Source: Chloroflexota bacterium
GTDB taxonomy: Bacteria > Chloroflexota > Dehalococcoidia > Lucifugimonadales > Lucifugimonadaceae
DNA length: 64,000 nt
Direction: 5' to 3'
Assembly (NCBI GenBank): GCA_013204555.1
Contig: JABMNO010000066.1
Coordinates: 1-64,000, forward strand
Under the pieces are notes generated by a model, which ran no database searches, was not told the DNA's origin, and worked only from the letters and a program-made list of their open reading frames with translations. Positions 1-64,000 of this stretch are shown here, in pieces; the first letter of the stretch is position 1, and every line of letters starts with the position of its first letter. Position numbers and translations under genes: made by a program.

Positions 1-470
1 AGGTTGGGGTGGTCTCCCAGGCGGGCCATGGCTTGCGCTTCACGAGTGATGCGTTGGCGAGACTCAGCATCCAGACCCTCAGCCTTGATGAGCCCGAATG
101 CGACGTCTCGGTCCAACGTGGTGTCGTGCGCCAGATACACCCGCTTCTTGCCGCCCTCGCCAAGCAGACTTTTGACCTCGTAACGGCCGTTTGCAAACGA
201 GGTTGGAATCGCGCCTGTGACTGATGAAAATAACTCTTCTGGAGTCTCAGTTTGGCGTTCATCACTCCCGGTTGGGACAGTGGCACCTGCTGCGGCGGGA
301 GCGGCCCGCTCAGCCATCGCCATGAAAGACGACGCGTCGCCGTTCTCGGGATCGACCGCTAGTACAGCGTTTGCCAATTCACGCACGGCAGACCAATCTC
401 GACTCGATACGGCTTGCTCTGCCTGATCAAGAAGATCGTCAATTCGCCGCTGCACGCGCTCAGAGTGCAT
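1..470 (-). CDS. Serine/threonine protein kinase, N-terminal part (cut by window edge)
   Basis: Reading the minus strand from the ATG at 470 gives an open frame that runs off the window, so about 156 N-terminal residues are seen. Residues 1-55 are a helical, TPR-like stretch with the segment AVLAVDPENGDA, followed by an Ala/Pro linker. From about residue 95 the sequence matches a Hanks-type kinase N-lobe: the glycine loop GEGGKKRVYLAHD, then a VAxGLIK segment with the likely ATP-binding lysine, then the HPNL turn. The catalytic loop and anything C-terminal lie outside. The glycine loop is slightly irregular (GEGGKKRV). Such kinases phosphorylate Ser/Thr residues and in Chloroflexota are often fused to large sensor or AAA modules, which cannot be judged here. 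It lies 78 bp downstream of the SprT-like gene on the same strand. Confidence 0.8.
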   Translation of the reverse strand, partial: MHSERVQRRIDDLLDQAEQAVSSRDWSAVRELANAVLAVDPENGDASSFMAMAERAAPAAAGATVPTGSDERQTETPEELFSSVTGAIPTSFANGRYEVKSLLGEGGKKRVYLAHDTTLDRDVAFGLIKAEGLDAESRQRITREAQAMARLGDHPN

Positions 471-548
471 AGTGGGGGATACTAAATCATATTAAGTAGC
501 GTCGTCACCAATGCTGAGCAAATCCAGGGCTTTGATTAGAGCCCTGAG

Positions 549-1241
549 CTATCGACGCCACTCCAGCCCAACAACCCCAAGAATCATCGGCGGGCGCTGA
601 TTGGAGACAGCGACCAGGTAGCCGCTTTTCGGCGCGAACTTGTGGCCGCAGTCTCCCCGGATCGAGTGGAGTTTGCGCTTGCGGAGGGAGGTGTGGCCGC
701 ATGAATCGCACTCGTACGCTATACGTTCATTTTTGAGCCACTCATCTACCGGGAACTTGACCGTCCGGGTTGGAGGTACGCCCAGTTCGATGCAGATCGA
801 CTTGAACTCCCTGCCGTGAGCACTTGACTTCGGAAACCTGTGATGAGCGATGGCGTGGGCCACCTCATGCAGAAGAATCTCGTCAATCTCCGCACCCGTT
901 CCGGACGCCAACAGATGCGCGCCAACCGTTATCTGTTTCTTCTTCTGGTGGTAGGAGCCAAGCGTCCGCCGCATTCGGCTTGAGACCTTCACTGCTGGCA
1001 AACTCAGTTCTGGCTCATGGTTTGAGAGAACTTCAGCGACGCGTGAATCTATCGATGACGTTTCAATCTTCGTTAGCACCGGTGATAGCTTGAGGCCATC
1101 TGATGGCTCAAGCTCTAGCTGAAGCTGAGTTCCTCGCAGAACCTTACTGGCGATATCTGGCAGTCGGAACGAGCGAATCCGTCTACTCCGAGAATCTGTC
1201 GAGCGACAGTGGCCAGACATCGATCGACGGAGCCTTCCCAA
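549..1241 (-). CDS. SprT-like zinc metalloprotein with C-terminal zinc ribbon
   Basis: A 230-residue protein of the SprT/Spartan fold. HEVAH (residues 125-129) followed by a third His in AHGREF matches the HExxH...H zinc site of SprT-type proteases. The C-terminal third carries paired cysteines (YECDSCGH, then CGHKF) typical of the SprT zinc ribbon. Family members bind DNA or cleave DNA-bound proteins, but the bacterial role is largely unknown. The frame overlaps the end of the upstream FAD oxidoreductase gene (stop at 1183). The ATGs at 1241 and 1220 both lie inside that overlap, and the residues there look like read-through, so the true start could be 1220 or a non-ATG codon nearer 1180. 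The overlap suggests translational coupling with the oxidoreductase. Confidence 0.8.
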   Translation of the reverse strand: MGRLRRSMSGHCRSTDSRSRRIRSFRLPDIASKVLRGTQLQLELEPSDGLKLSPVLTKIETSSIDSRVAEVLSNHEPELSLPAVKVSSRMRRTLGSYHQKKKQITVGAHLLASGTGAEIDEILLHEVAHAIAHHRFPKSSAHGREFKSICIELGVPPTRTVKFPVDEWLKNERIAYECDSCGHTSLRKRKLHSIRGDCGHKFAPKSGYLVAVSNQRPPMILGVVGLEWRR

Positions 1242-2301
1242 CGATGAGATCGGAGATCACATGCCCCATACCCGGTCCCAGCAAGATTCCTTTGCGTCCG
1301 GTTCCGGTTGCAATCCAAAGGCCGGGAATGCCCCCGACCGCCCCGAGTATTGGAAGTCCGTCTGGTGCGACGGGCCTCAGACACGCCGTCTGTCGAGATA
1401 GACGTGCGTCCGCCAGATACGGAAGCACGCAGACCAACGATTCCATGATCTGATTTCGGCCATCAGTGGTCAGACTCTCATCGAACCCGGCCTCTTCCTC
1501 AGTAGTGCCTGCCCAGATGAGCCTATCTGGCTTCGTGGTCGCGTAATTGCCTTTCCATGACATTGATATCGCGAGCGGTTCCCCCGGCGCGGCGAGTCTC
1601 AATATTTGTCCCTTCAGAGGTGATATGGGGATTTTTACCCCCGCCCACTCCCCTGCGACGGCTGACCACGGCCCGATAGCAACCACTACGTCCTCGGTAT
1701 CGATCGACTCACCAGTCGTGTCAACGCCCTCAATGCCGCCATCGCCACCAAATCTGAATCCGGTGACCTCAGCGTTCACGAATTCAACGCCACGCTGTTC
1801 AGCGCCTGTCGCCAGCGCGAGGGTGAATTTATACGGCTCCACTTCGTGAGATAAATCTGTGTACATCCCGGCCGGAATCTCCGGGTTGATTCTGGGCTCC
1901 TCAGAGAGAAGTTCATTCCCCTCAAGCCAGTCCACATCTGCCGAATGGTTCTTAGCGAGCCAGTCGTAGAGCATCTTGATCTCTGGGATTTCATCCACGC
2001 TGGTAGCAAGAGTCAGGCTCGGCTTGTCTCGGTACTCGGTATCCACCCCCGTATCGGCCGGGAGCGTCTCTGCGAGTTCGGCGTGAAGTTCATCGGCATA
2101 TCTCGAGAGCGGCACAAGAGGGTCATCGATGAAAACACCCATCACAGGCGTAAGTCCACCGTAGGCGAATCCTGAAGCGTGGCTAGCCACAGAGTCGCGT
2201 TCAATAACGGTGACCGAGAGCCCCTCACCCGCAAGATAGTAGGCGGCAGCACACCCAACCACCCCGCCACCCATGACTACGACGTCAGAAGATTTTGCCA
2301 T
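1183..2301 (-). CDS. FAD-dependent oxidoreductase, D-amino acid/glycine oxidase (DAO) family
   Basis: A 372-residue flavoenzyme. The N-terminal dinucleotide-binding motif VVVMGGGVVGCAAAYYLAG lies at about residues 7-25, followed by the ribose-binding acid in VIERD. The C-terminal FAD-closing motif (PDGLPILGAVGG, then ATGTGRKGILLGPG) is typical of the DAO superfamily (DadA, ThiO, sarcosine oxidase). The reaction is oxidation of an amine or amino acid with reduction of FAD; the exact substrate cannot be read from sequence. It sits in a minus-strand run after the malic enzyme, with a 135-bp gap holding a palindromic repeat, and overlaps the SprT-like gene. A second, only distantly similar DAO enzyme lies at 6334-7506. 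Confidence 0.85.
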   Translation of the reverse strand: MAKSSDVVVMGGGVVGCAAAYYLAGEGLSVTVIERDSVASHASGFAYGGLTPVMGVFIDDPLVPLSRYADELHAELAETLPADTGVDTEYRDKPSLTLATSVDEIPEIKMLYDWLAKNHSADVDWLEGNELLSEEPRINPEIPAGMYTDLSHEVEPYKFTLALATGAEQRGVEFVNAEVTGFRFGGDGGIEGVDTTGESIDTEDVVVAIGPWSAVAGEWAGVKIPISPLKGQILRLAAPGEPLAISMSWKGNYATTKPDRLIWAGTTEEEAGFDESLTTDGRNQIMESLVCVLPYLADARLSRQTACLRPVAPDGLPILGAVGGIPGLWIATGTGRKGILLGPGMGHVISDLIVGKAPSIDVWPLSLDRFSE

Positions 2302-2382
2302 TCACTCACACCGGGGAGTCTCACCCCGGCCTATGCAACTATCTCTTGCCATGTGCCAACTGGCACTGTTCTGTAATTGGTA

Positions 2383-2405
2383 GAGGCAGGTTTCAAACCT
2401 GCCTC
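2383..2405. repeat. Dispersed palindromic repeat, family A, copy 1
   Basis: A 23-bp inverted repeat with 11-bp arms around a single central base (core GCAGGTTT-C-AAACCTGC). It lies in the gap between the malic enzyme and the FAD oxidoreductase. Two related copies occur near 34532 and 59033, all between genes. The sequence just upstream (ggtagaggcaggttt) is shared with the 34-kb copy. Confidence 0.75.
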
Positions 2406-2436
2406 ACGTCATCTGTTTGGGGAGTTTAGCTTGTTA

Positions 2437-3906
2437 CTACCGGATCTTGAATGGGGAGTACGTCCGAGTATCACGACGACGTGATCGCCGAGCGACCCCA
2501 GTTTCATGTGCCGCCGCAGCAACATCACGTGCAATGCGACGCGGCACCGACTTGTCGAATACGTTCGGAATAATGAAGTCTTCGCTGAGATTGTCTTCGG
2601 GTATGGAGCCAGCTATCGCCTGAGCAGCGCTAACAATCATCTGCTCATTGACCTCACTTGCCCTAACGTCCAGAACGCCTCTAAAAAGGCCTGGGAAGCA
2701 AAGAACATTGTTGATCTGATTTGGATAGTCGCTACGGCCGGTGGCCATTACCCGTACGTTCGGAGTCACCTCTTCCGGGTATATCTCAGGAGTGGGATTC
2801 GCAAGAGCGAAGACAATCGCATCGTCCGCCATCACAGCCACATCATCGCTGCTGAGTAGTCCGGGACCGGCAAGTCCAAGAAAGAAGTCTGCGCCCGTCA
2901 TGCACTCGCGCATGTCTCCGCTGAGATTTCTTGGATTGGTGTTTTCTGCGAACCATTTCTTGTACTTGTTATCTGAAAAATCTCGCTCCTTCGAAAGCGC
3001 ACCACCGCGATCGAATCCAACGATGTCCTTGACGCCATACCGCATCAACACCTTGGCGCACGCCGTACCGGCCGCACCCACGCCCGCCAGAACTACACGA
3101 ATATCCTCCGGCTTCTTGTCAACAACTTTCAGAGCGTTGATAAGACCAGCCAGTACAACGACCGCGGTTCCATGCTGGTCATCGTGAAACACCGGAATAT
3201 CTAACTCTTGCTGCAACCGCTCCTCAATCTCGAAGCAGCGAGGTGCGCTTATGTCCTCGAGATTTATCCCACCAAACCCGGGAGAGATCGCCTTAACGAC
3301 ATTGACTATTTCGTCTACATCCTTGGTATTGAGACAGATCGGCCAGGCGTCAACGCCACCAAATTCCTTGAAGAGGACTGCCTTGCCTTCCATGACTGGC
3401 ATCGCAGCTTCGGGGCCAATATCGCCCAGTCCAAGCACCGCCGTCCCGTCCGTCACCACCGCAACCGTGTGCGCTTTGCTCGTGAGAGACCACACAGCCT
3501 CGGGCTCATCATAAATTGCCATGCACACGCGGCCAACTCCCGGCGTGTATGCCATAGAAAGATCGTTGCGCGTTTCTACCGGAACCCGGCTGGCGACTTC
3601 AATCTTGCCCTGCAAGTGAGCGAGGAATGTTGGATCAGATACGTTGATTATCTTGACGCCGTCCATTGCGCGTACTGCTTGCAAGATGGAGTTGCCGTGA
3701 TCCACATCTGATGCAAGAACCGTGACGTCACGCGTCATGTGACCGTGACGCACTGAAACCACGTCTAGCGCGTCAATGCTGCCTTCAGCGCCGCCAATCA
3801 CAGAGGTAATTTTGCCCAGCATTCCGGGGACGTTTTCGTACTCGGCCCGCATCGTCAAACTGTATGCGACGCCTTGAGAGTGCCTGGGCATATTCCTAAT
3901 CCTCAC
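2437..3906 (-). CDS. NAD(P)-dependent malic enzyme with N-terminal ACT domain
   Basis: A 489-residue enzyme converting malate to pyruvate and CO2 while reducing NAD(P)+. The first ~90 residues form an ACT-like domain (YENVPGMLGKITSVIGG...), a ligand-binding module known at the N-terminus of many Chloroflexota, Firmicutes and archaeal malic enzymes and suggesting allosteric control. The catalytic half has the substrate motif SMAYTPGVGRVC, the metal and catalytic region GDIGPEAAMPVMEGKAVLFK, the HDDQHGTAVV segment, and a Rossmann motif VLAGVGAAGTACAKVL for the cofactor. The length suits the short bacterial form without a phosphotransacetylase domain. The start may be the second methionine (residue 6, 3891). 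It leads the minus-strand run that ends with the kinase. Confidence 0.92.
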   Translation of the reverse strand: MRIRNMPRHSQGVAYSLTMRAEYENVPGMLGKITSVIGGAEGSIDALDVVSVRHGHMTRDVTVLASDVDHGNSILQAVRAMDGVKIINVSDPTFLAHLQGKIEVASRVPVETRNDLSMAYTPGVGRVCMAIYDEPEAVWSLTSKAHTVAVVTDGTAVLGLGDIGPEAAMPVMEGKAVLFKEFGGVDAWPICLNTKDVDEIVNVVKAISPGFGGINLEDISAPRCFEIEERLQQELDIPVFHDDQHGTAVVVLAGLINALKVVDKKPEDIRVVLAGVGAAGTACAKVLMRYGVKDIVGFDRGGALSKERDFSDNKYKKWFAENTNPRNLSGDMRECMTGADFFLGLAGPGLLSSDDVAVMADDAIVFALANPTPEIYPEEVTPNVRVMATGRSDYPNQINNVLCFPGLFRGVLDVRASEVNEQMIVSAAQAIAGSIPEDNLSEDFIIPNVFDKSVPRRIARDVAAAAHETGVARRSRRRDTRTYSPFKIR

Positions 3907-4098
3907 GTTCGATGATCTAAATGGGCATCATCAGAAATATCAACTTGTTTCTGACCGGAGTTTACAACCGCAGCGTGCTTGGAATCCTGCCATTTGAGTA
4001 CGGTCTTTCGCTGAGGGACACGACTTTCGTTGCCAAATGCCGGTACTATTTGCACGACATATCGATGTCACGACGCTTGGCGACCATTCAGAGGGGAT

Positions 4099-4851
4099 AT
4101 GACACAGCAAACGGATCCAATACTCAAAGGCCGGTTTTCGTCGGCGACTATTACCCGCCGAGTCGATCTAACCGACGAGCTATTCAAACTCTGGCTCGCG
4201 CCGGCTGACCGCTTTCCATTTAAGCCGGGTCAGTACTGCACGATTGGTGTTGATGGGATAGAGCGCCCCTACTCAATCGCATCGGCCCCCAGCGAAGATG
4301 AGATTGAGCTATTTGTGGAGTACATCCCGCTTCCATACGGTGAGCTAACTCCGCTGCTCCACGAACTCAAGGTTGGCGACACGGTCACGATCCGCCCACG
4401 CGCCAAAGGCCTGTTCGTCTTTAACCCGGAATATAAGAATCACGTGATGGTCTCCACCGTCACCGGCGTCACGCCTTTCGTCAGCATGCTCCGTACTTAC
4501 CTTGAGAACTCACCTCGTGGTGGAGATCGGTTCTATCTACTAGAGGGAGCTTCCTATCTCGACGAGTTTGGGTACGACGAAGAGATTCTTGCGCTGGAGA
4601 AATTACATCCAGAGATAACGTTCGTCCCATCCGTTAGCAGACCAGATGATCCTCGCAACAGTTCCTGGACGGGGGCTAAGGGCCGCATCAACAACCTCGT
4701 GCTCGACTACCTGTCCGACACCGACATCCCGACGAAAGACACGCTTGTATACGCTTGCGGTCATCCCGGAATGATCGAAGACCTGCGGGAGAAGTTGGCG
4801 GACACCGGCTACGCATACACAGAAGAACGGTTCTGGAAAGACGACGAGTAG
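4099..4851 (+). CDS. fpr: Ferredoxin--NADP(+) reductase family flavoprotein
   Basis: A 250-residue FAD/NAD(P)H oxidoreductase of the bacterial Fpr type. The FAD-binding motif RPYSIAS is at residues 56-62, the pyrophosphate-binding segment VTGVTPFVSML at about 121-131, the nucleotide pocket YACGHPGMI near 212-220, and a C-terminal aromatic FW close to the end as in Fpr subclass enzymes. It would move electrons between NADPH and ferredoxin or flavodoxin. The frame is open from 4030, but the ATG at 4099 is preceded by gagggg and gives the family's usual length. It stands between a minus-strand malic enzyme and a separately promoted GarR gene, so it is probably monocistronic. Confidence 0.88.
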   Translation: MTQQTDPILKGRFSSATITRRVDLTDELFKLWLAPADRFPFKPGQYCTIGVDGIERPYSIASAPSEDEIELFVEYIPLPYGELTPLLHELKVGDTVTIRPRAKGLFVFNPEYKNHVMVSTVTGVTPFVSMLRTYLENSPRGGDRFYLLEGASYLDEFGYDEEILALEKLHPEITFVPSVSRPDDPRNSSWTGAKGRINNLVLDYLSDTDIPTKDTLVYACGHPGMIEDLREKLADTGYAYTEERFWKDDE

Positions 4852-5037
4852 AGGGTCATACGAGGGAGGGTTTCCTGAGGCGCATTTCCGAGCCCGGACG
4901 AAGGGCTCGAAGGGCGCCCAACCGCCCTCAACACAAGCGCTGCGTAGTATCCTGACCACTTCAAATCACTGTTTGCCAACAGATCAGCGCGAACATGCGC
5001 GATCTAAGCGTTTCAAATATCTGCAGGAGGAAAAGAA

Positions 5038-5928
5038 ATGACAAAGGTAGGCTTCATCGGCCTTGGAATCATGGGTCGGCCAATGGCCATTAATTTGATA
5101 AACGCCGGGCACGAAGTAACTGCCTTTGACGTATTCCCGGCAGCAATCCAGCCGGTAGTCGACGCCGGCGGAAGCGCTGCATCATCGTGTGCGGAAGTCG
5201 CCTCTAAATCTGACATCGTTGTCACCATGGTCCAGGATGGTCCTCAGGCAGAGGCCGCCATCGCTGGTGAGGGCGGCGCACTGGAGGGCGCCTCGCCGGG
5301 CGACCTCATCATTGATATGAGTTCCATTGCCCCCGGTGTTTCGCAGCGAATTGGCGAGGCGTGTGAAAAGGCAGGCGTTGGATTCATTGACGCACCTGTC
5401 TCCGGTGGAGAGCCGTTCGCCATCTCAGGCGATCTCGCGATCATGGTCGGCGGAAAGGCCGATCTGTTCGAGCGCGCCAAGCCGCTGTTCGATATCGTTG
5501 GAAAGTCATCCGTGCTGTGCGGTGATGTCGGCGCAGGCAACGTAACAAAACTGGCCAACCAGATCGTCGTTGGCGCAAACATCCACGGCCTTGCAGAAGC
5601 CCTCGCTCTGGCAACCAAAGCAGGCGTGAATCCTGAGACCGTGTTCAATGCAATCAAGGGCGGCCTCGCCGGTAGCAACGTAATGAACGCCAAAGGCCCA
5701 ATGATGTTCGAACGCAACTTCACTGCCGGATTCCGGATTGAATTGCACCAAAAAGACATCAACAACGCCATGGAAACTGCCCGCGATCTGGGCATACCTC
5801 TCCCGGTTACCGCCAACTTGCAGCAAGTCCTCACCTCACTTGTAGAGAAGGGCTACGGCAAAGAAGATCACAGTGGCATCCTCCACTTCGTTGAGGAAAA
5901 CGCCGGAATAGAAGTCAAGAAGTTCTAA
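5038..5928 (+). CDS. garR: 2-hydroxy-3-oxopropionate reductase / 3-hydroxyisobutyrate dehydrogenase family
   Basis: A 296-residue beta-hydroxyacid dehydrogenase. The N-terminal NAD(P)-binding motif GFIGLGIMGRPMA is at residues 5-17, the substrate-binding DAPVSGGEPFA at about 118-128, and the catalytic lysine in GNVTKLANQ is Lys171. The whole enzyme matches the GarR/GlxR (tartronate semialdehyde reductase) pattern, although 3-hydroxyisobutyrate dehydrogenase is a close alternative. It would reduce tartronate semialdehyde to glycerate or do the equivalent with another beta-hydroxyacid. A strong Shine-Dalgarno (aggagg) lies 8 nt before the ATG. A clear rho-independent terminator follows, so the gene is a single transcription unit. 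Confidence 0.88.
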   Translation: MTKVGFIGLGIMGRPMAINLINAGHEVTAFDVFPAAIQPVVDAGGSAASSCAEVASKSDIVVTMVQDGPQAEAAIAGEGGALEGASPGDLIIDMSSIAPGVSQRIGEACEKAGVGFIDAPVSGGEPFAISGDLAIMVGGKADLFERAKPLFDIVGKSSVLCGDVGAGNVTKLANQIVVGANIHGLAEALALATKAGVNPETVFNAIKGGLAGSNVMNAKGPMMFERNFTAGFRIELHQKDINNAMETARDLGIPLPVTANLQQVLTSLVEKGYGKEDHSGILHFVEENAGIEVKKF

Positions 5929-5945
5929 GTTTTACAACAACGTTT

Positions 5946-5970
5946 GCGGCCCGGCTTGTCGGGCCGCTTT
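5946..5970 (+). terminator. Rho-independent terminator after garR
   Basis: GCGGCCCG and CGGGCCGC form a perfect 8-bp GC-rich stem around a 6-nt loop (GCTTGT), followed by TTT. It begins 17 bp after the garR stop codon. The U tract is short, but position and stem strength support termination. Confidence 0.75.
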
Positions 5971-6333
5971 CGCGTCTGCGCCAATGTCCAATGGCTCATC
6001 CGGTATCCACACCATCAATAGACGCCTGAATGGAGGAACGTGGAGACATTCCAGCGCGATATCGGCTCCTCCCAATCAACCACATCCGCAATTACTGTCG
6101 TCCACCGCGTAGGGGCACATTGCATGTGCCCTCCCCAGCGGACCGCGTAACATTTTCGCCCCAACTGCCACCCACATCCGCAAGTTGAGACACCCCGATG
6201 TCGCAATACATAGATAGGCCCCACACACGAGCGTTGTCACTCCACCGTGCAACGGTCAATCGTTGCGTCACAACTCATCAGATGCCATAGCATAGGCCAG
6301 ATCATTTCCTGAACATCGAGGGCATCTCTAAAC
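5971..6333. other. Intergenic gap with one family-B palindrome
   Basis: A 363-bp stretch without a convincing gene. The short frames in it lack coding character. Its only clear structure is a hairpin at 6113-6131 (GGGCACAT-TGC-ATGTGCCC) following the prefix cgtag, which resembles the palindromes near 46946 and 57925. No clear promoter was recognised, but the one for the next oxidoreductase should lie here. Confidence 0.5.
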
Positions 6334-7506
6334 ATGACAAGAAGTTTCGATTACGTCGTGATTGGCGGTGGCGTGATGGGCGCCAGCATCCTTTACCAGC
6401 TTGCGAATCGTGGTGCGGGCTCCGCACTGCTGCTTGAACAGGGCACGCTGGGCTTCGGCTCCACCGGCCGCTCCTCTGGCGTAATCCGAATGCATTACTC
6501 CACCGAGGTGAATACTCGCCTCTCCTGGGAATCGCTCGATACGTGGCGCAACTGGTCTGACGTGATTGGCCACGGTGATGCAGGGTGGACTCTGACCGGG
6601 TTCATGGCATTCTCCAGTCCTGAGTACCGGGAAACGTTTGAATCAAACATCACGATGCAGAAATCCTGCGGTGTAAACGTCTCACTGATTTCCAGAGATG
6701 AAGCTCTCGAAATCGCTCCATCATTCGTGGTTGGGGATGATGAGACCGTCGCATACGAGCCAGAGTCCGGGTACGGCGACCCATCCGGCTCAGCCATTGG
6801 ATGGGTCACCGCTGCCCGAGCACTGGGCGCTGAGGCGGAACTTGAGAAGAAAGTCACCAGCGTCAACGTGGTCAACGACCGCGTCGAGTCCCTGGTTGTC
6901 GACGGCGAGACGATCAATTGCGGGAACGTCATAGTGGCCACGGGTCCGTGGTCTGCGAAATTCATGACCGAGCATGGAATTGATCTGCCCCTGAGAGCGA
7001 CCCGTCATGAGGTCTTCCTACTGAAACGGAATCTGGAAACAATTCCGTTCCATCCCGGCGGCGCAGACATGGCGAATCTCACCTACTTCCGGCCGGAGGC
7101 AGCTGATCTGACACTGGTCGGCAACGGAAATGTGGTCCATGATGCCGATCCGGACGACTATCGCAGCGGTGCATCAATGGACTACCTCTCAGACGTCTGG
7201 TCTCGATTAGCGGCACGAATTCCTGCGATTGAAGACGCCGAATACACCCACGGCTACGCGGGCCTCTACACAGAGACACCGGACTCTCACCCCATCATAG
7301 ATGCGGTAGATGGAATTCAGGGTATGTATATCTGCACGGGCTTCAGCGGACACGGCTACAAACTCTCGCCGGCGGTTGGCACGGTAATGGCCGAGTTGAT
7401 GCTTGAAGGGGCGGCCACAAGCATCGACATCACGTCTCTGAGAATGAATCGATTTACCGACAACGACTTGAATACGCCTCAGACGACATTCCGGGTGATG
7501 GTTTAG
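6334..7506 (+). CDS. FAD-dependent oxidoreductase, sarcosine oxidase-like (DAO family)
   Basis: A 390-residue flavoenzyme starting with the dinucleotide-binding motif YVVIGGGVMGASILYQLANR. The GSTGRSSGVIRMHY segment at about residues 43-56 matches the SSG(A/G) region of SoxB/MSOX-type oxidases that contacts FAD. The C-terminal GFSGHGYKLSPAVG motif is the classic FAD-closing motif of sarcosine and dimethylglycine oxidases. It probably oxidises an N-methylated or secondary amino acid; the true substrate and electron acceptor are unknown. It sits alone on the plus strand, with a gap of 81 bp to the GGDEF/EAL gene. Confidence 0.88.
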   Translation: MTRSFDYVVIGGGVMGASILYQLANRGAGSALLLEQGTLGFGSTGRSSGVIRMHYSTEVNTRLSWESLDTWRNWSDVIGHGDAGWTLTGFMAFSSPEYRETFESNITMQKSCGVNVSLISRDEALEIAPSFVVGDDETVAYEPESGYGDPSGSAIGWVTAARALGAEAELEKKVTSVNVVNDRVESLVVDGETINCGNVIVATGPWSAKFMTEHGIDLPLRATRHEVFLLKRNLETIPFHPGGADMANLTYFRPEAADLTLVGNGNVVHDADPDDYRSGASMDYLSDVWSRLAARIPAIEDAEYTHGYAGLYTETPDSHPIIDAVDGIQGMYICTGFSGHGYKLSPAVGTVMAELMLEGAATSIDITSLRMNRFTDNDLNTPQTTFRVMV

Positions 7507-7587
7507 TCTGGTTCTGAATTCGTGGCTCCGATTCTCTTACGAGCCAGTCGTCCCTAATAGCCATCATGAATAGACCCAATCTTCGCT

Positions 7588-9747
7588 ATGCCTGAATCGA
7601 CTCCCACAAACGAGATGGAGCTTCTGCGCGATATCTCTCGTATCGGAGTATCTGGTCTTGGAGTTGAGGATCTCGGTCTGACATTCCTGGAGACCCTCCA
7701 GAGGCACATCTCATTCGACAGAGGTGTAGTGCGCACCGTCGACCACACAAGCGGTGAATTTAGTGGGGGAGTCGCATACGGCGTCGGAAGTAAATTGCCG
7801 CTGCCGACCGATCGGACCATCACAGCCACTCAGGCGATTGGGCTAGGCCGAATCGTCACGGATGTCACGAACAGTTCAGGCGACCCAGAAGATCCAGACC
7901 CGGGTGGCCAGATCGCCAGTCTTGGACTCAAATCATCCGTAACCGTGCCACTTCTCACCGACGAGGCTGCTGTTGGCATTCTCACCCTCCGACGCACATC
8001 AGAGATCGGTTTCGACGAGGCAGAAGTTGACCTTCTCCGCATCGTGGCAAACCAGCTGGGACCGAGCCTCGATAACTCTTTCCTGCTCGAGACCGTCTCT
8101 AATCTCGCTGCCATAGTTGAGACCAGCCCTGACATCATTTTGCGAGCGAGCATTGAAGGCCATGTTGAATATGTGAACCCATCTGGCCGACAAGTCCTGA
8201 ATCTTCCGGAAACTTACGTCTCTGACCATGGCCTGAACATTAAGGATCTTCTCGATCAGGCAAGTTCTGATTCGCTCATAAACAGTGGAATACCTACCGC
8301 TGTGGGTGGGCATCCGTGGTCTGGGGAACTAAACGTGATCGACCGCGAAGAGAGGTTGATTCCTGTCGAGACCTTAGTGGTTGCCAACTTCCACCGTAAC
8401 GGCTCGCTACGCGGCGTGAGCATTTCAATGCGAGATATCGCCGCCCGCAAAGAGGCGGAGGATGAGCTACAGAGGCTCGCCACCACAGATACCCTTACCG
8501 GCCTTCCAAATCGCTATCAGTTGGGAATACTGCTCGATCAGGCAAACAGATCGGCAAAAAGAACAGGCGCTAAACATGCGCTCGTATTTCTGGACCTGGA
8601 TGCGTTCAAACTAGTCAACGACACGCATGGACACTCTGTGGGCGACGAGTTAATTCGCGCAGTTGGAGCCAGGCTTGATCAATCGCTGCGAAGCTCGGAC
8701 CTCATAGCACGCGTCGGGGGGGACGAGTTCAATGTCATTCTCTATGACGCAACGGCGGAGGACGCCTACTCGAAAACGGCCGAACTCGTTTCGATCGTCT
8801 CAGACGTTTCGATCACCGCAAGAGGCGATCTGGTGCAGATTTCTGCAAGTGCCGGCGTTGCAAGTTTCCCCGTCGAAGACGCCAGCGTAGAAGACCTGAC
8901 GTCATTCGCTGATATTGCCCTGTACCAGGCTAAGGACGCGGGCCGGAACCAGGTGGTGCTATACGACCACAGCCAGGGTGGCCGGGATGTTGTCACCGCG
9001 CTCCAGCAGAAACGCCGGGCCATTCTGGACGCACTGACGAACCACCGGCTAACTCTGTACAGACAGCCGATTTATGGCGTAGCGAGCCGAAAAATCGAAA
9101 TGTACGAGGTTCTTGTCAGAATTAAAAACGCCGATGGGAAGATCATGAACCCGGCTGAGTTCATCGCTGAGGCGGAGTCCCTGGACCTTATCCAGCAGAT
9201 TGACGAACGTGTCATCGCTGCCGCCCTGCACCGCTCCAAAAAGCTCTCAGACTCCGGGCAAGGGATCGTACTAACCATCAACGTCTCATCACGTTCTGTT
9301 GGAATCGAGATGGCCGAGTACGCCATATCAATCGGAACGGAACTGGGCATCAACCCGGCAGACATCGTATTTGAGATCACGGAGACTGCGACGCAGCGCA
9401 GTGGAAGTCACGCAGTCGCGTTCGTAAATCGTCTTGCTAACGCCGGATATCGCGTAGCAATCGATGATTTCGGCAGCGGTACAACATCTCTCAAACAGAT
9501 ACGAACCCTTCCGTTCCACCACCTGAAGCTGGATGGGAGCCTCGTTCAGACGCTCGCTCATGATGAACATGATCGCGGATTCGCGAAAGCGATCTGCGAT
9601 CTGGCGCACGCGATTGGTTTAGAAGTGGTTGCCGAGTTTGTACAGGATGAAGAGACACTCACGTTTCTCGGCGAAATCGGTGTGGAGTACGCCCAGGGTT
9701 ACCACCTCGGTAGGCCTGAGCCGTTCCCGCTAGATCCTGAACCCTGA
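7588..9747 (+). CDS. GAF-PAS-GGDEF-EAL cyclic-di-GMP signalling protein
   Basis: A 719-residue soluble sensor-effector with no transmembrane segment or signal peptide. Residues ~10-165 form a GAF domain and ~170-288 a PAS domain ending in the MRDIAARKEAEDELQRL linker. The GGDEF domain spans ~296-460 with an intact GGDEF (377-381) and a product-inhibition I-site RSSD (368-371) five residues before it. The EAL domain spans ~470-715 with EVLVR (507-511) in place of EALVR, plus NVSSRS, FEITETA, AIDDFGSG, LKLDGS and the late EYAQGYHLG motif. All main catalytic acids, the Asn and the Lys appear present, so both synthesis and breakdown of c-di-GMP are possible, switched by the N-terminal sensors. 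E-V-L variants are known in active phosphodiesterases. Confidence 0.92.
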   Translation: MPESTPTNEMELLRDISRIGVSGLGVEDLGLTFLETLQRHISFDRGVVRTVDHTSGEFSGGVAYGVGSKLPLPTDRTITATQAIGLGRIVTDVTNSSGDPEDPDPGGQIASLGLKSSVTVPLLTDEAAVGILTLRRTSEIGFDEAEVDLLRIVANQLGPSLDNSFLLETVSNLAAIVETSPDIILRASIEGHVEYVNPSGRQVLNLPETYVSDHGLNIKDLLDQASSDSLINSGIPTAVGGHPWSGELNVIDREERLIPVETLVVANFHRNGSLRGVSISMRDIAARKEAEDELQRLATTDTLTGLPNRYQLGILLDQANRSAKRTGAKHALVFLDLDAFKLVNDTHGHSVGDELIRAVGARLDQSLRSSDLIARVGGDEFNVILYDATAEDAYSKTAELVSIVSDVSITARGDLVQISASAGVASFPVEDASVEDLTSFADIALYQAKDAGRNQVVLYDHSQGGRDVVTALQQKRRAILDALTNHRLTLYRQPIYGVASRKIEMYEVLVRIKNADGKIMNPAEFIAEAESLDLIQQIDERVIAAALHRSKKLSDSGQGIVLTINVSSRSVGIEMAEYAISIGTELGINPADIVFEITETATQRSGSHAVAFVNRLANAGYRVAIDDFGSGTTSLKQIRTLPFHHLKLDGSLVQTLAHDEHDRGFAKAICDLAHAIGLEVVAEFVQDEETLTFLGEIGVEYAQGYHLGRPEPFPLDPEP

Positions 9748-9780
9748 ACTCCCTGGAGGCCTACCGGGAAGCTTCACCGG

Positions 9781-10683
9781 CTACTCGCCGCCTGAGCCGT
9801 CGCCTTCCGGGCGCTGACCCAACTCCTCCAGGAACCGCTCAATCTCTGGAGAAAGCTGTATCTCGCCATCTGAGTCCTCAGGTGGGACTCCGTTCTTCTC
9901 ATCCCACTCAACTTCCAGGCGCTTGACCAGAGTTGCCAACTGGGGATCCTTCATCAGAGCCGGAGCAACCTGGGAATACTGTTGCTTCCCAAGCTCTCGC
10001 TCTGCGCTTGCATCGCCCAACCCGTACAGCGGACTGAGAATCTCAACAACTCGAGCGCTGCCTGAGAAATCATTGTCCAGTTGCAAATAGAGTGGCAGGC
10101 GCACCATCAGACTCAGCGTAGCCATCCCATTATCCTGCGCCATCTGGGCTATCTGGCCCGTCATGCTGGTCGGCCCCTCATAGTTGCTCCGGCTCGGCGT
10201 GAACCCGCCAAGATTCGGCTCAACATCCCATCCCTTTAGTGTTCCGGAAACCGCAAGCGGCCTGGTATGGGGTACGGAGTCGTACATACTTCCAATTGAG
10301 ACGTATGAGGTCACCCCCATCCGCTTCAGAAGCTCAAGGACAGCCTCGTTGTACTCTTCCGAGTTTGAGTGAGGCTCCATCAGGTGAATCAGGACGAGGT
10401 CAGGAGCTTCCTCCCTACGAGCTGAAAGCACCACCGTGTTCGGCACCGTGATGTGGCGTTCACCATCAACCATCTTCATCTCAGGTCGGTACCGGGTGAA
10501 ATCGTAGAAGTAGCCCGGTCTGCGTAGCCGACCAATCTCCTGACCGTCAAACATATTCTTAAGACGACCCAGAACAACCGATCCCACATTGCCCACGTTT
10601 ATCCACGGTCTGAGCATTACAACAGCGTGGGGATCCCGCAGCGGCGGATCTGGCATCTCTATGTCAAAAGGCCCAATTTCCAT
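9781..10683 (-). CDS. PAC2 family protein
   Basis: A 300-residue protein of the PAC2 (proteasome assembly chaperone 2-like, former DUF75) family. The N-terminal AVVMLRPWINVGNVGSVVL resembles the conserved G-N-G start of the family, and the SYVSIGSMYDSVPHTRP segment near the middle matches the G-x-x-x-D/x-V-P-H-T-R-P signature. The C-terminus is acidic and low-complexity. In bacteria these proteins occur mainly in Actinobacteria and Chloroflexota; the role is unknown, although actinobacterial members have been tied to ATP-grasp or proteasome context. It is divergent from the dehydrogenase gene that begins at 10902. Confidence 0.8.
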   Translation of the reverse strand: MEIGPFDIEMPDPPLRDPHAVVMLRPWINVGNVGSVVLGRLKNMFDGQEIGRLRRPGYFYDFTRYRPEMKMVDGERHITVPNTVVLSARREEAPDLVLIHLMEPHSNSEEYNEAVLELLKRMGVTSYVSIGSMYDSVPHTRPLAVSGTLKGWDVEPNLGGFTPSRSNYEGPTSMTGQIAQMAQDNGMATLSLMVRLPLYLQLDNDFSGSARVVEILSPLYGLGDASAERELGKQQYSQVAPALMKDPQLATLVKRLEVEWDEKNGVPPEDSDGEIQLSPEIERFLEELGQRPEGDGSGGE

Positions 10684-10901
10684 GTGGTGTTCTCAAGAGC
10701 TCGTTTCGTCCGCAGTTTATCGGCTTGCAGGAAAGATGCACGTCATAGACGGTAACAATCGCCGAAAACTTGGTTCGACAACTGCCACCCAGGAGAGGCC
10801 TCGCTGCTAAAATTCGCCCGCGATCTCCACTGAAAGACTTCTTGAATGACGTATAGCAGGATTGTAGCCGCCCCCTTCCCGCGGTCATAGAAAGAAATAA
10901 A

Positions 10902-11984
10902 TTGCTTGAACAATTCCACGTTCCTGAGGACATCGCAGTCCGCGTAGATCACGTGGCGCTGCACACCGCTGTGACCGTGCTGCTAACGCGAGTAGGCGTC
11001 CCAAATGATGACGCTGTGCTATGCGCTGACGCCCTCGTTTCGGCTGACCTCCGAGCGGTTGAAACACATGGCGTTTCAAACATGCTCCGTTCCTATATCT
11101 CCGGCTTTACCAGCGGACAGATCAACCCGCGACCGAACTGGAAAATTACCCGCGAAACAGCGTCATGCGCCACCATCGATTGCGACGAAGGCCTGGGTAC
11201 GATTCTTGCTCAGAAGGCTATGGATATCGCAATAGACAAGGCGCGTGAAACTGGCGCCGGGCTCGTTTCGATGGGCAATGGGCGTCATCTGGGGATGGCG
11301 GCATACCACGCTATGAAAGCCATTCCGCATGATATGATCGGTCAGTGCATGACCGCCTGCGGCCCTTCCGTTCTCGTCACGGATTCGGCGGAGAACGGGA
11401 TGGGAACCAATCCCATCGCCGTTGCCGCTCCTGCGGGCGAGGAACCACCATTCGTTTTTGATGCTGCGATGAGTATGGTCGCCAACAACAAAATCGGCCT
11501 TGCGCGCAGATTGGGAACCAAAATCGAACCGGGATGGATTGCCGACGATGAAGGCGTCCCAATCCTTGAGCGCGTCGACGTACCTGAAAATTTCAAGCTG
11601 CTACCCGCTGGCAGCACGCGTGAGCTCGGTTCGCACAAGGCCTATTCGATGGCCGTTGTAGTGGACATTCTCGGGGGACTGCTGAACGGCAGTCCCGCGG
11701 GAGTCATCGCCCCTCGCGGACACAACAACCACTTTGTAGCCGCCTACTCCATCGACGCATTTATAGACGTCGCCGAATTCAAGTCCGCCATGGATGACTA
11801 CCTGCGTGCGCTACGCAACCTGCGGCCCGCCCGTGGCAAGGAACGCGTCATATACGCCGGCGTTCCTGAAGCCGAGGCCGACCTCGACCGTCGCGCCAAC
11901 GGTATACCGCTGCATCCAGAAGTAATCGACTGGTTCGAATCGGCTTGCGCCGAACACGGAGTACACTTCGACCTCTTGAAATGA
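10902..11984 (+). CDS. Malate/L-lactate/ureidoglycolate-type dehydrogenase (LDH2/MDH2 family)
   Basis: A 360-residue NAD(P)-dependent dehydrogenase of the LDH2/MDH2 oxidoreductase family, unrelated to Rossmann-fold malate dehydrogenase. Visible family motifs are SADLRAVETHGVSNM near residue 48, GNGRHLGMAAYHAM near 127 with the catalytic His, GTNPIAVAAPAG near 168, and a GHNNHF segment near 270. The likely substrate is a small 2-hydroxyacid or 2-ketoacid. The start is uncertain: the frame opens with TTG at 10902, while family alignments would favour starting about a dozen codons later near VRVDHVALH. Its stop overlaps the start of the nuclease-like gene by ATGA. Confidence 0.85.
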   Translation: MLEQFHVPEDIAVRVDHVALHTAVTVLLTRVGVPNDDAVLCADALVSADLRAVETHGVSNMLRSYISGFTSGQINPRPNWKITRETASCATIDCDEGLGTILAQKAMDIAIDKARETGAGLVSMGNGRHLGMAAYHAMKAIPHDMIGQCMTACGPSVLVTDSAENGMGTNPIAVAAPAGEEPPFVFDAAMSMVANNKIGLARRLGTKIEPGWIADDEGVPILERVDVPENFKLLPAGSTRELGSHKAYSMAVVVDILGGLLNGSPAGVIAPRGHNNHFVAAYSIDAFIDVAEFKSAMDDYLRALRNLRPARGKERVIYAGVPEAEADLDRRANGIPLHPEVIDWFESACAEHGVHFDLLK

Positions 11985-13186
11985 CTTCCAATCTAGAAAA
12001 TATCCGCCCAAAACTTGAGGCATTGATCCTCGGGAACAATGATTTTGATCTTCTCGAAAGTGAACTAGAACGCTTCAACATTTTCTCCATTTTGAAGATA
12101 GTTGATGCCGAGATACGTCATTCAGCCGCGCTAGCATGGCTTCTGGACCCACAGGGAGCTCATGGGCTTCAAGACCGCGTCCTATCAGATTTCGTGAAAC
12201 AAGTTGTAGCGCTCCCAGATGAGAAGATCAAATCCAATCAGAATCCCCCATCGCCGATCGAGATTGACGCCTGGTCTATGACAGGAGCATTGGTTGAAAC
12301 TGAGCGGGCCCACATTGACATACTGATCTCGGATCAAAAAAATAAATTCGTATGTGCGATTGAAAACAAAGTGGGAGCGGAGGAGCACTCGGGACAACTT
12401 GGACGATACGCGGACTGGGTCGAGGACAACTATCCAGATCACTCGAAACTGTTCATTTTTTTGAGCGTTGGCCGAGATGAAGCGTCAGATTCGAGATGGA
12501 TCAGCGTTGGATACGACTTGATATATTCAGTGGTAGATCGGCTTGTGACTCTCCATCGCTCTGCCATCGCAGACGAACCGAGAATGTTCCTAGATCAATA
12601 TCTGAGGACTGTGAGGGACCATTTCATGACTGACTCATCCAAAGTTGTCGCGTTGGCGAGACGCCTATATTCATCCCATAGAGAAGCCATTGAATTTATC
12701 GTGGAACATCGCCCGAATTTCCGAGATGAGATCTATGCTTCGTTGATGGGTCTGGTTGAGTCATCAGAAAGGTTGTCGCCCGAACCTTCAACTCGAGGGG
12801 AGGTTCGTTTCACGCCGACCGTCTTGCTAGACGTGATCCCAGAAGATGAGCGTGCGGCGGAATACCATCGCTTGGTGAAGTTCTGGTTCGCAAACGAAGG
12901 CTCAGCACTTTCTGTGGTCGTGGAAGTCCAGCCATGGTCTGACCAAGTTGAGCGAGACTCCATAATCCAATTCGCAAAGGACCACAAACCACCATTCACT
13001 GTCGGTTCGAATCCAGGACCACGTTTTGCCCGAATCTATGTTAAGCGCCTATGGAATCACCAGGGCACAGTCCCCGAAGAGAGTGACATTGACGACACTG
13101 TTCGGTCGAAGATTGAAAGCTTCCTAACAGGGGAGCTTGTCAAGGTAATTGATGTTCTGAGCCGAACAGGTGCGTTCGCTGAATGA
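11981..13186 (+). CDS. PD-(D/E)XK nuclease family protein
   Basis: A 401-residue protein. The N-terminal EIRHSAALAWLLDPQGAHGL (from residue 44) is the hallmark of the PDDEXK_4 family. The core nuclease pattern follows: ETERAHIDILI with Asp113, then CAIENKVGAEEHSGQL with Glu128 and Lys130 (D...E-x-K). This family has the restriction-endonuclease fold; members are often in defence or mobile contexts, but functions are mostly unproven. The C-terminal half is unannotated. The ATG at 11981 overlaps the preceding stop as ATGA, so it is translationally coupled to a metabolic gene. Its base composition is visibly more AT-rich than its neighbours, which suggests a later arrival. No methylase or other defence gene is adjacent. 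Confidence 0.8.
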   Translation: MTSNLENIRPKLEALILGNNDFDLLESELERFNIFSILKIVDAEIRHSAALAWLLDPQGAHGLQDRVLSDFVKQVVALPDEKIKSNQNPPSPIEIDAWSMTGALVETERAHIDILISDQKNKFVCAIENKVGAEEHSGQLGRYADWVEDNYPDHSKLFIFLSVGRDEASDSRWISVGYDLIYSVVDRLVTLHRSAIADEPRMFLDQYLRTVRDHFMTDSSKVVALARRLYSSHREAIEFIVEHRPNFRDEIYASLMGLVESSERLSPEPSTRGEVRFTPTVLLDVIPEDERAAEYHRLVKFWFANEGSALSVVVEVQPWSDQVERDSIIQFAKDHKPPFTVGSNPGPRFARIYVKRLWNHQGTVPEESDIDDTVRSKIESFLTGELVKVIDVLSRTGAFAE

Positions 13187-13231
13187 AATCTGTTCCATCC
13201 GTATCTGACCAACAACAAAAAAGGACTCACA

Positions 13232-14194
13232 ATGGCTCACAAATTCGTAATCATGCCGCCGCAGACCGACCGTACCCGAGACTGGGCCGCGCTCATGATG
13301 GACTCAATTCCTGACTACACCGTTGTCGTGCCCGAGACCGAAGAGGAAGCCGGTCGAGAACTCGTCGACGCCGACGCAGCATTCGGGGAGATTCCGCAAC
13401 ATCTGCTTGCCAACGCCGGGCAACTCAAATGGCTACAGGCGCCTGCCGCCGCACCGAATGCTGGCTACTACTACGATGACCTCATCGCCCACCCGGTCCA
13501 GATCACAAATTTCCGTGAGATATACAACGACCACATCTCAATGTTCATCATGGGCTTCGTGCTCATGTTCGCCCGCGGATTCCATGCCTATCTCCCGAAT
13601 CAGGCACGCCGAGTCTGGAACCACACAGACCCTGGCACCGTCTACCTGCCGGAAGCCACCGCTGTAATCATGGGTGTTGGAGGAATCGGTGGCGAAGCCG
13701 CCCGTCACTGCGCCCATTTCGGCATGAACGTGATCGCTGTGGACGCCCGTCGCGAGGACGTTCCTGAAGGCGTGTCAAAAATGGTGCGACCCGACGAACT
13801 CGATGATGTTCTGCCTGAGGCTGACTTCGTAATCATGACAATCCCACACACACCTGAAACAGAGGGACTGATGGGCGCCGACAAGTTCAAACTGATGAAA
13901 AAGTCAGCCTTCCTCATCAACATCGGCCGCGGCATGACTGTAAAGCTCGATGATCTTGTGGATGCGCTACGTAAAGGCGAGATCAGGGGCGCTGGCCTGG
14001 ATGTGTATGAGAAGGAACCTCTGCCATCAGACCACCCACTCTGGGCAATGCCCAACGTTCTTTTGACGCCACACGTCGCTGCCTTCGGTCCATATCTGGA
14101 GGAGCGTCGCACTGAGGTACTCATGGACAACGCAAGGCGCTTCGCCGAAGGCAGGCCCCTCCGCAATCTCGTCGATAAGGCCAACTGGTTCTAA
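13232..14194 (+). CDS. D-2-hydroxyacid dehydrogenase (NAD-dependent)
   Basis: A 320-residue Rossmann-fold dehydrogenase reducing 2-ketoacids to D-2-hydroxyacids. The NAD-binding motif GVGGIGGEAARHCAHFG followed by VDARRE lies at about residues 149-175. The catalytic Arg is in LINIGRG, the Glu in the segment before LPSDHPLW, and the catalytic His in LTPHVAA. The N-terminal half suits the glyoxylate/hydroxypyruvate reductase A-like group. An aaaaaaggact purine-rich site precedes the ATG. It is followed after 12 bp by a second, more distant D-2-hydroxyacid dehydrogenase, so the two are co-transcribed. Confidence 0.88.
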   Translation: MAHKFVIMPPQTDRTRDWAALMMDSIPDYTVVVPETEEEAGRELVDADAAFGEIPQHLLANAGQLKWLQAPAAAPNAGYYYDDLIAHPVQITNFREIYNDHISMFIMGFVLMFARGFHAYLPNQARRVWNHTDPGTVYLPEATAVIMGVGGIGGEAARHCAHFGMNVIAVDARREDVPEGVSKMVRPDELDDVLPEADFVIMTIPHTPETEGLMGADKFKLMKKSAFLINIGRGMTVKLDDLVDALRKGEIRGAGLDVYEKEPLPSDHPLWAMPNVLLTPHVAAFGPYLEERRTEVLMDNARRFAEGRPLRNLVDKANWF

Positions 14195-14206
14195 CTGGAG
14201 ACGCTC

Positions 14207-15214
14207 GTGCCCAAATTCAAAGTTGTCATAATCGAAAAGAACCAGCGGATCGATCCGGTATACGAGGCTGATGAGCTTGGTGAGCTGGACGTCGAGATCG
14301 TCTCCGTTGGGGTGGATTCCGAGGGCGAAGTCATCGAGGCCGTTGCCGGTGCGGACGTAATTCTGAATTCCAGCCTGCCAATGCCCAAGTCCGTGATCAA
14401 CACGCTCGACAACTGCAAGATCATCGTGCGGCTCGGCCACGGCTATGAAGGTGTGGACCTCGATGCGACGACCGAAGCAGGGATCATCGTCTGCAACGCG
14501 GCCGGAGCTACGTCCGAAGAGGTCTCAAACCACGCACTGTCCCTCATGCTGTTCCTGGCTCGCCGCCTGTACGTATTGAACCCCGGAACGCGCGCTGGCA
14601 AGTGGAATGAGTTGTGGTCGCGGGAGGCCTGCTCTCAGATCTGGGGCGAGACCGTAGGCGTATTTGGCTTCGGACACATTGGGCGGGCATTCGCGCGCAA
14701 GGCCAACGCACTCCGAATGAACGTGATCGTCCATGACCCGTACGTGGGCCACTGGGCCGATCTCGAAGACAACGTGCGGATGGTCGAATTCGACGAGCTT
14801 GTGGGAACGTCTGATTTCATCTCCATCCACGCCCCGTTCAAAGAAGAGACCCACAACAAGTTCAATGCGGACGTGTTGCGGCGAATGAAGTCGTCTGCGT
14901 TCCTGATCAACACCGGCCGGGGCGGAATCGTCAGCGAGGCCGATCTGGTTCAAGCGCTACGAAACGAAGAAATCGCGGGCGCTGCAATCGATGTATTCGA
15001 ATCTGAGCCGCAAGGCGACGACAACCCACTCTTCGATTTCAACAACGTGATCGTCACCCCACACGTAGCAGGCTCATCCCCCGGCGGCTGGGAACGCATC
15101 CGCCGCAGCGCCGCCCGAGACGCCGCACGCGTTCTCACAGGTCGCCGCCCCTACTGCGTGGTCAACACCGCAGTTCTATCAAGCGGAACACGCGCCGACA
15201 TCCATCCCGATTAA
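14207..15214 (+). CDS. D-2-hydroxyacid dehydrogenase, CtBP/phosphoglycerate dehydrogenase-like
   Basis: A 335-residue paralogue of the preceding gene. The NAD-binding motif VGVFGFGHIGRAFARKA is near residue 150 with the ribose-binding Asp in VHDPYVG. The catalytic triad appears as Arg in LINTGRGG, Glu in DVFESEPQGDDNPL and His in VTPHVAGS. The overall pattern is nearest the C-terminal-binding-protein-like hydroxyacid dehydrogenases of bacteria. The start is GTG at 14207 with ctggag upstream, 12 bp from the previous stop. Two tandem members of this family suggest a pathway using different 2-hydroxyacids, but no substrate can be assigned. Confidence 0.87.
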   Translation: MPKFKVVIIEKNQRIDPVYEADELGELDVEIVSVGVDSEGEVIEAVAGADVILNSSLPMPKSVINTLDNCKIIVRLGHGYEGVDLDATTEAGIIVCNAAGATSEEVSNHALSLMLFLARRLYVLNPGTRAGKWNELWSREACSQIWGETVGVFGFGHIGRAFARKANALRMNVIVHDPYVGHWADLEDNVRMVEFDELVGTSDFISIHAPFKEETHNKFNADVLRRMKSSAFLINTGRGGIVSEADLVQALRNEEIAGAAIDVFESEPQGDDNPLFDFNNVIVTPHVAGSSPGGWERIRRSAARDAARVLTGRRPYCVVNTAVLSSGTRADIHPD

Positions 15215-15276
15215 CAGAGTCACTGCTATCTGACTCACCGTCCCGAAAACGCAAACGATATCCCAACACAACCGTC

Positions 15277-15430
15277 GTCCCGGAATCGGAGGCTCTGTGG
15301 AGATATCCGGGATTCAGGCACACACAACATGCGCAGCGAACGCGGCGATCCCCGGATCGGTTGCGGTTGATCACGCGTGCCCGATATCGACGCTGAGATC
15401 CCGGATCACCTACCCGCGTCCGGGATGACA
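15277..15430. repeat. Dispersed repeat family C (two half-elements)
   Basis: Two half-elements recur elsewhere. Half A (15277-15320) begins gtcccggaatcggaggctc, continues to tggagatatccggg and is itself an imperfect hairpin; a near copy lies at 20117-20160. Half B (15387-15430) begins cgacgctgagatcccggatc and ends cgtccgggatgaca; a near copy lies at 49597-49647, with an inverted partial copy at 49495-49516. The surrounding intergenic gap (15215-15494) holds no gene. Confidence 0.7.
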
Positions 15431-15494
15431 TGTAGGTGGGGGATTCCGATCATCGGCACATCATCCGCATTCGGACAACGGAACGAGATTTGAT

Positions 15495-15617
15495 CTAGCC
15501 GACTATTCCTGAAACAACTATGGCGACAATCATCAATGCGATCACAATGAATCCCGTCAAATACTGCCCGCGCTCATTGGCCCACGTGTGTCGGTCACGA
15601 ACTCGTCGTCTGTCCAT
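15495..15617 (-). CDS. Small single-pass membrane protein (40 aa)
   Basis: A short frame beginning MDRRRVRDRHTWANERGQY and ending in a single hydrophobic helix (LTGFIVIALMIVAIVVSGIVG split around residues 20-40). A perfect Shine-Dalgarno (ggagg) lies 6 nt before the ATG, which supports translation. The basic N-terminus should stay in the cytoplasm with the helix in the membrane. Function unknown. It lies 116 bp downstream of the nitrilase gene on the same strand. A longer reading of the same frame starting at 15812 would overlap the nitrilase and is unlikely. Confidence 0.6.
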   Translation of the reverse strand: MDRRRVRDRHTWANERGQYLTGFIVIALMIVAIVVSGIVG

Positions 15618-15732
15618 AATGTTCCTCCACAAAGAAGGTATTCCTGACTTCGCGTGGCGAGTATAGACCGCGTTTTGATTTGAATCAATACGTAATATTG
15701 AGAGATTCAGAGACGTAATACGTAACACATAG

Positions 15733-16554
15733 TCATAGGCCCCACGACTTATATATCTCTGGTCGCCGGAAGTGCCTGAAAAACGTTTCAGGTTCCCGCC
15801 GCGATTCGGCAAGAGATTCGGCCTTCAAATCCACGATAACCATCTCATCGCTATCTCCGTGCTCAGTCCGCGCTATTACCTCGCCACGGGGATCGCACAC
15901 AAACGTGACTCCAGTGAACGTCCTCCCTGCCCCGTTGTCACCTACCTGGTTGCAGATCGCCACAAACACACCGTTATCGTAAGCACGCGCTGGCACATAT
16001 CTCATCCATCGGGCGTACTTTTCCTCTGGCGTCTCACCGCCTGAGGCATGCGGTAAAAAGATGATCTCTGCCCCTTTAGAAGCCAAGGCAGTACTCACTT
16101 CCGGGAAGTGCGAGTCGTAGCAGATTTCGATTCCAAATCGAGCTTTCTCATGAGTGAAGACCGGCAGATCACCACCGTCGCACCACGTCCCGATCTCAGT
16201 CGTCGGCACATGCGTCTTGCGATAAAAACCTCCGATGCCACCGGGTCCGAACACGATCTGCGTGTTGTAGACGATGCCGCTTTCGTCACGCTCCAGTAGT
16301 CCCGCCAGGAACATGATCCCTGAAGTTGATGCGATTTCGCACAAAAGATCGGTGCTTGGACCCGGAATCGACTCGGGTTCTGGATTGCTCGTATCGCCAG
16401 CGTTATACCCGGTGATGCCTAATTCGGGAAAGCAGACGATATCGACATCTTTTGTTGCTGCTTCAGTCACAAAATCACGGATCACGTTGATGTTGTGCTC
16501 AGGGTTTCCCACGATGCTTCGCATCTGCACCATCGCGATTTTTATGTCCTGCAT
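15733..16554 (-). CDS. Carbon-nitrogen hydrolase (nitrilase superfamily)
   Basis: A 273-residue amidase of the nitrilase superfamily with the full catalytic set: Glu44 in CFPELGITGY, Lys113 in GGFYRKTHVP and Cys145 in EICYDSHFPE. The HFPEVSTALASKGAEIIFLP block and the RAYDNGVFVAICNQVG block fit the N-carbamoylputrescine/beta-ureidopropionase-like branch. The likely reaction is hydrolysis of an amide or carbamoyl substrate releasing ammonia; the substrate is not determinable. It is divergent from the NUDIX gene, and the 359-bp gap between them contains a highly structured element. Confidence 0.88.
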   Translation of the reverse strand: MQDIKIAMVQMRSIVGNPEHNINVIRDFVTEAATKDVDIVCFPELGITGYNAGDTSNPEPESIPGPSTDLLCEIASTSGIMFLAGLLERDESGIVYNTQIVFGPGGIGGFYRKTHVPTTEIGTWCDGGDLPVFTHEKARFGIEICYDSHFPEVSTALASKGAEIIFLPHASGGETPEEKYARWMRYVPARAYDNGVFVAICNQVGDNGAGRTFTGVTFVCDPRGEVIARTEHGDSDEMVIVDLKAESLAESRREPETFFRHFRRPEIYKSWGL

Positions 16555-16710
16555 AAATTCATCTCGTCATAGCTGTCTGAAAGGTCGATTTGATGCGAAT
16601 TGTGGGCCTGCCCGGATGCCGCGGCAAGTTCGGGGCGTTATAATCACCGCTGACAGGCTTTGATTTGACGCTAAGCTCCGGACGTTGCCTGCCCGTCTTA
16701 CGGGGTGGAG

Positions 16711-16890
16711 ATGTAGAAAGGAGGGGCAGAAGTTTTGTATAGCTGTTTAACCGGAGGTGCACTGCATTAGCAGGGCGCCCGTTATGCTGAGGTAATGCAC
16801 CTCCAACGGATGGGGCCACCCGGCCGACCCGCCTCAAGCGGGTGGGCCAGCCCGGTGGTCCCATCTGCTTTTAACGCCCCTCTTTTGTCC
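16711..16890. other. Structured intergenic element with three nested stems
   Basis: In the divergent gap between nitrilase and NUDIX genes. Outer stem: aaaggaggggc (16717-16727) against gcccctctttt (16876-16886), 11 bp with one G-T. Stem 1: ggaggtgca (16753-16761) against tgcacctcc (16796-16804), perfect, with the palindrome gggcgccc in its loop. Stem 2: gatggggccacc (16809-16820) against ggtggtcccatc (16854-16865), continued by acccgc-ctcaa-gcgggt at the tip. Together they make a three-way-junction-like fold of about 170 nt. Because it lies upstream of both genes it is not an ordinary terminator. It could be a leader RNA, a small RNA or a miniature mobile element. Confidence 0.55.
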
Positions 16891-16913
16891 CACTTTCTGA
16901 TCCTGCGCGGTCT

Positions 16914-17420
16914 ATGCTTCTCCGCATGACAGAAAATATCCGACGCCATTTCACCGCTACTGGATACGTTGCCAATGAGACATCAATCCTCCTCCACTGG
17001 CACAATAAGCTAAGACTCTGGCTCCCGCCGGGTGGCCACATTGAGGAGAACGAAGACCCCGTTCAGGCGATGATTCGCGAAGCAAAAGAGGAGACCGGAC
17101 TGGACGTTACAGTTCTCCCGTCCGGTGGACCGGGTCCGTTTCATTTCAATGACCCCGCTCAGGTCCAACCACCGGTGACGATCCTCGTCGAGGATATCGA
17201 CGACCCCGTCGACGGCTTCCATCAGCACATCGACATGATCTACTTCACTACCCTCGCTGACCCCGACCAACAGCCACTACCCGGCTGGCAGTGGTTCACC
17301 CGAGAACAACTCGAATCTGGCGATGGTCTGCTCTCCCCCGATGGCGATCTCGTACCACCGCCACCAGATGTTCTTGAAGTTGGAGTGCTGGCAATTGACG
17401 CTGTGAGCTTGCACGACTGA
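16914..17420 (+). CDS. NUDIX hydrolase
   Basis: A 168-residue NUDIX domain protein. The Nudix box spans about residues 43-66: GGHIEENEDP followed by REAKEETGL, which supplies the metal-binding Glu residues. Family members cleave nucleoside diphosphates linked to another moiety; substrate unknown. The start may be ATG 16914 or ATG 16926 (MTENIRRHF); the second fits typical lengths equally well. The gene is followed after ~85 bp by a large MMPL transporter on the same strand. Confidence 0.88.
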   Translation: MLLRMTENIRRHFTATGYVANETSILLHWHNKLRLWLPPGGHIEENEDPVQAMIREAKEETGLDVTVLPSGGPGPFHFNDPAQVQPPVTILVEDIDDPVDGFHQHIDMIYFTTLADPDQQPLPGWQWFTREQLESGDGLLSPDGDLVPPPPDVLEVGVLAIDAVSLHD

Positions 17421-17505
17421 CCAAATATCCACTCACATGAACATCACGACCAGCCGCTAAAATTCGTCAAATCGTCGGCGAAATTGACACCTTGAATGAG
17501 GAGTT

Positions 17506-20082
17506 GTGAGAGCCATGCGGGGAACAGTGTCAACGGAAGCCATCGCTGCGATCAGCATCAAACGGCCATGGATCACTGTTGGCGCATGGATTCTTGCGGT
17601 CGTAGTGTCTGTTTCCCTAATCATGACGCTTCTTGGTGATGCCCTCACAACTGATGCCGAACTGACCAACAATCCAGAGTCGGAACGGGCCTGGGACCTC
17701 GTTCGAGCAGGCTTCCAGTCAGGCTCGGAATTGCAGCCCAGCACCGAACTGGTGATCCTGAGCTCGAAGATGTTGACCGTAGACGACGCTGCATTTGAGG
17801 CGACTGTGGCGAGCGTCCTCGACTCAATCTCCGCGCTCGATGAGGAGTCACTGTTAAGCGTTTCGGATTTCTACTCGACCGGGGACGACAGGCTGGTCAC
17901 TCTCGATCGCCATACAACCGCCGTTTCAGTGGAGCACTTCCCCGATATCGAACTCGGCACGAGGCCGTTGTGGGCAGCGTTGGGTCGAGTAATCAAAGGC
18001 GACGAGAATCTCTCTGTGGATGATGCCTGGCGGAGCGGATTCGATGGCGGAGAAGTGAACGGAGTCAGCGTCAATAACGTCCGTGCAGGCGCCGGAGATG
18101 GCGATGTGATCATCGTTCGTTCCGAGAGCCTGACCGTCGATGAGGCCGAGTTCCGCGGATTCGTCGAGAATTTGACCACTAACATCACGCTCCTCGGCCG
18201 CTCAATGGTGTGGCAAAGCACCAATTATTACGCATCTGGTGAGCAATCACTTGTGTCAGAAGATCGTCATGCCACGATCATCCCGGTCAGTGCCAATAAC
18301 TACGATCACTGGAATAACGTGCTGGGCGTCATACGGGAATCTCGGACTGATCAGCGATTCAATGTCACCGTGACAGGCGAGGCGACGGCTGATCTCGAAT
18401 TCGGAGATCTCTCTTCGAAAGACCTCCAGGAGGGCGAGCTAATGTTTGGCCTTCCCATGGCCATAATCGTTCTCATCCTGGTGTTCGGCGCCCTCGTCGC
18501 TGCCGCACTACCGCTCCTGATCGCGATCTTTGCCATCATAGTAGCGCTGGGCATCACGTCCGTCGCAGGACTGGCCTTCGAGCAATCGATCTTCCTTGTG
18601 AACATGGTCTTCATGATGGGACTGGCCGTCGGAATCGATTACACGTTGTTTATCGTGGCCAGATTTCGAGAGGAGCGATCCAGGGGCAACGCAAAAGATG
18701 TCGCAATCCGAATCTCCAGCGCTACAGCAGGCAGATCGGTGCTATTCAGCGGCGTAACGGTGATTCTCTCTCTCTTCGGCCTGTTATTGATCCCGCATGA
18801 CATCTTCATCAGCCTTGGCACCGGCGCGATCATCGTCGTGTTTGTTTCAATTATCGCCACATTGACATTGATGCCTGCGCTCTTGGCCCTCATTGGAGAC
18901 CACGTGAACAGTCTCCGATTACCAATAATTTCAAGGATTTTTGCGGGGGACCAGAACTCAGAGCAGGGATTCTGGATTGCCGTGTCCACCATCGTAATGC
19001 GCTATCCGGTAGTCGCGATCATCTTCTCCGTCGGAATCCTTGTAGCGGCAGCAATTCCAGTGACCACAATGCATATCGGCGTGGCCGGCGTAGATACATT
19101 CCCGGACGATCTTGAAGCCAGAAACGGCTACGAGGCTCTTCAGCGCGACTTCAACGCCGGACTGGTCGAATCAACTCTCGTGGTGATCTCAGGCGATATC
19201 ACTTCACCTTCGGTCCAAGCTGGAATTACCGCGTTGGAAGCCGCCATTAGTAGTGATCCAAGATTTGGTGAAATACAGGGCACAGACAACAAAGATGGAA
19301 ACATCAAAACCCTTGAATTCACTGTCGCGGGCGGGCACGTCAAAGCTGACCCCGTCCTTGATGCTGTAAGAGACTTGAGAAATGACCTCATCCCCGCTGC
19401 GTTCGCTGGCGTTAATGCTGAGGTCCTGGTAACTGGAGATAGCGCCGAAACCGTGGACTACCTGGACACCACGAACGACGCAATGCCGGTGGTCATCCCC
19501 TTTGTTCTGATTCTGAGTTTTGTGTTGTTGACGCTGGCTTTCAGGTCCCTGATAGTGCCCATCAAGGCAATCATCATGAACCTGCTCTCGGTTGGTGCCG
19601 CCTATGGCCTGATGGTTCTCGTATTCGAGAAGGGCGTCCTGAATTCGTTCTTCGGGTTCCACAAAGTTGTCACCATCGAGGCATGGGTACCGCTGTTCTT
19701 GTTCGCGGTACTCTTCGGCCTATCGATGGACTACCACGTCTTCATGCTCAGTCGAATTCGAGAGCATTTCGATCGTACCGGTGACAACACAGCGGCGGTG
19801 GCATTTGGTCTCAGTTCAACCGGTCGGCTTATCACCGGAGCTTCGCTCATCATGGTGGCCGTCTTCATTGGCTTCGCCAGCGGCAGCCTCGTCATGTTCG
19901 AGCAGATGGGGTTCGGCATGGCCATCGCCATCTTCCTGGACGCCACGCTCATCCGATCGATGCTCGTTCCCGCAAGCATGAAACTGCTTGGCAAATGGAA
20001 CTGGTGGTTCCCGTCATGGCTCGAATGGCTTCCGAACTTCACCGAATCCGAAGTCATTTCACGCATCACGCCAGAAGCGTAG
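17506..20082 (+). CDS. MMPL/RND family transporter
   Basis: An 858-residue inner-membrane exporter with the duplicated RND layout: one N-terminal helix (about residues 24-48), a large extracytoplasmic loop, five helices, a second loop after ~520, and a final helix block. The MMPL signature is present in both halves: GLAVGIDYTLFIVARFREE near 370 and LFGLSMDYHVFMLSRIREH near 738. MmpL proteins export lipids or hydrophobic compounds using the proton gradient, with the Asp of the (D)Y pair in the relay. GTG at 17506 and ATG at 17515 compete as starts; gaggag at 17498-17503 is better spaced for the ATG. No adjacent regulator or periplasmic partner is visible. Confidence 0.88.
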   Translation: MRAMRGTVSTEAIAAISIKRPWITVGAWILAVVVSVSLIMTLLGDALTTDAELTNNPESERAWDLVRAGFQSGSELQPSTELVILSSKMLTVDDAAFEATVASVLDSISALDEESLLSVSDFYSTGDDRLVTLDRHTTAVSVEHFPDIELGTRPLWAALGRVIKGDENLSVDDAWRSGFDGGEVNGVSVNNVRAGAGDGDVIIVRSESLTVDEAEFRGFVENLTTNITLLGRSMVWQSTNYYASGEQSLVSEDRHATIIPVSANNYDHWNNVLGVIRESRTDQRFNVTVTGEATADLEFGDLSSKDLQEGELMFGLPMAIIVLILVFGALVAAALPLLIAIFAIIVALGITSVAGLAFEQSIFLVNMVFMMGLAVGIDYTLFIVARFREERSRGNAKDVAIRISSATAGRSVLFSGVTVILSLFGLLLIPHDIFISLGTGAIIVVFVSIIATLTLMPALLALIGDHVNSLRLPIISRIFAGDQNSEQGFWIAVSTIVMRYPVVAIIFSVGILVAAAIPVTTMHIGVAGVDTFPDDLEARNGYEALQRDFNAGLVESTLVVISGDITSPSVQAGITALEAAISSDPRFGEIQGTDNKDGNIKTLEFTVAGGHVKADPVLDAVRDLRNDLIPAAFAGVNAEVLVTGDSAETVDYLDTTNDAMPVVIPFVLILSFVLLTLAFRSLIVPIKAIIMNLLSVGAAYGLMVLVFEKGVLNSFFGFHKVVTIEAWVPLFLFAVLFGLSMDYHVFMLSRIREHFDRTGDNTAAVAFGLSSTGRLITGASLIMVAVFIGFASGSLVMFEQMGFGMAIAIFLDATLIRSMLVPASMKLLGKWNWWFPSWLEWLPNFTESEVISRITPEA

Positions 20083-20116
20083 TCGACACCCCTCCACCTA
20101 CCAGCTGCGCTGCGTC

Positions 20117-20160
20117 ATCCCGGAATCGGAGGCTCCGCGGAGATATCCGGACCCCAGGCA
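20117..20160. repeat. Repeat family C, half A, second copy
   Basis: Begins gtcatcccggaatcggaggc and ends ccaggca. It matches 15277-15320 closely, with only the central hairpin loop and 3' bases differing. It lies in the 248-bp gap after the MMPL gene, in which no gene is seen. Confidence 0.7.
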
Positions 20161-20330
20161 CGCGAACTCAATCTAATACGGACGGCCAGCATCCATCACA
20201 TACGCAAATCGGCATGAAACTAAACGTCACCGGACCATGGCTCCGCGAGCCACCTGCTTCCGGCTCACCCAAGAACATCCGCTATGACAATTCGTATCAG
20301 CCTGTGATCAACATCGCTTGAACCGTCGGA

Positions 20331-20522
20331 CTAGTTCCGGTCACGCCCACCGAACAACGAAAACACAGGCCCAAGCACCGCTCCCACAAGCGCGCCAAAC
20401 AACGCCAACGGAATGGCAAGAATAATGATTGCTCCAACCGCTGCAACCATAATCGCAATTGCAGGGACTGCGACAAACGCCATCGCTCCTCGCCCTGCGC
20501 CCTTCTTCATGGCCCTTTTCAT
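20331..20522 (-). CDS. Small glycine/alanine-rich membrane protein (63 aa)
   Basis: A basic start (MKRAMKKGAGRG) is followed by one long or two closely spaced hydrophobic helices (residues ~14-55), ending in a charged GGRDRN tail. Its ATG directly abuts the stop codon of the D-threonine aldolase gene (TAG then ATG), so it is translationally coupled to it. No known family recognised. It could be a small membrane partner of the aldolase or simply co-transcribed. Confidence 0.6.
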   Translation of the reverse strand: MKRAMKKGAGRGAMAFVAVPAIAIMVAAVGAIIILAIPLALFGALVGAVLGPVFSLFGGRDRN

Positions 20523-21623
20523 CTAGCGCACCCGCCCTCTGCCGGAGATTTCAAGCGCCGTCTCCAGCTTGCCGTCGCGGATCAGGAAGTAGTGCGAGTG
20601 CATGTTGATCGTCGTGTCGCCATGCGTCGGGCGCAGTCTCACGCGATCGCCCACCCGCAACTTTGCCGCGTCGCCGGTTACCTCGATCTTGCAGTGCTCT
20701 TCAGAGAGGCTCACGACAGTTCCACCCGAAGGCTCAACAACATCGGGAAGTCCACGGTCCTCGCTGATCGACTTCTTTCCGGTATCAGTGACCACGTACC
20801 CATCCTGAACACTGATCACGGTTGTTAGGACGCTTAGAGCCGGGTCGAAATCATCGAACACCCCAAGGTAATCGCCGTCCATGAAGATGTAACTGCCGCA
20901 CTGCAGGTCTGTGATGCCGTCGACCTTGCCGGTGATGTTGTACGTACCCGTTCCAGCAGCGCTGACGATCTTCACATCGAGCCCCGCTGCGCGAGTCTGT
21001 TCTGCTGTATCCACCAGCGTAGTCGCGGAGGCCAGTGCACCGGCACGACGTTCCGCCTCGTCGCGGTTGGCTACCACGTGGCCCTCGTAGCCCATCATGC
21101 CGTCGTAACGCAATCCAGGAAGTGCGTCGATCATCTTTGAAAGAACGATCGTCTCCTCACCCGGTGCAGTTCCACAGCGGTTCATGCCCGTGTTGACCTC
21201 AACAATGACGCCGATCTCCACGCCTGCAGCGGTCATAATTTCAGACATCTGCCGGGTGTTTCCCTCACTCTCCACAGCCACAACCAGATTGGCCTCTCCC
21301 GCAAGGGATGCGAGTCTGCGGAGCTTCTGTTCACCAATGATCTGATTGGTGATCATGATGTCCTTGATCCCGGCCGCTACCATCACCTCAGCTTCGCCCA
21401 CCTTGGCGCAGCAAACTCCAATAGCCCCTGCCTCAATCTGTTTTCGCGCGAAAAAAGGCGTCTTGTGAGTCTTCGAGTGAGGACGGATGTCCATATTGTT
21501 ATCGCGCCCCCACTGTTGAAGTCGCTCGATGTTCGACTCCGCCACATCTATGTCTATAACGAGTGCGGGGGTCTCAAGCTCAAGTTCTGGTGTCCCGGGG
21601 GCGGCAATGTACTCGGTAGTCAA
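20523..21623 (-). CDS. D-threonine aldolase / DSD1-type PLP enzyme
   Basis: A 366-residue fold-III PLP enzyme of the alanine racemase-like D-threonine aldolase/D-serine dehydratase family. The PLP lysine is in IRPHSKTHKTP (near residue 52). The C-terminal metal motif reads THGDTTINMHSHY: a His-x-Asp pair as in D-threonine aldolases (Mn2+), whereas eukaryotic D-serine dehydratases use His-x-Cys (Zn2+). This favours an aldolase that splits D-threonine-like 3-hydroxy amino acids into glycine plus aldehyde. It is divergent from the flavin monooxygenase gene, with a 63-aa membrane protein immediately downstream. An L-threonine aldolase lies 3 kb away. Confidence 0.85.
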   Translation of the reverse strand: MTTEYIAAPGTPELELETPALVIDIDVAESNIERLQQWGRDNNMDIRPHSKTHKTPFFARKQIEAGAIGVCCAKVGEAEVMVAAGIKDIMITNQIIGEQKLRRLASLAGEANLVVAVESEGNTRQMSEIMTAAGVEIGVIVEVNTGMNRCGTAPGEETIVLSKMIDALPGLRYDGMMGYEGHVVANRDEAERRAGALASATTLVDTAEQTRAAGLDVKIVSAAGTGTYNITGKVDGITDLQCGSYIFMDGDYLGVFDDFDPALSVLTTVISVQDGYVVTDTGKKSISEDRGLPDVVEPSGGTVVSLSEEHCKIEVTGDAAKLRVGDRVRLRPTHGDTTINMHSHYFLIRDGKLETALEISGRGRVR

Positions 21624-21802
21624 CCAGCTTCTCCAAACGAGGTCTTAGTGATGTCTTAGTGGCGCGGAAGTTTAGCAGGACGGCTGCCCCACGGCAGTTG
21701 CCGTCAAGCTGTATCCAATGCACAATTCACTGGACGCACATTTACCATTATTTGGGAGTGGCAGGATTGAAGCCTGACACCTCATCTTTAGCAGGAGTCT
21801 TA

Positions 21803-22900
21803 ATGAACTCGTCGCAGCGACCCAGTCCAAAATTCGGCTGGTTCATCCCCATCGATGGCGATGGCGAGCACATCGGTACTCTTCGTCCAGAACGACCACC
21901 AACGTTTGACTACCTCAAGAAGGTTGCTCAAACCGCGGAGGAGTGCGGATATGACACACTCCTGATACCTACTCGATTCGTCAACGGCCTATTTGAAGAG
22001 CACTCACCGTTAGCTGAGACGTGGACAACAGCAGCGGCCCTGGTAGCGGCGACTTCACGTATCGGATTCCTGATCGCCGTCCGGCCCGGATTCATAAACC
22101 CTGGCCTGTTCGCCCAAATGGCTTCTTCATTGGACAACATCTCAGGCGGCCGAATCAATCTCAACGTCGTACCAGGCGGGATTCAAGGCGAGTTTGAAAA
22201 GTTCGGCATCGATATCGACCATGCCGAGCGTTATGCCGTGGCGGAAGAGCTCATGATCGCAATGAAGCAACTGTGGGCGGCGCCGGAGAAAGTTACGTTG
22301 GTCTCAGATCACATCGTTCTAGAGGATGCACTCGTCTCACCCAGCCCCGTAAACGGCAATCCTCGCTTCTACGTTGGTGGTGCAAGCCCCAGTGCGCTCG
22401 GCCTTGCCGGACGCCAGGCAGATGCACTTTCAATGTGGATCCAACCTTTGGAGGCAACCTCAGCTCTGATCGAGCGAACCATCGAGCAGTTCGAGGACGC
22501 GGGACGCGATCCAATATTCGCACTGCGCACTCACCTCATAGTCAGGGACACCGAGGAGGATGCATGGGCGGCGGCTGATGAGCTAATGTCGAAGGCCGAA
22601 CCCCTGGTTCAGGAACAGCGAGGCAACCTCACCACTGGAAGCTCCATGGTGGGAGTGCGGGCGCAAACAGCAAGCTACCAGGATCACCGCATCGGCGAAC
22701 GACTCTGGAACGGTATCTCAACCGTGCGTGTTAACTGCGGCACCGCAATAGTCGGTACACCAGATCAGGTCGCTAATGAACTCCGGGCCTACTGGGATCT
22801 CGGAATCGACGAATTCATCCTCTCCGGCTACCCCCACGTAGAAGAAGCCCACCGCATCGCCAACGACGTCCTACCCCTCGCGCGCCAGAGGATGACCTAG
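21803..22900 (+). CDS. LLM-class flavin-dependent monooxygenase (SsuD-like)
   Basis: A 365-residue TIM-barrel, FMNH2-dependent monooxygenase near the alkanesulfonate monooxygenase SsuD. Features include FGWFIPIDGDGEH at the N-terminus, the core TSRIGFLIAVRPGFINPGLF and the segment SGGRINLNVVPGG, typical of the bacterial luciferase-like family, and RFYVGGASPSALGLAGRQAD in the middle. It would use O2 and reduced FMN to oxidise an organosulfur or other carbon compound. The frame is open from 21659, but the ATG at 21803 has gcaggag 8 nt upstream and gives the family's length. Expanded sets of such enzymes are a known hallmark of SAR202 genomes. A flavin reductase is not adjacent. Confidence 0.9.
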   Translation: MNSSQRPSPKFGWFIPIDGDGEHIGTLRPERPPTFDYLKKVAQTAEECGYDTLLIPTRFVNGLFEEHSPLAETWTTAAALVAATSRIGFLIAVRPGFINPGLFAQMASSLDNISGGRINLNVVPGGIQGEFEKFGIDIDHAERYAVAEELMIAMKQLWAAPEKVTLVSDHIVLEDALVSPSPVNGNPRFYVGGASPSALGLAGRQADALSMWIQPLEATSALIERTIEQFEDAGRDPIFALRTHLIVRDTEEDAWAAADELMSKAEPLVQEQRGNLTTGSSMVGVRAQTASYQDHRIGERLWNGISTVRVNCGTAIVGTPDQVANELRAYWDLGIDEFILSGYPHVEEAHRIANDVLPLARQRMT

Positions 22901-23052
22901 CCCAACCCTTCTCCACCCAGAAGAGGGCTTGGATGAGGGCATCTCGCGGCTGGCGTGATCAGTCCCCTCTCCCATTTCGGAAGAGGGCTAGGGTGAGGGG
23001 GTTGCTCTGATTTCGCCACCGCGGCCCTCGCCCCATCCAGAAGTCTAGGAAC
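22901..23052. repeat. Short imperfect repeats of the 'gagaagagggctagggtgaggg' kind
   Basis: Two related copies: agaagagggcttggatgagg (about 22920-22939) and ggaagagggctagggtgagg (about 22980-22999), each preceded by a C/T-rich arm that can pair with it. Repeats of this composition are common between genes in many bacteria. No gene is seen. Confidence 0.5.
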
Positions 23053-23346
23053 CTATGCCTGGTAGCCTTCAACGCCAAAGCTTCGTGACGTCGCGCATCT
23101 GTGGCGTATCTCAGCCACCGGCGCGTACTCTTCAGATGTCGCCCACGCGGTTGCGACTTCATGGCTCGGGAACTCCAGGATCACGACGCGCTCAGGCTCC
23201 CAGCCACCCTCGCCTGCCAGCACCTCACCACCACGCACAACGTAACGGCCGCCGAACTTCTCAATGATTGGTGCGACCAGGGCTCGATACTCCTCGTAGC
23301 CCACCGGGTCGTGCACCTCAATCTCTGCAACCAGGTAAAAAGCCAT
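23053..23346 (-). CDS. DUF1330 domain-containing protein
   Basis: A 97-residue ferredoxin-like alpha-beta protein of the DUF1330 family (dimeric alpha-beta barrel relatives). Its conserved features are the start MAFYLVAEIEVHDPVGYEEY, then FGGRYVVRGGEV, and the WEPERVVILEFPS strand. No reaction is established for the family. It follows the M24-family gene after 30 bp on the same strand, and closes an ltaE - M24 - DUF1330 operon. Confidence 0.85.
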   Translation of the reverse strand: MAFYLVAEIEVHDPVGYEEYRALVAPIIEKFGGRYVVRGGEVLAGEGGWEPERVVILEFPSHEVATAWATSEEYAPVAEIRHRCATSRSFGVEGYQA

Positions 23347-23376
23347 GGGGTCTCCTTCTCTCTCTCTCAGTAATCG

Positions 23377-24537
23377 CTAACGTCTGTAAAGATCAATTGG
23401 CACACCACCGGTGAGCGTCTCAGAGCCAGACCGGGTGACGGCCACCGTGTCGCTGCATCCAATGGCGCCAATACCGAGCAGCCGCATCGTTGTGATGATG
23501 TGAAAGACCATCCCGGACCGAAACTCGCGGTGTTCGTCAGCGTTGATACTGATGATGTGGCCCTCTCCCCAATCCGGCGGGAATGCTGTCCCAATGCCAT
23601 ACGCGATGCGTCTGCCCTGCTTGTACGGAACGTCGGACTCGTCGATTGACCGCTTCACTTCGCCAAACACTTCCGCAATATCAACACCCGGCTTGATCAG
23701 ATCTTTCGCCAACTGAAGCGCACCTGAATTGACCTCAACGCCCTTGAGCAGGAGGTCCGATGGATCTCCTGCGATGGCCGCCCGAGAGTGGGCCACGTGA
23801 TACCGATTCACTGAACCCGGCACCTCCAGAAACACCACCTCGCCATCCGCAACAACGCGATCAGACCACGATGCATGAACCATCATCGACCGTTCTCCCG
23901 ACGTCACGAACGCCGGCAGTCCGCTGTATTCGCCACCCGCTGAAATCTGCGCCTGGTAGACCGCTGCAGCGATATCGCGTTCACGCACGCCGATCTCTAT
24001 AGCGTCTATTCCGGCCTGCATCGCCGTTGCCGCAACCTTAGCCGCTGATCTCATATGGGCCAACTCCGCATCAGACTTGATCAGCCGACCAGCCTCTACG
24101 AGACCATCTGAGTCAACTAGTTTCGCATCGGGCAGGTAGCCAGCAAACTCATCGACGTCGTTGGCCGTCAGGAACCATGCACCCAGCTCCAGCGCAACCA
24201 CTCCCTTGCCGTACCCGAGTTCCTTGATGACCGTCGACGTGGTCTCAATACTGCTCGATGTGTCAGCGTTGATTCGGTACTCGTCCACCCACGAGTACGC
24301 GGGCACCAACGACTCCTCATGCGGGGGAGGGATCAGAACCGGCTCGCGGTCCTGGAAGACGATCAGGCCAAGGAAGAAGTAGTAGCCGGGAGTCTGATAC
24401 CCGCTCAGGTAAAAGACGTTCTCCGGCGTCGTCGTGACCAAAACATCCACGCCTCGATCAACCATCCGTTCACGGAGCGCGTCCAGACGCGCCTGGTACT
24501 CAGACTGTTCAAAGCACTGGTAGATCGGCCCTCGCAT
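23377..24537 (-). CDS. M24 family (Xaa-Pro peptidase / creatinase / ectoine hydrolase-like) protein
   Basis: A 386-residue two-domain 'pita-bread' protein. The N-terminal creatinase-type domain includes the ENVFYLSGYQTPGYYFFLG block. The C-terminal catalytic domain starts near residue 160 (EAGRLIKSDAELAHMRSAAK). The usual five metal ligands (D, D, H, E, E) are not all conserved: the Asp region reads FLEVPGSVNRYHVAHSR and the second His region reads GIGTAFPPDWGEGH. The RYHxxxSR pattern resembles ectoine hydrolase/creatinase-like members, which act on C-N bonds of small molecules rather than prolyl peptides. It lies 16 bp after the L-threonine aldolase gene. Confidence 0.8.
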   Translation of the reverse strand: MRGPIYQCFEQSEYQARLDALRERMVDRGVDVLVTTTPENVFYLSGYQTPGYYFFLGLIVFQDREPVLIPPPHEESLVPAYSWVDEYRINADTSSSIETTSTVIKELGYGKGVVALELGAWFLTANDVDEFAGYLPDAKLVDSDGLVEAGRLIKSDAELAHMRSAAKVAATAMQAGIDAIEIGVRERDIAAAVYQAQISAGGEYSGLPAFVTSGERSMMVHASWSDRVVADGEVVFLEVPGSVNRYHVAHSRAAIAGDPSDLLLKGVEVNSGALQLAKDLIKPGVDIAEVFGEVKRSIDESDVPYKQGRRIAYGIGTAFPPDWGEGHIISINADEHREFRSGMVFHIITTMRLLGIGAIGCSDTVAVTRSGSETLTGGVPIDLYRR

Positions 24538-24553
24538 CTATCTCATCCGGTGA

Positions 24554-25600
24554 CTAGCTAGTCGCCGCGGCCATCGCCTTCTGCACCGCCAACAGGGTGA
24601 AGTCGATATCTTCGCTATCGATGCCATAGTGAGGAACCAGTCGAAGAGACGTGTCTCCAGGGTTCATGTAGACACCCTCTTCGTACATCGCAGCGGCGAA
24701 CGGCATGCCCACTCCGGACGGAACGCTGAATCGGACGATGTTTGTCTGAACAGCGTGCAGATCAATCTCAACCTCAGGATACTCAGCCAATCCCTCGGCA
24801 AGCTTTCGCGCGTTGGCGTGGTCTTCAGCCATTCGGTCGATCATGCTATTGAGCGCGACTACGCCTGCCGCTGCGACGATACCAACCTGGCGCATTCCAC
24901 CACCCAGCATCTTGCGCCACCGGTCGGCCTCTTCAATGAAACCTTTACTCCCAACAAGGACCGATCCGATTGGGCATGCAAGACCTTTCGAAAGACAGAA
25001 AGTGATGCTATCCACACCCTCGGTCAGCTCTTTCGGATCTAAATTCAACGCCACCGAGGCATTGAAAATACGCGCACCGTCCATGTGAACTTTCAAACCA
25101 AGATCGGTGGCCGCCTCTACCATCACAGCGGTCTGGTCGGGAGTTATGGCCGTGCCGCCAGCATTGTTCTGAGTGTTCTCGAAAGCGAACACTGTTACAG
25201 GAGACTTGTGATAATCGCCCGGCGCACCAGCAGCACGAATCGCGTCAGCAGGAATCGCGCCAGACTTTTCATTAGGCAGCACAACCATCGCGATGCCGCC
25301 CAGAACCGACGTTCCTCCGGCTTCGCTGTTGTAGATGTGCGATAGCTCGCCAAGCGCGACCGCATCGCCTCTCTGGCAGTGAGCAAGCATCGCCACAAGA
25401 TTTCCCTGCGTCCCTGAGCTAACAAAGAGCCCGGCCTCTTTGCCCAGCTTCTCCGCCGCCAAATCCTGCAGCCGGTTTACGGTGGGGTCATCTCCATAGA
25501 CGTCATCGCCCACCTCAGCTTCGGCCATGGCCTTCCGCATCTCGGGTGAGGGGTGACTAACGGTATCGCTGCGTAAATCAACTCGAATCATTGGGACCAC
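24554..25600 (-). CDS. ltaE: Low-specificity L-threonine aldolase
   Basis: A 348-residue fold-I PLP enzyme that cleaves L-threonine or L-allo-threonine to glycine and acetaldehyde. The N-terminal VDLRSDTVSHPSPEMRKAM and GDDVYGDDPTVNRLQ blocks are diagnostic, as is HMDGARIFNASVAL. The PLP Schiff-base lysine is Lys205 in FCLSKGLACPIGSVLVG. The start is either the first methionine (25600) or the better-fitting MIRVDLRSD (25591). It heads a minus-strand operon with the M24-like enzyme and the DUF1330 protein. Confidence 0.92.
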   Translation of the reverse strand: MVPMIRVDLRSDTVSHPSPEMRKAMAEAEVGDDVYGDDPTVNRLQDLAAEKLGKEAGLFVSSGTQGNLVAMLAHCQRGDAVALGELSHIYNSEAGGTSVLGGIAMVVLPNEKSGAIPADAIRAAGAPGDYHKSPVTVFAFENTQNNAGGTAITPDQTAVMVEAATDLGLKVHMDGARIFNASVALNLDPKELTEGVDSITFCLSKGLACPIGSVLVGSKGFIEEADRWRKMLGGGMRQVGIVAAAGVVALNSMIDRMAEDHANARKLAEGLAEYPEVEIDLHAVQTNIVRFSVPSGVGMPFAAAMYEEGVYMNPGDTSLRLVPHYGIDSEDIDFTLLAVQKAMAAATS

Positions 25601-25674
25601 CTGTATTGGCGAACTGGGCGTGAAATCGGATAATCGGGATTAGCGTAGCGATTCTAGCAATGAAATGAAGGCTA

Positions 25675-26313
25675 TTGAGACAAACACGAATCGAAATCGG
25701 CTTCGGTGAGGCTGCAATAGACGGCATCATGTGTGGTCCTGAAAACATGCGACCGCCCATGGCAGGCGTAGTTGTAGCGCACCCTCACCCTCTGCTTGGC
25801 GGCAATGCTGACCACCCGGTTGTCTACGGAATTTGCCGTGAGTTGGCTGAACTCGGAATCATGTCGCTAAGGTTCAACTTCACAGTGTCGACGCAAGAAA
25901 CCGAAGGCCTTCTAACATCCGCAGCCCGTGAGATCGTCCACACGACAAAGGCCATCGGCGAGTGGGATTTGGTAAGTAGCAAGCGCATTGGCGTGGCGGG
26001 ATTCTCATTTGGCGCGGCGTCAATTCTTAGAACCTTGCCCGAGCTAGATCATGTCGCAGCGATTTCCCTTGTAGCTCCACCCGTGAACGCCGTGACGCGT
26101 TCTGTGATTGGCGACTGCGATCAGGCGCGACAGATCATCATTGGCACTGCCGACAAGCTGGTGAATCCGAGCGAGTTAGAGGACGTGGTCAGACAACTCG
26201 ACGATGAGATCCGGTATGAGACCATCAGCGATGCCGACCATAACTTCAGCTATACGTCAGATCAGGTGGCGAAAGCCTCCGCTAAGTTTCTGGCCCAACA
26301 ACTGACCCGGTGA
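25675..26313 (+). CDS. Alpha/beta hydrolase, dienelactone hydrolase-like
   Basis: A 212-residue single-domain alpha/beta hydrolase. VVVAHPHPLLGGNADHPVV (around residue 32) is the typical HPHP oxyanion strand of the YghX/KANL3-like small hydrolases. The nucleophile elbow is GVAGFSFGA, the acid lies in the GTADKLV strand, and the catalytic His is in SDADHNF. Substrate unknown. It starts at TTG 25675; an ATG at 25660 in the same frame is followed at once by a stop. It is divergent from ltaE. Confidence 0.78.
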   Translation: MRQTRIEIGFGEAAIDGIMCGPENMRPPMAGVVVAHPHPLLGGNADHPVVYGICRELAELGIMSLRFNFTVSTQETEGLLTSAAREIVHTTKAIGEWDLVSSKRIGVAGFSFGAASILRTLPELDHVAAISLVAPPVNAVTRSVIGDCDQARQIIIGTADKLVNPSELEDVVRQLDDEIRYETISDADHNFSYTSDQVAKASAKFLAQQLTR

Positions 26314-26502
26314 GCCTGACGCGACACCGCACTCGTATACACGTAACATTGAGAACAACTCGCCCACCCAGCCCCACGGCAGGTATCAACCATCTCCTCA
26401 GAACTCCCACCCGACCACGAATCACCTTCACCCATCGATGCTGAAGCTTCAGCGCACGTTATTGCCGCCGAAAAACCACGAACCTGGTACGGCGACTCAA
26501 TC

Positions 26503-27012
26503 GTGTGGATCGTTATCGCCGCCGCGCTACTGACCGATCAGATAACCAAGGCGATCATCACTTCCAATCTCGCACGTGGAGAGTCCTGGCCCGATAACGG
26601 GTTCTTCAGGGCAACGTACGCCCGCAACAGTGGCACCGCGTTCGGCCTGTTCCAGGACCAAGGATTCGTACTCACCATCGTCTCCTTCATCGCCGTAGCG
26701 ATGTTGATCTACTTCTTCCGAGGTGGTGGGATACGGAGCATCGTGGTCCGAATCGCTATCGGGATGATGATCGGCGGCGCAATCGGCAACCTGATCGACC
26801 GTGTGCGACTCGGCTTCGTTGTCGACTTCATCGATGTGGGGCCATGGCCCATCTTTAATATCGCTGATTCGTCCATCACGGTCGGCATCGCAACACTCGC
26901 CATTCTCACCGTGCTCTTCCCCGAAAAACTATCTCCCAACTTTGACCGCAACGCCCCCGAACAAGAACAGACCGCGTCAAGTGACCTCCCGTCATCGGAG
27001 GACGCAGGATAG
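26503..27012 (+). CDS. lspA: Lipoprotein signal peptidase (signal peptidase II)
   Basis: An inner-membrane aspartyl protease that removes signal peptides from prolipoproteins. Conserved blocks are DQITKAI after the first helix, ARNSGTAFGLF, GGAIGNLIDRVRLGFVVDFID with one catalytic Asp, and FNIADSSITVG with the other. Four transmembrane helices are evident. GTG 26503 is the only standard start, but it truncates the N-terminus to the edge of helix 1. The frame stays open upstream to a stop near 26350 with a plausible hydrophilic extension (AAEKPRTWYGDSIV just before) and no ATG, GTG or TTG, so the start is unresolved. Its stop overlaps the start of rluD. Confidence 0.9.
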   Translation: MWIVIAAALLTDQITKAIITSNLARGESWPDNGFFRATYARNSGTAFGLFQDQGFVLTIVSFIAVAMLIYFFRGGGIRSIVVRIAIGMMIGGAIGNLIDRVRLGFVVDFIDVGPWPIFNIADSSITVGIATLAILTVLFPEKLSPNFDRNAPEQEQTASSDLPSSEDAG

Positions 27013-27932
27013 GTGCCGCGCCGGGTCAGAAGTTCGATTTTGATCCAGCCGATCACCCTGATCAGCTGCGACTTGACGCTATCCTTGCGAGTCTGATCAC
27101 CGGTCACAGTCGCGGTGAAATCCAGGCATGGATTCGCGGAGGCCTGGTAACCGTAGATGGCTCGCCATCAACCACGCCATCTCTCCGATTGCGTGATACG
27201 TGTCAGATCACCGTGGACGCGCCGGATGCGGTGTCGGAAGTGGCCGGTCCGGCTGATATCCCGTTCAATGTCGCTGTCGAGGATGAACACCTGCTAGTAA
27301 TCGACAAACCGGCTGGCCTCACGGTACATCCCGGCGCCGGTCACAAAGATGACACACTGGTGAATGGCCTCCTTCACCGCTACCCCGAAATTGCCGACGT
27401 TGGCGAGCCAGACCGCCCCGGTATCGTGCATCGGCTGGACCGCGACACCTCAGGCCTCATGGTTGTTGCGAGAACACCAGAGAGTTACGTCCGACTCACC
27501 GAAATGATCCGAGACCACGAAGTCACCAGGATCTACACAGCGCTGGTGCTGGGCCATGTGGAGCCGACGATCGGTATCATCGACGCGCCAATAGGCCGAG
27601 ATAACAGACTCCCCATGCGCATGATGGCTTCCCGAGATGGCCGCGAAGCTCGAACGAAATATGAAGTCGTTGAGCAATTCGCGTCGTCGGCCCTGCTGTT
27701 GGTGGAACTGGAAACCGGCCGCACTCACCAGATCCGAGTCCACCTGGAGTCGATCGACTTCCCGGTAGCTGGTGATCCCGTCTACGGAAAAGCCGCCTTC
27801 GATCTGCCCCGCCAGTTCCTTCACGCCTCCCGCCTCCAGTTCCACCACCCGATCACTAACGATGAGGTCACGGTGGAGTCCGAACTGCCAGACAATCTGG
27901 TGGCCGGGCTAGCGAAAGCACGCGCCGCCTGA
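27009..27932 (+). CDS. rluD: RluA/RluD-family 23S rRNA pseudouridine synthase
   Basis: Converts uridine to pseudouridine in large-subunit rRNA. An S4 RNA-binding domain covers about residues 16-65 (LRLDAILASLITGHSRGEIQ), followed by the catalytic domain with GIVHRLDRDTSGLMVVA carrying the catalytic Asp, and ETGRTHQIRVHL. The first ATG/GTG/TTG would fall at 27189, beyond the S4 domain. The frame is open to 26985 and the only start-like codon with a good Shine-Dalgarno (ggagg at 26997-27001) is ATA at 27009, which overlaps the lspA TAG stop. I therefore propose an ATA start or an A-for-G base error. lspA-rluD is a common bacterial gene pair. Confidence 0.85.
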   Translation: MGAAPGQKFDFDPADHPDQLRLDAILASLITGHSRGEIQAWIRGGLVTVDGSPSTTPSLRLRDTCQITVDAPDAVSEVAGPADIPFNVAVEDEHLLVIDKPAGLTVHPGAGHKDDTLVNGLLHRYPEIADVGEPDRPGIVHRLDRDTSGLMVVARTPESYVRLTEMIRDHEVTRIYTALVLGHVEPTIGIIDAPIGRDNRLPMRMMASRDGREARTKYEVVEQFASSALLLVELETGRTHQIRVHLESIDFPVAGDPVYGKAAFDLPRQFLHASRLQFHHPITNDEVTVESELPDNLVAGLAKARAA

Positions 27933-27949
27933 GTCGGAACCGTCTCACA

Positions 27950-28520
27950 CCCCACGACACCGCGCACGGCCATACCGGTTCGATGCGACGCATAACCCTC
28001 AACCACCGCAAGGCCGGGCAAGCCCGGCGGCTACCCGCTTACTCCTACGTGCGGGGATGCCCTCGCGACGCGACAACATCTGCGTCGGACCTACCGGCCC
28101 AGGTAGCGGTGGGGCTTGCCCCACAACCTCACGCACGGCGATACCGGTTCGATGCAACGCATACCCTCAACCACCGCAAGGCCGGGCAAGCCCGGCGGCT
28201 ACCCGCTTACTCCTACGTACAGGGATGCCCACGCGACGCGGCGACATCTGCGCCGGACCCGCCGGCCCAGGTAGCGGTGGGGCTTGCCCCACGACACCAC
28301 GCACGGCCATACCGGTTCGATGCGACGCATAACACCAATCGCCGTTGGGCCGGGCAAGCCCGGCGGCTACCCGCTTACTCCTACGTGCAGGGATGCCCAC
28401 GCGACGCGACAACATCTGCGTCGGACCTGGCGGCCCAGGTAGCGGTGGGGCTTGCCCCACGACACCACGTACGGCGATACCGGTTCGATCCGACGCATAA
28501 CCCTCCCCACTGCAAGGCCG
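27950..28520. repeat. Tandem repeat array, 168-bp unit, about 3.4 copies
   Basis: The marker gccgggca recurs at 28013, 28181, 28349 and, partly, 28517, exactly 168 bp apart each time. Units are over 90% alike by eye. Each contains two small palindromes, gccgggcaagcccggc and gtggggcttgccccac, and the segment gataccggttcgatgcgacg. Because 168 is divisible by three, long frames stay open on both strands, but the translations are Arg/Ala/Pro-rich and I do not think they are genes. Confidence 0.9.
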
Positions 28521-28589
28521 GGTAACGCCAGCGCGTACAGCGCCCCCAAAGGGTTGGTCCCAGCTTGACGCTTTTATGCCAAATAGATA

Positions 28590-28636
28590 TAGTCCTTTTA
28601 GTTCTATTCTAAACTCGCCTATTTCTATAAGGACTA
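28590..28636 (+). promoter_or_regulatory. Possible operator/promoter region of the PadR gene
   Basis: An unusually AT-rich stretch just before the PadR start, bounded by the inverted repeat TAGTCCT (28590-28596) and AGGACTA (28630-28636). PadR proteins often repress their own operon from such sites, but this repeat is not the classic ATGT-N8-ACAT PadR box, so the assignment is tentative. Confidence 0.35.
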
Positions 28637-28639
28637 ACG

Positions 28640-29239
28640 GTGACCACTTCAACGTCACTTCCGAAGAATTCATACGTGATTCTCGGACTCCTCAGCTTCG
28701 GGGAAATGTCCGGGTACGATCTCAAGCAACTGGCGGACCAGAGCGTTGGCCACTTCTTCGGCAGCCCCGTTCGCAGCCAGATCTACACCGAACTTCGCCG
28801 ACTGTCAGACCTCGGGTATGCCGAGGAACGTGAAGTTGTGCAGGACGATCGCCCGGATAAGCGGCTCTATCGCATTACGGATGAAGGCCTCGCTGCACTG
28901 CGGAATTGGCTTACCTATGCCTCCACATCAAATGACGTGGTCAAGAGTCACTTTTTGCTAAAGATCTTCTTTGGGAAGCACATGGACAGGGAGGAGTTGA
29001 TCGCTGAAGTCGAGGGCTACCGGTCATCTTCGATTGAATTCATCGAACTCCTCGAACAGACCCGGCAGAATTGCGGCGGCGAACCCGGCACCCTCTTCAC
29101 ATTTCTCACAACCGGCCTGGGAATATCGCACGCCCGGGCCAATATCGAGTGGGCAGATGAAGCTATCGCCCTGCTCAAGAACGCAGACGCCGATTATTCG
29201 TGGAAATTCACTGACTCAACGATTGGAAGTTCAAAATGA
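28640..29239 (+). CDS. PadR family transcriptional regulator
   Basis: A 199-residue regulator. Residues ~10-85 form the winged helix: YVILGLLSFGEMSGYDLKQL, then SQIYTELRRLSDLGY and the wing DRPDKRLYRITDEG. The C-terminal ~90 residues are helical, as in PadR subfamily 1 or Vir-type dimerisation domains. PadR proteins usually repress adjacent transporter or detoxification genes until a ligand binds. It starts at GTG 28640 with aagga upstream, and its stop overlaps the ATG of the MMPL transporter gene (ATGA), so the two form one operon and the transporter is the probable target. Confidence 0.9.
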   Translation: MTTSTSLPKNSYVILGLLSFGEMSGYDLKQLADQSVGHFFGSPVRSQIYTELRRLSDLGYAEEREVVQDDRPDKRLYRITDEGLAALRNWLTYASTSNDVVKSHFLLKIFFGKHMDREELIAEVEGYRSSSIEFIELLEQTRQNCGGEPGTLFTFLTTGLGISHARANIEWADEAIALLKNADADYSWKFTDSTIGSSK

Positions 29240-32073
29240 CTAGCCGGCAAACGAAATCAGGCCCCGCCGACCGCTTTGCAGATTTCGCCGTCGGAAATTC
29301 CCGAAAACTCATCGGCGGGGTGCTAATCCTCACCCTCCTCCTTCTAATCCCCTTTTACACAATGGCACCCGAGGGAGAAGCGTCACAAAACCCCTCGGGG
29401 CAGGTTTTCGACCTTCAGGATGATGTCGACGAGCGATTTGAGTCGGAGATACACGCTTCGGGCTGGCTATTCGAATCGCGCACTGGCGACATCCTTACCC
29501 GTGATGGGCTTTTGGAAGTACTTACGAATAGCCAGCTATTGCGGGAAGCGGATGAACGCGGCGAATTAGCGCCTGAAGGCTTACCCGTCCAGCCGTACCT
29601 GATCCGCAGATTCGATCCAGAAACCAATCGAACGGTATATGGCATCGACTCACTTGCAGACGCCGTAGACGAGGTGTTTCGAGCGGTGCCGCAGCTCCCT
29701 GAAAACCTGGCGGCAGCCACCGATGAGCAGGTGAAGTTCGTCATCTATCAACTATTCACGAATCCGGCGTCCACCGGATTGCGCGAATCACTCTCAATCC
29801 AGGCCACCAGTGAAAAACGAACGGTGTTTGGGCAGGAGATTGATTGGTGGGTTTCCCCAGCATTCATCACTTTTACGATCTCTGACAACCTGAAGTTAGG
29901 CGGTGGAACCCAGCAAATTGGATTGGGCGCCGATCAGACGGTTCTGGACAAAGAGGCGTTCAACCGCAATATCCAGGAACTTCTCCGCGGTGATGAACTC
30001 AAATATCAGGCATGGGGCATCGCCATCGACGTCTCGCTGGAGAGTGAGGATGAGGGCAGCATAGCCGGTATCTTCATCATGTTCACGGTGATCGCGGCCG
30101 TCATCGTCGTAGGAGTCGCCCTCCGATCCTACTGGTCGATGGTGCTGACTGGTGTGGGCCTCGCAATCTTGATGATCTGGCTAAAGGGCATATCCAACCT
30201 GATCCAACTTGAGGGCGGACTCATCATCGAATTCATCGTGCCGGTGGCCATGATCTCTCTCGGTGTCGATTTCTCCGTACACGCACTGAAACGATACGAA
30301 GAAGAGAGTCGGCCCGGAATCGGACCACGACGGGCGTTGGTAATTGGACTCAGCGGCGTAACTGGCGCTCTCGCACTGGCGATGGCATCGGACAGCCTGG
30401 CGTTCCTTGCAAACGTATCGTCAGGCATCGATGGGGTGATTCAGTTCGGCGTCGCTGCAGCCATCGCTGTCGCTTCATCCTTCATTGTGCTCGGAGTGAT
30501 CGTGCCGCTCTCGATGATGGAGATCCAGCAGATTATTGGGACAAGGGCGACCCCATCGGGCAGACTGCGTTCGATGTTGAACATGGGTAAGGGCTTCACC
30601 GTCGCTCTGCTCGCAGGTACATCGGTGGTTTTCATCGTCGCGGCGGGCGCTGCGCCTCCGGGGATGGAAGTCGGAATTCTTATACTCACGATCGTCGCTT
30701 ATCTCGCTGTTCCTCTGTGGTTCGCAGCTCGCAAGCGTGACACAACGCAGGAAGATGAAAAATCGCAGGGACAGGTGACGGACGATGATCCGGCAGAAAC
30801 GTCTGGTGGCCCGCTAGTGACGTTCGTCACCACGCTGGCCGACTGGCGATACGCAGTGATCCCCGTATCGCTAGCGATCACTGCGATCGCGGTAGTGTTC
30901 GCGATGAAGCTAGAAGCCACATTCGACGTAAAAGACTTCTTCGCGTCCGATTCCGACTTCGTGGTCTCCCTGGATAAGCTGGATGAGCATGTTGCGGAAC
31001 GCGACGGAGAACCCGCCATCATCTACCTGCAGGGTGATTTCACAGATCCGGCTGCGATTCTTGCCACCGACCGTTTCATCAATAGCCTGGCCGACAATCC
31101 CTACGTCGCCCGCGAATCAAATGGCGAGCCTAACCTGTATGAATCGATCATCACGATATCCCGACGACTCACTGAAAACGATTTCGCCCGCGGCCAGGTG
31201 GAGGCATCGACCGGTGTCCCTGTCATTGACGCTAACGGCGATGGGTTCCCGGACACGCGTGAGAGCCAGACAGCGGTCCTCGCCTACGCCGTGGCCAACG
31301 GCGTCCCTCTTGATAGCGAAACGCTCGCGCTGACCGCGTCGCAGGTCACTGAAGTTGTCGACTTCAAGAAACCTGAGGAAATTACAACGATACTTGTGGT
31401 CGGAATTCCCGGAACTCGGCGGCAGGAGGTCGTCAAAGCAGCGGCGGACCGGCTTGAGATCGACCTCGTACAGCTTCGAGCAGAACCCACGATCTCGTTC
31501 GCATCATTCACCGGCTCACCATTCGCGCGACAGGCCCAGCTAGAGGCGACGACCAAAACTCTGCAACGTTCTATTCCAATCGCCGCGGCGGGTGCGCTAA
31601 TCCTGCTACTCCTTGTGATGCGCTCTGTTCGATATGCCGTCGTCACGGTCATCCCAATCGGCCTGGTCGTGGCGTGGCTCTACGCAATCATGTATCTGGG
31701 GGGATTCGCGTTCAACTTCGTCACCGCAACCATCGGCGCCATTTCCATCGGTGTTGGAATCGACTTCTCAATCCACATGACGGAGCGTTTCCGAGAAGAG
31801 TTACGTAGAAGTTCCTCCCGCTCTGAGGCGCTGGCAAAGGCAACGAAGGGGACGGGCATTGCGCTCGCAGCATCCGCCACATCAAGCATCGTTGGGTTTG
31901 CAATCCTGGGATTCGCACCAATGCCGCTGTTTTCCTCGTACGGCTTCTTGACGGCCATCATGATTGCCCTGGCGTTAATCGCATCGCTGGTTGTATTGCC
32001 ATCGCTGCTCATGATCGTCGCCGGCGAACCATCCCTGGAACAAGCTGAAGCGGCTCAGCCAACGTCAAAATGA
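29236..32073 (+). CDS. MMPL/RND-type exporter
   Basis: A 945-residue inner-membrane transporter with twelve predicted helices in two RND halves. The first helix is at about residues 23-43, and large extracytoplasmic domains follow helices 1 and 7. Signature segments are SLGVDFSVHALKRYEEES (near 350) and GVGIDFSIHMTERFREEL (near 848), with a cytoplasmic charged linker near 500-520 (TTQEDEKSQGQVTDDD). It probably exports hydrophobic or lipid-like compounds by proton antiport. It is more HpnN-like in layout than the MMPL protein at 17506. Translational coupling to the upstream PadR gene implies ligand-controlled expression. Confidence 0.88.
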   Translation: MTSRQTKSGPADRFADFAVGNSRKLIGGVLILTLLLLIPFYTMAPEGEASQNPSGQVFDLQDDVDERFESEIHASGWLFESRTGDILTRDGLLEVLTNSQLLREADERGELAPEGLPVQPYLIRRFDPETNRTVYGIDSLADAVDEVFRAVPQLPENLAAATDEQVKFVIYQLFTNPASTGLRESLSIQATSEKRTVFGQEIDWWVSPAFITFTISDNLKLGGGTQQIGLGADQTVLDKEAFNRNIQELLRGDELKYQAWGIAIDVSLESEDEGSIAGIFIMFTVIAAVIVVGVALRSYWSMVLTGVGLAILMIWLKGISNLIQLEGGLIIEFIVPVAMISLGVDFSVHALKRYEEESRPGIGPRRALVIGLSGVTGALALAMASDSLAFLANVSSGIDGVIQFGVAAAIAVASSFIVLGVIVPLSMMEIQQIIGTRATPSGRLRSMLNMGKGFTVALLAGTSVVFIVAAGAAPPGMEVGILILTIVAYLAVPLWFAARKRDTTQEDEKSQGQVTDDDPAETSGGPLVTFVTTLADWRYAVIPVSLAITAIAVVFAMKLEATFDVKDFFASDSDFVVSLDKLDEHVAERDGEPAIIYLQGDFTDPAAILATDRFINSLADNPYVARESNGEPNLYESIITISRRLTENDFARGQVEASTGVPVIDANGDGFPDTRESQTAVLAYAVANGVPLDSETLALTASQVTEVVDFKKPEEITTILVVGIPGTRRQEVVKAAADRLEIDLVQLRAEPTISFASFTGSPFARQAQLEATTKTLQRSIPIAAAGALILLLLVMRSVRYAVVTVIPIGLVVAWLYAIMYLGGFAFNFVTATIGAISIGVGIDFSIHMTERFREELRRSSSRSEALAKATKGTGIALAASATSSIVGFAILGFAPMPLFSSYGFLTAIMIALALIASLVVLPSLLMIVAGEPSLEQAEAAQPTSK

Positions 32074-32125
32074 AATTGGTGCGAGCGATCACATGAAAAC
32101 GCTGGCAGCGTGCTAATCTTTTCGT

Positions 32126-33631
32126 ATGCCAGAGAACAGTTCAGCTTATTCCGGCGGACCCGTAAGGGTCCGTTTCGCGCCCAGCCCAACCGGTGATCTC
32201 CACATAGGCGGAGTGCGCACTGCACTCTTCGACTATCTGCTCGCTCGCAACACGGGCGGTCAGTTCATCCTGAGGCTGGAAGATACCGACCGAAATCGTC
32301 TTGTAGAAGGCTCCATAGACAAAATCTATGAGTCGCTGCGATGGGTCGGTCTGGAGTGGGACGAAGGGCCAGATATCGGTGGCCCACACGGCTCATACGT
32401 CCAGTCCGAACGCGTTGAGTCCGGCATCTACGCCGATGCGGCGAACAGGCTCATCAAAAAGGGTCTCGCCTACGAATGCGACTGTACGCCAGAGCGCTTG
32501 GAGCGCGTTCGTGAACGGCAACGGGCAACCAAACAGGCGCCAGGATACGACGGCCACTGCAGGACGCGAGATCCGCAAGAGCTGGCCGACTCACGCGCCG
32601 CAGGCAACCCTATCGTCGTGCGGCTGATGGTCCCAAGGGGACGCACCGCCAACTTCAGCGATGAAGTTCGCGGAAACGTTTCTATCAAGTATCAGGACAT
32701 CTCCGACTTCGTGATCCAGAAGTCAGATGGCTTCCCTACCTATCACCTCGCCCACATCGTCGACGACGATGACATGAAGATCACCCACGTGTTGCGCGGT
32801 GAGGAGTGGTTGCCGTCCGTGCCGCGTCACTTGCTGATCTACGAAGGACTGGAGATTCCAAGGCCGGTCTACGCCCACCTTCCCGTAATACTGGCGGAAG
32901 ACCGGACGAAGTTGAGTAAGCGTCACGGGGCGGCGTCAGCACTCGATTTCAGAGATGCAGGTTACCTTTCGGGTGCGATCTTCAACTTCCTTGCACTGCT
33001 CGGCTGGTCACCGGGCAACGATCTGGAAGTGATGTCACGCGAGGAGACAATTGCGAAGTTTTCGCTCGACCGAGTAAAGGAAGCGCCCGCACTGTTCGAT
33101 CGCTCAAAGTTAGAGTGGATGAATGGCACGTACATCAGGCAGATCACTGTCGATGAACTCGTAGACCTGGCTATTCCGTTTCTGGAATCCGGTCTGCCAG
33201 CTCATGCACCGCGCCCCATCGAGGCAGCGCGTGTTCGTCCGCTAATTGCCATGACGCAGGAGCGTATGAAAACGCTCGCAGAGGCGCCGGAGGCCATCGA
33301 TCTTTTCTTCGAAGACGCCATTAATCCAACTCCAGAAGAGCTGATTCAAAAGAAGATGGACGCGGCGTCCACTGCCTCGGCGCTGGAAACATCGTTGAAC
33401 ATCATCCGAGATTTTGAGCCGTTCGAGCCTGAGCCACTGGAAGTTCGATTCAGGGCACTTGCCGTGGAGCTGGACGTAAAAATTGGAGCGCTGTTCGGCT
33501 CCATCAGAGTCGCCACGACTGCGCGAAAAGTCGCCCCACCCCTTTTTGACACGATGGTCGCGCTTGGTCGAGACAGAACCATCGAACGAATCGAAAACGC
33601 CATCAATAGCCTCGAATCCGCGGCAGGATAG
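32126..33631 (+). CDS. gltX: Glutamate--tRNA ligase
   Basis: A 501-residue class I aminoacyl-tRNA synthetase charging tRNA-Glu. The N-terminal RFAPSPTGDLHIGGVRTALF carries the HIGH-type motif as HIGG, typical of GluRS, and KLSKRHGA near residue 255 is the KMSKS motif. The C-terminal alpha-helical anticodon-binding domain is complete. Length is normal for a bacterial GltX. It may be discriminating or non-discriminating; the sequence alone does not tell, and the GatCAB genes are not in the window. Confidence 0.95.
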   Translation: MPENSSAYSGGPVRVRFAPSPTGDLHIGGVRTALFDYLLARNTGGQFILRLEDTDRNRLVEGSIDKIYESLRWVGLEWDEGPDIGGPHGSYVQSERVESGIYADAANRLIKKGLAYECDCTPERLERVRERQRATKQAPGYDGHCRTRDPQELADSRAAGNPIVVRLMVPRGRTANFSDEVRGNVSIKYQDISDFVIQKSDGFPTYHLAHIVDDDDMKITHVLRGEEWLPSVPRHLLIYEGLEIPRPVYAHLPVILAEDRTKLSKRHGAASALDFRDAGYLSGAIFNFLALLGWSPGNDLEVMSREETIAKFSLDRVKEAPALFDRSKLEWMNGTYIRQITVDELVDLAIPFLESGLPAHAPRPIEAARVRPLIAMTQERMKTLAEAPEAIDLFFEDAINPTPEELIQKKMDAASTASALETSLNIIRDFEPFEPEPLEVRFRALAVELDVKIGALFGSIRVATTARKVAPPLFDTMVALGRDRTIERIENAINSLESAAG

Positions 33632-33641
33632 GTACTGAACC

Positions 33642-34442
33642 ATGCTTTACGTCAATATAGGCCTTGCTCAGCGACTCGAACGTGTCGATGTCGCTATGGG
33701 TATGGAGTGTGGCGCCGCCTGCCGTGAACAGTTCTCGGATGTCGATGCATCTGCTGAGCGTGTCGACAGCGGTATCGCCGTGTGGGCTGGAGCGGACTCC
33801 CCGCTCTCGCTGGCAAGTGGTCTTGGAATGCGCGGGCCCGTGCTTGATCGAGATCTGGATCACCTCGTGGATTTCTACAAACAGCACAACGTACCCACGA
33901 CCGTGTGGGTAAACCCGTTCGCTGACCCGTCATTTCTCGAAGGATTGGGCAAACGATCTTTTCGCGTGTCCAGTTTTGGAAACATGTTGGTTCGCACATT
34001 GGAGCCATCGGACGCTAATGCAGAAATAGAAGCTGGCACGGTTGAAGTCGTCACTGCCAACGCCAGCCAGAGCGAAGAGTGGTCGAGCGCTGTTGAAACG
34101 GCCTTTGGCGATCTTCCTTCTGCAAACCGAAGAATGGCCGCGACAATGTTCCATCGACCTTCGAGCACCGAGTTCTTCGCTATGATCAACGGAGAAGTGG
34201 CTGCGGTCGCCTCAATGGCAATGCACGATCAGGTGGCCACCCTTTCAACAGCGGCCACGTTGCCGAAGTTCAGGAGCCGCGGTGTCCACGCCGCCCTACT
34301 CAACGCCAGAGTGGCATACGCCGCCGCTAATGGGTGCGATCTTGCCGCTGGGATGACAGCCCCCGGCACCACGTCTCAACGAAACACGGAGAAGGCTGGC
34401 TTCCGCGTTATCTACACGGAAGTCCTGCTAAGCAATGCATAA
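33642..34442 (+). CDS. GNAT family N-acetyltransferase
   Basis: A 266-residue protein whose C-terminal ~130 residues carry the GNAT core: the strand VAAVASMAMHDQVATLSTAA, the acetyl-CoA loop FRSRGVHAALLNARVAYA and the closing SQRNTEKAGFRVIY motif. The N-terminal half is poorly conserved and may be a degenerate second GNAT domain. Substrate unknown. It begins 10 bp after gltX and is likely co-transcribed. Confidence 0.8.
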   Translation: MLYVNIGLAQRLERVDVAMGMECGAACREQFSDVDASAERVDSGIAVWAGADSPLSLASGLGMRGPVLDRDLDHLVDFYKQHNVPTTVWVNPFADPSFLEGLGKRSFRVSSFGNMLVRTLEPSDANAEIEAGTVEVVTANASQSEEWSSAVETAFGDLPSANRRMAATMFHRPSSTEFFAMINGEVAAVASMAMHDQVATLSTAATLPKFRSRGVHAALLNARVAYAAANGCDLAAGMTAPGTTSQRNTEKAGFRVIYTEVLLSNA

Positions 34443-34530
34443 CCCCGGTTATTGAGCGTAAATTTATTTGACCAGCAGGGCCGTAACTACGTAAACTTAG
34501 CGACTCGCATTATTTTTCAATGAATCGGTA

Positions 34531-34552
34531 GAGGCAGGTTTGAAACCTGTCC
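34531..34552. repeat. Dispersed palindromic repeat, family A, copy 2
   Basis: A variant of the 2384 repeat: the left arm aggcaggttt is identical and the centre is G instead of C, while the right arm has changed to aaacctgtcc (one G-T pair). It shares the preceding ggtag with copy 1. It lies 19 bp upstream of the rpsU start, so it would be in the mRNA leader or promoter. Confidence 0.7.
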
Positions 34553-34570
34553 AGGCAAGAGGTATTTTTA

Positions 34571-34765
34571 TTGGCAGAGGCACGATCGCAGGAAGGTGAG
34601 GGGTTCGAGCAGCTCCTGAAGCGTTTTAACAAGCGCGTGCAGGAAGAGGGAATCGTCTCCCAAGCTCGACGGTCGATGTATTTCACCCCCCCCAGCATCA
34701 TCCGCAAGAAGAAGGCCGCAGCCAAGAAGCGCAAGAGCGTAAAGGCTCAGCGCAAAAACATGTAG
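34571..34765 (+). CDS. rpsU: 30S ribosomal protein S21
   Basis: A 64-residue basic protein. EGFEQLLKRFNKRVQEEG followed by ARRSMYFTPPSIIRKKK and a Lys/Arg-rich tail is the bS21 pattern. It binds the 30S platform near the anti-Shine-Dalgarno. The start is TTG at 34571 with gagg 8 nt upstream. The gene has its own terminator. Confidence 0.93.
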   Translation: MAEARSQEGEGFEQLLKRFNKRVQEEGIVSQARRSMYFTPPSIIRKKKAAAKKRKSVKAQRKNM

Positions 34766-34794
34766 CCTCGCTGCCCATGGCAGTTGTCGAACTA

Positions 34795-34822
34795 GCGTCC
34801 ACCCGTAAGTGGGCGCTTTTTT
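34795..34822 (+). terminator. Rho-independent terminator after rpsU
   Basis: GCGTCCAC (34795-34802) pairs with GTGGGCGC (34809-34816), 8 bp with one G-T, followed by six T residues. It lies 29 bp after the rpsU stop. Confidence 0.88.
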
Positions 34823-34923
34823 GATTAACCGCTATTTTCCGATCCCCCAACTACTCCGCTCCAGACATAGATAGAATCGGGCCACGCACTGACACATATT
34901 AATTTCCTATCGGGAGAATCTCC

Positions 34924-37482
34924 TTGAATTTCGTTCGTCCCATCACCAGGCGGTCGTGGTGGCCGTTTCTGGTGTTGTTGATCTCCCTTGCGATGGTGGG
35001 ACTGATCGCCTGTTCTTCAGGCGGAGACGATGACGACAATTTCTTTGATCCCGATTCCACGGAACAGGACGAGGATGAAGAAGAATCCAAGGCCCCAACT
35101 ACGTCTCCTGACTCAGACCCCGTAATCTCTGAACCTGGCCAGCCTTCTGTCACCATAACCCCGAATACAGATTCCACCGCATCTGACCCCGGTGAAGCTA
35201 CCGCTACCTCCGTTTCTGTACAGCCCAAGAGCAATCCAACTGTCTCGGCTGTAACGAGCCCACTGCCGGGCGGAGCGGCCGCCACAGGCGGTCCCGAAAT
35301 CTTCAGTCTCATTGACATCATCTTCACTGACCTGACTACGGGGCAGGAAGTCTTTGACATCGCCATTGAACAAGAGTTTGGGGATTCCCCAACCGCGGCC
35401 ATGGAGCCGCTGGTTGATGGAATTTCTTTTGAGGCTCTTATTTTCAGAAACATGGAGTGGTTGGCGGGACAGGGATACCAGTCAGTTGAAGTCCCTACGG
35501 TAGCCGGGTTCGGCGATGTATTTCTGGAAAGCGCCGCTCTGGCGCCGTTGCGCCATAAGAATGTCAATTACAACGGCCAGTATGAGGGGAAAGATCCGGA
35601 GAACGATCTCAAGATCGACGAACTGGACGCCTACCTCAGATACCACACCATCCCCGGCGTATTTCAGAGCATCGTGTCCGCGGCGAAAGCCAACGGTATA
35701 GCCGTAACCGGCAATGTCGAATCCATCGCTCACATCATCAATCGCGCCCAGGAATCTGGCATCGGTGGCGGGGAAGACGAGCTCGTACTCGCTGGGCTCT
35801 TGCCCATTCCGACTATCGATCAAGTAATCACGTTTATCGATGATGTTATTGACGCTGGAGCGGTGAGAATATCCGCTGAAGCGTATCCGCTCGATTACGA
35901 CAACCGGATTGCAGAGCATCTCGCCTCACGTGGCATCCCATACAAACACACAGGCGCTGAGATTGGCGATCTGTGGACCGGCTATTACTACTCGTTTTAC
36001 CCTGACAAAACTGCCGCCGGAGATGCGCTTGTCTACCTGCATTCAGCCTGCGCGATCATTGGAAATACCAATGCCTCAGTGTTTGCACGTGCTCGCGCCT
36101 CCGGTGATGATATCGATACTGCCGTTGTTGTAGGAGCCTACGTTCCTTACCCGTGCAACACCTCACTTTCGATCGCCGACGTGTACAACGATGACGGCTC
36201 CGGATCGCTGCACGTAGAGTTGGACGCTCCAACGTTTTCCGACGGTTCCGCAGCTCCTAATTGCACTACCGACCTGTGGACCAACCTGCTGCTGGTAGCA
36301 ACGAATCGACAGGGCATTGATACCATCGAATTTGCTGCGGATCTGTCTGCATCAGTCAGTGCCGTCTCCACACCAGGCCTCGCAGCTCGCGTCAGGGAGC
36401 GAATTCTCTCCCATCCCATACCGTCTCAGAATCTGCCCATCGCAAATGTAATAGTCGACCTGCCTGTGTTCGGTGAGGATGACGGAATTAGCACTGCCGA
36501 ATTCTACGAACTTATCCGAGACGTCCAACTTGGCCTTGTCGATGACGCGTTGCAAGCGGCTGGATATCAGACTGTTCTCACATTCGATGAGCCATGGACC
36601 GGCGGGGACGTTTCCCTCACTTACATCCTTACCGCTGGAGGCAATGAGGAGACGGGCGAAGAATTTGCCTATGGATTCCCGTACTGGAACGCCCAACAGG
36701 ACATAGATCCACGTCTCCATGGAGTGGTCTCAAGCGCCACAACCGACAGGCCCGTATTCATCCACCCAATCTACGGAATCCCGGAGAAAGGAATCTGGTC
36801 CGACTTGAGGACATCAATGGGACTCCCGGCCCGCTTCCCGTACGCCAACCCCAGTTTCGGCCCGGACGAGGAGTACCGGACCTCGCTCCTCACCTCATGG
36901 GCTCTAGATTCAGCAGGAGAAGTAACTGCAGACGGAATGGCCGTCCCAATAACGCCCCTCACTGGCTCAATTGCCGGGCAGGTGGCGATCCTGACTCCGT
37001 TCGGTGATGTGACCCGGATCGGCCAAACGGCGAACTTCATAGACGTAGCAGAAGTTCCAACATCCAACATTGTGTTTTCCGCCCCTCTCCGGGTGCAGGG
37101 CTCTGGAGGCCTTGAGGAGAAGATGGCCCCCTATCTGGTCACTGACGGAAACGGACTCCACATGTGGATGGTCAGCCAGATCCATCACGAGGGGTTCACG
37201 TTCGCCATGAGCGAAGCAATCGCCAGGTCAACCAGCGGTAATCGTGTGCTTGAAAAGCCTGCCTATGTACACCTCTACTCAGGTAGGCAGACCTTCGCAC
37301 TTGCGTACGACCACAGCGATGTAAGCCTCAATTTGCCATTCACTCCCGGCGAGTTGATCGATGTCACCGTTTACAACCCGGCTGGACTGGCGGTGGAAGA
37401 ACGACGCGGCGTGGCATATGACGGTCCGGTAATGGCATCGCTGGAAAAATATGGATTACTGGTCGTGGAACCGGCCCGATAA
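34924..37482 (+). CDS. Large secreted lipoprotein of unknown function
   Basis: An 852-residue protein with a lipoprotein signal: basic start (NFVRPITRRSWW), a hydrophobic core and the lipobox GLIAC with Cys at about residue 30. A very acidic patch (GGDDDDNFFDPDSTEQDEDE) and a Thr/Ser/Pro-rich linker to about residue 115 follow, which should hold the folded ~735-residue part away from the membrane. That part resembles no family I can name. Segments such as DELDAYLRYHTIPGVFQSIV, and alternating strand-helix patterns around residues 240-345, hint at a (beta/alpha) barrel. Pairs of cysteines (HSACAII, PYPCNTS, APNCTTD) could form disulfides outside the cell. Start is TTG at 34924. Monocistronic, downstream of the rpsU terminator. 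Confidence 0.75.
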   Translation: MNFVRPITRRSWWPFLVLLISLAMVGLIACSSGGDDDDNFFDPDSTEQDEDEEESKAPTTSPDSDPVISEPGQPSVTITPNTDSTASDPGEATATSVSVQPKSNPTVSAVTSPLPGGAAATGGPEIFSLIDIIFTDLTTGQEVFDIAIEQEFGDSPTAAMEPLVDGISFEALIFRNMEWLAGQGYQSVEVPTVAGFGDVFLESAALAPLRHKNVNYNGQYEGKDPENDLKIDELDAYLRYHTIPGVFQSIVSAAKANGIAVTGNVESIAHIINRAQESGIGGGEDELVLAGLLPIPTIDQVITFIDDVIDAGAVRISAEAYPLDYDNRIAEHLASRGIPYKHTGAEIGDLWTGYYYSFYPDKTAAGDALVYLHSACAIIGNTNASVFARARASGDDIDTAVVVGAYVPYPCNTSLSIADVYNDDGSGSLHVELDAPTFSDGSAAPNCTTDLWTNLLLVATNRQGIDTIEFAADLSASVSAVSTPGLAARVRERILSHPIPSQNLPIANVIVDLPVFGEDDGISTAEFYELIRDVQLGLVDDALQAAGYQTVLTFDEPWTGGDVSLTYILTAGGNEETGEEFAYGFPYWNAQQDIDPRLHGVVSSATTDRPVFIHPIYGIPEKGIWSDLRTSMGLPARFPYANPSFGPDEEYRTSLLTSWALDSAGEVTADGMAVPITPLTGSIAGQVAILTPFGDVTRIGQTANFIDVAEVPTSNIVFSAPLRVQGSGGLEEKMAPYLVTDGNGLHMWMVSQIHHEGFTFAMSEAIARSTSGNRVLEKPAYVHLYSGRQTFALAYDHSDVSLNLPFTPGELIDVTVYNPAGLAVEERRGVAYDGPVMASLEKYGLLVVEPAR

Positions 37483-37547
37483 AGACGGGCTGTGATTCCT
37501 CCGGCGGTGACTATCCAGACTCGCCATTCGCGTTAGGATAGTTCAAT

Positions 37548-38246
37548 ATGAACGTCGCTATTCTTGTATTCCCGGGAACATGGTCGGAAGTCGACTGCCA
37601 TCGCGCCTTTACTGACGTGATTGGGCATGACGCTGAATATGTCTGGCACAAAGAAACCGATCTCGACCGCTTCGATGCGGTGGTGGTTCCCGGAGGCTTC
37701 TCCTACGGCGACTACCTGCGGTGTGGCGCCATAGCCCGATTTTCACCTGTAATGGAGTCGGTCAAAGCATTTGCTGAGGCCGGCAAGCCCGTCATCGGTA
37801 TTTGCAACGGATTCCAGATTCTGTGTGAAGCAGGACTTCTTCCCGGAGTCCTCACCAGAAATGAGCATCTCGAGTTCCGATGCAAATGGGTCGACTTACG
37901 CGCCGAAACCACCAACACACCATTCACCCATCTCGCTTCCGCCAAACAGGTACTGCGAGTTCCAATATCCCATGGCGAGGGAAATTACCAGGCTGACGCA
38001 GAGACTCTGGAAATGTTGGAACGCACCGGCCGTATCGTGTTCAGGTACGTAGACGAAGATGGGAACGCCACGGCCGAGTCCAACCCAAACGGCTCCGCCA
38101 ACAACATTGCCGGCATCATCAATGAACGCGGCAATGTCCTGGGCATGATGCCCCACCCCGAGCGATCGGTTGAAGAGTTGCTGGGTGGAGACGACGGCGC
38201 TGTCATCTTCCGCTCCATGGTCACACCAACAGCCGCTGCTGTTTAG
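37548..38246 (+). CDS. purQ: Phosphoribosylformylglycinamidine synthase glutaminase subunit
   Basis: A 232-residue class I glutamine amidotransferase that supplies ammonia to PurL in purine synthesis. The N-terminal AILVFPGTWSEVDC and VVPGGFSYGDYLRCGAIA blocks are diagnostic for PurQ. The catalytic Cys is in IGICNGFQILCEAG, and the His and Glu are in MMPHPERSVEELLGG. purS and purL, often adjacent, are absent here: the neighbours are a lipoprotein gene and an aldolase gene. Confidence 0.95.
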   Translation: MNVAILVFPGTWSEVDCHRAFTDVIGHDAEYVWHKETDLDRFDAVVVPGGFSYGDYLRCGAIARFSPVMESVKAFAEAGKPVIGICNGFQILCEAGLLPGVLTRNEHLEFRCKWVDLRAETTNTPFTHLASAKQVLRVPISHGEGNYQADAETLEMLERTGRIVFRYVDEDGNATAESNPNGSANNIAGIINERGNVLGMMPHPERSVEELLGGDDGAVIFRSMVTPTAAAV

Positions 38247-38351
38247 CCGGATCTCACACCGATAGTCGAGCGCCACGGGTTGGCGAACTATCCCTTTGGG
38301 TGATAAAACGCTCCAGTCACCTATTCTCATACACACTGGAGATCCAGCCGC

Positions 38352-39230
38352 ATGCCACGAATCAATCGCGCAATTGAACTTCTTGCTCAGGACCAGCCTG
38401 TCTTCTACTACGGCGGTCACACTGGCTTCGAACTCACATATGAGAACGGAAAAGCGCAGGCCGCTACTGAAGCCGACTACATAAACATCGGCATGGAGCA
38501 CGGCGCATTCGATATGCCTGGCCTTGATCAGTTCATGAAAGGCCTGGTCGACGCCGGTCCTACCCGCTCAGGCCACCGGACTCCCACGGTCATAGTAGAG
38601 GCGCCGGTGATTGGCGAAAGTGAAGATGCCATCCGAATCAACACCTGGCAGTTCCGGCAGATTCTTGGCCGCGGGGTCCACGGAATTCTTCTCTGTCACG
38701 CGGAAAATCCCGCAGCCGTGAGAGCATTCGTCGAGGTCTGCCGGTTCCCTCGCAACCTCGCGGGCGTTGGTGAAGGACTGGGCGTTGGCACACGCGGAGT
38801 CGGCGGTCAGGGCGTCCCCGCAGGAATCTGGGGCACCGATAACGACGGATACGTCGATAAGGCCGACCCATGGCCACTCAACCCCGATGGCGAGCTCATC
38901 CTGGGCCTCAAGATCGAAAACATCCGAGCACTCAACTCGGTAGAAGCCACGCTATCGATTCCCGGCATCGCATTCGCAGAGTGGGGTCCCGGCGACATGG
39001 CAATGTCCATGGGCATCGACCGATGGGAAGGCGAAGGCCGTCACCCAAGGCTGGCAGCGGCTCGAGAGCGCGTCCGAGCAGCGTGCGCAGCCAACGGAAT
39101 CAAATTCCTTGAAGGATTCGAAGAAGGTCAGGAAGTCCAGCAATACAACGACGGCGTCAGGCTCTCCGGCTACGACGCCGATCGAGCAGCAGTAGTCCGC
39201 GCCCACGTAGGCCGAACGATGCCCGTCTAA
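38352..39230 (+). CDS. HpcH/HpaI aldolase/citrate lyase family protein
   Basis: A 292-residue class II, metal-dependent pyruvate-type aldolase. Family motifs include NIGMEHGAFDMPGLDQFMKG, where the GxEHG replaces the usual D-x-EHG, and the metal ligands Glu in LGLKIEN and Asp in WGPGDMAMSMG. Such enzymes split or join 2-keto-3-deoxy or related hydroxyacids into pyruvate plus an aldehyde. The stop overlaps that of the convergent aldolase-SDR gene by 2 bp. Confidence 0.85.
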   Translation: MPRINRAIELLAQDQPVFYYGGHTGFELTYENGKAQAATEADYINIGMEHGAFDMPGLDQFMKGLVDAGPTRSGHRTPTVIVEAPVIGESEDAIRINTWQFRQILGRGVHGILLCHAENPAAVRAFVEVCRFPRNLAGVGEGLGVGTRGVGGQGVPAGIWGTDNDGYVDKADPWPLNPDGELILGLKIENIRALNSVEATLSIPGIAFAEWGPGDMAMSMGIDRWEGEGRHPRLAAARERVRAACAANGIKFLEGFEEGQEVQQYNDGVRLSGYDADRAAVVRAHVGRTMPV

Positions 39231-41194
39231 ATTACCCGATCGTTTCCGCCGTCCACAGGTAGCTGTGCTCCCGTGGTTCGGCTGAATAGCGGGCCTGCCA
39301 TTGCGACGGCAAGATTTGCTACGTCCTTCGATGTAACTTCTACGCCTAGGACGTTGTTGGTCTTGTACTGATCCACAGTGATGCCGTAGTGGTCTGCCCT
39401 GTTCTGCAGGACTTCTTCCGTCCAAATGCCTGTGTCGAACACCGCATTGGGATGAAGCACGTTTACTCGTACCCCGAGCTCCCCCAGTTCAAGTGCTGCC
39501 ACACGCGCCAACTGCGTAAGGCCTGCCTTCGCGGCGGAGTACGCCGCGGCGCCAGGACCGGGAGCAGGGACGTTTTTTGAGGCGATCGCAACAATCGCAG
39601 GGTCGATGCCGAATTTCAAATACGGTGTTGCGGCACGGATAACCCGCATGTGGCCAGACATGTTTACGTCGACCACTTTCGTCCAGGTGTCATCGTCCAT
39701 CTCTTCGATGTTCATGCCGGCCGGGAAGGTTCCCGCATTGGAGATGACGATATCCAAGCCTCCGAATCTCCCGATTGTCGCGTCCACAGCCACGTCTACA
39801 TCCGCCGAGCTGGTCACATCGCACTGAATACCGATGGTGTCAACGCCCAAATACTGTTCGATAACACCGCCATCAATATCCAAACACGCGACTGCGGCGC
39901 CCTGTGACCTCAGCGCGCACACACACGCTGCGCCAATCCCACTGGCGGCTCCTGTCACCAGCGCGATCTTGCCTTGCAGCGGCGGCGAACTTACGATTCG
40001 CTTCAACTTGGCCTGCTCAAGCACCCAGTACTCGACGTCGAACAGGTCCTGAGGTCCGAGCGGCTGCCACGCATCGATCGAATCGGCGATCTGTGCCGCT
40101 GTGATGTTGTGGCCTGCAATGTCTGCCACAACACTCGCACGACCAGCGTTCGGGCCAAACGACACAGTTCCAACACCCCGCCACACGGCCCAACGAGGCG
40201 CAGCATCCAATATCTGGTGATCGGCAGCGCTGTATCTGCCGAAATAGCTTTTATACTCCCGCTGGAAGTCAGCGATATCGCTCTCAACATCGCCAGACAG
40301 AACCATGGGGGAGGGTTTCGTATGAATCACGTGGTCCGGCGTGAGACCACCTCGGGTGGCAATTTCGGATACATCGTCACGCAACGAAAAGCCAACGGCT
40401 TCATCAGATGAGTCGACACGCGCCACCTGCGGGAAACCTGCTGCAGTCGAAACAGCCCGACGCAGTTCGGCCAATTGCTTGAGATCCGGCGGATCGCCCT
40501 GTGCAGTGGCGATAGAGCCTGAATGTTGCGAAACAACGCACTCAGCCCTGGTCACGAGCGCGATCATCCGCTCATAGCTCTCCTGCGCGGTATTACCAAA
40601 CGTGAATACCCCGTGGTTCATCAAAATCATGCCATCCAGACGTGACCAGTCGACTCCGGCTACCAACTCAGCAACAAGTTTGGCCAGGATGAATCCCGGC
40701 ATTGCATATGGAACTATCAAAACCTCATCGCCCAGAACCTCAAGCAACCGGGCATCGCCATTGGGTGTGTTGCTGATGGTCACGATGGCGTCAGCATGGG
40801 TGTGATCAACCCACTGGTGAGGTATCAGCGCATGCGTGATCGTTTCAACTGACGGATTCGGCGCGTCGGGATTGATGGACGCCGCACGCAGCGATCTCAT
40901 CATGTTCGTATCATCGAGGGAATCAAGCCCCGCCAGACGGCGGACGGCATCAAGCCGAAGCGGAGCGAATCCGGGCGGTTCGATATCGGCCAGATCCCAG
41001 CCGCTACCCTTCACATAGAGAATTTCTTCCGACTCACCATGAAGGTTCTCAACGGGCAACTTGACGGAGGTGTTCCCGCCGCCGTGAAGTACTAGATTGG
41101 GATCCGCACCAAGTAGCCTCGACGAGTATGCACGCAGTGCCAGAGGATCATCTGTGAACTCCCGTGCAGCATCGTTATCCCAGCGACTCTTCAT
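39227..41194 (-). CDS. Bifunctional class II aldolase / short-chain dehydrogenase (RhaD-type fusion)
   Basis: A 655-residue fusion. The N-terminal ~400 residues are a class II aldolase/adducin domain with LVLHGGGNTSVK, the metal-binding DHTHADAIV, and MNHGVFTFGN. The C-terminal ~250 residues are an SDR with the NAD motif GKIALVTGAASGIGAACVC, the NAG motif in ISNAGTFPAG, and the catalytic YSAAKAGL. Known fusions act as rhamnulose-1-phosphate or related sugar-phosphate aldolase plus lactaldehyde dehydrogenase. The ATG at 41194 has an aagga site and fits the family; the frame continues to 41227. The gene follows the formate dehydrogenase after 61 bp on the same strand and may be its last co-transcribed gene. 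Confidence 0.88.
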   Translation of the reverse strand: MKSRWDNDAAREFTDDPLALRAYSSRLLGADPNLVLHGGGNTSVKLPVENLHGESEEILYVKGSGWDLADIEPPGFAPLRLDAVRRLAGLDSLDDTNMMRSLRAASINPDAPNPSVETITHALIPHQWVDHTHADAIVTISNTPNGDARLLEVLGDEVLIVPYAMPGFILAKLVAELVAGVDWSRLDGMILMNHGVFTFGNTAQESYERMIALVTRAECVVSQHSGSIATAQGDPPDLKQLAELRRAVSTAAGFPQVARVDSSDEAVGFSLRDDVSEIATRGGLTPDHVIHTKPSPMVLSGDVESDIADFQREYKSYFGRYSAADHQILDAAPRWAVWRGVGTVSFGPNAGRASVVADIAGHNITAAQIADSIDAWQPLGPQDLFDVEYWVLEQAKLKRIVSSPPLQGKIALVTGAASGIGAACVCALRSQGAAVACLDIDGGVIEQYLGVDTIGIQCDVTSSADVDVAVDATIGRFGGLDIVISNAGTFPAGMNIEEMDDDTWTKVVDVNMSGHMRVIRAATPYLKFGIDPAIVAIASKNVPAPGPGAAAYSAAKAGLTQLARVAALELGELGVRVNVLHPNAVFDTGIWTEEVLQNRADHYGITVDQYKTNNVLGVEVTSKDVANLAVAMAGPLFSRTTGAQLPVDGGNDRVI

Positions 41195-41255
41195 CCCGGT
41201 CCTTTCAGTGGTCTGGTTTCTCTCCAAACCATCTTAATGCCGGAACAACCGCTGA

Positions 41256-44030
41256 TTAATCAGCCGCAGGAACCGCCATCTCAGCCACCGCGAGCTTTGT
41301 CACCTTCACGGCGCAAGCCTTGAATTCTGGCGTCTCGGTGATGAAATCGTATGCATCGCTCGTCAGGACGTTCGTCATCGTCGACTCCGGGAACGCAAAG
41401 CTCATGAATATCGTGCCAGCGGGCGATCTATCAGTCACCTTCGCATGGACCGTCACAACGCCGCGTCTGGTCGCAACCTCAATGACTTCCTCATCCTCAA
41501 CGCCCAGGTACTCGGCATCTTGGGGGCTGATCTCCGCCCACTCGTGCGGGACAAGCAGTTCGAAGCCCTCGGCTCGTCCCGTCTGCGTACCCGTGTGATA
41601 CGTAGAGCGCCGTCGCCCGGTCGTGAGCACGTATGGATACTCCTCATCTGGTTCCTCAGCGGGAGCAATATGATCGACAGGCGCGAAAAATCCCGGAATC
41701 CCGCCACCCGTTTCGAACTCTTCCTTGTGCAGGTACATGGTCCCGGGGTGGTCAGGAGTCGGACACGGCCACTGTATTCCGCCTTCGGTGTCGAGCCGCT
41801 CGTAACTGATGCCGGCGAGAATTGGCGCTACGCTAGCGATCTCATCCCACACCTCTGATGCGGTGGTCATCGTCTGCGGATAACCCATCGCCTCAAACAG
41901 ATCAAGGAGAATGCGCCAGTCCTCTCGCGCCTCACCGGGCGGCGCAACAGCCTGCCTAACTCGCTGAACCCGCCGTTCGCTGTTCGCAAACGTCCCCTCA
42001 GATTCGGCGAAAGCCGCGGCTGGCAGAACAACATCGGCGAGTTCGGCGGTGTCCGTAAGGAATATGTCCTGCACCACAACGAACTCGCACGCCTCAATCG
42101 CTCGCCTGGTGTGATTAGCGTGGGCGTCTGATGCGATGGAGTTCTCGCCCATCACGTATAGAGCTTTCACTCGACCTCGAAGCATCTGATCGAGGGCGGT
42201 GATTTTGGTAATGCCCCGTCGTTTTGGCAATGGAAATCCCCACGCCGCCTCGAACTTCTCTCGCACTCCCGGTCGCTCTACCTTCTGGTAACCCGGAAGA
42301 TCAGTCGGCAGCGCACCCATATCACTCGCGCCCTGCACATTGTTCTGGCCCCGTAGTGGGTTGACGCCAGCGCTTGGCTTACCGAAGTTACCGCAAAGCA
42401 TTGCCAGGTTTGAGACCGCCTGGACGTTGTGTGAGCCGCACGAGTGTTCAGTGATCCCAAGCGTGTAGCAAACTGCTGCTTTTGGCGATGCCTCGGCATA
42501 CTCACGCGCTGTATCAATAATGTCCTGCGCTGGCACTCCGGTCACACGCGCTGCGTACTCCGGCGTATACATGTCCAGGTGGGCCGCAAGCCCGTCAAAA
42601 CCTTCAGTCTTGCTATCGATATACGACTGGTCGTAGAGGCCCTCTTTGATGATCACGTGGCACATAGCGTTTAGCAGCGCTATGTCGGTGCCAATCTTCG
42701 GTTGCATGTGGCGCGTCGCCCACCTGGTGAGCTCAATCTTGCGTGGATCTACAACGGTGAGTTTCGCTCCCTTGCGAACCGCTTTTTTCATGCGGAGGGC
42801 GATCACCGGATGAGTTTCGGTGGTGTTAGAGCCAAGTACAAGCAGATAGTCGGTGTCGGCGAGCTCCTCAATGGAGTTACTCATCGCACCCTTACCTACC
42901 ATGACCGCCAGACCGGCGACCGTTGGAGCATGTCAGGTACGAGAACAGTTATCGATGTTGTTCGTCCCCACCGCCACTCTTGCGAACTTCTGCATCAGGT
43001 AGTTCGACTCGGACGTGACCCGAGCGGAAGCCCACAGAACAAGCGAATCAGGACCATCGGTATCTTTGTAGTGCTCAAACTTCGACGCGACTAGAGATAT
43101 TGCTTCATCCCAGCTTGCGGGTTGGAGTTCCCCGTTTTTCCGAATCAGAGGCGTAGTCAGCCGATCTGCGCTCTTCACAAAGTCCCATGAGCCAAACTGT
43201 CCCTTGACGCAGAGAGATCCCTGAGACGGCGCGGTGAAGTCTGGTTCCGAACCCTTCAGTTCGCCATCTTGCGTGAGAAGCTGGATTCCACAGCCGACTC
43301 CACAGTACGGACAGATCGTCTTCGTGCGCTCGAGCTTTTCTGCAACCGTCTTGCCAACGATTTTCTTGTCAGTGAGCGCGCCCGTTGGGCAAGTATTGAT
43401 GCACTGACCACAAAACGTACACGGACTTTGCAGAAGCTCGTTATCAAAGAACGAGAAGATTTTCGAGTTTTGTGATCGGCCATCAACGGTGATCGCGCCA
43501 GCCATCTCCCAGTCGTTACACACGTTGGTACAACGGAAACAGCCAATACAGAAATCATAGTCACGCTGAATGAACGGATTGGGATCCAGCGCCTTTGCGC
43601 GGGGAGCGATTGGCTTCAGCCAGCCTGCGTCAGCCTCGTACTCATCGGTCGCTGAGTGAAAATCACATGTCTTGAACGATAGACACTTTGGACATTCTGC
43701 CTGCGGCCCGGTCTCCGATAGCAGCATATCCAGAATCGTCCGCCGATACTGCTTCAACTCATCTGAGTGCGTCGTGACCTTCATGCCCGGCTGCTGGAAC
43801 GCGGTGCACGATGCGACCTGTGTAACGCGCCCATCGACCTCGACGTCCACTAGGCACATCCGGCAAGTGCCCTGGGGATCAAGACGCGACTCATAACAGA
43901 GCGTGGGAACATCATACCCAGCCTCTCTGAGCGCGCCAAGAACCCTGCCACCCTCGGAGTACGGAACCGGAGTCCCGTTAACTTCTAACAGGGCTTCTGA
44001 AACCGTCGATGATTGAGTAGTGGCATCCAT
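41256..44030 (-). CDS. fdhA: Selenocysteine-containing formate dehydrogenase, alpha subunit
   Basis: One 924-residue protein if the TGA at 42933-42935 is read as Sec366. The parts before (42933-44030) and after (41256-42902) are in the same frame and join into a canonical alpha subunit. In order: a [2Fe-2S] domain (Cys45, 56, 59, 75); an NuoG-like Cys region (Cys113, 116, 122); two [4Fe-4S] clusters (Cys161-171 and Cys204-214); the Mo/W-bis-MGD domain with its [4Fe-4S] site (Cys240, 243, 247, 274); then CSRT-Sec-HAPTVAGLA, exactly where FdhF has Sec140 followed by His. It oxidises formate or reduces CO2. The layout fits cytoplasmic, NAD- or ferredoxin-linked FDHs. No NuoE/NuoF-like partner or fdhD is adjacent. 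It starts 21 bp after formate-tetrahydrofolate ligase, so both form an operon. Confidence 0.9.
42900..42935 (-). promoter_or_regulatory. Bacterial SECIS element following the Sec TGA
   Basis: Starting 11 nt after the TGA (42933-42935), GGTCGCC (42921-42915) pairs with GGCGGTC (42909-42903) as a 7-bp stem with two G-T pairs, capped by the loop GGTCT (42914-42910). Position, stem and GGUC loop closely resemble the E. coli fdhF SECIS that binds SelB. This supports Sec decoding rather than a nonsense mutation. Confidence 0.85.
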
Positions 44031-44051
44031 GATGACGATTATAGGTTCAAA

Positions 44052-45680
44052 TCACGTACCGAGCAGCCCCACTACGTCACCGTTTGGCATCAGGTCGATA
44101 TCAAAGGCGTTTGGTTTAGACGGCAATCCGGGAAGCGTGATGATGTCTCCGGCTAGCACCACGAACTGCCTGGCGCCCGCCGATACCCTCACTTCTCTAA
44201 CGTGGAGACTATGGCCTGTCGGCGCTCCACGCAGCGTGGGATCTGCAGAAACCGAGAGGTGAGTCTTGGCCATGCAGATTGGGAAATGCCAACCGTTGTT
44301 CTCAAATCGACGCGTCGTAGTCCTGGTCATTGGACCCCATGTGACTTCATCGGCGCGATAGAGGCCTTTTGCGAGCGAGTCAACTTTGTCGAAAGTTGAT
44401 GCATCGTCTTCGTAGAGCAACTCGACGTTAGCTGGCTGCTCAGTGGCGCTCACTACCGCCTCCGCCAGTTCGATCATTCCATCGCCACCCTCAGAGAATC
44501 CCTTCGCTTCAACGGCTGCGAGCGCGCCCGATTCCATCGCAACCTGCCGCGCCGCTTCGACCTCCAGGATGGTGTCATCCGGGAACCGGTTGATGGCGAC
44601 GACCACGGGCAGCCCGAACTTCTTGACCACGCCAATGGCATGCTTCAGGTTGGCTGCGCCTTCCTGCAGCGCTGGCACGTTTGGCGTAGTGAGATCTTTC
44701 ATCTCAATACCACCATGCCACTTCAGCCCCCTGATGGTGCAGACGACCACCGCCGCGGAAGGTTTTGGACCACCCTGCCGGACCTTGATATCCATGAACT
44801 TCTCAAATCCAAGGTCGGCACCAAATCCGGCCTCGGTAATCACGTAGTCAGCGGCGTTAGTCGCGAGCACGTCTGCGACTATCGATGAGCAGCCATGAGC
44901 GATATTTCCGAATGGCCCCATGTGAACAATCGTCGGCTGCCCTTCATTCGTCTGGGCAAGATTGGGCTTCAAGGCGTCTTTGAGCAGCACCATCATTGAG
45001 CCCACCGCGCCAATATCTCCCGCCCGAACCGGGGTATTTTCACGAGTCCAGCCAACCACTATGTCGCCAAGCCGGTCCCGCAGGTCGCCGTAATCACTGG
45101 CAAGAGCCAGGATCGCCATAATTTCTGATGCCGCCGATATGTCAAACCCAGTCTGTCTGACAGGCCCGTCGCCGGTTGCTCCAAGGCCCTGGGCAATGTT
45201 CCGAAGACCGCGATCTTCTGCGTCAGTAACACGACGCCATGTAATGCCATCGGCCGGCAGCGTTCCGGCTCGCGATGCGTTGTCAGTCATCGCAGCCAGG
45301 AAGTTGTGGGCGGACTCCATAGCGTGGAAATCACCCGTGAAATGCAGATTTATATCGCTGGCCGGCTGAACGACGGACTTTCCGCCACCGGTGCCACCGC
45401 CCTTACGGCCAAACAATGGACCCAGAGATGGCTGTCTCAGGGTCAGCACAACGTTCTTGCCAATCTTTCCAAGACCCTGCGTAAGACCAACGGCCGTTGT
45501 AGATTTGCCTTCACCCGCAGGAGTAGGGGTGATTGCGGTAACGACGATTAGCTTCCCGGGCTTTTCCCTGGTTGGGAACGACTCAAATGGGATCTTCGCT
45601 TTATCGTGCCCGTACGGCTCAATATCCGCGAGTGTAAGTCCCAGATCACCGGCAATATCTGCGATTGGCCTCAACTGCAC
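44052..45680 (-). CDS. fhs: Formate--tetrahydrofolate ligase
   Basis: A 542-residue enzyme making 10-formyl-tetrahydrofolate from formate, ATP and tetrahydrofolate. The ATP-binding motif TPTPAGEGKSTTAVGL is near residue 51, followed by LRQPSLGPLFGRKGGGTGGG, and LHFTGDFHAMESAHNF and PNLAQTNEGQPTIVHMGPFG match the family. It is slightly shorter than the usual ~555 residues but complete. Together with the adjacent formate dehydrogenase it links CO2/formate to one-carbon folate units, either assimilating formate or oxidising methyl groups. It follows a small membrane protein gene by 24 bp. Confidence 0.95.
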   Translation of the reverse strand: MQLRPIADIAGDLGLTLADIEPYGHDKAKIPFESFPTREKPGKLIVVTAITPTPAGEGKSTTAVGLTQGLGKIGKNVVLTLRQPSLGPLFGRKGGGTGGGKSVVQPASDINLHFTGDFHAMESAHNFLAAMTDNASRAGTLPADGITWRRVTDAEDRGLRNIAQGLGATGDGPVRQTGFDISAASEIMAILALASDYGDLRDRLGDIVVGWTRENTPVRAGDIGAVGSMMVLLKDALKPNLAQTNEGQPTIVHMGPFGNIAHGCSSIVADVLATNAADYVITEAGFGADLGFEKFMDIKVRQGGPKPSAAVVVCTIRGLKWHGGIEMKDLTTPNVPALQEGAANLKHAIGVVKKFGLPVVVAINRFPDDTILEVEAARQVAMESGALAAVEAKGFSEGGDGMIELAEAVVSATEQPANVELLYEDDASTFDKVDSLAKGLYRADEVTWGPMTRTTTRRFENNGWHFPICMAKTHLSVSADPTLRGAPTGHSLHVREVRVSAGARQFVVLAGDIITLPGLPSKPNAFDIDLMPNGDVVGLLGT

Positions 45681-45704
45681 ATAACTCCTTCTGTCGCCCT
45701 CCTC

Positions 45705-45968
45705 TTAGAGGATTCGGGCTTTTCGTCCAACGCTCAGACCTATAAATGCTATCGAACCAAACATAACAACCCAATCCCAGTGAATCGTGCGTCCTATCCA
45801 CTGGTTCACAACAACGGCAAATGTGAGCATCACCGCTGTTGTCACGATCGCCCATGCGATCGACTGCGGCCAATCTCTCTCCGGCTCCGAAACGCCAAAT
45901 AAGTATCTCAGGTTCTCAATGGAGAACGTTTTGATCTGGCTTGGTTTCACACTTTTCTTTACTGCCAT
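45705..45968 (-). CDS. Small membrane protein (87 aa) heading the fhs-fdhA operon
   Basis: A basic, soluble ~30-residue start (MAVKKSVKPSQIKTF, then ENLRYLFGVSEPERDW) is followed by two transmembrane helices (about residues 38-55 and 64-80). A strong gggagg site lies 5-6 nt before the ATG. It precedes fhs by 24 bp on the same strand. No family recognised. It could be a membrane anchor or an unrelated small protein. Confidence 0.65.
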   Translation of the reverse strand: MAVKKSVKPSQIKTFSIENLRYLFGVSEPERDWPQSIAWAIVTTAVMLTFAVVVNQWIGRTIHWDWVVMFGSIAFIGLSVGRKARIL

Positions 45969-46113
45969 GGCCGCCTCCCGACGTGTCTAATTCAGTCCGT
46001 GGACTTAGATGCCGAATAAGGGCCATCGGCCACATTACTAGATAAGAAGCTGTATTGCTGCGTTTGAGAACATTCGTTATACTTTCCTCACTCGTAATTT
46101 TGTAATCATGTAA

Positions 46114-46632
46114 TTGGATGGGCCAATGAGTAACGAAGCACAACGGTTTTTCACAGACCGGATACCAGGCGACTGGTTCGAATCAAACCTGGAGATCATC
46201 TCGGACCGCGACGAAATCCTTGTGACAGGCGACCTCGCAGACCCTCAGGTTGAGGATGCCTCGGACGAGGACGCGGTCAAGCTCGCACGGGCCCAGGCCG
46301 TCAACGAGTTCCGTGAGGCGACTCGCGATGAACGAATGAAGATTGCTGATGAAGCTGAGACGTTGTTTGGCCGAAAAGTTTCGTGGGGCGCCGGTATCGG
46401 TGATCAACGCGTGCTATTCACCCACCTCGGAGTTCCGGTGATGAGCCGACTACGCCTTCCGGAGCGGGAGACCCTGGACACGCTCGTTACCGCGGGAGTG
46501 GCCCGTAACCGGAGCGATGCACTGGCGTGGTGCGTCAAATACGTCCGAAAACAGCAAGCCGACTGGCTCGCAGAACTACAAGAAGCGTTCACCAAGGTCG
46601 AAGAGGTCCGTTCTTCCGGCCCAAACATCTAG
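46114..46632 (+). CDS. Uncharacterised protein with C-terminal ribbon-helix-helix-like segment
   Basis: A 172-residue protein (168 if it starts at the better ATG at 46126, MSNEAQRFF). Residues ~1-105 hold an unfamiliar alpha/beta domain including QRFFTDRIPGDWFESNLEI and a charged helix of the kind found in DUFs of Actinobacteria and Chloroflexota. Residues ~120-165 (RLRLPERETLDTLVTAG, then NRSDALAWCVKYV) resemble the strand-helix-helix of CopG/Arc-type DNA-binding proteins. It may be a regulator, but no partner toxin gene is adjacent. It is divergent from the fhs operon. Confidence 0.65.
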   Translation: MDGPMSNEAQRFFTDRIPGDWFESNLEIISDRDEILVTGDLADPQVEDASDEDAVKLARAQAVNEFREATRDERMKIADEAETLFGRKVSWGAGIGDQRVLFTHLGVPVMSRLRLPERETLDTLVTAGVARNRSDALAWCVKYVRKQQADWLAELQEAFTKVEEVRSSGPNI

Positions 46633-47202
46633 TTATTTATCGCCCTCCCCTCGCAAGCCGGCGCGCAAGCGTAGCGGCCAACTGATCGGGACATCAGAAG
46701 AAGCCAGAGGGAACGGGTGAAACACGGAGGCGGCCGTGTGGCCGCCTCCGTAGCTGCCCAATTGCCGACGATGGCTTGCAAAAAGATTCGTCGGAATTTC
46801 AAATCCACATCCGGGTTGGCTGGAGTACACGATCGAATGGCACTGTGTCCGGCGCACGGTGCTAATTGGTTCGACGTGCAAGAGTCCTCGGAGGTTCAAA
46901 AAGTGGCCATGCACTCTCACCACGTTCCTCATCCCGCACCGATATCGTAGGGGCGTCTGGGGTAGATGCGCCCCGGATTTGGAAGCGAATGTCGCAACCA
47001 ACGCGACGTCTTTGGGATGAGGTTGCAGTGCATCAAAAGAGCATGTGTGTAGGCGCTACACGGGGTGCAGCTATCGCCGCCACCCCTACGACGATTTCAT
47101 GCTCGACGAGCAAGTTGATTCCCGGGGCCAACATTTCCCGCCAAAAAGAAAAGTGGCCCCAGTTTTGGGGCCACTTCTGCGTATGTATCTTTGCGTGGCG
47201 CC
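46633..47202. other. Intergenic gap with hairpins
   Basis: 570 bp with no supported gene. A perfect 12-bp hairpin (46724-46735 with 46740-46751, loop GTGT) follows the ribbon-helix-helix gene; it has no T tract. A family-B palindrome (taggggcgtct...agatgcgcccc) lies at about 46948-46975. The last 60 bp hold the hppA terminator. Short frames on both strands read through these palindromes and look non-coding. Confidence 0.5.
47143..47174 (-). terminator. Rho-independent terminator of hppA
   Basis: On the minus strand GTGGCCCC pairs with GGGGCCAC (47153-47160 and 47167-47174 on plus) around a 6-nt loop. It is followed by a T-rich tract (CTTTTCTTTTT, plus 47142-47152). It lies 29 bp after the hppA stop. 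Confidence 0.88.
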
Positions 47203-49284
47203 CTAAATAAAGAGCGGTCCGAAGATCAGGGATACCACGGCCATCAGCTTGAGCAGAATGTTCAACGCTGGACCAGAGGTGTCCTTGAATGGGTCACCAA
47301 CCGTGTCGCCAGTAACCGCGGCTGCGTGAGCGTCTGAGCCCTTGCCACCGTAGTTGCCCAGTTCGACGTACTTCTTCGCGTTATCCCATGCTCCACCCGC
47401 ATTGGCCATGAAGACCGCGAGGAAGAAACCGGTAACGATTGAGCCAAGTAGCAATCCGCCAAGGACTTCCGGGCCGAGAACGGCACCGACAAGAACTGGC
47501 GAAATGACTGCAATCAGTCCGGGAAGGATCATCGCCTTGAGCGATCCCTGTGTGGAGATATCCACAGCGCGGGCCGCATCCGGCTTCACACCCGGCAGGC
47601 CTTCTCGCAATCCCGGAATCTCCCGGAACTGCCGTCGTACCTCTTCGATCATGGAGTTAGCGGCATCGCCAACGGCTTTCATAGTGAGTCCGGCAAACAG
47701 GAACGGCAGGACTCCACCAATCATCAGTCCAATGGTGAGATCAGGATCGTCTAGCCTGAAGACGTCGACTTCAGCAACTTCACCGTAAGCGACCATCAGC
47801 GCGAGGGCCGTCAGTACGGCTGAACCAATTGCGAAACCCTTTCCGGTGGCGGCTGTGGTGTTACCAAGAGCATCAAGTGCGTCGGTACGCTCGCGTACTT
47901 CAGGGTCAAGGTGCGCTTGCTCCGCAATTCCACCAGCGTTGTCCGCCACAGGACCGTATGCGTCCGTGGCGAGCGTGATACCCAGCGTGGAAAGCATTCC
48001 AACGGCTGCGAGGGCGATTCCGTAGACGCCTGCAAGCTCGTTAGAGATGTAGATCGCTGCGATAACCGATGCCGCCGGGATCACGGTGCTGAACATTCCG
48101 ATGGCCACTCCAGCGATGATCACTGAGGCAGCGCCAGTGGGCGACTGTGACGCTATCCACTGAACCGGCTTGTTCTCGTAGGAAGTGAAGTACTCCGTCG
48201 CGGTTCCGATCACCTGTCCTGCGACGAGTCCTGTAACAACCACCCAGAACAGCTTGAAATCTAGGTCAAGCGCTGCAATCGCAATCCCGGTGCCGATCAG
48301 TGCCAGTCCACCAGCGCCAAAGATGCCGGTACGAATGGTCCATAGCAACCTCGACATTCCAGCACCTTCCGGTGCCCGAACAAGGAAGGTCCCAATGATC
48401 GAAGCAGCAATTCCAATTCCACCTACCAGCATTGGCAGTACGAATAGTTGGCTATCAAAATCAGCCACCCACGCGTCGGTTGCGAAGATAGTCGTTCCGG
48501 CCGCCAGCGTGGCGAGTGCAAGAGCCGAGATCATGGAGCCAACGTAGGACTCAAACAGATCCGCACCCATTCCTGCAACGTCACCCACGTTGTCTCCAAC
48601 GTTGTCAGCGATTGTTGCCGGGTTGCGAGGGTCGTCCTCGGGAATGCCAGCTTCGATCTTGCCAACGAGGTCTGCTCCAACGTCAGCGGCCTTCGTGAAG
48701 ATGCCGCCACCCACCCTGGCAAACAGGGCGATTGACGATGCACCGAATCCGAATCCGGCAACGATGGCCGGGTCCCGAAATATCATCCAGAGTGCCGTGA
48801 TGCCGAGGATACCGATTCCTACGACTGTCATGCCCATCACGGAGCCAGCGCTGAACGCGACCCGCAATCCACTGTTCAGACTTACGGCTGCCGCAGTAGC
48901 AGTTCGGGTGTTGGCCCGAACTGCGATGCTCATGCCAATAAATCCGGCGAGAGCGGAACCAATGGCGCCGGCCAGATATGAAAGGGCAGTCCATGGACCT
49001 TCAGAATCGATTCCGAAGCCACCGTAACCGCCAGTCTCCAGGCTCTTCTTATCAAGAATGTTGTAGTCGATGAACAACGCAAGAATGATAAAGACCACGA
49101 CCACGAAGACGGCGAGAATCATGTACTCCCGCTTCAGGAAGGCCATTGCGCCTTCCTTGATCAGATCGCCAATCTCGCGAACCGTTTCATTGCCTTGATC
49201 CTGGCGTGTTACGTGCCAGGCGAGCGCGACCGCCGTCAGTAGCGCCAATCCACCACCCGCAAGGGCGATGATAAGTGACTCCAT
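47203..49284 (-). CDS. hppA: Membrane-bound ion-translocating pyrophosphatase
   Basis: A 693-residue integral membrane pyrophosphatase with about 16 helices that couples PPi hydrolysis to H+ or Na+ export. The substrate-binding [20 protein letters not shown] segment is intact, as are [16 protein letters not shown] and the C-terminal [20 protein letters not shown] block. The key segment reads [16 protein letters not shown]: Ala rather than Lys at the diagnostic position, which points to the K+-dependent class. Whether H+ or Na+ is pumped cannot be settled here. Such pumps save energy in oligotrophic and low-energy bacteria. Monocistronic with its own terminator. Confidence 0.95.
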
Positions 49285-49849
49285 TAGATTTCCCCTCCGC
49301 GAAAGAACCTTCCCGCTGGGAAGGCTCGTAAGAACAGGACACGCCCGAGCGGCGTATGCAAAGTCCCGTCAAAAAAACTATCAGCGCACCTGCACGGAGT
49401 CAATGAAAAACAGTGGCTGAAATTACGAATATCGACGCGGACCCCCGAATCGCCACCCCACACGCCCTCCAATAAAATGTCACTTCGGGCTCCTGTAGGT
49501 GATCCGGGATCTCAGCCACGTAATGGGATGAGGGTAGTTGTCGCCAGTCCACACGCGGCGTCTGATTGCTCCATATTTATTGACCGTTGCAATAATCGAC
49601 GCTGAGATCCAGGATCGCTCCGGCCAAGCCCTGCACGTCCGGGATGACTGTATGGGGGCTTTGCCTTCCGCGTTACTAATTACAACTGTGCGAGAGCTTG
49701 TGGTCTCGGATGCGGGATGGCGAGTGTCTCGGGCTTTTGGTCGACGTGTGGCGCCGTATACCTGGCCGCAACCGCTATCTCAGCATCGTAGGGGTGCCCC
49801 TAGTGGATACCCGGTCCGACACCGGGGGTACCCGGATCCCACAGCGAGC
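49285..49849. other. Intergenic gap with repeat family C halves and hairpins
   Basis: 565 bp with no supported gene. It contains an inverted copy of family-C half B at 49495-49516 (gtaggtgatccgggatctcagc) and a direct copy at 49597-49647, so the two face each other about 100 bp apart. Near 49794-49845 a further GC-rich palindrome (cccggtccgacaccggg) is flanked by ggataccc and gggtaccc. The promoter of hppA should be close to 49300-49400. Confidence 0.5.
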
Positions 49850-50494
49850 CTACTCCAGGCTATCGGCCACTTGCCGCAGTCGCTCTTCCAGCGCAAGTTG
49901 GCGAGCGGCAACGGTTAGATCACTGCGAGTCCGTTCAAGTACGGCACGAAACTGATCCGTCGTCCGCCGGAGACCTCTTGTGACGGCATCCGGATAGTCA
50001 AGCGATATCAACTCCGAATAGACCATGTCCATGAACTCAAGAAGTCGCTCGGCTGTCTCCAGGTCCCCACCCCGCAGGCTGTCAAGGATCGACCGTCGGA
50101 GTTCGCTGGCAGCCTCCGCAAGGCCATTCATATAGGGAGCAGGCCCAACGCCTAACTCATCGGGAGATGGAATTGACTCATTCAATAGAGCGGCGATGGT
50201 GAGATTCGCCTCGACGTACTCCTTCTCTGCGTCGTGGAGAAGTCCAGAGTCGAAGAACTCGCGGCGTTCTCTAGTTAGCTTCGACGCGGGAAGTATCTCC
50301 TCACCCGCCTGTCTCGCCAGATTGCGCGCCTCTTCCATTTCCCCGCGGTGTGCGGCGCGGATTGCACGTGAAGAGAGTTGGATGGTGAGACGGGCTGCTC
50401 TGACTGCCTGCTCTCGATCAGCATGGGCAACATCGAACTGCTCTCGCGCCGCCGCCACGATCGCCTTCAGATCACGTTCGTCGCGATCTACCAC
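49850..50494 (-). CDS. Translin/TRAX family protein
   Basis: A 214-residue all-helical protein matching translin. It includes ADREQAVRAARLTIQLSSRA, EKEYVEANLTIAALLNES, and LDYPDAVTRGLRRTTDQF with the closing SDLTVAARQLALEERL. Acidic residues at the TRAX active-site positions (the two Glu of EYVEA, and the Asp/Glu of the final helices) are kept, so RNase activity is conceivable. In eukaryotes TRAX-translin forms the RNA-processing C3PO complex; homologues occur in archaea and a minority of bacteria. The GTG start at 50494 directly abuts the thiE stop (TAA then GTG), indicating translational coupling. Confidence 0.8.
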   Translation of the reverse strand: MVDRDERDLKAIVAAAREQFDVAHADREQAVRAARLTIQLSSRAIRAAHRGEMEEARNLARQAGEEILPASKLTRERREFFDSGLLHDAEKEYVEANLTIAALLNESIPSPDELGVGPAPYMNGLAEAASELRRSILDSLRGGDLETAERLLEFMDMVYSELISLDYPDAVTRGLRRTTDQFRAVLERTRSDLTVAARQLALEERLRQVADSLE

Positions 50495-51514
50495 TTATCT
50501 GGTCTCGTCGATCATGTCCGCCAGCTGAGCAGCGGCGGCTTTCGGATCGCTTGCCATGGTTACAGCGGTTACGACGCAGACCGAGTCTGCGCCAGCTTCA
50601 AGCACTGCGCCAATGTTCTCCTTATTGATGCCGCCAATTGCCACAACCGGCACTCTCACCACTTCCGACGCACGTCGTAGCGTGTCAAGACCGGCAGGAC
50701 GCGTGTTCGATTTCGTGGCGGTGTTATAGATCGCGCCTACCGCTACGTAGTCAGCGGAATCAGACTCGGATGCAATCGCTTCCTCAAATGTGGCGTTCGA
50801 TTGACCGATGAGTTGGGCGCTCGACAGAATCGACCGAGCGTCTGCGATGGACATGTCTTTCTGGCCAACGTGGAGGCCGGTTGCATTGCTTAGCTGCGCC
50901 ACGTCAGCATCATCGTTGGCAATGAAGATCCGGTTTTTCGCAGCACAGATATCGGCGATCTGCCGGGCATCGGAAATCAGAACTGCCTTATCCGACACCT
51001 TGTCTCGCAATTGCACCGCTGCTGCCCCGCCATCAATCGCGGCTTGCGCCACCTCAACCGTCGAGCGACCATTCGTGTGCTCGGGGTCGACAATCACATA
51101 CAGGCCGCCTCGCAGGTTTTCGGCGTGGCGCCTGCGGACATCCTCACCGAGACGAAGACCAATGCGTTCAAGAACTTTTACAGCACCTTCGACCCACGGG
51201 GCATGGAGTCCTTCCGTCACTTCCGGGGTAAGTATCTCCAGAAGCTGAAGGGTGGAAGAAACAACCTCCGCTGCAATGAGTCCAGCCGGTTGAGGATTCT
51301 TCCCGCGTTCGATCACATCGCTAAACGCCTGCCGATCCCGCTCTTCTCTGGCGCCAATGGCGAGTACCGATTCGCGCAGAGTTTTCAGATCTGTTGTAAG
51401 ACCGATCGGCTGCGTCACCACTGCCTCAAGAAACCGCAGGTTGTGGTGGATCGACTCAATTTGCGCGGCAATGTAGGCCCGCCGCTGTGCGCTGTCTGTC
51501 ATGACGCCTTTCAA
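50495..51514 (-). CDS. thiE: Thiamine phosphate synthase with N-terminal helical extension
   Basis: 339 residues, of which the last ~210 are a TIM-barrel ThiE joining the pyrimidine and thiazole phosphates: GLYVIVDPEH, AAVQLRDKVSDKAVLI, IFIANDDADVAQL, GLHVGQKD, and VPVVAIGGINKENIGAVLEAGAD. The first ~130 residues are an extra helical domain (AQIESIHHNLRFLEAVV, then LKTLRESVLAIGAREERD). It is reminiscent of the N-terminal domain of cyanobacterial-type ThiE fusions (ThiD2 group), but this assignment is uncertain. The start is MKGVM or the second Met 12 nt later. It is coupled to the translin-like gene downstream. Confidence 0.88.
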   Translation of the reverse strand: MKGVMTDSAQRRAYIAAQIESIHHNLRFLEAVVTQPIGLTTDLKTLRESVLAIGAREERDRQAFSDVIERGKNPQPAGLIAAEVVSSTLQLLEILTPEVTEGLHAPWVEGAVKVLERIGLRLGEDVRRRHAENLRGGLYVIVDPEHTNGRSTVEVAQAAIDGGAAAVQLRDKVSDKAVLISDARQIADICAAKNRIFIANDDADVAQLSNATGLHVGQKDMSIADARSILSSAQLIGQSNATFEEAIASESDSADYVAVGAIYNTATKSNTRPAGLDTLRRASEVVRVPVVAIGGINKENIGAVLEAGADSVCVVTAVTMASDPKAAAAQLADMIDETR

Positions 51515-51655
51515 TTAGCAAGAAGGGAGTTTTGGAGGTGTGGAATCCAGGCTATATTGCTGGTAGTTTTACAGCGATATTCGCCCGAGAAAAGCGGGCG
51601 GATTGTACCATGTGGCACCGTTCATCCTCGCCTAAATCATTCGGAGAAATGTCCC

Positions 51656-52594
51656 ATGGCCTCAAACCGCCCCGGTCAAGATCAGGTGCTTGACTACATG
51701 AAGTCGCTATCCAACTGGGGCCGCTGGGGCGACGATGATGAGCTTGGCACGCTGAATCACCTGTCGGCTGCCAAGACCAAGGCAGCGACAGCGTTAGTGC
51801 AGGACGGTGAAACGGTTACCTGCGCACGCCCCATCGACTACACCGCTGGTGAGCATTCGCCCCGCCCACCGCAGCACTTCATGGTTTCAACCGGAGAAGG
51901 CTATCGACCCGGTGACGGCGGGCCAGACAAGCAAGTCGCTATGGACTATTTTGGTCTGGTCTTTCACGGCCATTCCGTAACCCATCTGGACTCCCCTGCT
52001 CACTTCTTTTGGGACGGCAGCATGTACAACGGCCACCCCTCAACGCTCATCACCGCCGCTCAAGGTGCCCTCAAGGAGTCGATAGACGTCGCCCACAAAG
52101 GGATCGTGAGTCGTGGAGTGCTGGTAGACGTGCCGTATCTGAGAGGCATCGATCACATTGAACCGGGAGATGGCGTCACGCTGGATGACATCGCCGCGGC
52201 CGAGGAGCGATGCGGGTTCACGATAGAACCTGGGGATGTGCTGCTGATGCGCACAGGTCAGTACAAAACCATTCTGGAGAGCGGGCCACTGCCACCAACG
52301 AGTTCGTCCGGGCCATTGCCGGAGATTCTTCCACTGTTGCACGAGCGCGGTGTGGCCGTCTCTGGTTCCGACACCGGCAACGATGTGCAGCCAACCGGAT
52401 ACGAGCGATTCACGAATCCGTTCCACCAGGTTGGGATAGTGGCTATGGGCATCTGGATTCTGGATAACGCCAACCTGGAGGGTCTTTCAATCGCGTGCCA
52501 GGAGCGAAACCGCTGGGAGTTTCTCATCAACATCCTGCCACTGCGGATTCCGAATGGGACGGGCTCTCCGTGCAATCCGGTGGCGGTGTTCTAG
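51656..52594 (+). CDS. Cyclase family protein (kynurenine formamidase-like hydrolase)
   Basis: A 312-residue metal-dependent hydrolase of the 'putative cyclase' family (PF04199). The metal motif GHSVTHLDSPAHFFWDG matches the family's HxxTHxD...H, and the late SGSDTGNDVQPTGYERF and PFHQVGIVAMGIWILDN blocks are typical of the longer ~300-residue members. Relatives hydrolyse N-formylkynurenine, isatin or other cyclic amides or esters. The frame is open from 51011, but that overlaps thiE on the other strand; the ATG at 51656 starts the conserved region (DDELGTLNHL) after 30 residues. Confidence 0.86.
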   Translation: MASNRPGQDQVLDYMKSLSNWGRWGDDDELGTLNHLSAAKTKAATALVQDGETVTCARPIDYTAGEHSPRPPQHFMVSTGEGYRPGDGGPDKQVAMDYFGLVFHGHSVTHLDSPAHFFWDGSMYNGHPSTLITAAQGALKESIDVAHKGIVSRGVLVDVPYLRGIDHIEPGDGVTLDDIAAAEERCGFTIEPGDVLLMRTGQYKTILESGPLPPTSSSGPLPEILPLLHERGVAVSGSDTGNDVQPTGYERFTNPFHQVGIVAMGIWILDNANLEGLSIACQERNRWEFLINILPLRIPNGTGSPCNPVAVF

Positions 52595-53025
52595 GCGGCG
52601 CCCGCATCACTCCCGCACATGGACTCGAGTATTGCCATTAACGCGTGATCCTGACCCGAGGCCATGCCAACATGAACGAATGCCATGTCATCCAGAGCGA
52701 AGGCGGCTCCGGGCCGAAGTCGAAGGATCTGAATCGGTCGTTCGCGAAACGCGTTATTTGGCGTGACATCATCGATTCGCCGGGCAGGAATCAAGGCAGT
52801 TTCCATGAGATGTCGCGCTCAGACGCATGCGTCTGATCCTAAGACTCCGGTCCAAAGCGACCTCGCCCTGGATGACATTGAAGCTTTTCCCGCTGGGGGA
52901 CGTGGCAGGTAATTCGCACAAAGATTTCGCTCACACACGAAACTCTCACGCCCCCGCATATTGCAATGAGGATCGCGTGACCATCCGACGATTATTCACT
53001 TCTTTACAACGTAGCTACACCGATT

Positions 53026-53074
53026 TCACACATTGTGTGACGATATTTAACATGTAAACGTCACATAAATGTGA
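53026..53074 (+). promoter_or_regulatory. Pair of related palindromic operator-like sites
   Basis: TCACACA-T-TGTGTGA (53026-53040) and TCACAT-AA-ATGTGA (53061-53074) are both perfect palindromes sharing TCACA...TGTGA ends, about 35 bp centre to centre, i.e. slightly over three helical turns. They lie in AT-rich DNA about 30-100 bp before the first hairpin of the candidate RNA. Spacing and similarity suggest binding sites for one dimeric regulator; the regulator is unknown. Confidence 0.45.
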
Positions 53075-53099
53075 ATATATGAATGTATCTGGTGAATCT

Positions 53100-53453
53100 C
53101 ATCTGATATCTTGTAAATGTCCCCCAAGGGGACGGGGTTCCAAGGAGAGGGAACCCACTGGAGATAGGTAACAAGTCGGAATCCGGAGGAGGTGAGGAAA
53201 TGGTCCGTTTACACGTATTGTTCCACGCCTGGAAAGAGCCTCTAGCCGGCCTGGGACGATCAACAGGATCGTTGCCAGGCAGCACAGGTCTCACCGGGTT
53301 TCCCACCGACACCCAGGGCGAATAGCTGAAGCCCCTCCAATGTTGAGGAACGCTTGGCAGCCACGAGGAGATAACTCCACACACGGTGGTCCGGGAACCG
53401 ACAACAGAATATCGGCTAGTAATGAAAAGGACCGGTTCCCCCCGGTCCTTTTT
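53100..53453 (+). ncRNA. Candidate structured RNA of unknown class
   Basis: A gene-free segment rich in local hairpins and ending in a strong terminator. Stems seen: GTCCCC-CAA.-GGGGAC (53119-53133), GGTTCC...GGAACC (53136-53155), the composite GCCTGG...CCAGGC enclosing ACGATC-AACAG-GATCGT (53249-53280), GGGC...GCCC (about 53316-53334) and GGAG-ATAA-CTCC (53367-53378). GGGAACCG (53393-53400) can also pair with CGGTTCCC overlapping the terminator stem, so an antiterminator switch is possible. No SRP, tmRNA, 6S or standard riboswitch core was recognised. An ACAGAA near the 3' end recalls RNase P, but the rest does not fit. Boundaries are estimates. Confidence 0.45.
53425..53453 (+). terminator. 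Rho-independent terminator of the candidate RNA
   Basis: GGACCGG (53429-53435) pairs with CCGGTCC (53442-53448) around TTCCCC, extended by AAAA and TTTT on either side and followed by TTTTT. It is a textbook terminator with no protein gene on the plus strand before it. Confidence 0.9.
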
Positions 53454-53542
53454 GTGTGCAACGCCGATGGGCAGACCCGACCACGCCGTAAAATACGTAA
53501 TTGGCGCCCTGTCTATCCATATCCGATGAAGGGACAGTTCCG

Positions 53543-54589
53543 TTGTCACCTGATCAGAATTTCGATCTTTCCAACGCTACGACGGTTGGCGTTCTTCTAC
53601 TCCCATGGATCAAGGCTGAACTGAATAGCAACGTTGAGTTCGCGATAGCTCCTGAGACGATTACCGGCGGCCATGAGACGCTCACCTATGGATTCCAGCT
53701 TGCCAATGCCCCGGATGAGCTATCCGGGCCCCTGATTCTTCGGCTCTTCAGGCAGGGACGGGACAATCGGCAAGGCAAGAAGGAAGCGGCCTTCCAGAAT
53801 GCGTTGGCAGCTCTTGGATACCCGGTGCCACGTGTATTTCTGATCGCTGAGCCGCCCGGTCTTGCTGGTCAGTGCTTCAACATTATGGCGAGAGTTCCCG
53901 GACACGCTCTGGGCGAACACTTTGTGGCGCCGGATGCCGACTTCATGGCCGAAATACCGCGTCTTGCCCACATCCAAGCGCGCCTCCACACCATCCCCAC
54001 GCAGCCGGTTCAGGATGAGCTGAGTTTCAGCGGTGTTTCCACGGAGTGGTACACCATCTGGAACCACTACAGTCGATTGGACAAGTACGTAGAACAGCCC
54101 GGGCTGACGCATCTCGCTCCGACCGTGGACTGGCTAAACGAAAATCGACCCTCTGAGCGCGACACTCTCGTTGTCTGCCACGGCGACTTTCAACCTTTCA
54201 ACGTAATGATGGATGACGGCAAAGTCTCAGGCGTCATCGACTGGCCCGGAGGCGCGTTTGGGGACCCTGAATATGACGTGGCGGTTACCGTGACCCTCAT
54301 GGGTATCATTGCCGGCGCCATCATGCCTGAGGCTCGCCCGCTGCTCACCGGATTCACCGACGCCTATGCAGCGGCGTATCGCGAGCGCGGCGAACTGGAT
54401 GAGGAGCGTCTGCAGTACTACCAGGTACTGCGAACCTTCAAGGGATACGTCAGTGGCCTGGCCGCCATATTGCCCGGCATTGACCCTGATCTATTGCCGC
54501 GAGACGCATATCCCTGGTCGGATCCATGGGCGCAGGAACGCGGCGCACAGCGGATATCGGAGATAACAGGGATCGCGATTTCGCCATGA
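53543..54589 (+). CDS. Phosphotransferase family protein (APH/choline kinase fold)
   Basis: About 348 residues with an aminoglycoside-phosphotransferase fold. The catalytic loop CHGDFQPFNVMMDD and the metal-binding VIDWPGGAFGDPEYD are intact, and the N-lobe includes SGPLILRLFRQG with a likely ATP-contacting region. The fold phosphorylates small molecules or macrolides; homologues are frequent in environmental Chloroflexota and Actinobacteria and usually are not drug resistance genes. TTG at 53543 with gaaggga upstream is the likely start; TTG at 53501 is an alternative in the same frame. Confidence 0.85.
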   Translation: MSPDQNFDLSNATTVGVLLLPWIKAELNSNVEFAIAPETITGGHETLTYGFQLANAPDELSGPLILRLFRQGRDNRQGKKEAAFQNALAALGYPVPRVFLIAEPPGLAGQCFNIMARVPGHALGEHFVAPDADFMAEIPRLAHIQARLHTIPTQPVQDELSFSGVSTEWYTIWNHYSRLDKYVEQPGLTHLAPTVDWLNENRPSERDTLVVCHGDFQPFNVMMDDGKVSGVIDWPGGAFGDPEYDVAVTVTLMGIIAGAIMPEARPLLTGFTDAYAAAYRERGELDEERLQYYQVLRTFKGYVSGLAAILPGIDPDLLPRDAYPWSDPWAQERGAQRISEITGIAISP

Positions 54590-54719
54590 GATCGCTGGTG
54601 ATCGGTTAACCGGGGCTATCACCTTCCCGGACTTAGAGATACATGCTTATCCGTTTGACTGACACGACCACAAGATGTAGTGTTCACCCGATTCATACCG
54701 AACCGGGGGATACATTTTC

Positions 54720-55331
54720 GTGCTCAACACAATCTCTGAACATCCGCTTGTGGTTTCTACCTTTCTCGCAATTACAGTGGGAATTATCACTTTCCTCACT
54801 GCGGACTCTGTCGCATGGGCAGCGATTGCCGCTGCTCTCGGTGCTGTGTTGGGATACACAGCTTCCAACTGGAAAAATATTAGACAAGGTGGTGCATCCG
54901 TGCTAGCTGCCATCAGAGACACCCTTAGATTACTCAGTAATCCATATGAAGCAATCAAGCTATCTATTGAAGCCCCAGAGATGAACCCAGACCCCAATGG
55001 TGGCCCAAAGAGTTACATACGACTCGGGCTAAGATGGCAAAACACGTCATATGTGGATGTTGAGATTAGCCATATCCGGGGTCAGGTTGGCGTTAGTAGT
55101 CCAGAAGAGGGAAATAACCTACCGCTCGTTAGCCATGTAAGACTGAAACGTCGCCAATCCACAAATGATTCACAGCGAATAATTGTGCATTTGACAGACC
55201 AAGCCTTAGGATCAGTCAATAGGTTGAGGATTGGACAAGAGCGGCAGGTGAACCTAGACGTACGTATACAGGCGAATGTCAACAACCATCCAATGGAGTT
55301 CTTTACTAGCACAAGAGCCTACTTGGACTAA
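54720..55331 (+). CDS. IS passenger: membrane-anchored protein of unknown function
   Basis: A 203-residue protein starting at GTG 54720, 76 bp inside the left end of the element. Two hydrophobic helices (about residues 11-27 and 31-46) are followed by a ~150-residue soluble domain rich in strands (SYIRLGLRWQNTSYVDVEIS, then LPLVSHVRLKRRQS). With both helices near the N-terminus, the domain would be held at the membrane. The base composition is more AT-rich than the surrounding genes. No homology recognised. It ends 1 nt before the transposase ATG, so both are on one mRNA. Confidence 0.7.
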   Translation: MLNTISEHPLVVSTFLAITVGIITFLTADSVAWAAIAAALGAVLGYTASNWKNIRQGGASVLAAIRDTLRLLSNPYEAIKLSIEAPEMNPDPNGGPKSYIRLGLRWQNTSYVDVEISHIRGQVGVSSPEEGNNLPLVSHVRLKRRQSTNDSQRIIVHLTDQALGSVNRLRIGQERQVNLDVRIQANVNNHPMEFFTSTRAYLD

Positions 55332-55332
55332 C

Positions 55333-56283
55333 ATGCCTAGACCTACCTTCCCCAAATCGTTCCCGGAGTTCGTCCGTCGCTTCTCTGACGAAGAAGCGTG
55401 TTTCCAGTACATCATCGACTCTAGATGGCCTGAGGGCTTCATGTGTGAAAAGTGTGGACATGATGGGGCTTACGCCTACGTTGGCAAGTGGACATTACGT
55501 TGCAAGAACTGCCGCAAGATTCACTCTGCTACAGCCGGGACGGTAATGCATCGCACTCGCCAACCACTCTGTACGTGGCTCTGGGCGGCATATCTAATGG
55601 TCACAGATAAACGGGGTATATCAGCCGTCCAACTACAGGCGCAATTGGGTATTGGTCGCTATGAAACAGCCTTCAACATGCTCCACAAACTACGTGCTGC
55701 AATGGTCAATCCAGCCAGGGAGAAACTTCGTGGCGTTGTTGAGGTAGACGAGACCTACATAGGTGGCCCTGTGCCGGGCAAGCGCGGCCGTGGTACAGGT
55801 AAGGCTCTGGTGATAGGGGCGGTCGAATTGCGTAATGGCAAGCCAGCCAGAATCCGACTCAAGAAGATCGGCTCTGCTAATGCTGGTAGTGTACTCAAAT
55901 TCATTACAGACAATGTGGAGCGTGGCTCCGAAGTCATTACAGATGGCTCACCTTCCTATAATGGCCTCTATGAGGGAGGATTCATACACAGCATCCAGTC
56001 CACAAGGATGTTAGGCGATGATCCTGATTCTGTGCTGCCGCACTTCCACAGGGCAGTCTCAAATATGAAGACATGGCTGCTGGGTACACACCACGGCAGA
56101 GTCAGCCAGAAGCATCTACAGGCGTATCTGAATGAGTTCGCCTTCAGATACAACCGCAGGGGAAATTTACAGGCGGCGTTCCAGACAATTCTAGGACTCG
56201 CGGATAAATCCGAAGGGCCAACGTATGAAGGACTTTACAAAGGGACATTTAGCCACAAGAACCCGGCGCTCACAAGGCACTAG
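55333..56283 (+). CDS. IS1595-family (ISXO2-like) transposase
   Basis: A 316-residue complete transposase. The N-terminal zinc ribbon has Cys pairs in CEKCGHDG and CKNCRKIH. The catalytic domain contains VEVDETYIGG (first Asp), VITDGSPSYNGL (second Asp) and YLNEFAFRYNRR (Glu plus the NRR tail), so the DDE triad looks intact. The earlier in-frame ATG at 55276 lies within the passenger gene; MPRPTFPKSF at 55333 is the usual IS1595 start. The element therefore may still be active. Confidence 0.93.
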   Translation: MPRPTFPKSFPEFVRRFSDEEACFQYIIDSRWPEGFMCEKCGHDGAYAYVGKWTLRCKNCRKIHSATAGTVMHRTRQPLCTWLWAAYLMVTDKRGISAVQLQAQLGIGRYETAFNMLHKLRAAMVNPAREKLRGVVEVDETYIGGPVPGKRGRGTGKALVIGAVELRNGKPARIRLKKIGSANAGSVLKFITDNVERGSEVITDGSPSYNGLYEGGFIHSIQSTRMLGDDPDSVLPHFHRAVSNMKTWLLGTHHGRVSQKHLQAYLNEFAFRYNRRGNLQAAFQTILGLADKSEGPTYEGLYKGTFSHKNPALTRH

Positions 56284-56461
56284 ATGTAGTGGTCATGTCA
56301 ATAAACCGGATAAGCAGGTTAAGTTTATTGGCTCCACCATCTGCTACGCCTTCATGCAAGCCACCGGCATGGTCAACGATCATCAGACCGATTGTTTTCG
56401 GTACAACGAAGTATGATCCGGACGAGCTTTCCCGGACTGGGTTGACCTGAACTAAGGAGAA

Positions 56462-57166
56462 GTGGCGTTGGACAAGCAAATTTTCGGCATCGGCGGCGAC
56501 TTCTTTCTCCCACAATGGCAACGCCCACTTCTCCGTGAACACCTTCTGACGCTCTCACCCGCAGCACGACCCAAGGTCTGCTACGTAGGCACTGCCACCG
56601 GAGACGCAGCACACAACACCGTGGAGTTCTATAAGGAATTCGGTCGGCATGACTGCGAGACATCTCATCTGAGCCTGTATTCACCGCCCCAGAAGGACAT
56701 TCGATCATTCGTGCTTCGACACGACATCATCTACGTCGGCGGTGGCAACACAAAAAATCTGATGGCGATTTGGAACGAATGGGGCTTCGGCGACATCATG
56801 CGCGAGGCGTGGGAGGCGGGGATCGTGCTCTCCGGCACCAGCGCAGGCTCGATCTGTTGGTTCGACGACTGCATCACAGACTCGATACCGGAAGGTCTGA
56901 CGTCGTTGAAATGTGTTGGACTGCTCAAAGGCAGCAACTCCACTCACTACGGCTCACACCCGGATCGTCCAACGACCTACCGTGAACAGATCCGCACAGG
57001 CGAAGTGTCCCCCGGAATCGCCACCGATGATGGGTGCGCCCTCCACTACATCGGCGACGACCTCCACGAGATCGTCACGCAGGACCCAGACCGCCGCGCC
57101 TACCGCGTTGAACGAGTCAGCGACGAATACAAAGAGACACCGTTGGACGCTCGCTACCTGGGCTAG
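56462..57166 (+). CDS. pepE: Peptidase E (S51 family, aspartyl dipeptidase-like)
   Basis: A 234-residue cytoplasmic serine peptidase of family S51. YVGGGNTKNLMAIW is the conserved strand-turn, and the nucleophile is Ser127 in LSGTSAGSICWF, with the family's His further on in SHPDRP. E. coli PepE cleaves Asp-Xaa dipeptides; this subgroup is the longer COG3340-like branch. The start is GTG 56462 with aagga upstream. It lies 145 bp after the IS right end and converges on the haloacid dehalogenase gene with a 8-bp gap. Confidence 0.88.
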   Translation: MALDKQIFGIGGDFFLPQWQRPLLREHLLTLSPAARPKVCYVGTATGDAAHNTVEFYKEFGRHDCETSHLSLYSPPQKDIRSFVLRHDIIYVGGGNTKNLMAIWNEWGFGDIMREAWEAGIVLSGTSAGSICWFDDCITDSIPEGLTSLKCVGLLKGSNSTHYGSHPDRPTTYREQIRTGEVSPGIATDDGCALHYIGDDLHEIVTQDPDRRAYRVERVSDEYKETPLDARYLG

Positions 57167-57174
57167 AGTGGGCG

Positions 57175-57873
57175 TTAGACGATCGCCTTAGCAAGCTCCG
57201 CAAAGTCTGACACGGTATAGTCAGGAACGTACGTCGTATCCTCGAACGGCAACTTGTACCGATTTACGAACGATCCGCGGTTGCCGCACATGCGGGCGCC
57301 CATCACATCGAATGAGTTTGACGAGATCATCATGATTTCGCCGACTTCCAGTCCCAGGTTGCGCGCCGCTCCACGGTAGACCGACGGGTGTGGTTTGAAA
57401 CGACCGAACTCGTCCACAGAAATAATGTCGTCGAAATCCCACTTGATCTGGTTGGCGACAAGGTGATCAAGGAACCATCGATTACCGTTTGACAGGGCGA
57501 CCAACTTGTAACGCGACGCCAGCTTCGGAAGATTTGGCAGTACGTCCGGGAACGGCTGCAAGTTCTGCCACGCCTGCATGAACTCATCGGCCTCTTCTCG
57601 GCTCACAGTGACGCCATTCAGGCCGCAGACGTACACGAAGCCCTTCTGGGCCGTCTCCAGATAACCGCTGTGGCCCATCTGGACCAGACTGTCCTGATAC
57701 TGCTCAATCCTCTGGCGATACCGCCACTGCGCCCAGAACGCGTCAGGATCGACGTCTGAGCCCTTTGCCGCCAGGAATGTCGCTATATAGGGAGTGAGAC
57801 TCCCGCCAAGGTCTAGAACCGTTCCAAAGAGGTCAAAGGTCAGAGCCTTCACATTATCGTGGGGAGCCATCAA
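57175..57873 (-). CDS. Haloacid dehalogenase type II
   Basis: A 232-residue HAD-superfamily hydrolase. Motif I is LTFDLFGTVLDLGG with the nucleophile Asp14, motif II is VALSNGN, motif III has the Lys in GRFKPHPSVY, and motif IV is SSNSFDVMGA, the SSNxxD pattern of L-2-haloacid dehalogenases. It would convert an L-2-haloacid to the D-2-hydroxyacid, which could feed the 2-hydroxyacid dehydrogenases of the same region; this link is inference. Phosphatase activity is an alternative. Confidence 0.85.
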   Translation of the reverse strand: MMAPHDNVKALTFDLFGTVLDLGGSLTPYIATFLAAKGSDVDPDAFWAQWRYRQRIEQYQDSLVQMGHSGYLETAQKGFVYVCGLNGVTVSREEADEFMQAWQNLQPFPDVLPNLPKLASRYKLVALSNGNRWFLDHLVANQIKWDFDDIISVDEFGRFKPHPSVYRGAARNLGLEVGEIMMISSNSFDVMGARMCGNRGSFVNRYKLPFEDTTYVPDYTVSDFAELAKAIV

Positions 57874-57924
57874 TTCTCCTGAAACTGGTAGTCGTCACAC
57901 CGCAATCGAGTTGGGACGGATATC

Positions 57925-57954
57925 GGTAGGGACACGTTGCAACGTGCCCCTACC
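57925..57954. repeat. Family-B palindrome, copy near 57.9 kb
   Basis: Two 14-nt arms (GGTAGGGACACGTT and AACGTGCCCCTACC) around GC, with a single mismatch. It lies between pdh E1 beta (58014) and the dehalogenase (57873), both on the minus strand. Like the copies at 6113 and 46946, it contains a (g)taggg..cac core and a mirrored gtgcccctac. Confidence 0.7.
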
Positions 57955-58013
57955 GTCAATTTTCAATCTTGCCTCTGTCGCCCGTGAATGGAGCGTTTAC
58001 AGGGGCAGGATTG

Positions 58014-58982
58014 CTAGTTCATCGTTTTCTTGATCGCCTCAATGATGCCGTCTTTTGTGGGGTAAACAAACGGCTCAAGGGCAGGGGAGAACGGGATGTG
58101 GACCTGCTTGGAGGCCACCTTCTGCATCGGCGCTTGAAGGTCCCAGAACGCTTCCTCTCCTACGATCGACATGATCTCACTGGCCGCGCTACAAACCTTT
58201 GCAGCAGGGTCAGCGACAACCAGACGCCCGGTTTTACCGACCGAGTTCAGAATGGTGTCTTTGTCCAGTGGGACGAGCGTACGCGGGTCTACTACCTCTA
58301 CGGACACGCCCTCTTTCGCCATATCTTCAGCTGCGGCGAGCGCGTGGGGCACGGAGCCAGCAATCGCGACCACCGTCACATCTGTTCCAGCCCGAAGAAT
58401 GTTCGCCACGCCAAACGGCACCGTGAAGTCTGGATCATCTGGGACATCGCCCCTTGTGCCCAGAAGGGTGCCGTCCTCGAAGATGATGACAGGGTTGTCA
58501 TCGCGAATTGCCGTCTTCATCAGCCCCTTCGCATCCGCAGGGGTGGCGGGCGTCACGACCTTGAGGCCACCGATGTTCATAAACACGGGGTATGAACGGT
58601 CTGAGTGGTGAGCGGCGGAACCTCCGCCGTAATACATCACAGCTCGGTAGACCACTGGCAAGGTTGCCTGGCCGCCAAACATGTACCGCATCTTGGCAGC
58701 CTGGGAGACCAGTTGGTCCATGCCAACCCACATGAAACTTGTGAGTGTCTCCACAACAGGCCGCATTCCGACCGCTGCAGCGCCAACCGCCGCACCGAAG
58801 AAGCCGTTCTCCGACAGGGGAGTGTTGAGCACCCTGTCATCACCAAACTCATCGTAGATCCCCGCAGCGGCGCCGTACACGCTCGCCCTGATATCTTCGC
58901 CCATGAAGAACACCTTAGGGTCCCGGCGCATCTCCTCGGAGATTCCCATGCTCAGTCCCTGCATGAAAAATTTGTCAGCCAT
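58014..58982 (-). CDS. Pyruvate/acetoin dehydrogenase E1, beta subunit
   Basis: A 322-residue thiamine-diphosphate-dependent 2-oxoacid or acetoin dehydrogenase beta chain. Recognisable blocks are SMGISEEMRRDPKVFFMGED at the N-terminus, GDDRVLNTPLSENGFFGAAV, and the C-terminal VEVVDPRTLVPLDKDTIL followed by the KTGRLVVADPA domain. It pairs with the alpha subunit, whose gene ends 97 bp upstream on the same strand; a family-A repeat lies in that gap. No E2 or E3 gene is in the window. Confidence 0.93.
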   Translation of the reverse strand: MADKFFMQGLSMGISEEMRRDPKVFFMGEDIRASVYGAAAGIYDEFGDDRVLNTPLSENGFFGAAVGAAAVGMRPVVETLTSFMWVGMDQLVSQAAKMRYMFGGQATLPVVYRAVMYYGGGSAAHHSDRSYPVFMNIGGLKVVTPATPADAKGLMKTAIRDDNPVIIFEDGTLLGTRGDVPDDPDFTVPFGVANILRAGTDVTVVAIAGSVPHALAAAEDMAKEGVSVEVVDPRTLVPLDKDTILNSVGKTGRLVVADPAAKVCSAASEIMSIVGEEAFWDLQAPMQKVASKQVHIPFSPALEPFVYPTKDGIIEAIKKTMN

Positions 58983-59032
58983 TAGTTACTTCCCATATTT
59001 CTGTTGAGGTGGACACTTTGTTTCAGATCGCA

Positions 59033-59055
59033 AAAGCAGGTTTCAAACCTGCTTT
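59033..59055. repeat. Dispersed palindromic repeat, family A, copy 3
   Basis: A perfect palindrome with 11-bp arms (AAAGCAGGTTT and AAACCTGCTTT) around a single C, in the gap between the E1 alpha and E1 beta genes. The core is identical to copy 1. In this position it would be in the intercistronic mRNA. Confidence 0.8.
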
Positions 59056-59079
59056 CCCTTTGTGGTTTTGGGGGAGCGT

Positions 59080-60090
59080 TCACGGAATCGGCATCTCGCC
59101 GGAGAACATATCTTCGTAAAGTTCTGACTCGTCAGGGAACGGACTATTGCGGGCGAACTCAGTTGCTTCATCGACAGCAGCGCTCGCCTTTGCGCTGATC
59201 GCATCGCACTCGTCCTGACTGGCGGTGCCAGTATCGACAATGTTCTTGGTGAGAATATCGAGCGGGTCGCGCTGGCGCCACTCGTCGATCTCTGATTGCT
59301 CTCTGTACTCAGACTTCCGAATCTTGTCCAATCCCAGTGAGTGGTCTTCGTATCGGTAGGTAAGCGCTTCGATAAGGGTTGGGCCGTCTCCATTGCGAGC
59401 GCGGGCAACGGCTTGAGCTGTCGCCTCGTACATGGCGATGGCATCCTGCCCATCAACCAGCACACCAGGCATGTTGTAGGCCTGGGCTCTGTCGGAGATA
59501 TGGTCGACGGACACCGTGTCCTTGTAAGACGTCGTTACTGCGTACTGATTGTTCTCGCAGACAAAGATGACGGGGAGTTTCCATACAGATGCCAGGTTCA
59601 TCGATTCGTGACACGCACCCTGGTTCGAGGCGCCATCGCCGAAGAAGACCATGGAAACGAAATCTTTCCCTTGAATCTTGGCCGCCAGACCTGCGCCGGT
59701 GGCCACGGGGACTGAGGAAGCAAGAATCCCTGATTCGCCAAGGATACCCACAGAGAAGTCCGCGAGGTGCATTGAGCCGCCTTTGCCCTTGCAATAGCCG
59801 TCAATCCGCCCGTAAATCTCCGCCATGGCCTTGTTGAGATTGGCGCCCTTGGCTATCGGGTGGCCGTGAGAGCGGTGATTGCCTGCAATGTAGTCGGTGT
59901 CCTTTAACGCAGCGCACGCTCCGACCGCGACGGCCTCCTCTCCTATATAAGGATGGGCAGCGCCTACGAACTCGCCCGCGCCATACACGTCGATCACTTT
60001 GAGTTCGAAATGGCGTATACGCCACATCCGCTCAAGCATGAGCATCAACACGTCTTTCGAGATATTCGTTGCCATACGAAAATATGCCAT
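59080..60090 (-). CDS. Pyruvate/acetoin dehydrogenase E1, alpha subunit
   Basis: A 336-residue alpha chain. RSHGHPIAKGANL, GSMHLADFSVGILGESG, and the thiamine-diphosphate motif GDGASNQGACHESMN ending in CENNQYAV are diagnostic, and RYEDHSLG carries the regulatory-loop region. It decarboxylates pyruvate, acetoin or another 2-oxo substrate and hands the acyl group to a lipoyl-E2. The second methionine (60075, MATNISKD) is a likely alternative start. It heads the E1 alpha-beta pair. Confidence 0.93.
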   Translation of the reverse strand: MAYFRMATNISKDVLMLMLERMWRIRHFELKVIDVYGAGEFVGAAHPYIGEEAVAVGACAALKDTDYIAGNHRSHGHPIAKGANLNKAMAEIYGRIDGYCKGKGGSMHLADFSVGILGESGILASSVPVATGAGLAAKIQGKDFVSMVFFGDGASNQGACHESMNLASVWKLPVIFVCENNQYAVTTSYKDTVSVDHISDRAQAYNMPGVLVDGQDAIAMYEATAQAVARARNGDGPTLIEALTYRYEDHSLGLDKIRKSEYREQSEIDEWRQRDPLDILTKNIVDTGTASQDECDAISAKASAAVDEATEFARNSPFPDESELYEDMFSGEMPIP

Positions 60091-61515
60091 TTCACTTAAG
60101 TGCCGAATCCATGTCCCGATTTCGATCGAGGCCCTTGGAAATTGGAGTCTGGATTATAGGGCAGTAGCGCGGGTTGTGAGAAATCAATAAGGGCAAGCCT
60201 TCAGAATCTGATTTCGCTGCCTCCTGAGAACCCATCTTCGGATGAGGGCGAAGGAAACGGCAGATCCGGTATCAATTTGATCTCATAACCCTCATGTGTC
60301 GCAGGTGCTTCAATAAGGTCCGCGTTGAGACTAAAAACATCGATTTGAAGCAGATACAGAGACTATTCGGACAAGGTGGGAAGTACGTTCATGGGAGGGC
60401 ATATAACCAATATTCCCAAGGCGCTCGATATCAACCAGACGCAAACACTAAAAATTTGAATAAAAAATCGACGTTCTGGAAGCTCAAATCGCCTGAGGAT
60501 CGACGGAGAGGACATCTACGCATGAGGGAGACACTCAACTGGCTGATCTGCATAACCCCATGCTTGTTGATTGTCATGCCGCCACTTACGGCCATGAGCG
60601 ACTGTTCGAGGTTCTATATGTACCTCTTTGAGTATACTCGAGACGCAACTAGGGAAATATAAACTAGATCCCTACATGATTGAGCAAAGATCATAACTAA
60701 ATAAAAATTATGAGCATACTCCAGTGTAGTGCTAGTAATAGCAAATACGCTGGAGTATGGATCAATGAATTCCATATCATCAAAAATAGCGGCCGATCCA
60801 GACCCCTTTTTCGCCATTAACTCGGCACGCGCTCAGAATCCCGAAATGAAAAGCGCGAATCAGCGATTGGGAAGGAGGGGTACGGCGGAGGGAGGTCTAA
60901 GGCCTATCAGGCGTTATCTCTGAAGCCTGAACGCGGTCCAGGCCCGTGAAAACAGCGCGATCAGATAATCGAATTGCACAAGCCCAGAATCGGCTCAAAT
61001 ATTGCATTTCGTGCGCCAAGTAAAAATTTTGCATAGCGGCAATTGATTTGGCGCGTACGGTCGGAATAAACAACTTTTCCGGGCGCTACAACTTAGTGAC
61101 TTCGCCTATTAACTAGCAGCTAAGGGGCGCCAGGAGAGGCAGGCGCTGTATTTACCTTGAAACGGGCCCTGAATTGCCTGTTTGGAGGCCATTTTCCAGT
61201 TCAAAATCGAACTATTGCGGGTAAAGGGCCGGAAGAGTTCCGGGTAGAGGATTAGGCCTGTTTACTCGTAAAAACGCTCTACATCGATTCTGGGGCGTCT
61301 CTACGATGTAATAGGAGCGACCTACGATTGAGACGTTCATCTAAAGGTTTCAAATTAGCCTTGTCCCAGTTGGAATGGCGTGTACTCCATGGCCCTGCAC
61401 TGCCAAGTGTTAGGCACAATTTAGCTAACTGGGTACATAATGGCTCGCTGACACGATCCCTTAATGAAGGGCTTCCCGAGTAAAGCGTGTTATTACGAGA
61501 GGTAAAGAAGAGACT
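60091..61515. other. Gene-poor 1.4-kb region
   Basis: No protein gene could be supported. 60330-60780 is AT-rich compared with its surroundings. At 60715-60759 CATACTCCAG and CTGGAGTATG enclose a second small stem (GCTA...TAGC), a 45-nt hairpin without a T tract. The promoters of E1 alpha (minus) and of DUF1800 (plus) should be at the two ends. The 122-residue frame at 60294-60662 has an odd composition, with no homology recognised and no good ribosome-binding site. Confidence 0.5.
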
Positions 61516-62898
61516 TTGGCAACCAGAGCGGCGACCGACGTTGGCCTTGTGGGCCATTTGATGAGGCGGGCTGGATTTGGCGCCTCCGCCAGTGAAACCG
61601 AGCGACTCGCTGAAATCGGATATGACAATGTCGTCGAGGGTCTTCTGGGATTCGAGCAGCAACCGCGTCCTGTCGAAGACCTGCTTGAGCGATACCACCA
61701 GGATCACGCCGACGAAGAGTCTGTGAAATGGTTCTCCAAGCGGTGGATCTATCGAATGATCAATTCTGAGCGCCCGCTGGAAGAGAAAATGACGTTGATG
61801 TGGCACGCTCGATTTGCCACAGGACGCTCAAAGGTCAATAACTCTCCCATGATGGGCGACCACCTGGAGATGCTCAGGGATAACTGTCTGGGAAACTTTC
61901 GGACACTTTTGCTAGAGCTTGCCCTTAGCCCTGCGATGATCTGGTGGCTGGACCAACAGACAAACCATTCAGATGCTGTCAATGAAAATTTCGGTCGCGA
62001 ACTGCTGGAACTATTCAGCATGGGTCGTGGCAACTACACAGAGGAAGACGTCCGCGCGTGCGCACGAGCCTTTACAGGTTGGACCATTGACCAGACTATC
62101 CCGCGTTATCCAAACGGTTGGTACGACACAAATTACGTCTACCGGTCCCATGATCACGATCCGGACGTCAAAACCTTCCTGGGTGAAACAGGCTCGTTCG
62201 GTGGCGAGGACATCATCGACATAATCGTGCGTCATCCGGCCACCGGCCAGTTCGTGGCGAGCAACATCTACCGTTACTTCGTCTCCGATACTCCAAATCA
62301 AGAGGCTATCGACTACCTGGCTAGCGTCTACTTTGAGTCCGGTCATGAACTCCGAGATGTCATGAGGGCACTGTTCCATTCAGACTTCTTTAAGGACGCA
62401 GGCTACGCAAGGGTAAAGAGTCCTGCGGAGCATGTAGTCGGCGTAATCAAGCTCACTGGTGAGCATACAAGCGAGTACGAGTTTGGCCTGGCCAGTCTGG
62501 AGGCAGCGACTCTTGCTATGGGACAAGAGTTGTTGAATCCGCCAACCGTTGAGGGATGGCATACGGGGTTTGAATGGATCGATTCGGCCTTCTTAATAGA
62601 GAGAGTGAACTTCTCCGCAGATCGACTTGGCAACCTCGATGCACCCGGTGTGCGCAGTATTATCGACAGGCTCCCCGGCGCTGATCTTTCACTGACACCA
62701 GATGAACTCATCGATCGGTGCAACTATGAGCTTGGCCAGTTGAATCTCGAAGACCGCTCGCGACGTGTCTTAACGAAAGAGCTCGAACTGCACCATGACA
62801 TCCCGTGCGCTGGCGGCTCCTCAAATCCAGATTTCACGGAAATAGCGATAGAGGTGCTCCAGATGTTGTCAGCGTCTAAAGAGTTCCAGTTTGCATAG
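61516..62898 (+). CDS. DUF1800 domain-containing protein
   Basis: A 460-residue protein of the DUF1800 family. GHLMRRAGFGASASETERLA at the start, EKMTLMWHARFATGRSK, NENFGRELLELFSMG and GNYTEEDVRACARAFTGWT are the conserved blocks. The family is nearly always next to a DUF1501 gene, as here, and may act on exported or cell-surface material; no biochemical role is proven. The start is TTG at 61516 with aagaaga upstream. No signal peptide is visible. Confidence 0.9.
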   Translation: MATRAATDVGLVGHLMRRAGFGASASETERLAEIGYDNVVEGLLGFEQQPRPVEDLLERYHQDHADEESVKWFSKRWIYRMINSERPLEEKMTLMWHARFATGRSKVNNSPMMGDHLEMLRDNCLGNFRTLLLELALSPAMIWWLDQQTNHSDAVNENFGRELLELFSMGRGNYTEEDVRACARAFTGWTIDQTIPRYPNGWYDTNYVYRSHDHDPDVKTFLGETGSFGGEDIIDIIVRHPATGQFVASNIYRYFVSDTPNQEAIDYLASVYFESGHELRDVMRALFHSDFFKDAGYARVKSPAEHVVGVIKLTGEHTSEYEFGLASLEAATLAMGQELLNPPTVEGWHTGFEWIDSAFLIERVNFSADRLGNLDAPGVRSIIDRLPGADLSLTPDELIDRCNYELGQLNLEDRSRRVLTKELELHHDIPCAGGSSNPDFTEIAIEVLQMLSASKEFQFA

Positions 62899-62942
62899 AG
62901 CGCTGACACGATGACCGTCACCATTCGATTCCAAAGAGAGGC

Positions 62943-64000
62943 ATGATGACAACCGAATCCACAAAACGAGATACTGTGCTGGTTGTGGTCCAACTTTCCG
63001 GAGGTAACGATTTCCTGAACACGGTCATCCCGTACTCGAACCCGTTTTATAAAGACTTCCGGAATACCGTCGGAATCGCAGACTCGGATGTCCTCAAGAT
63101 TGATGACGACTACGGGTTCCACCCTTCGATGCCTGAGATTGGTGACATGTACAAATCGGGCGACGTGGCCATCATCGCTGGCGTTGGCTACCCGGAACCA
63201 GATCGTTCACATTTCAGGTCAATGGACATCTGGCACACGGCAGAGCCGTCGGCGGTAATCGCCGAGGGCTGGCTCGGCAGGTCTATCCGGGAGTTGGATC
63301 CACAGAAGCAAAACGTATGTACCGGCGTAAGTTTTGGCCAGGGTCTGCCGCGCGCGATGTACCTCTCAGGCACCCCCGCGATTTCGGTGGCCCATCTGGA
63401 GGGATACGGACTGCTGACCTCACTCTCTGGCAACAAGCAGCGGAAGGCGGTCAACGCCTTCACCCGCATGTATGTTCCAGAGGAGTTTGAGGAAGCAAGT
63501 GTGGTGATGAATCACATTGGCCAGACCGGTATCGACGCCCTCACGGGCGCCGACATGCTCAAAGTGGCGCCGGAGCGCTATACCTCCAACGTTGAATACG
63601 CCGATGACGCTCTGGGCCAGAGTCTCAGAGGGATCGCACAGGTGCACCTCGCCGATATCGGCTCCCGCATCTTTTACGCGCAGCAAGGTGGCTACGACGT
63701 TCACGGGGCACAGATCGCCACCCACAAGGGATTGCTAAAGGATGCGTCAAGAGCTATCAGCGACTTCTTCGATGATCTCAAGTCGCATGATCAGGGTGAA
63801 GAAGTGATCATGCTGGTGTTCTCCGAGTTTGGCCGCCGCATCCGAGACAACGGAAATGGAACCGACCACGGCTCCGGAGGTGGTGCATTCCTGATTGGCG
63901 ATAGCGTCAACGGAGGCATGTATGCCGAGTACCCATCGCTCGCGCCAGAGGACCATATATCGGGCGATATGCAGTTCAACAACGACTTCCGGTCGATCTA
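62943..64000 (+). CDS. DUF1501 domain-containing protein (3' end beyond window)
   Basis: The open frame starts at ATG 62943 (or 62946), 44 bp after the DUF1800 stop, with agagagg upstream, and runs off the window after ~352 residues. RDTVLVVVQLSGGNDFLNTV, GFHPSMPEIGDMYKSGDVAI, VGYPEPDRSHFRSMDIWHTA, and VFSEFGRRIRDNGNGTDHGS are the signature DUF1501 blocks, a sulfatase/alkaline phosphatase-like fold. It lacks a Tat signal at the N-terminus, unlike many members. The pair is co-transcribed. Confidence 0.9.
   Translation, partial: MMTTESTKRDTVLVVVQLSGGNDFLNTVIPYSNPFYKDFRNTVGIADSDVLKIDDDYGFHPSMPEIGDMYKSGDVAIIAGVGYPEPDRSHFRSMDIWHTAEPSAVIAEGWLGRSIRELDPQKQNVCTGVSFGQGLPRAMYLSGTPAISVAHLEGYGLLTSLSGNKQRKAVNAFTRMYVPEEFEEASVVMNHIGQTGIDALTGADMLKVAPERYTSNVEYADDALGQSLRGIAQVHLADIGSRIFYAQQGGYDVHGAQIATHKGLLKDASRAISDFFDDLKSHDQGEEVIMLVFSEFGRRIRDNGNGTDHGSGGGAFLIGDSVNGGMYAEYPSLAPEDHISGDMQFNNDFRSI

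Follow-up and report, generated by a model that had tools for sequence, protein, structure and literature searches.

What kind of element lies between positions 53100 and 53453 of the window (the whole 64,000-nt stretch of Chloroflexota DNA analyzed here), where a gene-free structured RNA had been annotated? The strong local stems and the textbook terminator described in that initial annotation are borne out by the sequence and by folding. The segment as a whole folds at −140.9 kcal/mol (z = −4.45), and 0 of 100 shuffled sequences were as stable. Its two 5′ hairpins jointly give a z of −2.9; several relatives have a hairpin at the place of hairpin 1, judged by eye, with differing sequences. 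The gene upstream encodes a putative cyclase and the gene downstream an APH-type kinase. No strong promoter for this copy was found when the window was searched. Immediately before the unit lie a pair of perfect palindromes, TCACACATTGTGTGA (53026–53040) and TCACATAAATGTGA (about 53061–53074), which resemble operator sites of a CRP/FNR-type regulator and were not seen upstream of the other copies inspected. Further downstream (55276–56283, plus strand), an ORF appears to encode a transposase of the IS1595 type that carries a zinc ribbon.

The segment is not gene-free. It contains an ATG-initiated ORF of 41 codons that is preceded by a Shine-Dalgarno (SD) sequence and falls under usual ORF cut-offs; its first 14 codons specify a peptide that is conserved in many genomes. 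The peptide has no Pfam match. In a homologue from the same genus (G001), the ORF is equal in length. Across the family, the micro-ORF has a core of about 14 codons and a total of usually 20–30 codons; the shortest peptides are 15 aa long (L075 and L088), and the tail is highly variable. A comparable SD was present in 56 of 59 members, and ATG, GTG, and TTG start codons swap among members. No repeated sensor codons were seen in the family alignment of the micro-ORF.

Codons 2–14 were compared across 55 unique sequences. Where codons differed, their mean BLOSUM62 score was 1.08, against −0.44 ± 0.29 for column-shuffled data (0/300), and frames 2 and 3 of the ORF head scored −0.53 and −0.70, at the null. 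Variation at His9 is confined to the third base, and almost so at Pro14, and Trp11 is invariant; the His9 and Trp11 columns are fixed partly by our own selection, because the set was chosen by the H.W motif. Distant members retrieved with a covariance model do not have His9 and retain W-x-F-P. By its substitution pattern, the head of the micro-ORF evolves as coding sequence. For the ORF, comparison of the window with the closest relative gives a dN/dS of about 0.75 on few sites (0.06 to 0.75 in other close pairs), so the claim of purifying selection does not extend to the long tail of the window copy.

The family was traced from the window outwards. DNA comparison yielded one relative, in a same-genus genome, with 79% identity and identical neighbors. 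A peptide search added the other two same-genus genomes, in which 23-codon ORFs lie at different loci, plus a genome from a second genus; a profile from those homologues extended the family to many more genomes of the order. All four same-genus genomes carry homologues with the parts in the same order, as do genomes far beyond the genus: promoter-like sequence, 5′ hairpin, SD, micro-ORF with conserved head, P1, P2, P3, and intrinsic terminator. Weak peptide matches at L042, L051, L063, and L089 failed inspection for membership and were left out of the counts; L043 contains a true member.

Among 250 genomes of the order, a DNA pattern for the ORF head hit 34, each of them once, against 3 matches for the reversed control. 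R1, a covariance model based on 18 members, all outside the window's taxonomic family, matched 79 of the 250 genomes and 44 of 97 genera; some genomes carry the element twice, several with the copies in tandem. No R1 match was obtained in about two thirds of the order's genomes; many of these assemblies are incomplete, and R1 loses divergent copies (that of G001 was missed). In the class, 20 of 363 genomes matched, nine of them outside the order. None of 331 genomes drawn from the phylum did, in a search without a positive control of its own. The ORF-head pattern had 0 matches in viral contigs, and a search of plasmids also found no member. The window copy scored 21.2 bits with R1 (E = 4e-5); the next best score in the window was 5.6, and 87 kb of unrelated DNA gave at most 5 bits. 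The window copy, though divergent, is thus a genuine member, chiefly by virtue of its SD, ORF head, and P1. The host genome has a second copy on contig C11 (L153), with the peptide MVQIYVMNHAWIGDTAGLEQA and an ORF that ends at codon 21. We are highly confident of this order-wide family of small-RNA genes and of its anatomy.

Some features of individual loci were also recorded. Tandem copies lie a few hundred bases apart at L155 (G156), L156 (G193), and L154 (G025); the peptide heads are near-identical within the G156 and G193 pairs, and for the other copy in G025 the match is limited to the model's later part. A putative MobA-like nucleotidyltransferase gene follows the unit convergently at L041, L075, L095, and L098, which belong to several families; this suggests an old shared synteny there. 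At L044 (1161–1283, minus strand), a PyrR binding site scoring 52.8 bits, against an Rfam cut-off of 54, adjoins a family member.

Compensatory change among homologues, which the initial annotation had proposed as a check, was strong. In the alignment of 67 sequences, itself fitted to R1, 92.1% of cells were paired, and 22 of 25 pairs had changes on both sides; compensatory cells numbered 238, whereas shuffles gave 69 ± 11 (0/500). Control helices shifted by up to three columns gave at most 33. A model-free alignment agreed, with 44 compensatory cells versus 14.8. Stem P1, which starts a few nucleotides past codon 15, covaries across the 67 members. The same holds family-wide for P2, which joins the stretch following P1 to the one preceding the terminator, with P3 enclosed between them. 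In the window copy, the family model fits only the SD, ORF head, and P1 well; the evidence for its P2, P3, and P4 comes from five relatives. Among these close relatives, P3 shows changes from G-C to A-U and C-G and from A-U to U-A, and P2 shows one compensatory pair. The terminator is identical in G001, and 39 of 59 members have a downstream terminator, mostly at the same place (about +210 to +260 in the family layout). Judged from this comparative record, the RNA fold evolves as structure and the terminator belongs to the unit. Two other pairings were dropped: a helix between elements 2 and 3, with 73% of cells paired versus 90% for elements 1 and 3, and a pairing of the start codon with AGCC suggested by RNAalifold, which is not maintained across members. 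The features of the window copy are collected in Table 1.

Table 1. Elements of the window copy, listed 5′ to 3′
Feature	Position	Strand	Sequence or pairing	Basis
5′ hairpin 1	53119–53133	+	GUCCCC-CAA-GGGGAC	Folding
5′ hairpin 2	53135–53156	+	GGGUUCC-AAGGAGAG-GGAACCC; loop with SD-like AAGGAG	Folding; present also in same-genus homologue
Shine-Dalgarno sequence	53185–53194	+	GGAGGAGGTG	Sequence
Micro-ORF, 41 codons + TAG	53200–53325	+	MVRLHVLFHAWKEPLAGLGRSTGSLPGSTGLTGFPTDTQGE	ORF reading, ATG start
Conserved ORF head, codons 1–14	53200–53241	+	Family motif MV[RK]x[FYH]VxxHxWx[FE]P	Peptide comparison
Stem P1	53249–53280	+	53249–53254 with 53275–53280; inner stem 53257–53261/53267–53271	Fold z −5.4
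P2, 5′ strand	53297–53308	+	GGUUUC plus CCACCG; pairs with 53384–53399	Compared with four relatives
Hairpin P4	53334–53348	+	CCUC/GAGG	Folding; CCGC/GCGG at that place in copy 2 of host genome
Hairpin P3	53367–53378	+	GGAG-AUAA-CUCC	Compensatory changes, five close relatives
P2, 3′ strand	53384–53399	+	CGGUGG and GGGAACC; includes "antiterminator" strand 53393–53400	Folding, relatives
Intrinsic terminator	53425–53453	+	AAAAGGACCGG-TTCCCC-CCGGTCCTTTTT	Sequence, folding

The best explanation overall is probably a stand-alone, translated, structured small RNA with a micro-ORF and a terminator. Its main rival is an ordinary small-protein gene, whose product would be the micropeptide and whose RNA folds would merely protect the mRNA or shape translation. 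The clear coding signature, the SD, and the unit's own terminator would suit such a gene, but P2 and P3 covary beyond the stop codon in most members, and the peptide can be very short, with a highly variable tail. Furthermore, copy 2 of the host genome shares 3′ blocks with the window; these persist outside its 21-codon ORF and are therefore conserved as RNA. We regard a small-protein gene as unlikely. A type I toxin-antitoxin system, in which a small toxic peptide is made from a structured mRNA and opposed by an antisense RNA, would fit the small peptide, the stable-looking structured mRNA, and the occasional tandem copies. However, the peptide carries conserved His, Trp, and Pro residues and, from its sequence, has no hydrophobic membrane-spanning stretch; the window offers no convincing antisense promoter, only one weak match on the minus strand; and the ORF head shows strong conservation, which most type I toxins do not. 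We judge this reading very improbable. It is scarcely credible that the unit is a divergent copy of a housekeeping RNA (RNase P, tmRNA, or 6S), despite its length, its single or double copy number, and, in the window, a chance resemblance to core sequences of RNase P (GAGGAAAnGGUCCG ... ACAGAA). The genome has a full-length RNase P RNA (RF00010) on contig C65 (319.6 bits) and a full-length tmRNA (RF00023) on C52 (151.8 bits), and neither family matched in the window, where ARAGORN also found no tmRNA. The RNase P-like identity first entertained is accordingly rejected, and the 6S-like one gained no support from the window: Rfam (4227 families, gathering scores) gave no match anywhere in it, relaxed thresholds on the segment gave chance matches only and no 6S, and in 12 relatives nothing significant was found at the position of the family element. 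The earlier statement that no known core motif is recognizable agrees with these searches. Separately, tmRNA matched strongly on contigs C64 and C148 of the single bin G001 (196.7 and 152.1 bits), perhaps from contamination or a true second copy.

The segment had also been likened to riboswitches and T-box leaders, and an orphan attenuator, in which a leader peptide is translated and the terminator governs readthrough into the next gene, has several points in its favor. The order of leader-like ORF, structured RNA, and terminator resembles one, and in the window the APH-like kinase gene runs in the same direction at a distance of about 90 nt. The proposed antiterminator pairing exists there, in that GGGAACCG (53393–53400) is exactly complementary to CGGTTCCC (53433–53440). 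By inspection, the pairing can also form in L035 with G-U pairs, but no equivalent was seen as a family feature. A better partner for the 53393–53400 strand is 53297–53302, with which it pairs as the 3′ strand of P2; this pairing is largely kept in relatives. T-boxes, riboswitches, and attenuators are expected to precede a constant co-directional gene; here, the downstream gene differs in identity between members and, when the longest ORF was used, was co-directional in 20 and convergent in 27 of 47. This variation in identity and orientation means that the unit is not the leader of one gene, and the micro-ORF has no run of sensor codons to support attenuation. Given that the first strand, compared with relatives, belongs to P2, that no family antiterminator was seen, and that the following genes are varied and often convergent, control of the next gene in cis is improbable.

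The reading as a stand-alone, translated small RNA thus retains part of the original proposal of a new regulatory RNA. The covariation, wide distribution, and lack of an Rfam match uphold a new structured RNA family, whereas the conserved micro-ORF, its most informative feature, had been overlooked. The family is apparently undescribed. It is absent from both Rfam and Pfam, so RNA and small-protein annotation alike miss it, and literature searches of open-licence papers found no published description.

In its predicted working, the family is most like the dual-function small RNAs and the attenuator RNA rnTrpL/peTrpL; by sequence it is a member of neither, nor of the Downstream-peptide motif. 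SgrS/SgrT and RNAIII are dual-function small RNAs, discrete and terminator-ended, with a short ORF. The present family is likewise a discrete, terminator-ended RNA carrying a short ORF, but its sequence and structure are unlike theirs, and the ORF head is here the most conserved part and runs into the first stem of a covarying fold. RyhB/RyhP is a further dual-function small RNA with a short ORF (PMC5331693). Two hallmarks of this class are found here: a stand-alone transcript with an intrinsic terminator, as a prediction, and a short ORF whose translation is indicated by comparative coding evidence. The peTrpL peptide is about 14 aa long, and the rnTrpL unit precedes trp genes. Both that unit and the present one consist of a leader-peptide ORF followed by structured RNA and a terminator, but the present family has neither a constant downstream gene nor a run of sensor codons. 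For the peptide of Sinorhizobium meliloti, a function in trans has been reported (PMC7298713). The Downstream-peptide motif (RF01704)/yfr6 of cyanobacteria combines a short RNA with a short, conserved ORF encoding 17–100 aa (PMC2864571). In that motif, the 5′ UTR is the conserved RNA and precedes the ORF, whereas the present family has the ORF first and does not match Rfam. tmRNA is also a structured, stable RNA of similar length with an internal ORF; the ORF described here, in contrast, has its own SD and start codon, and the genome has a real tmRNA elsewhere.

How might such an RNA work? The predicted stand-alone transcript would be roughly 300–330 nt, and a ribosome starting on the micro-ORF would run into P1. 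The stop codon lies inside the P1 loop in 41 of 56 scorable members, from which we infer that translation and P1 folding exclude each other. At codon 14, the conserved peptide would still be in the exit tunnel and may slow the ribosome, or hold it, near W-x-F-P. Because the conserved residues of a chain of ∼14 residues would still be inside the ribosome, a pause at this point would hold it at the edge of P1. Such a hold could set which fold results, or the lifetime of the RNA. As a sign of ribosome arrest, the W-x-F/E-P near codon 14 is, we stress, suggestive only. The output would be the RNA, perhaps with the peptide, acting in trans and involving no downstream gene. From the sequence comparisons, we lean slightly towards a translated structured RNA that acts in trans; nascent-peptide pausing as the switch is possible but doubtful. 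It is a bolder and rather unlikely proposal that the family represents a translation-gated RNA class, in which the pause of a built-in arrest micropeptide sets the fold or activity of the RNA, reporting ribosome state or one metabolite with no control of a gene in cis. More broadly, a large share of an order carries a conserved RNA-plus-micropeptide gene that escapes both kinds of annotation. The reversed layout, with the ORF first, the conserved RNA after it, and the stop codon in the first stem, lends itself to direct tests of the coupling of translation to folding; such systems are known only as leaders, and this one would be free-standing.
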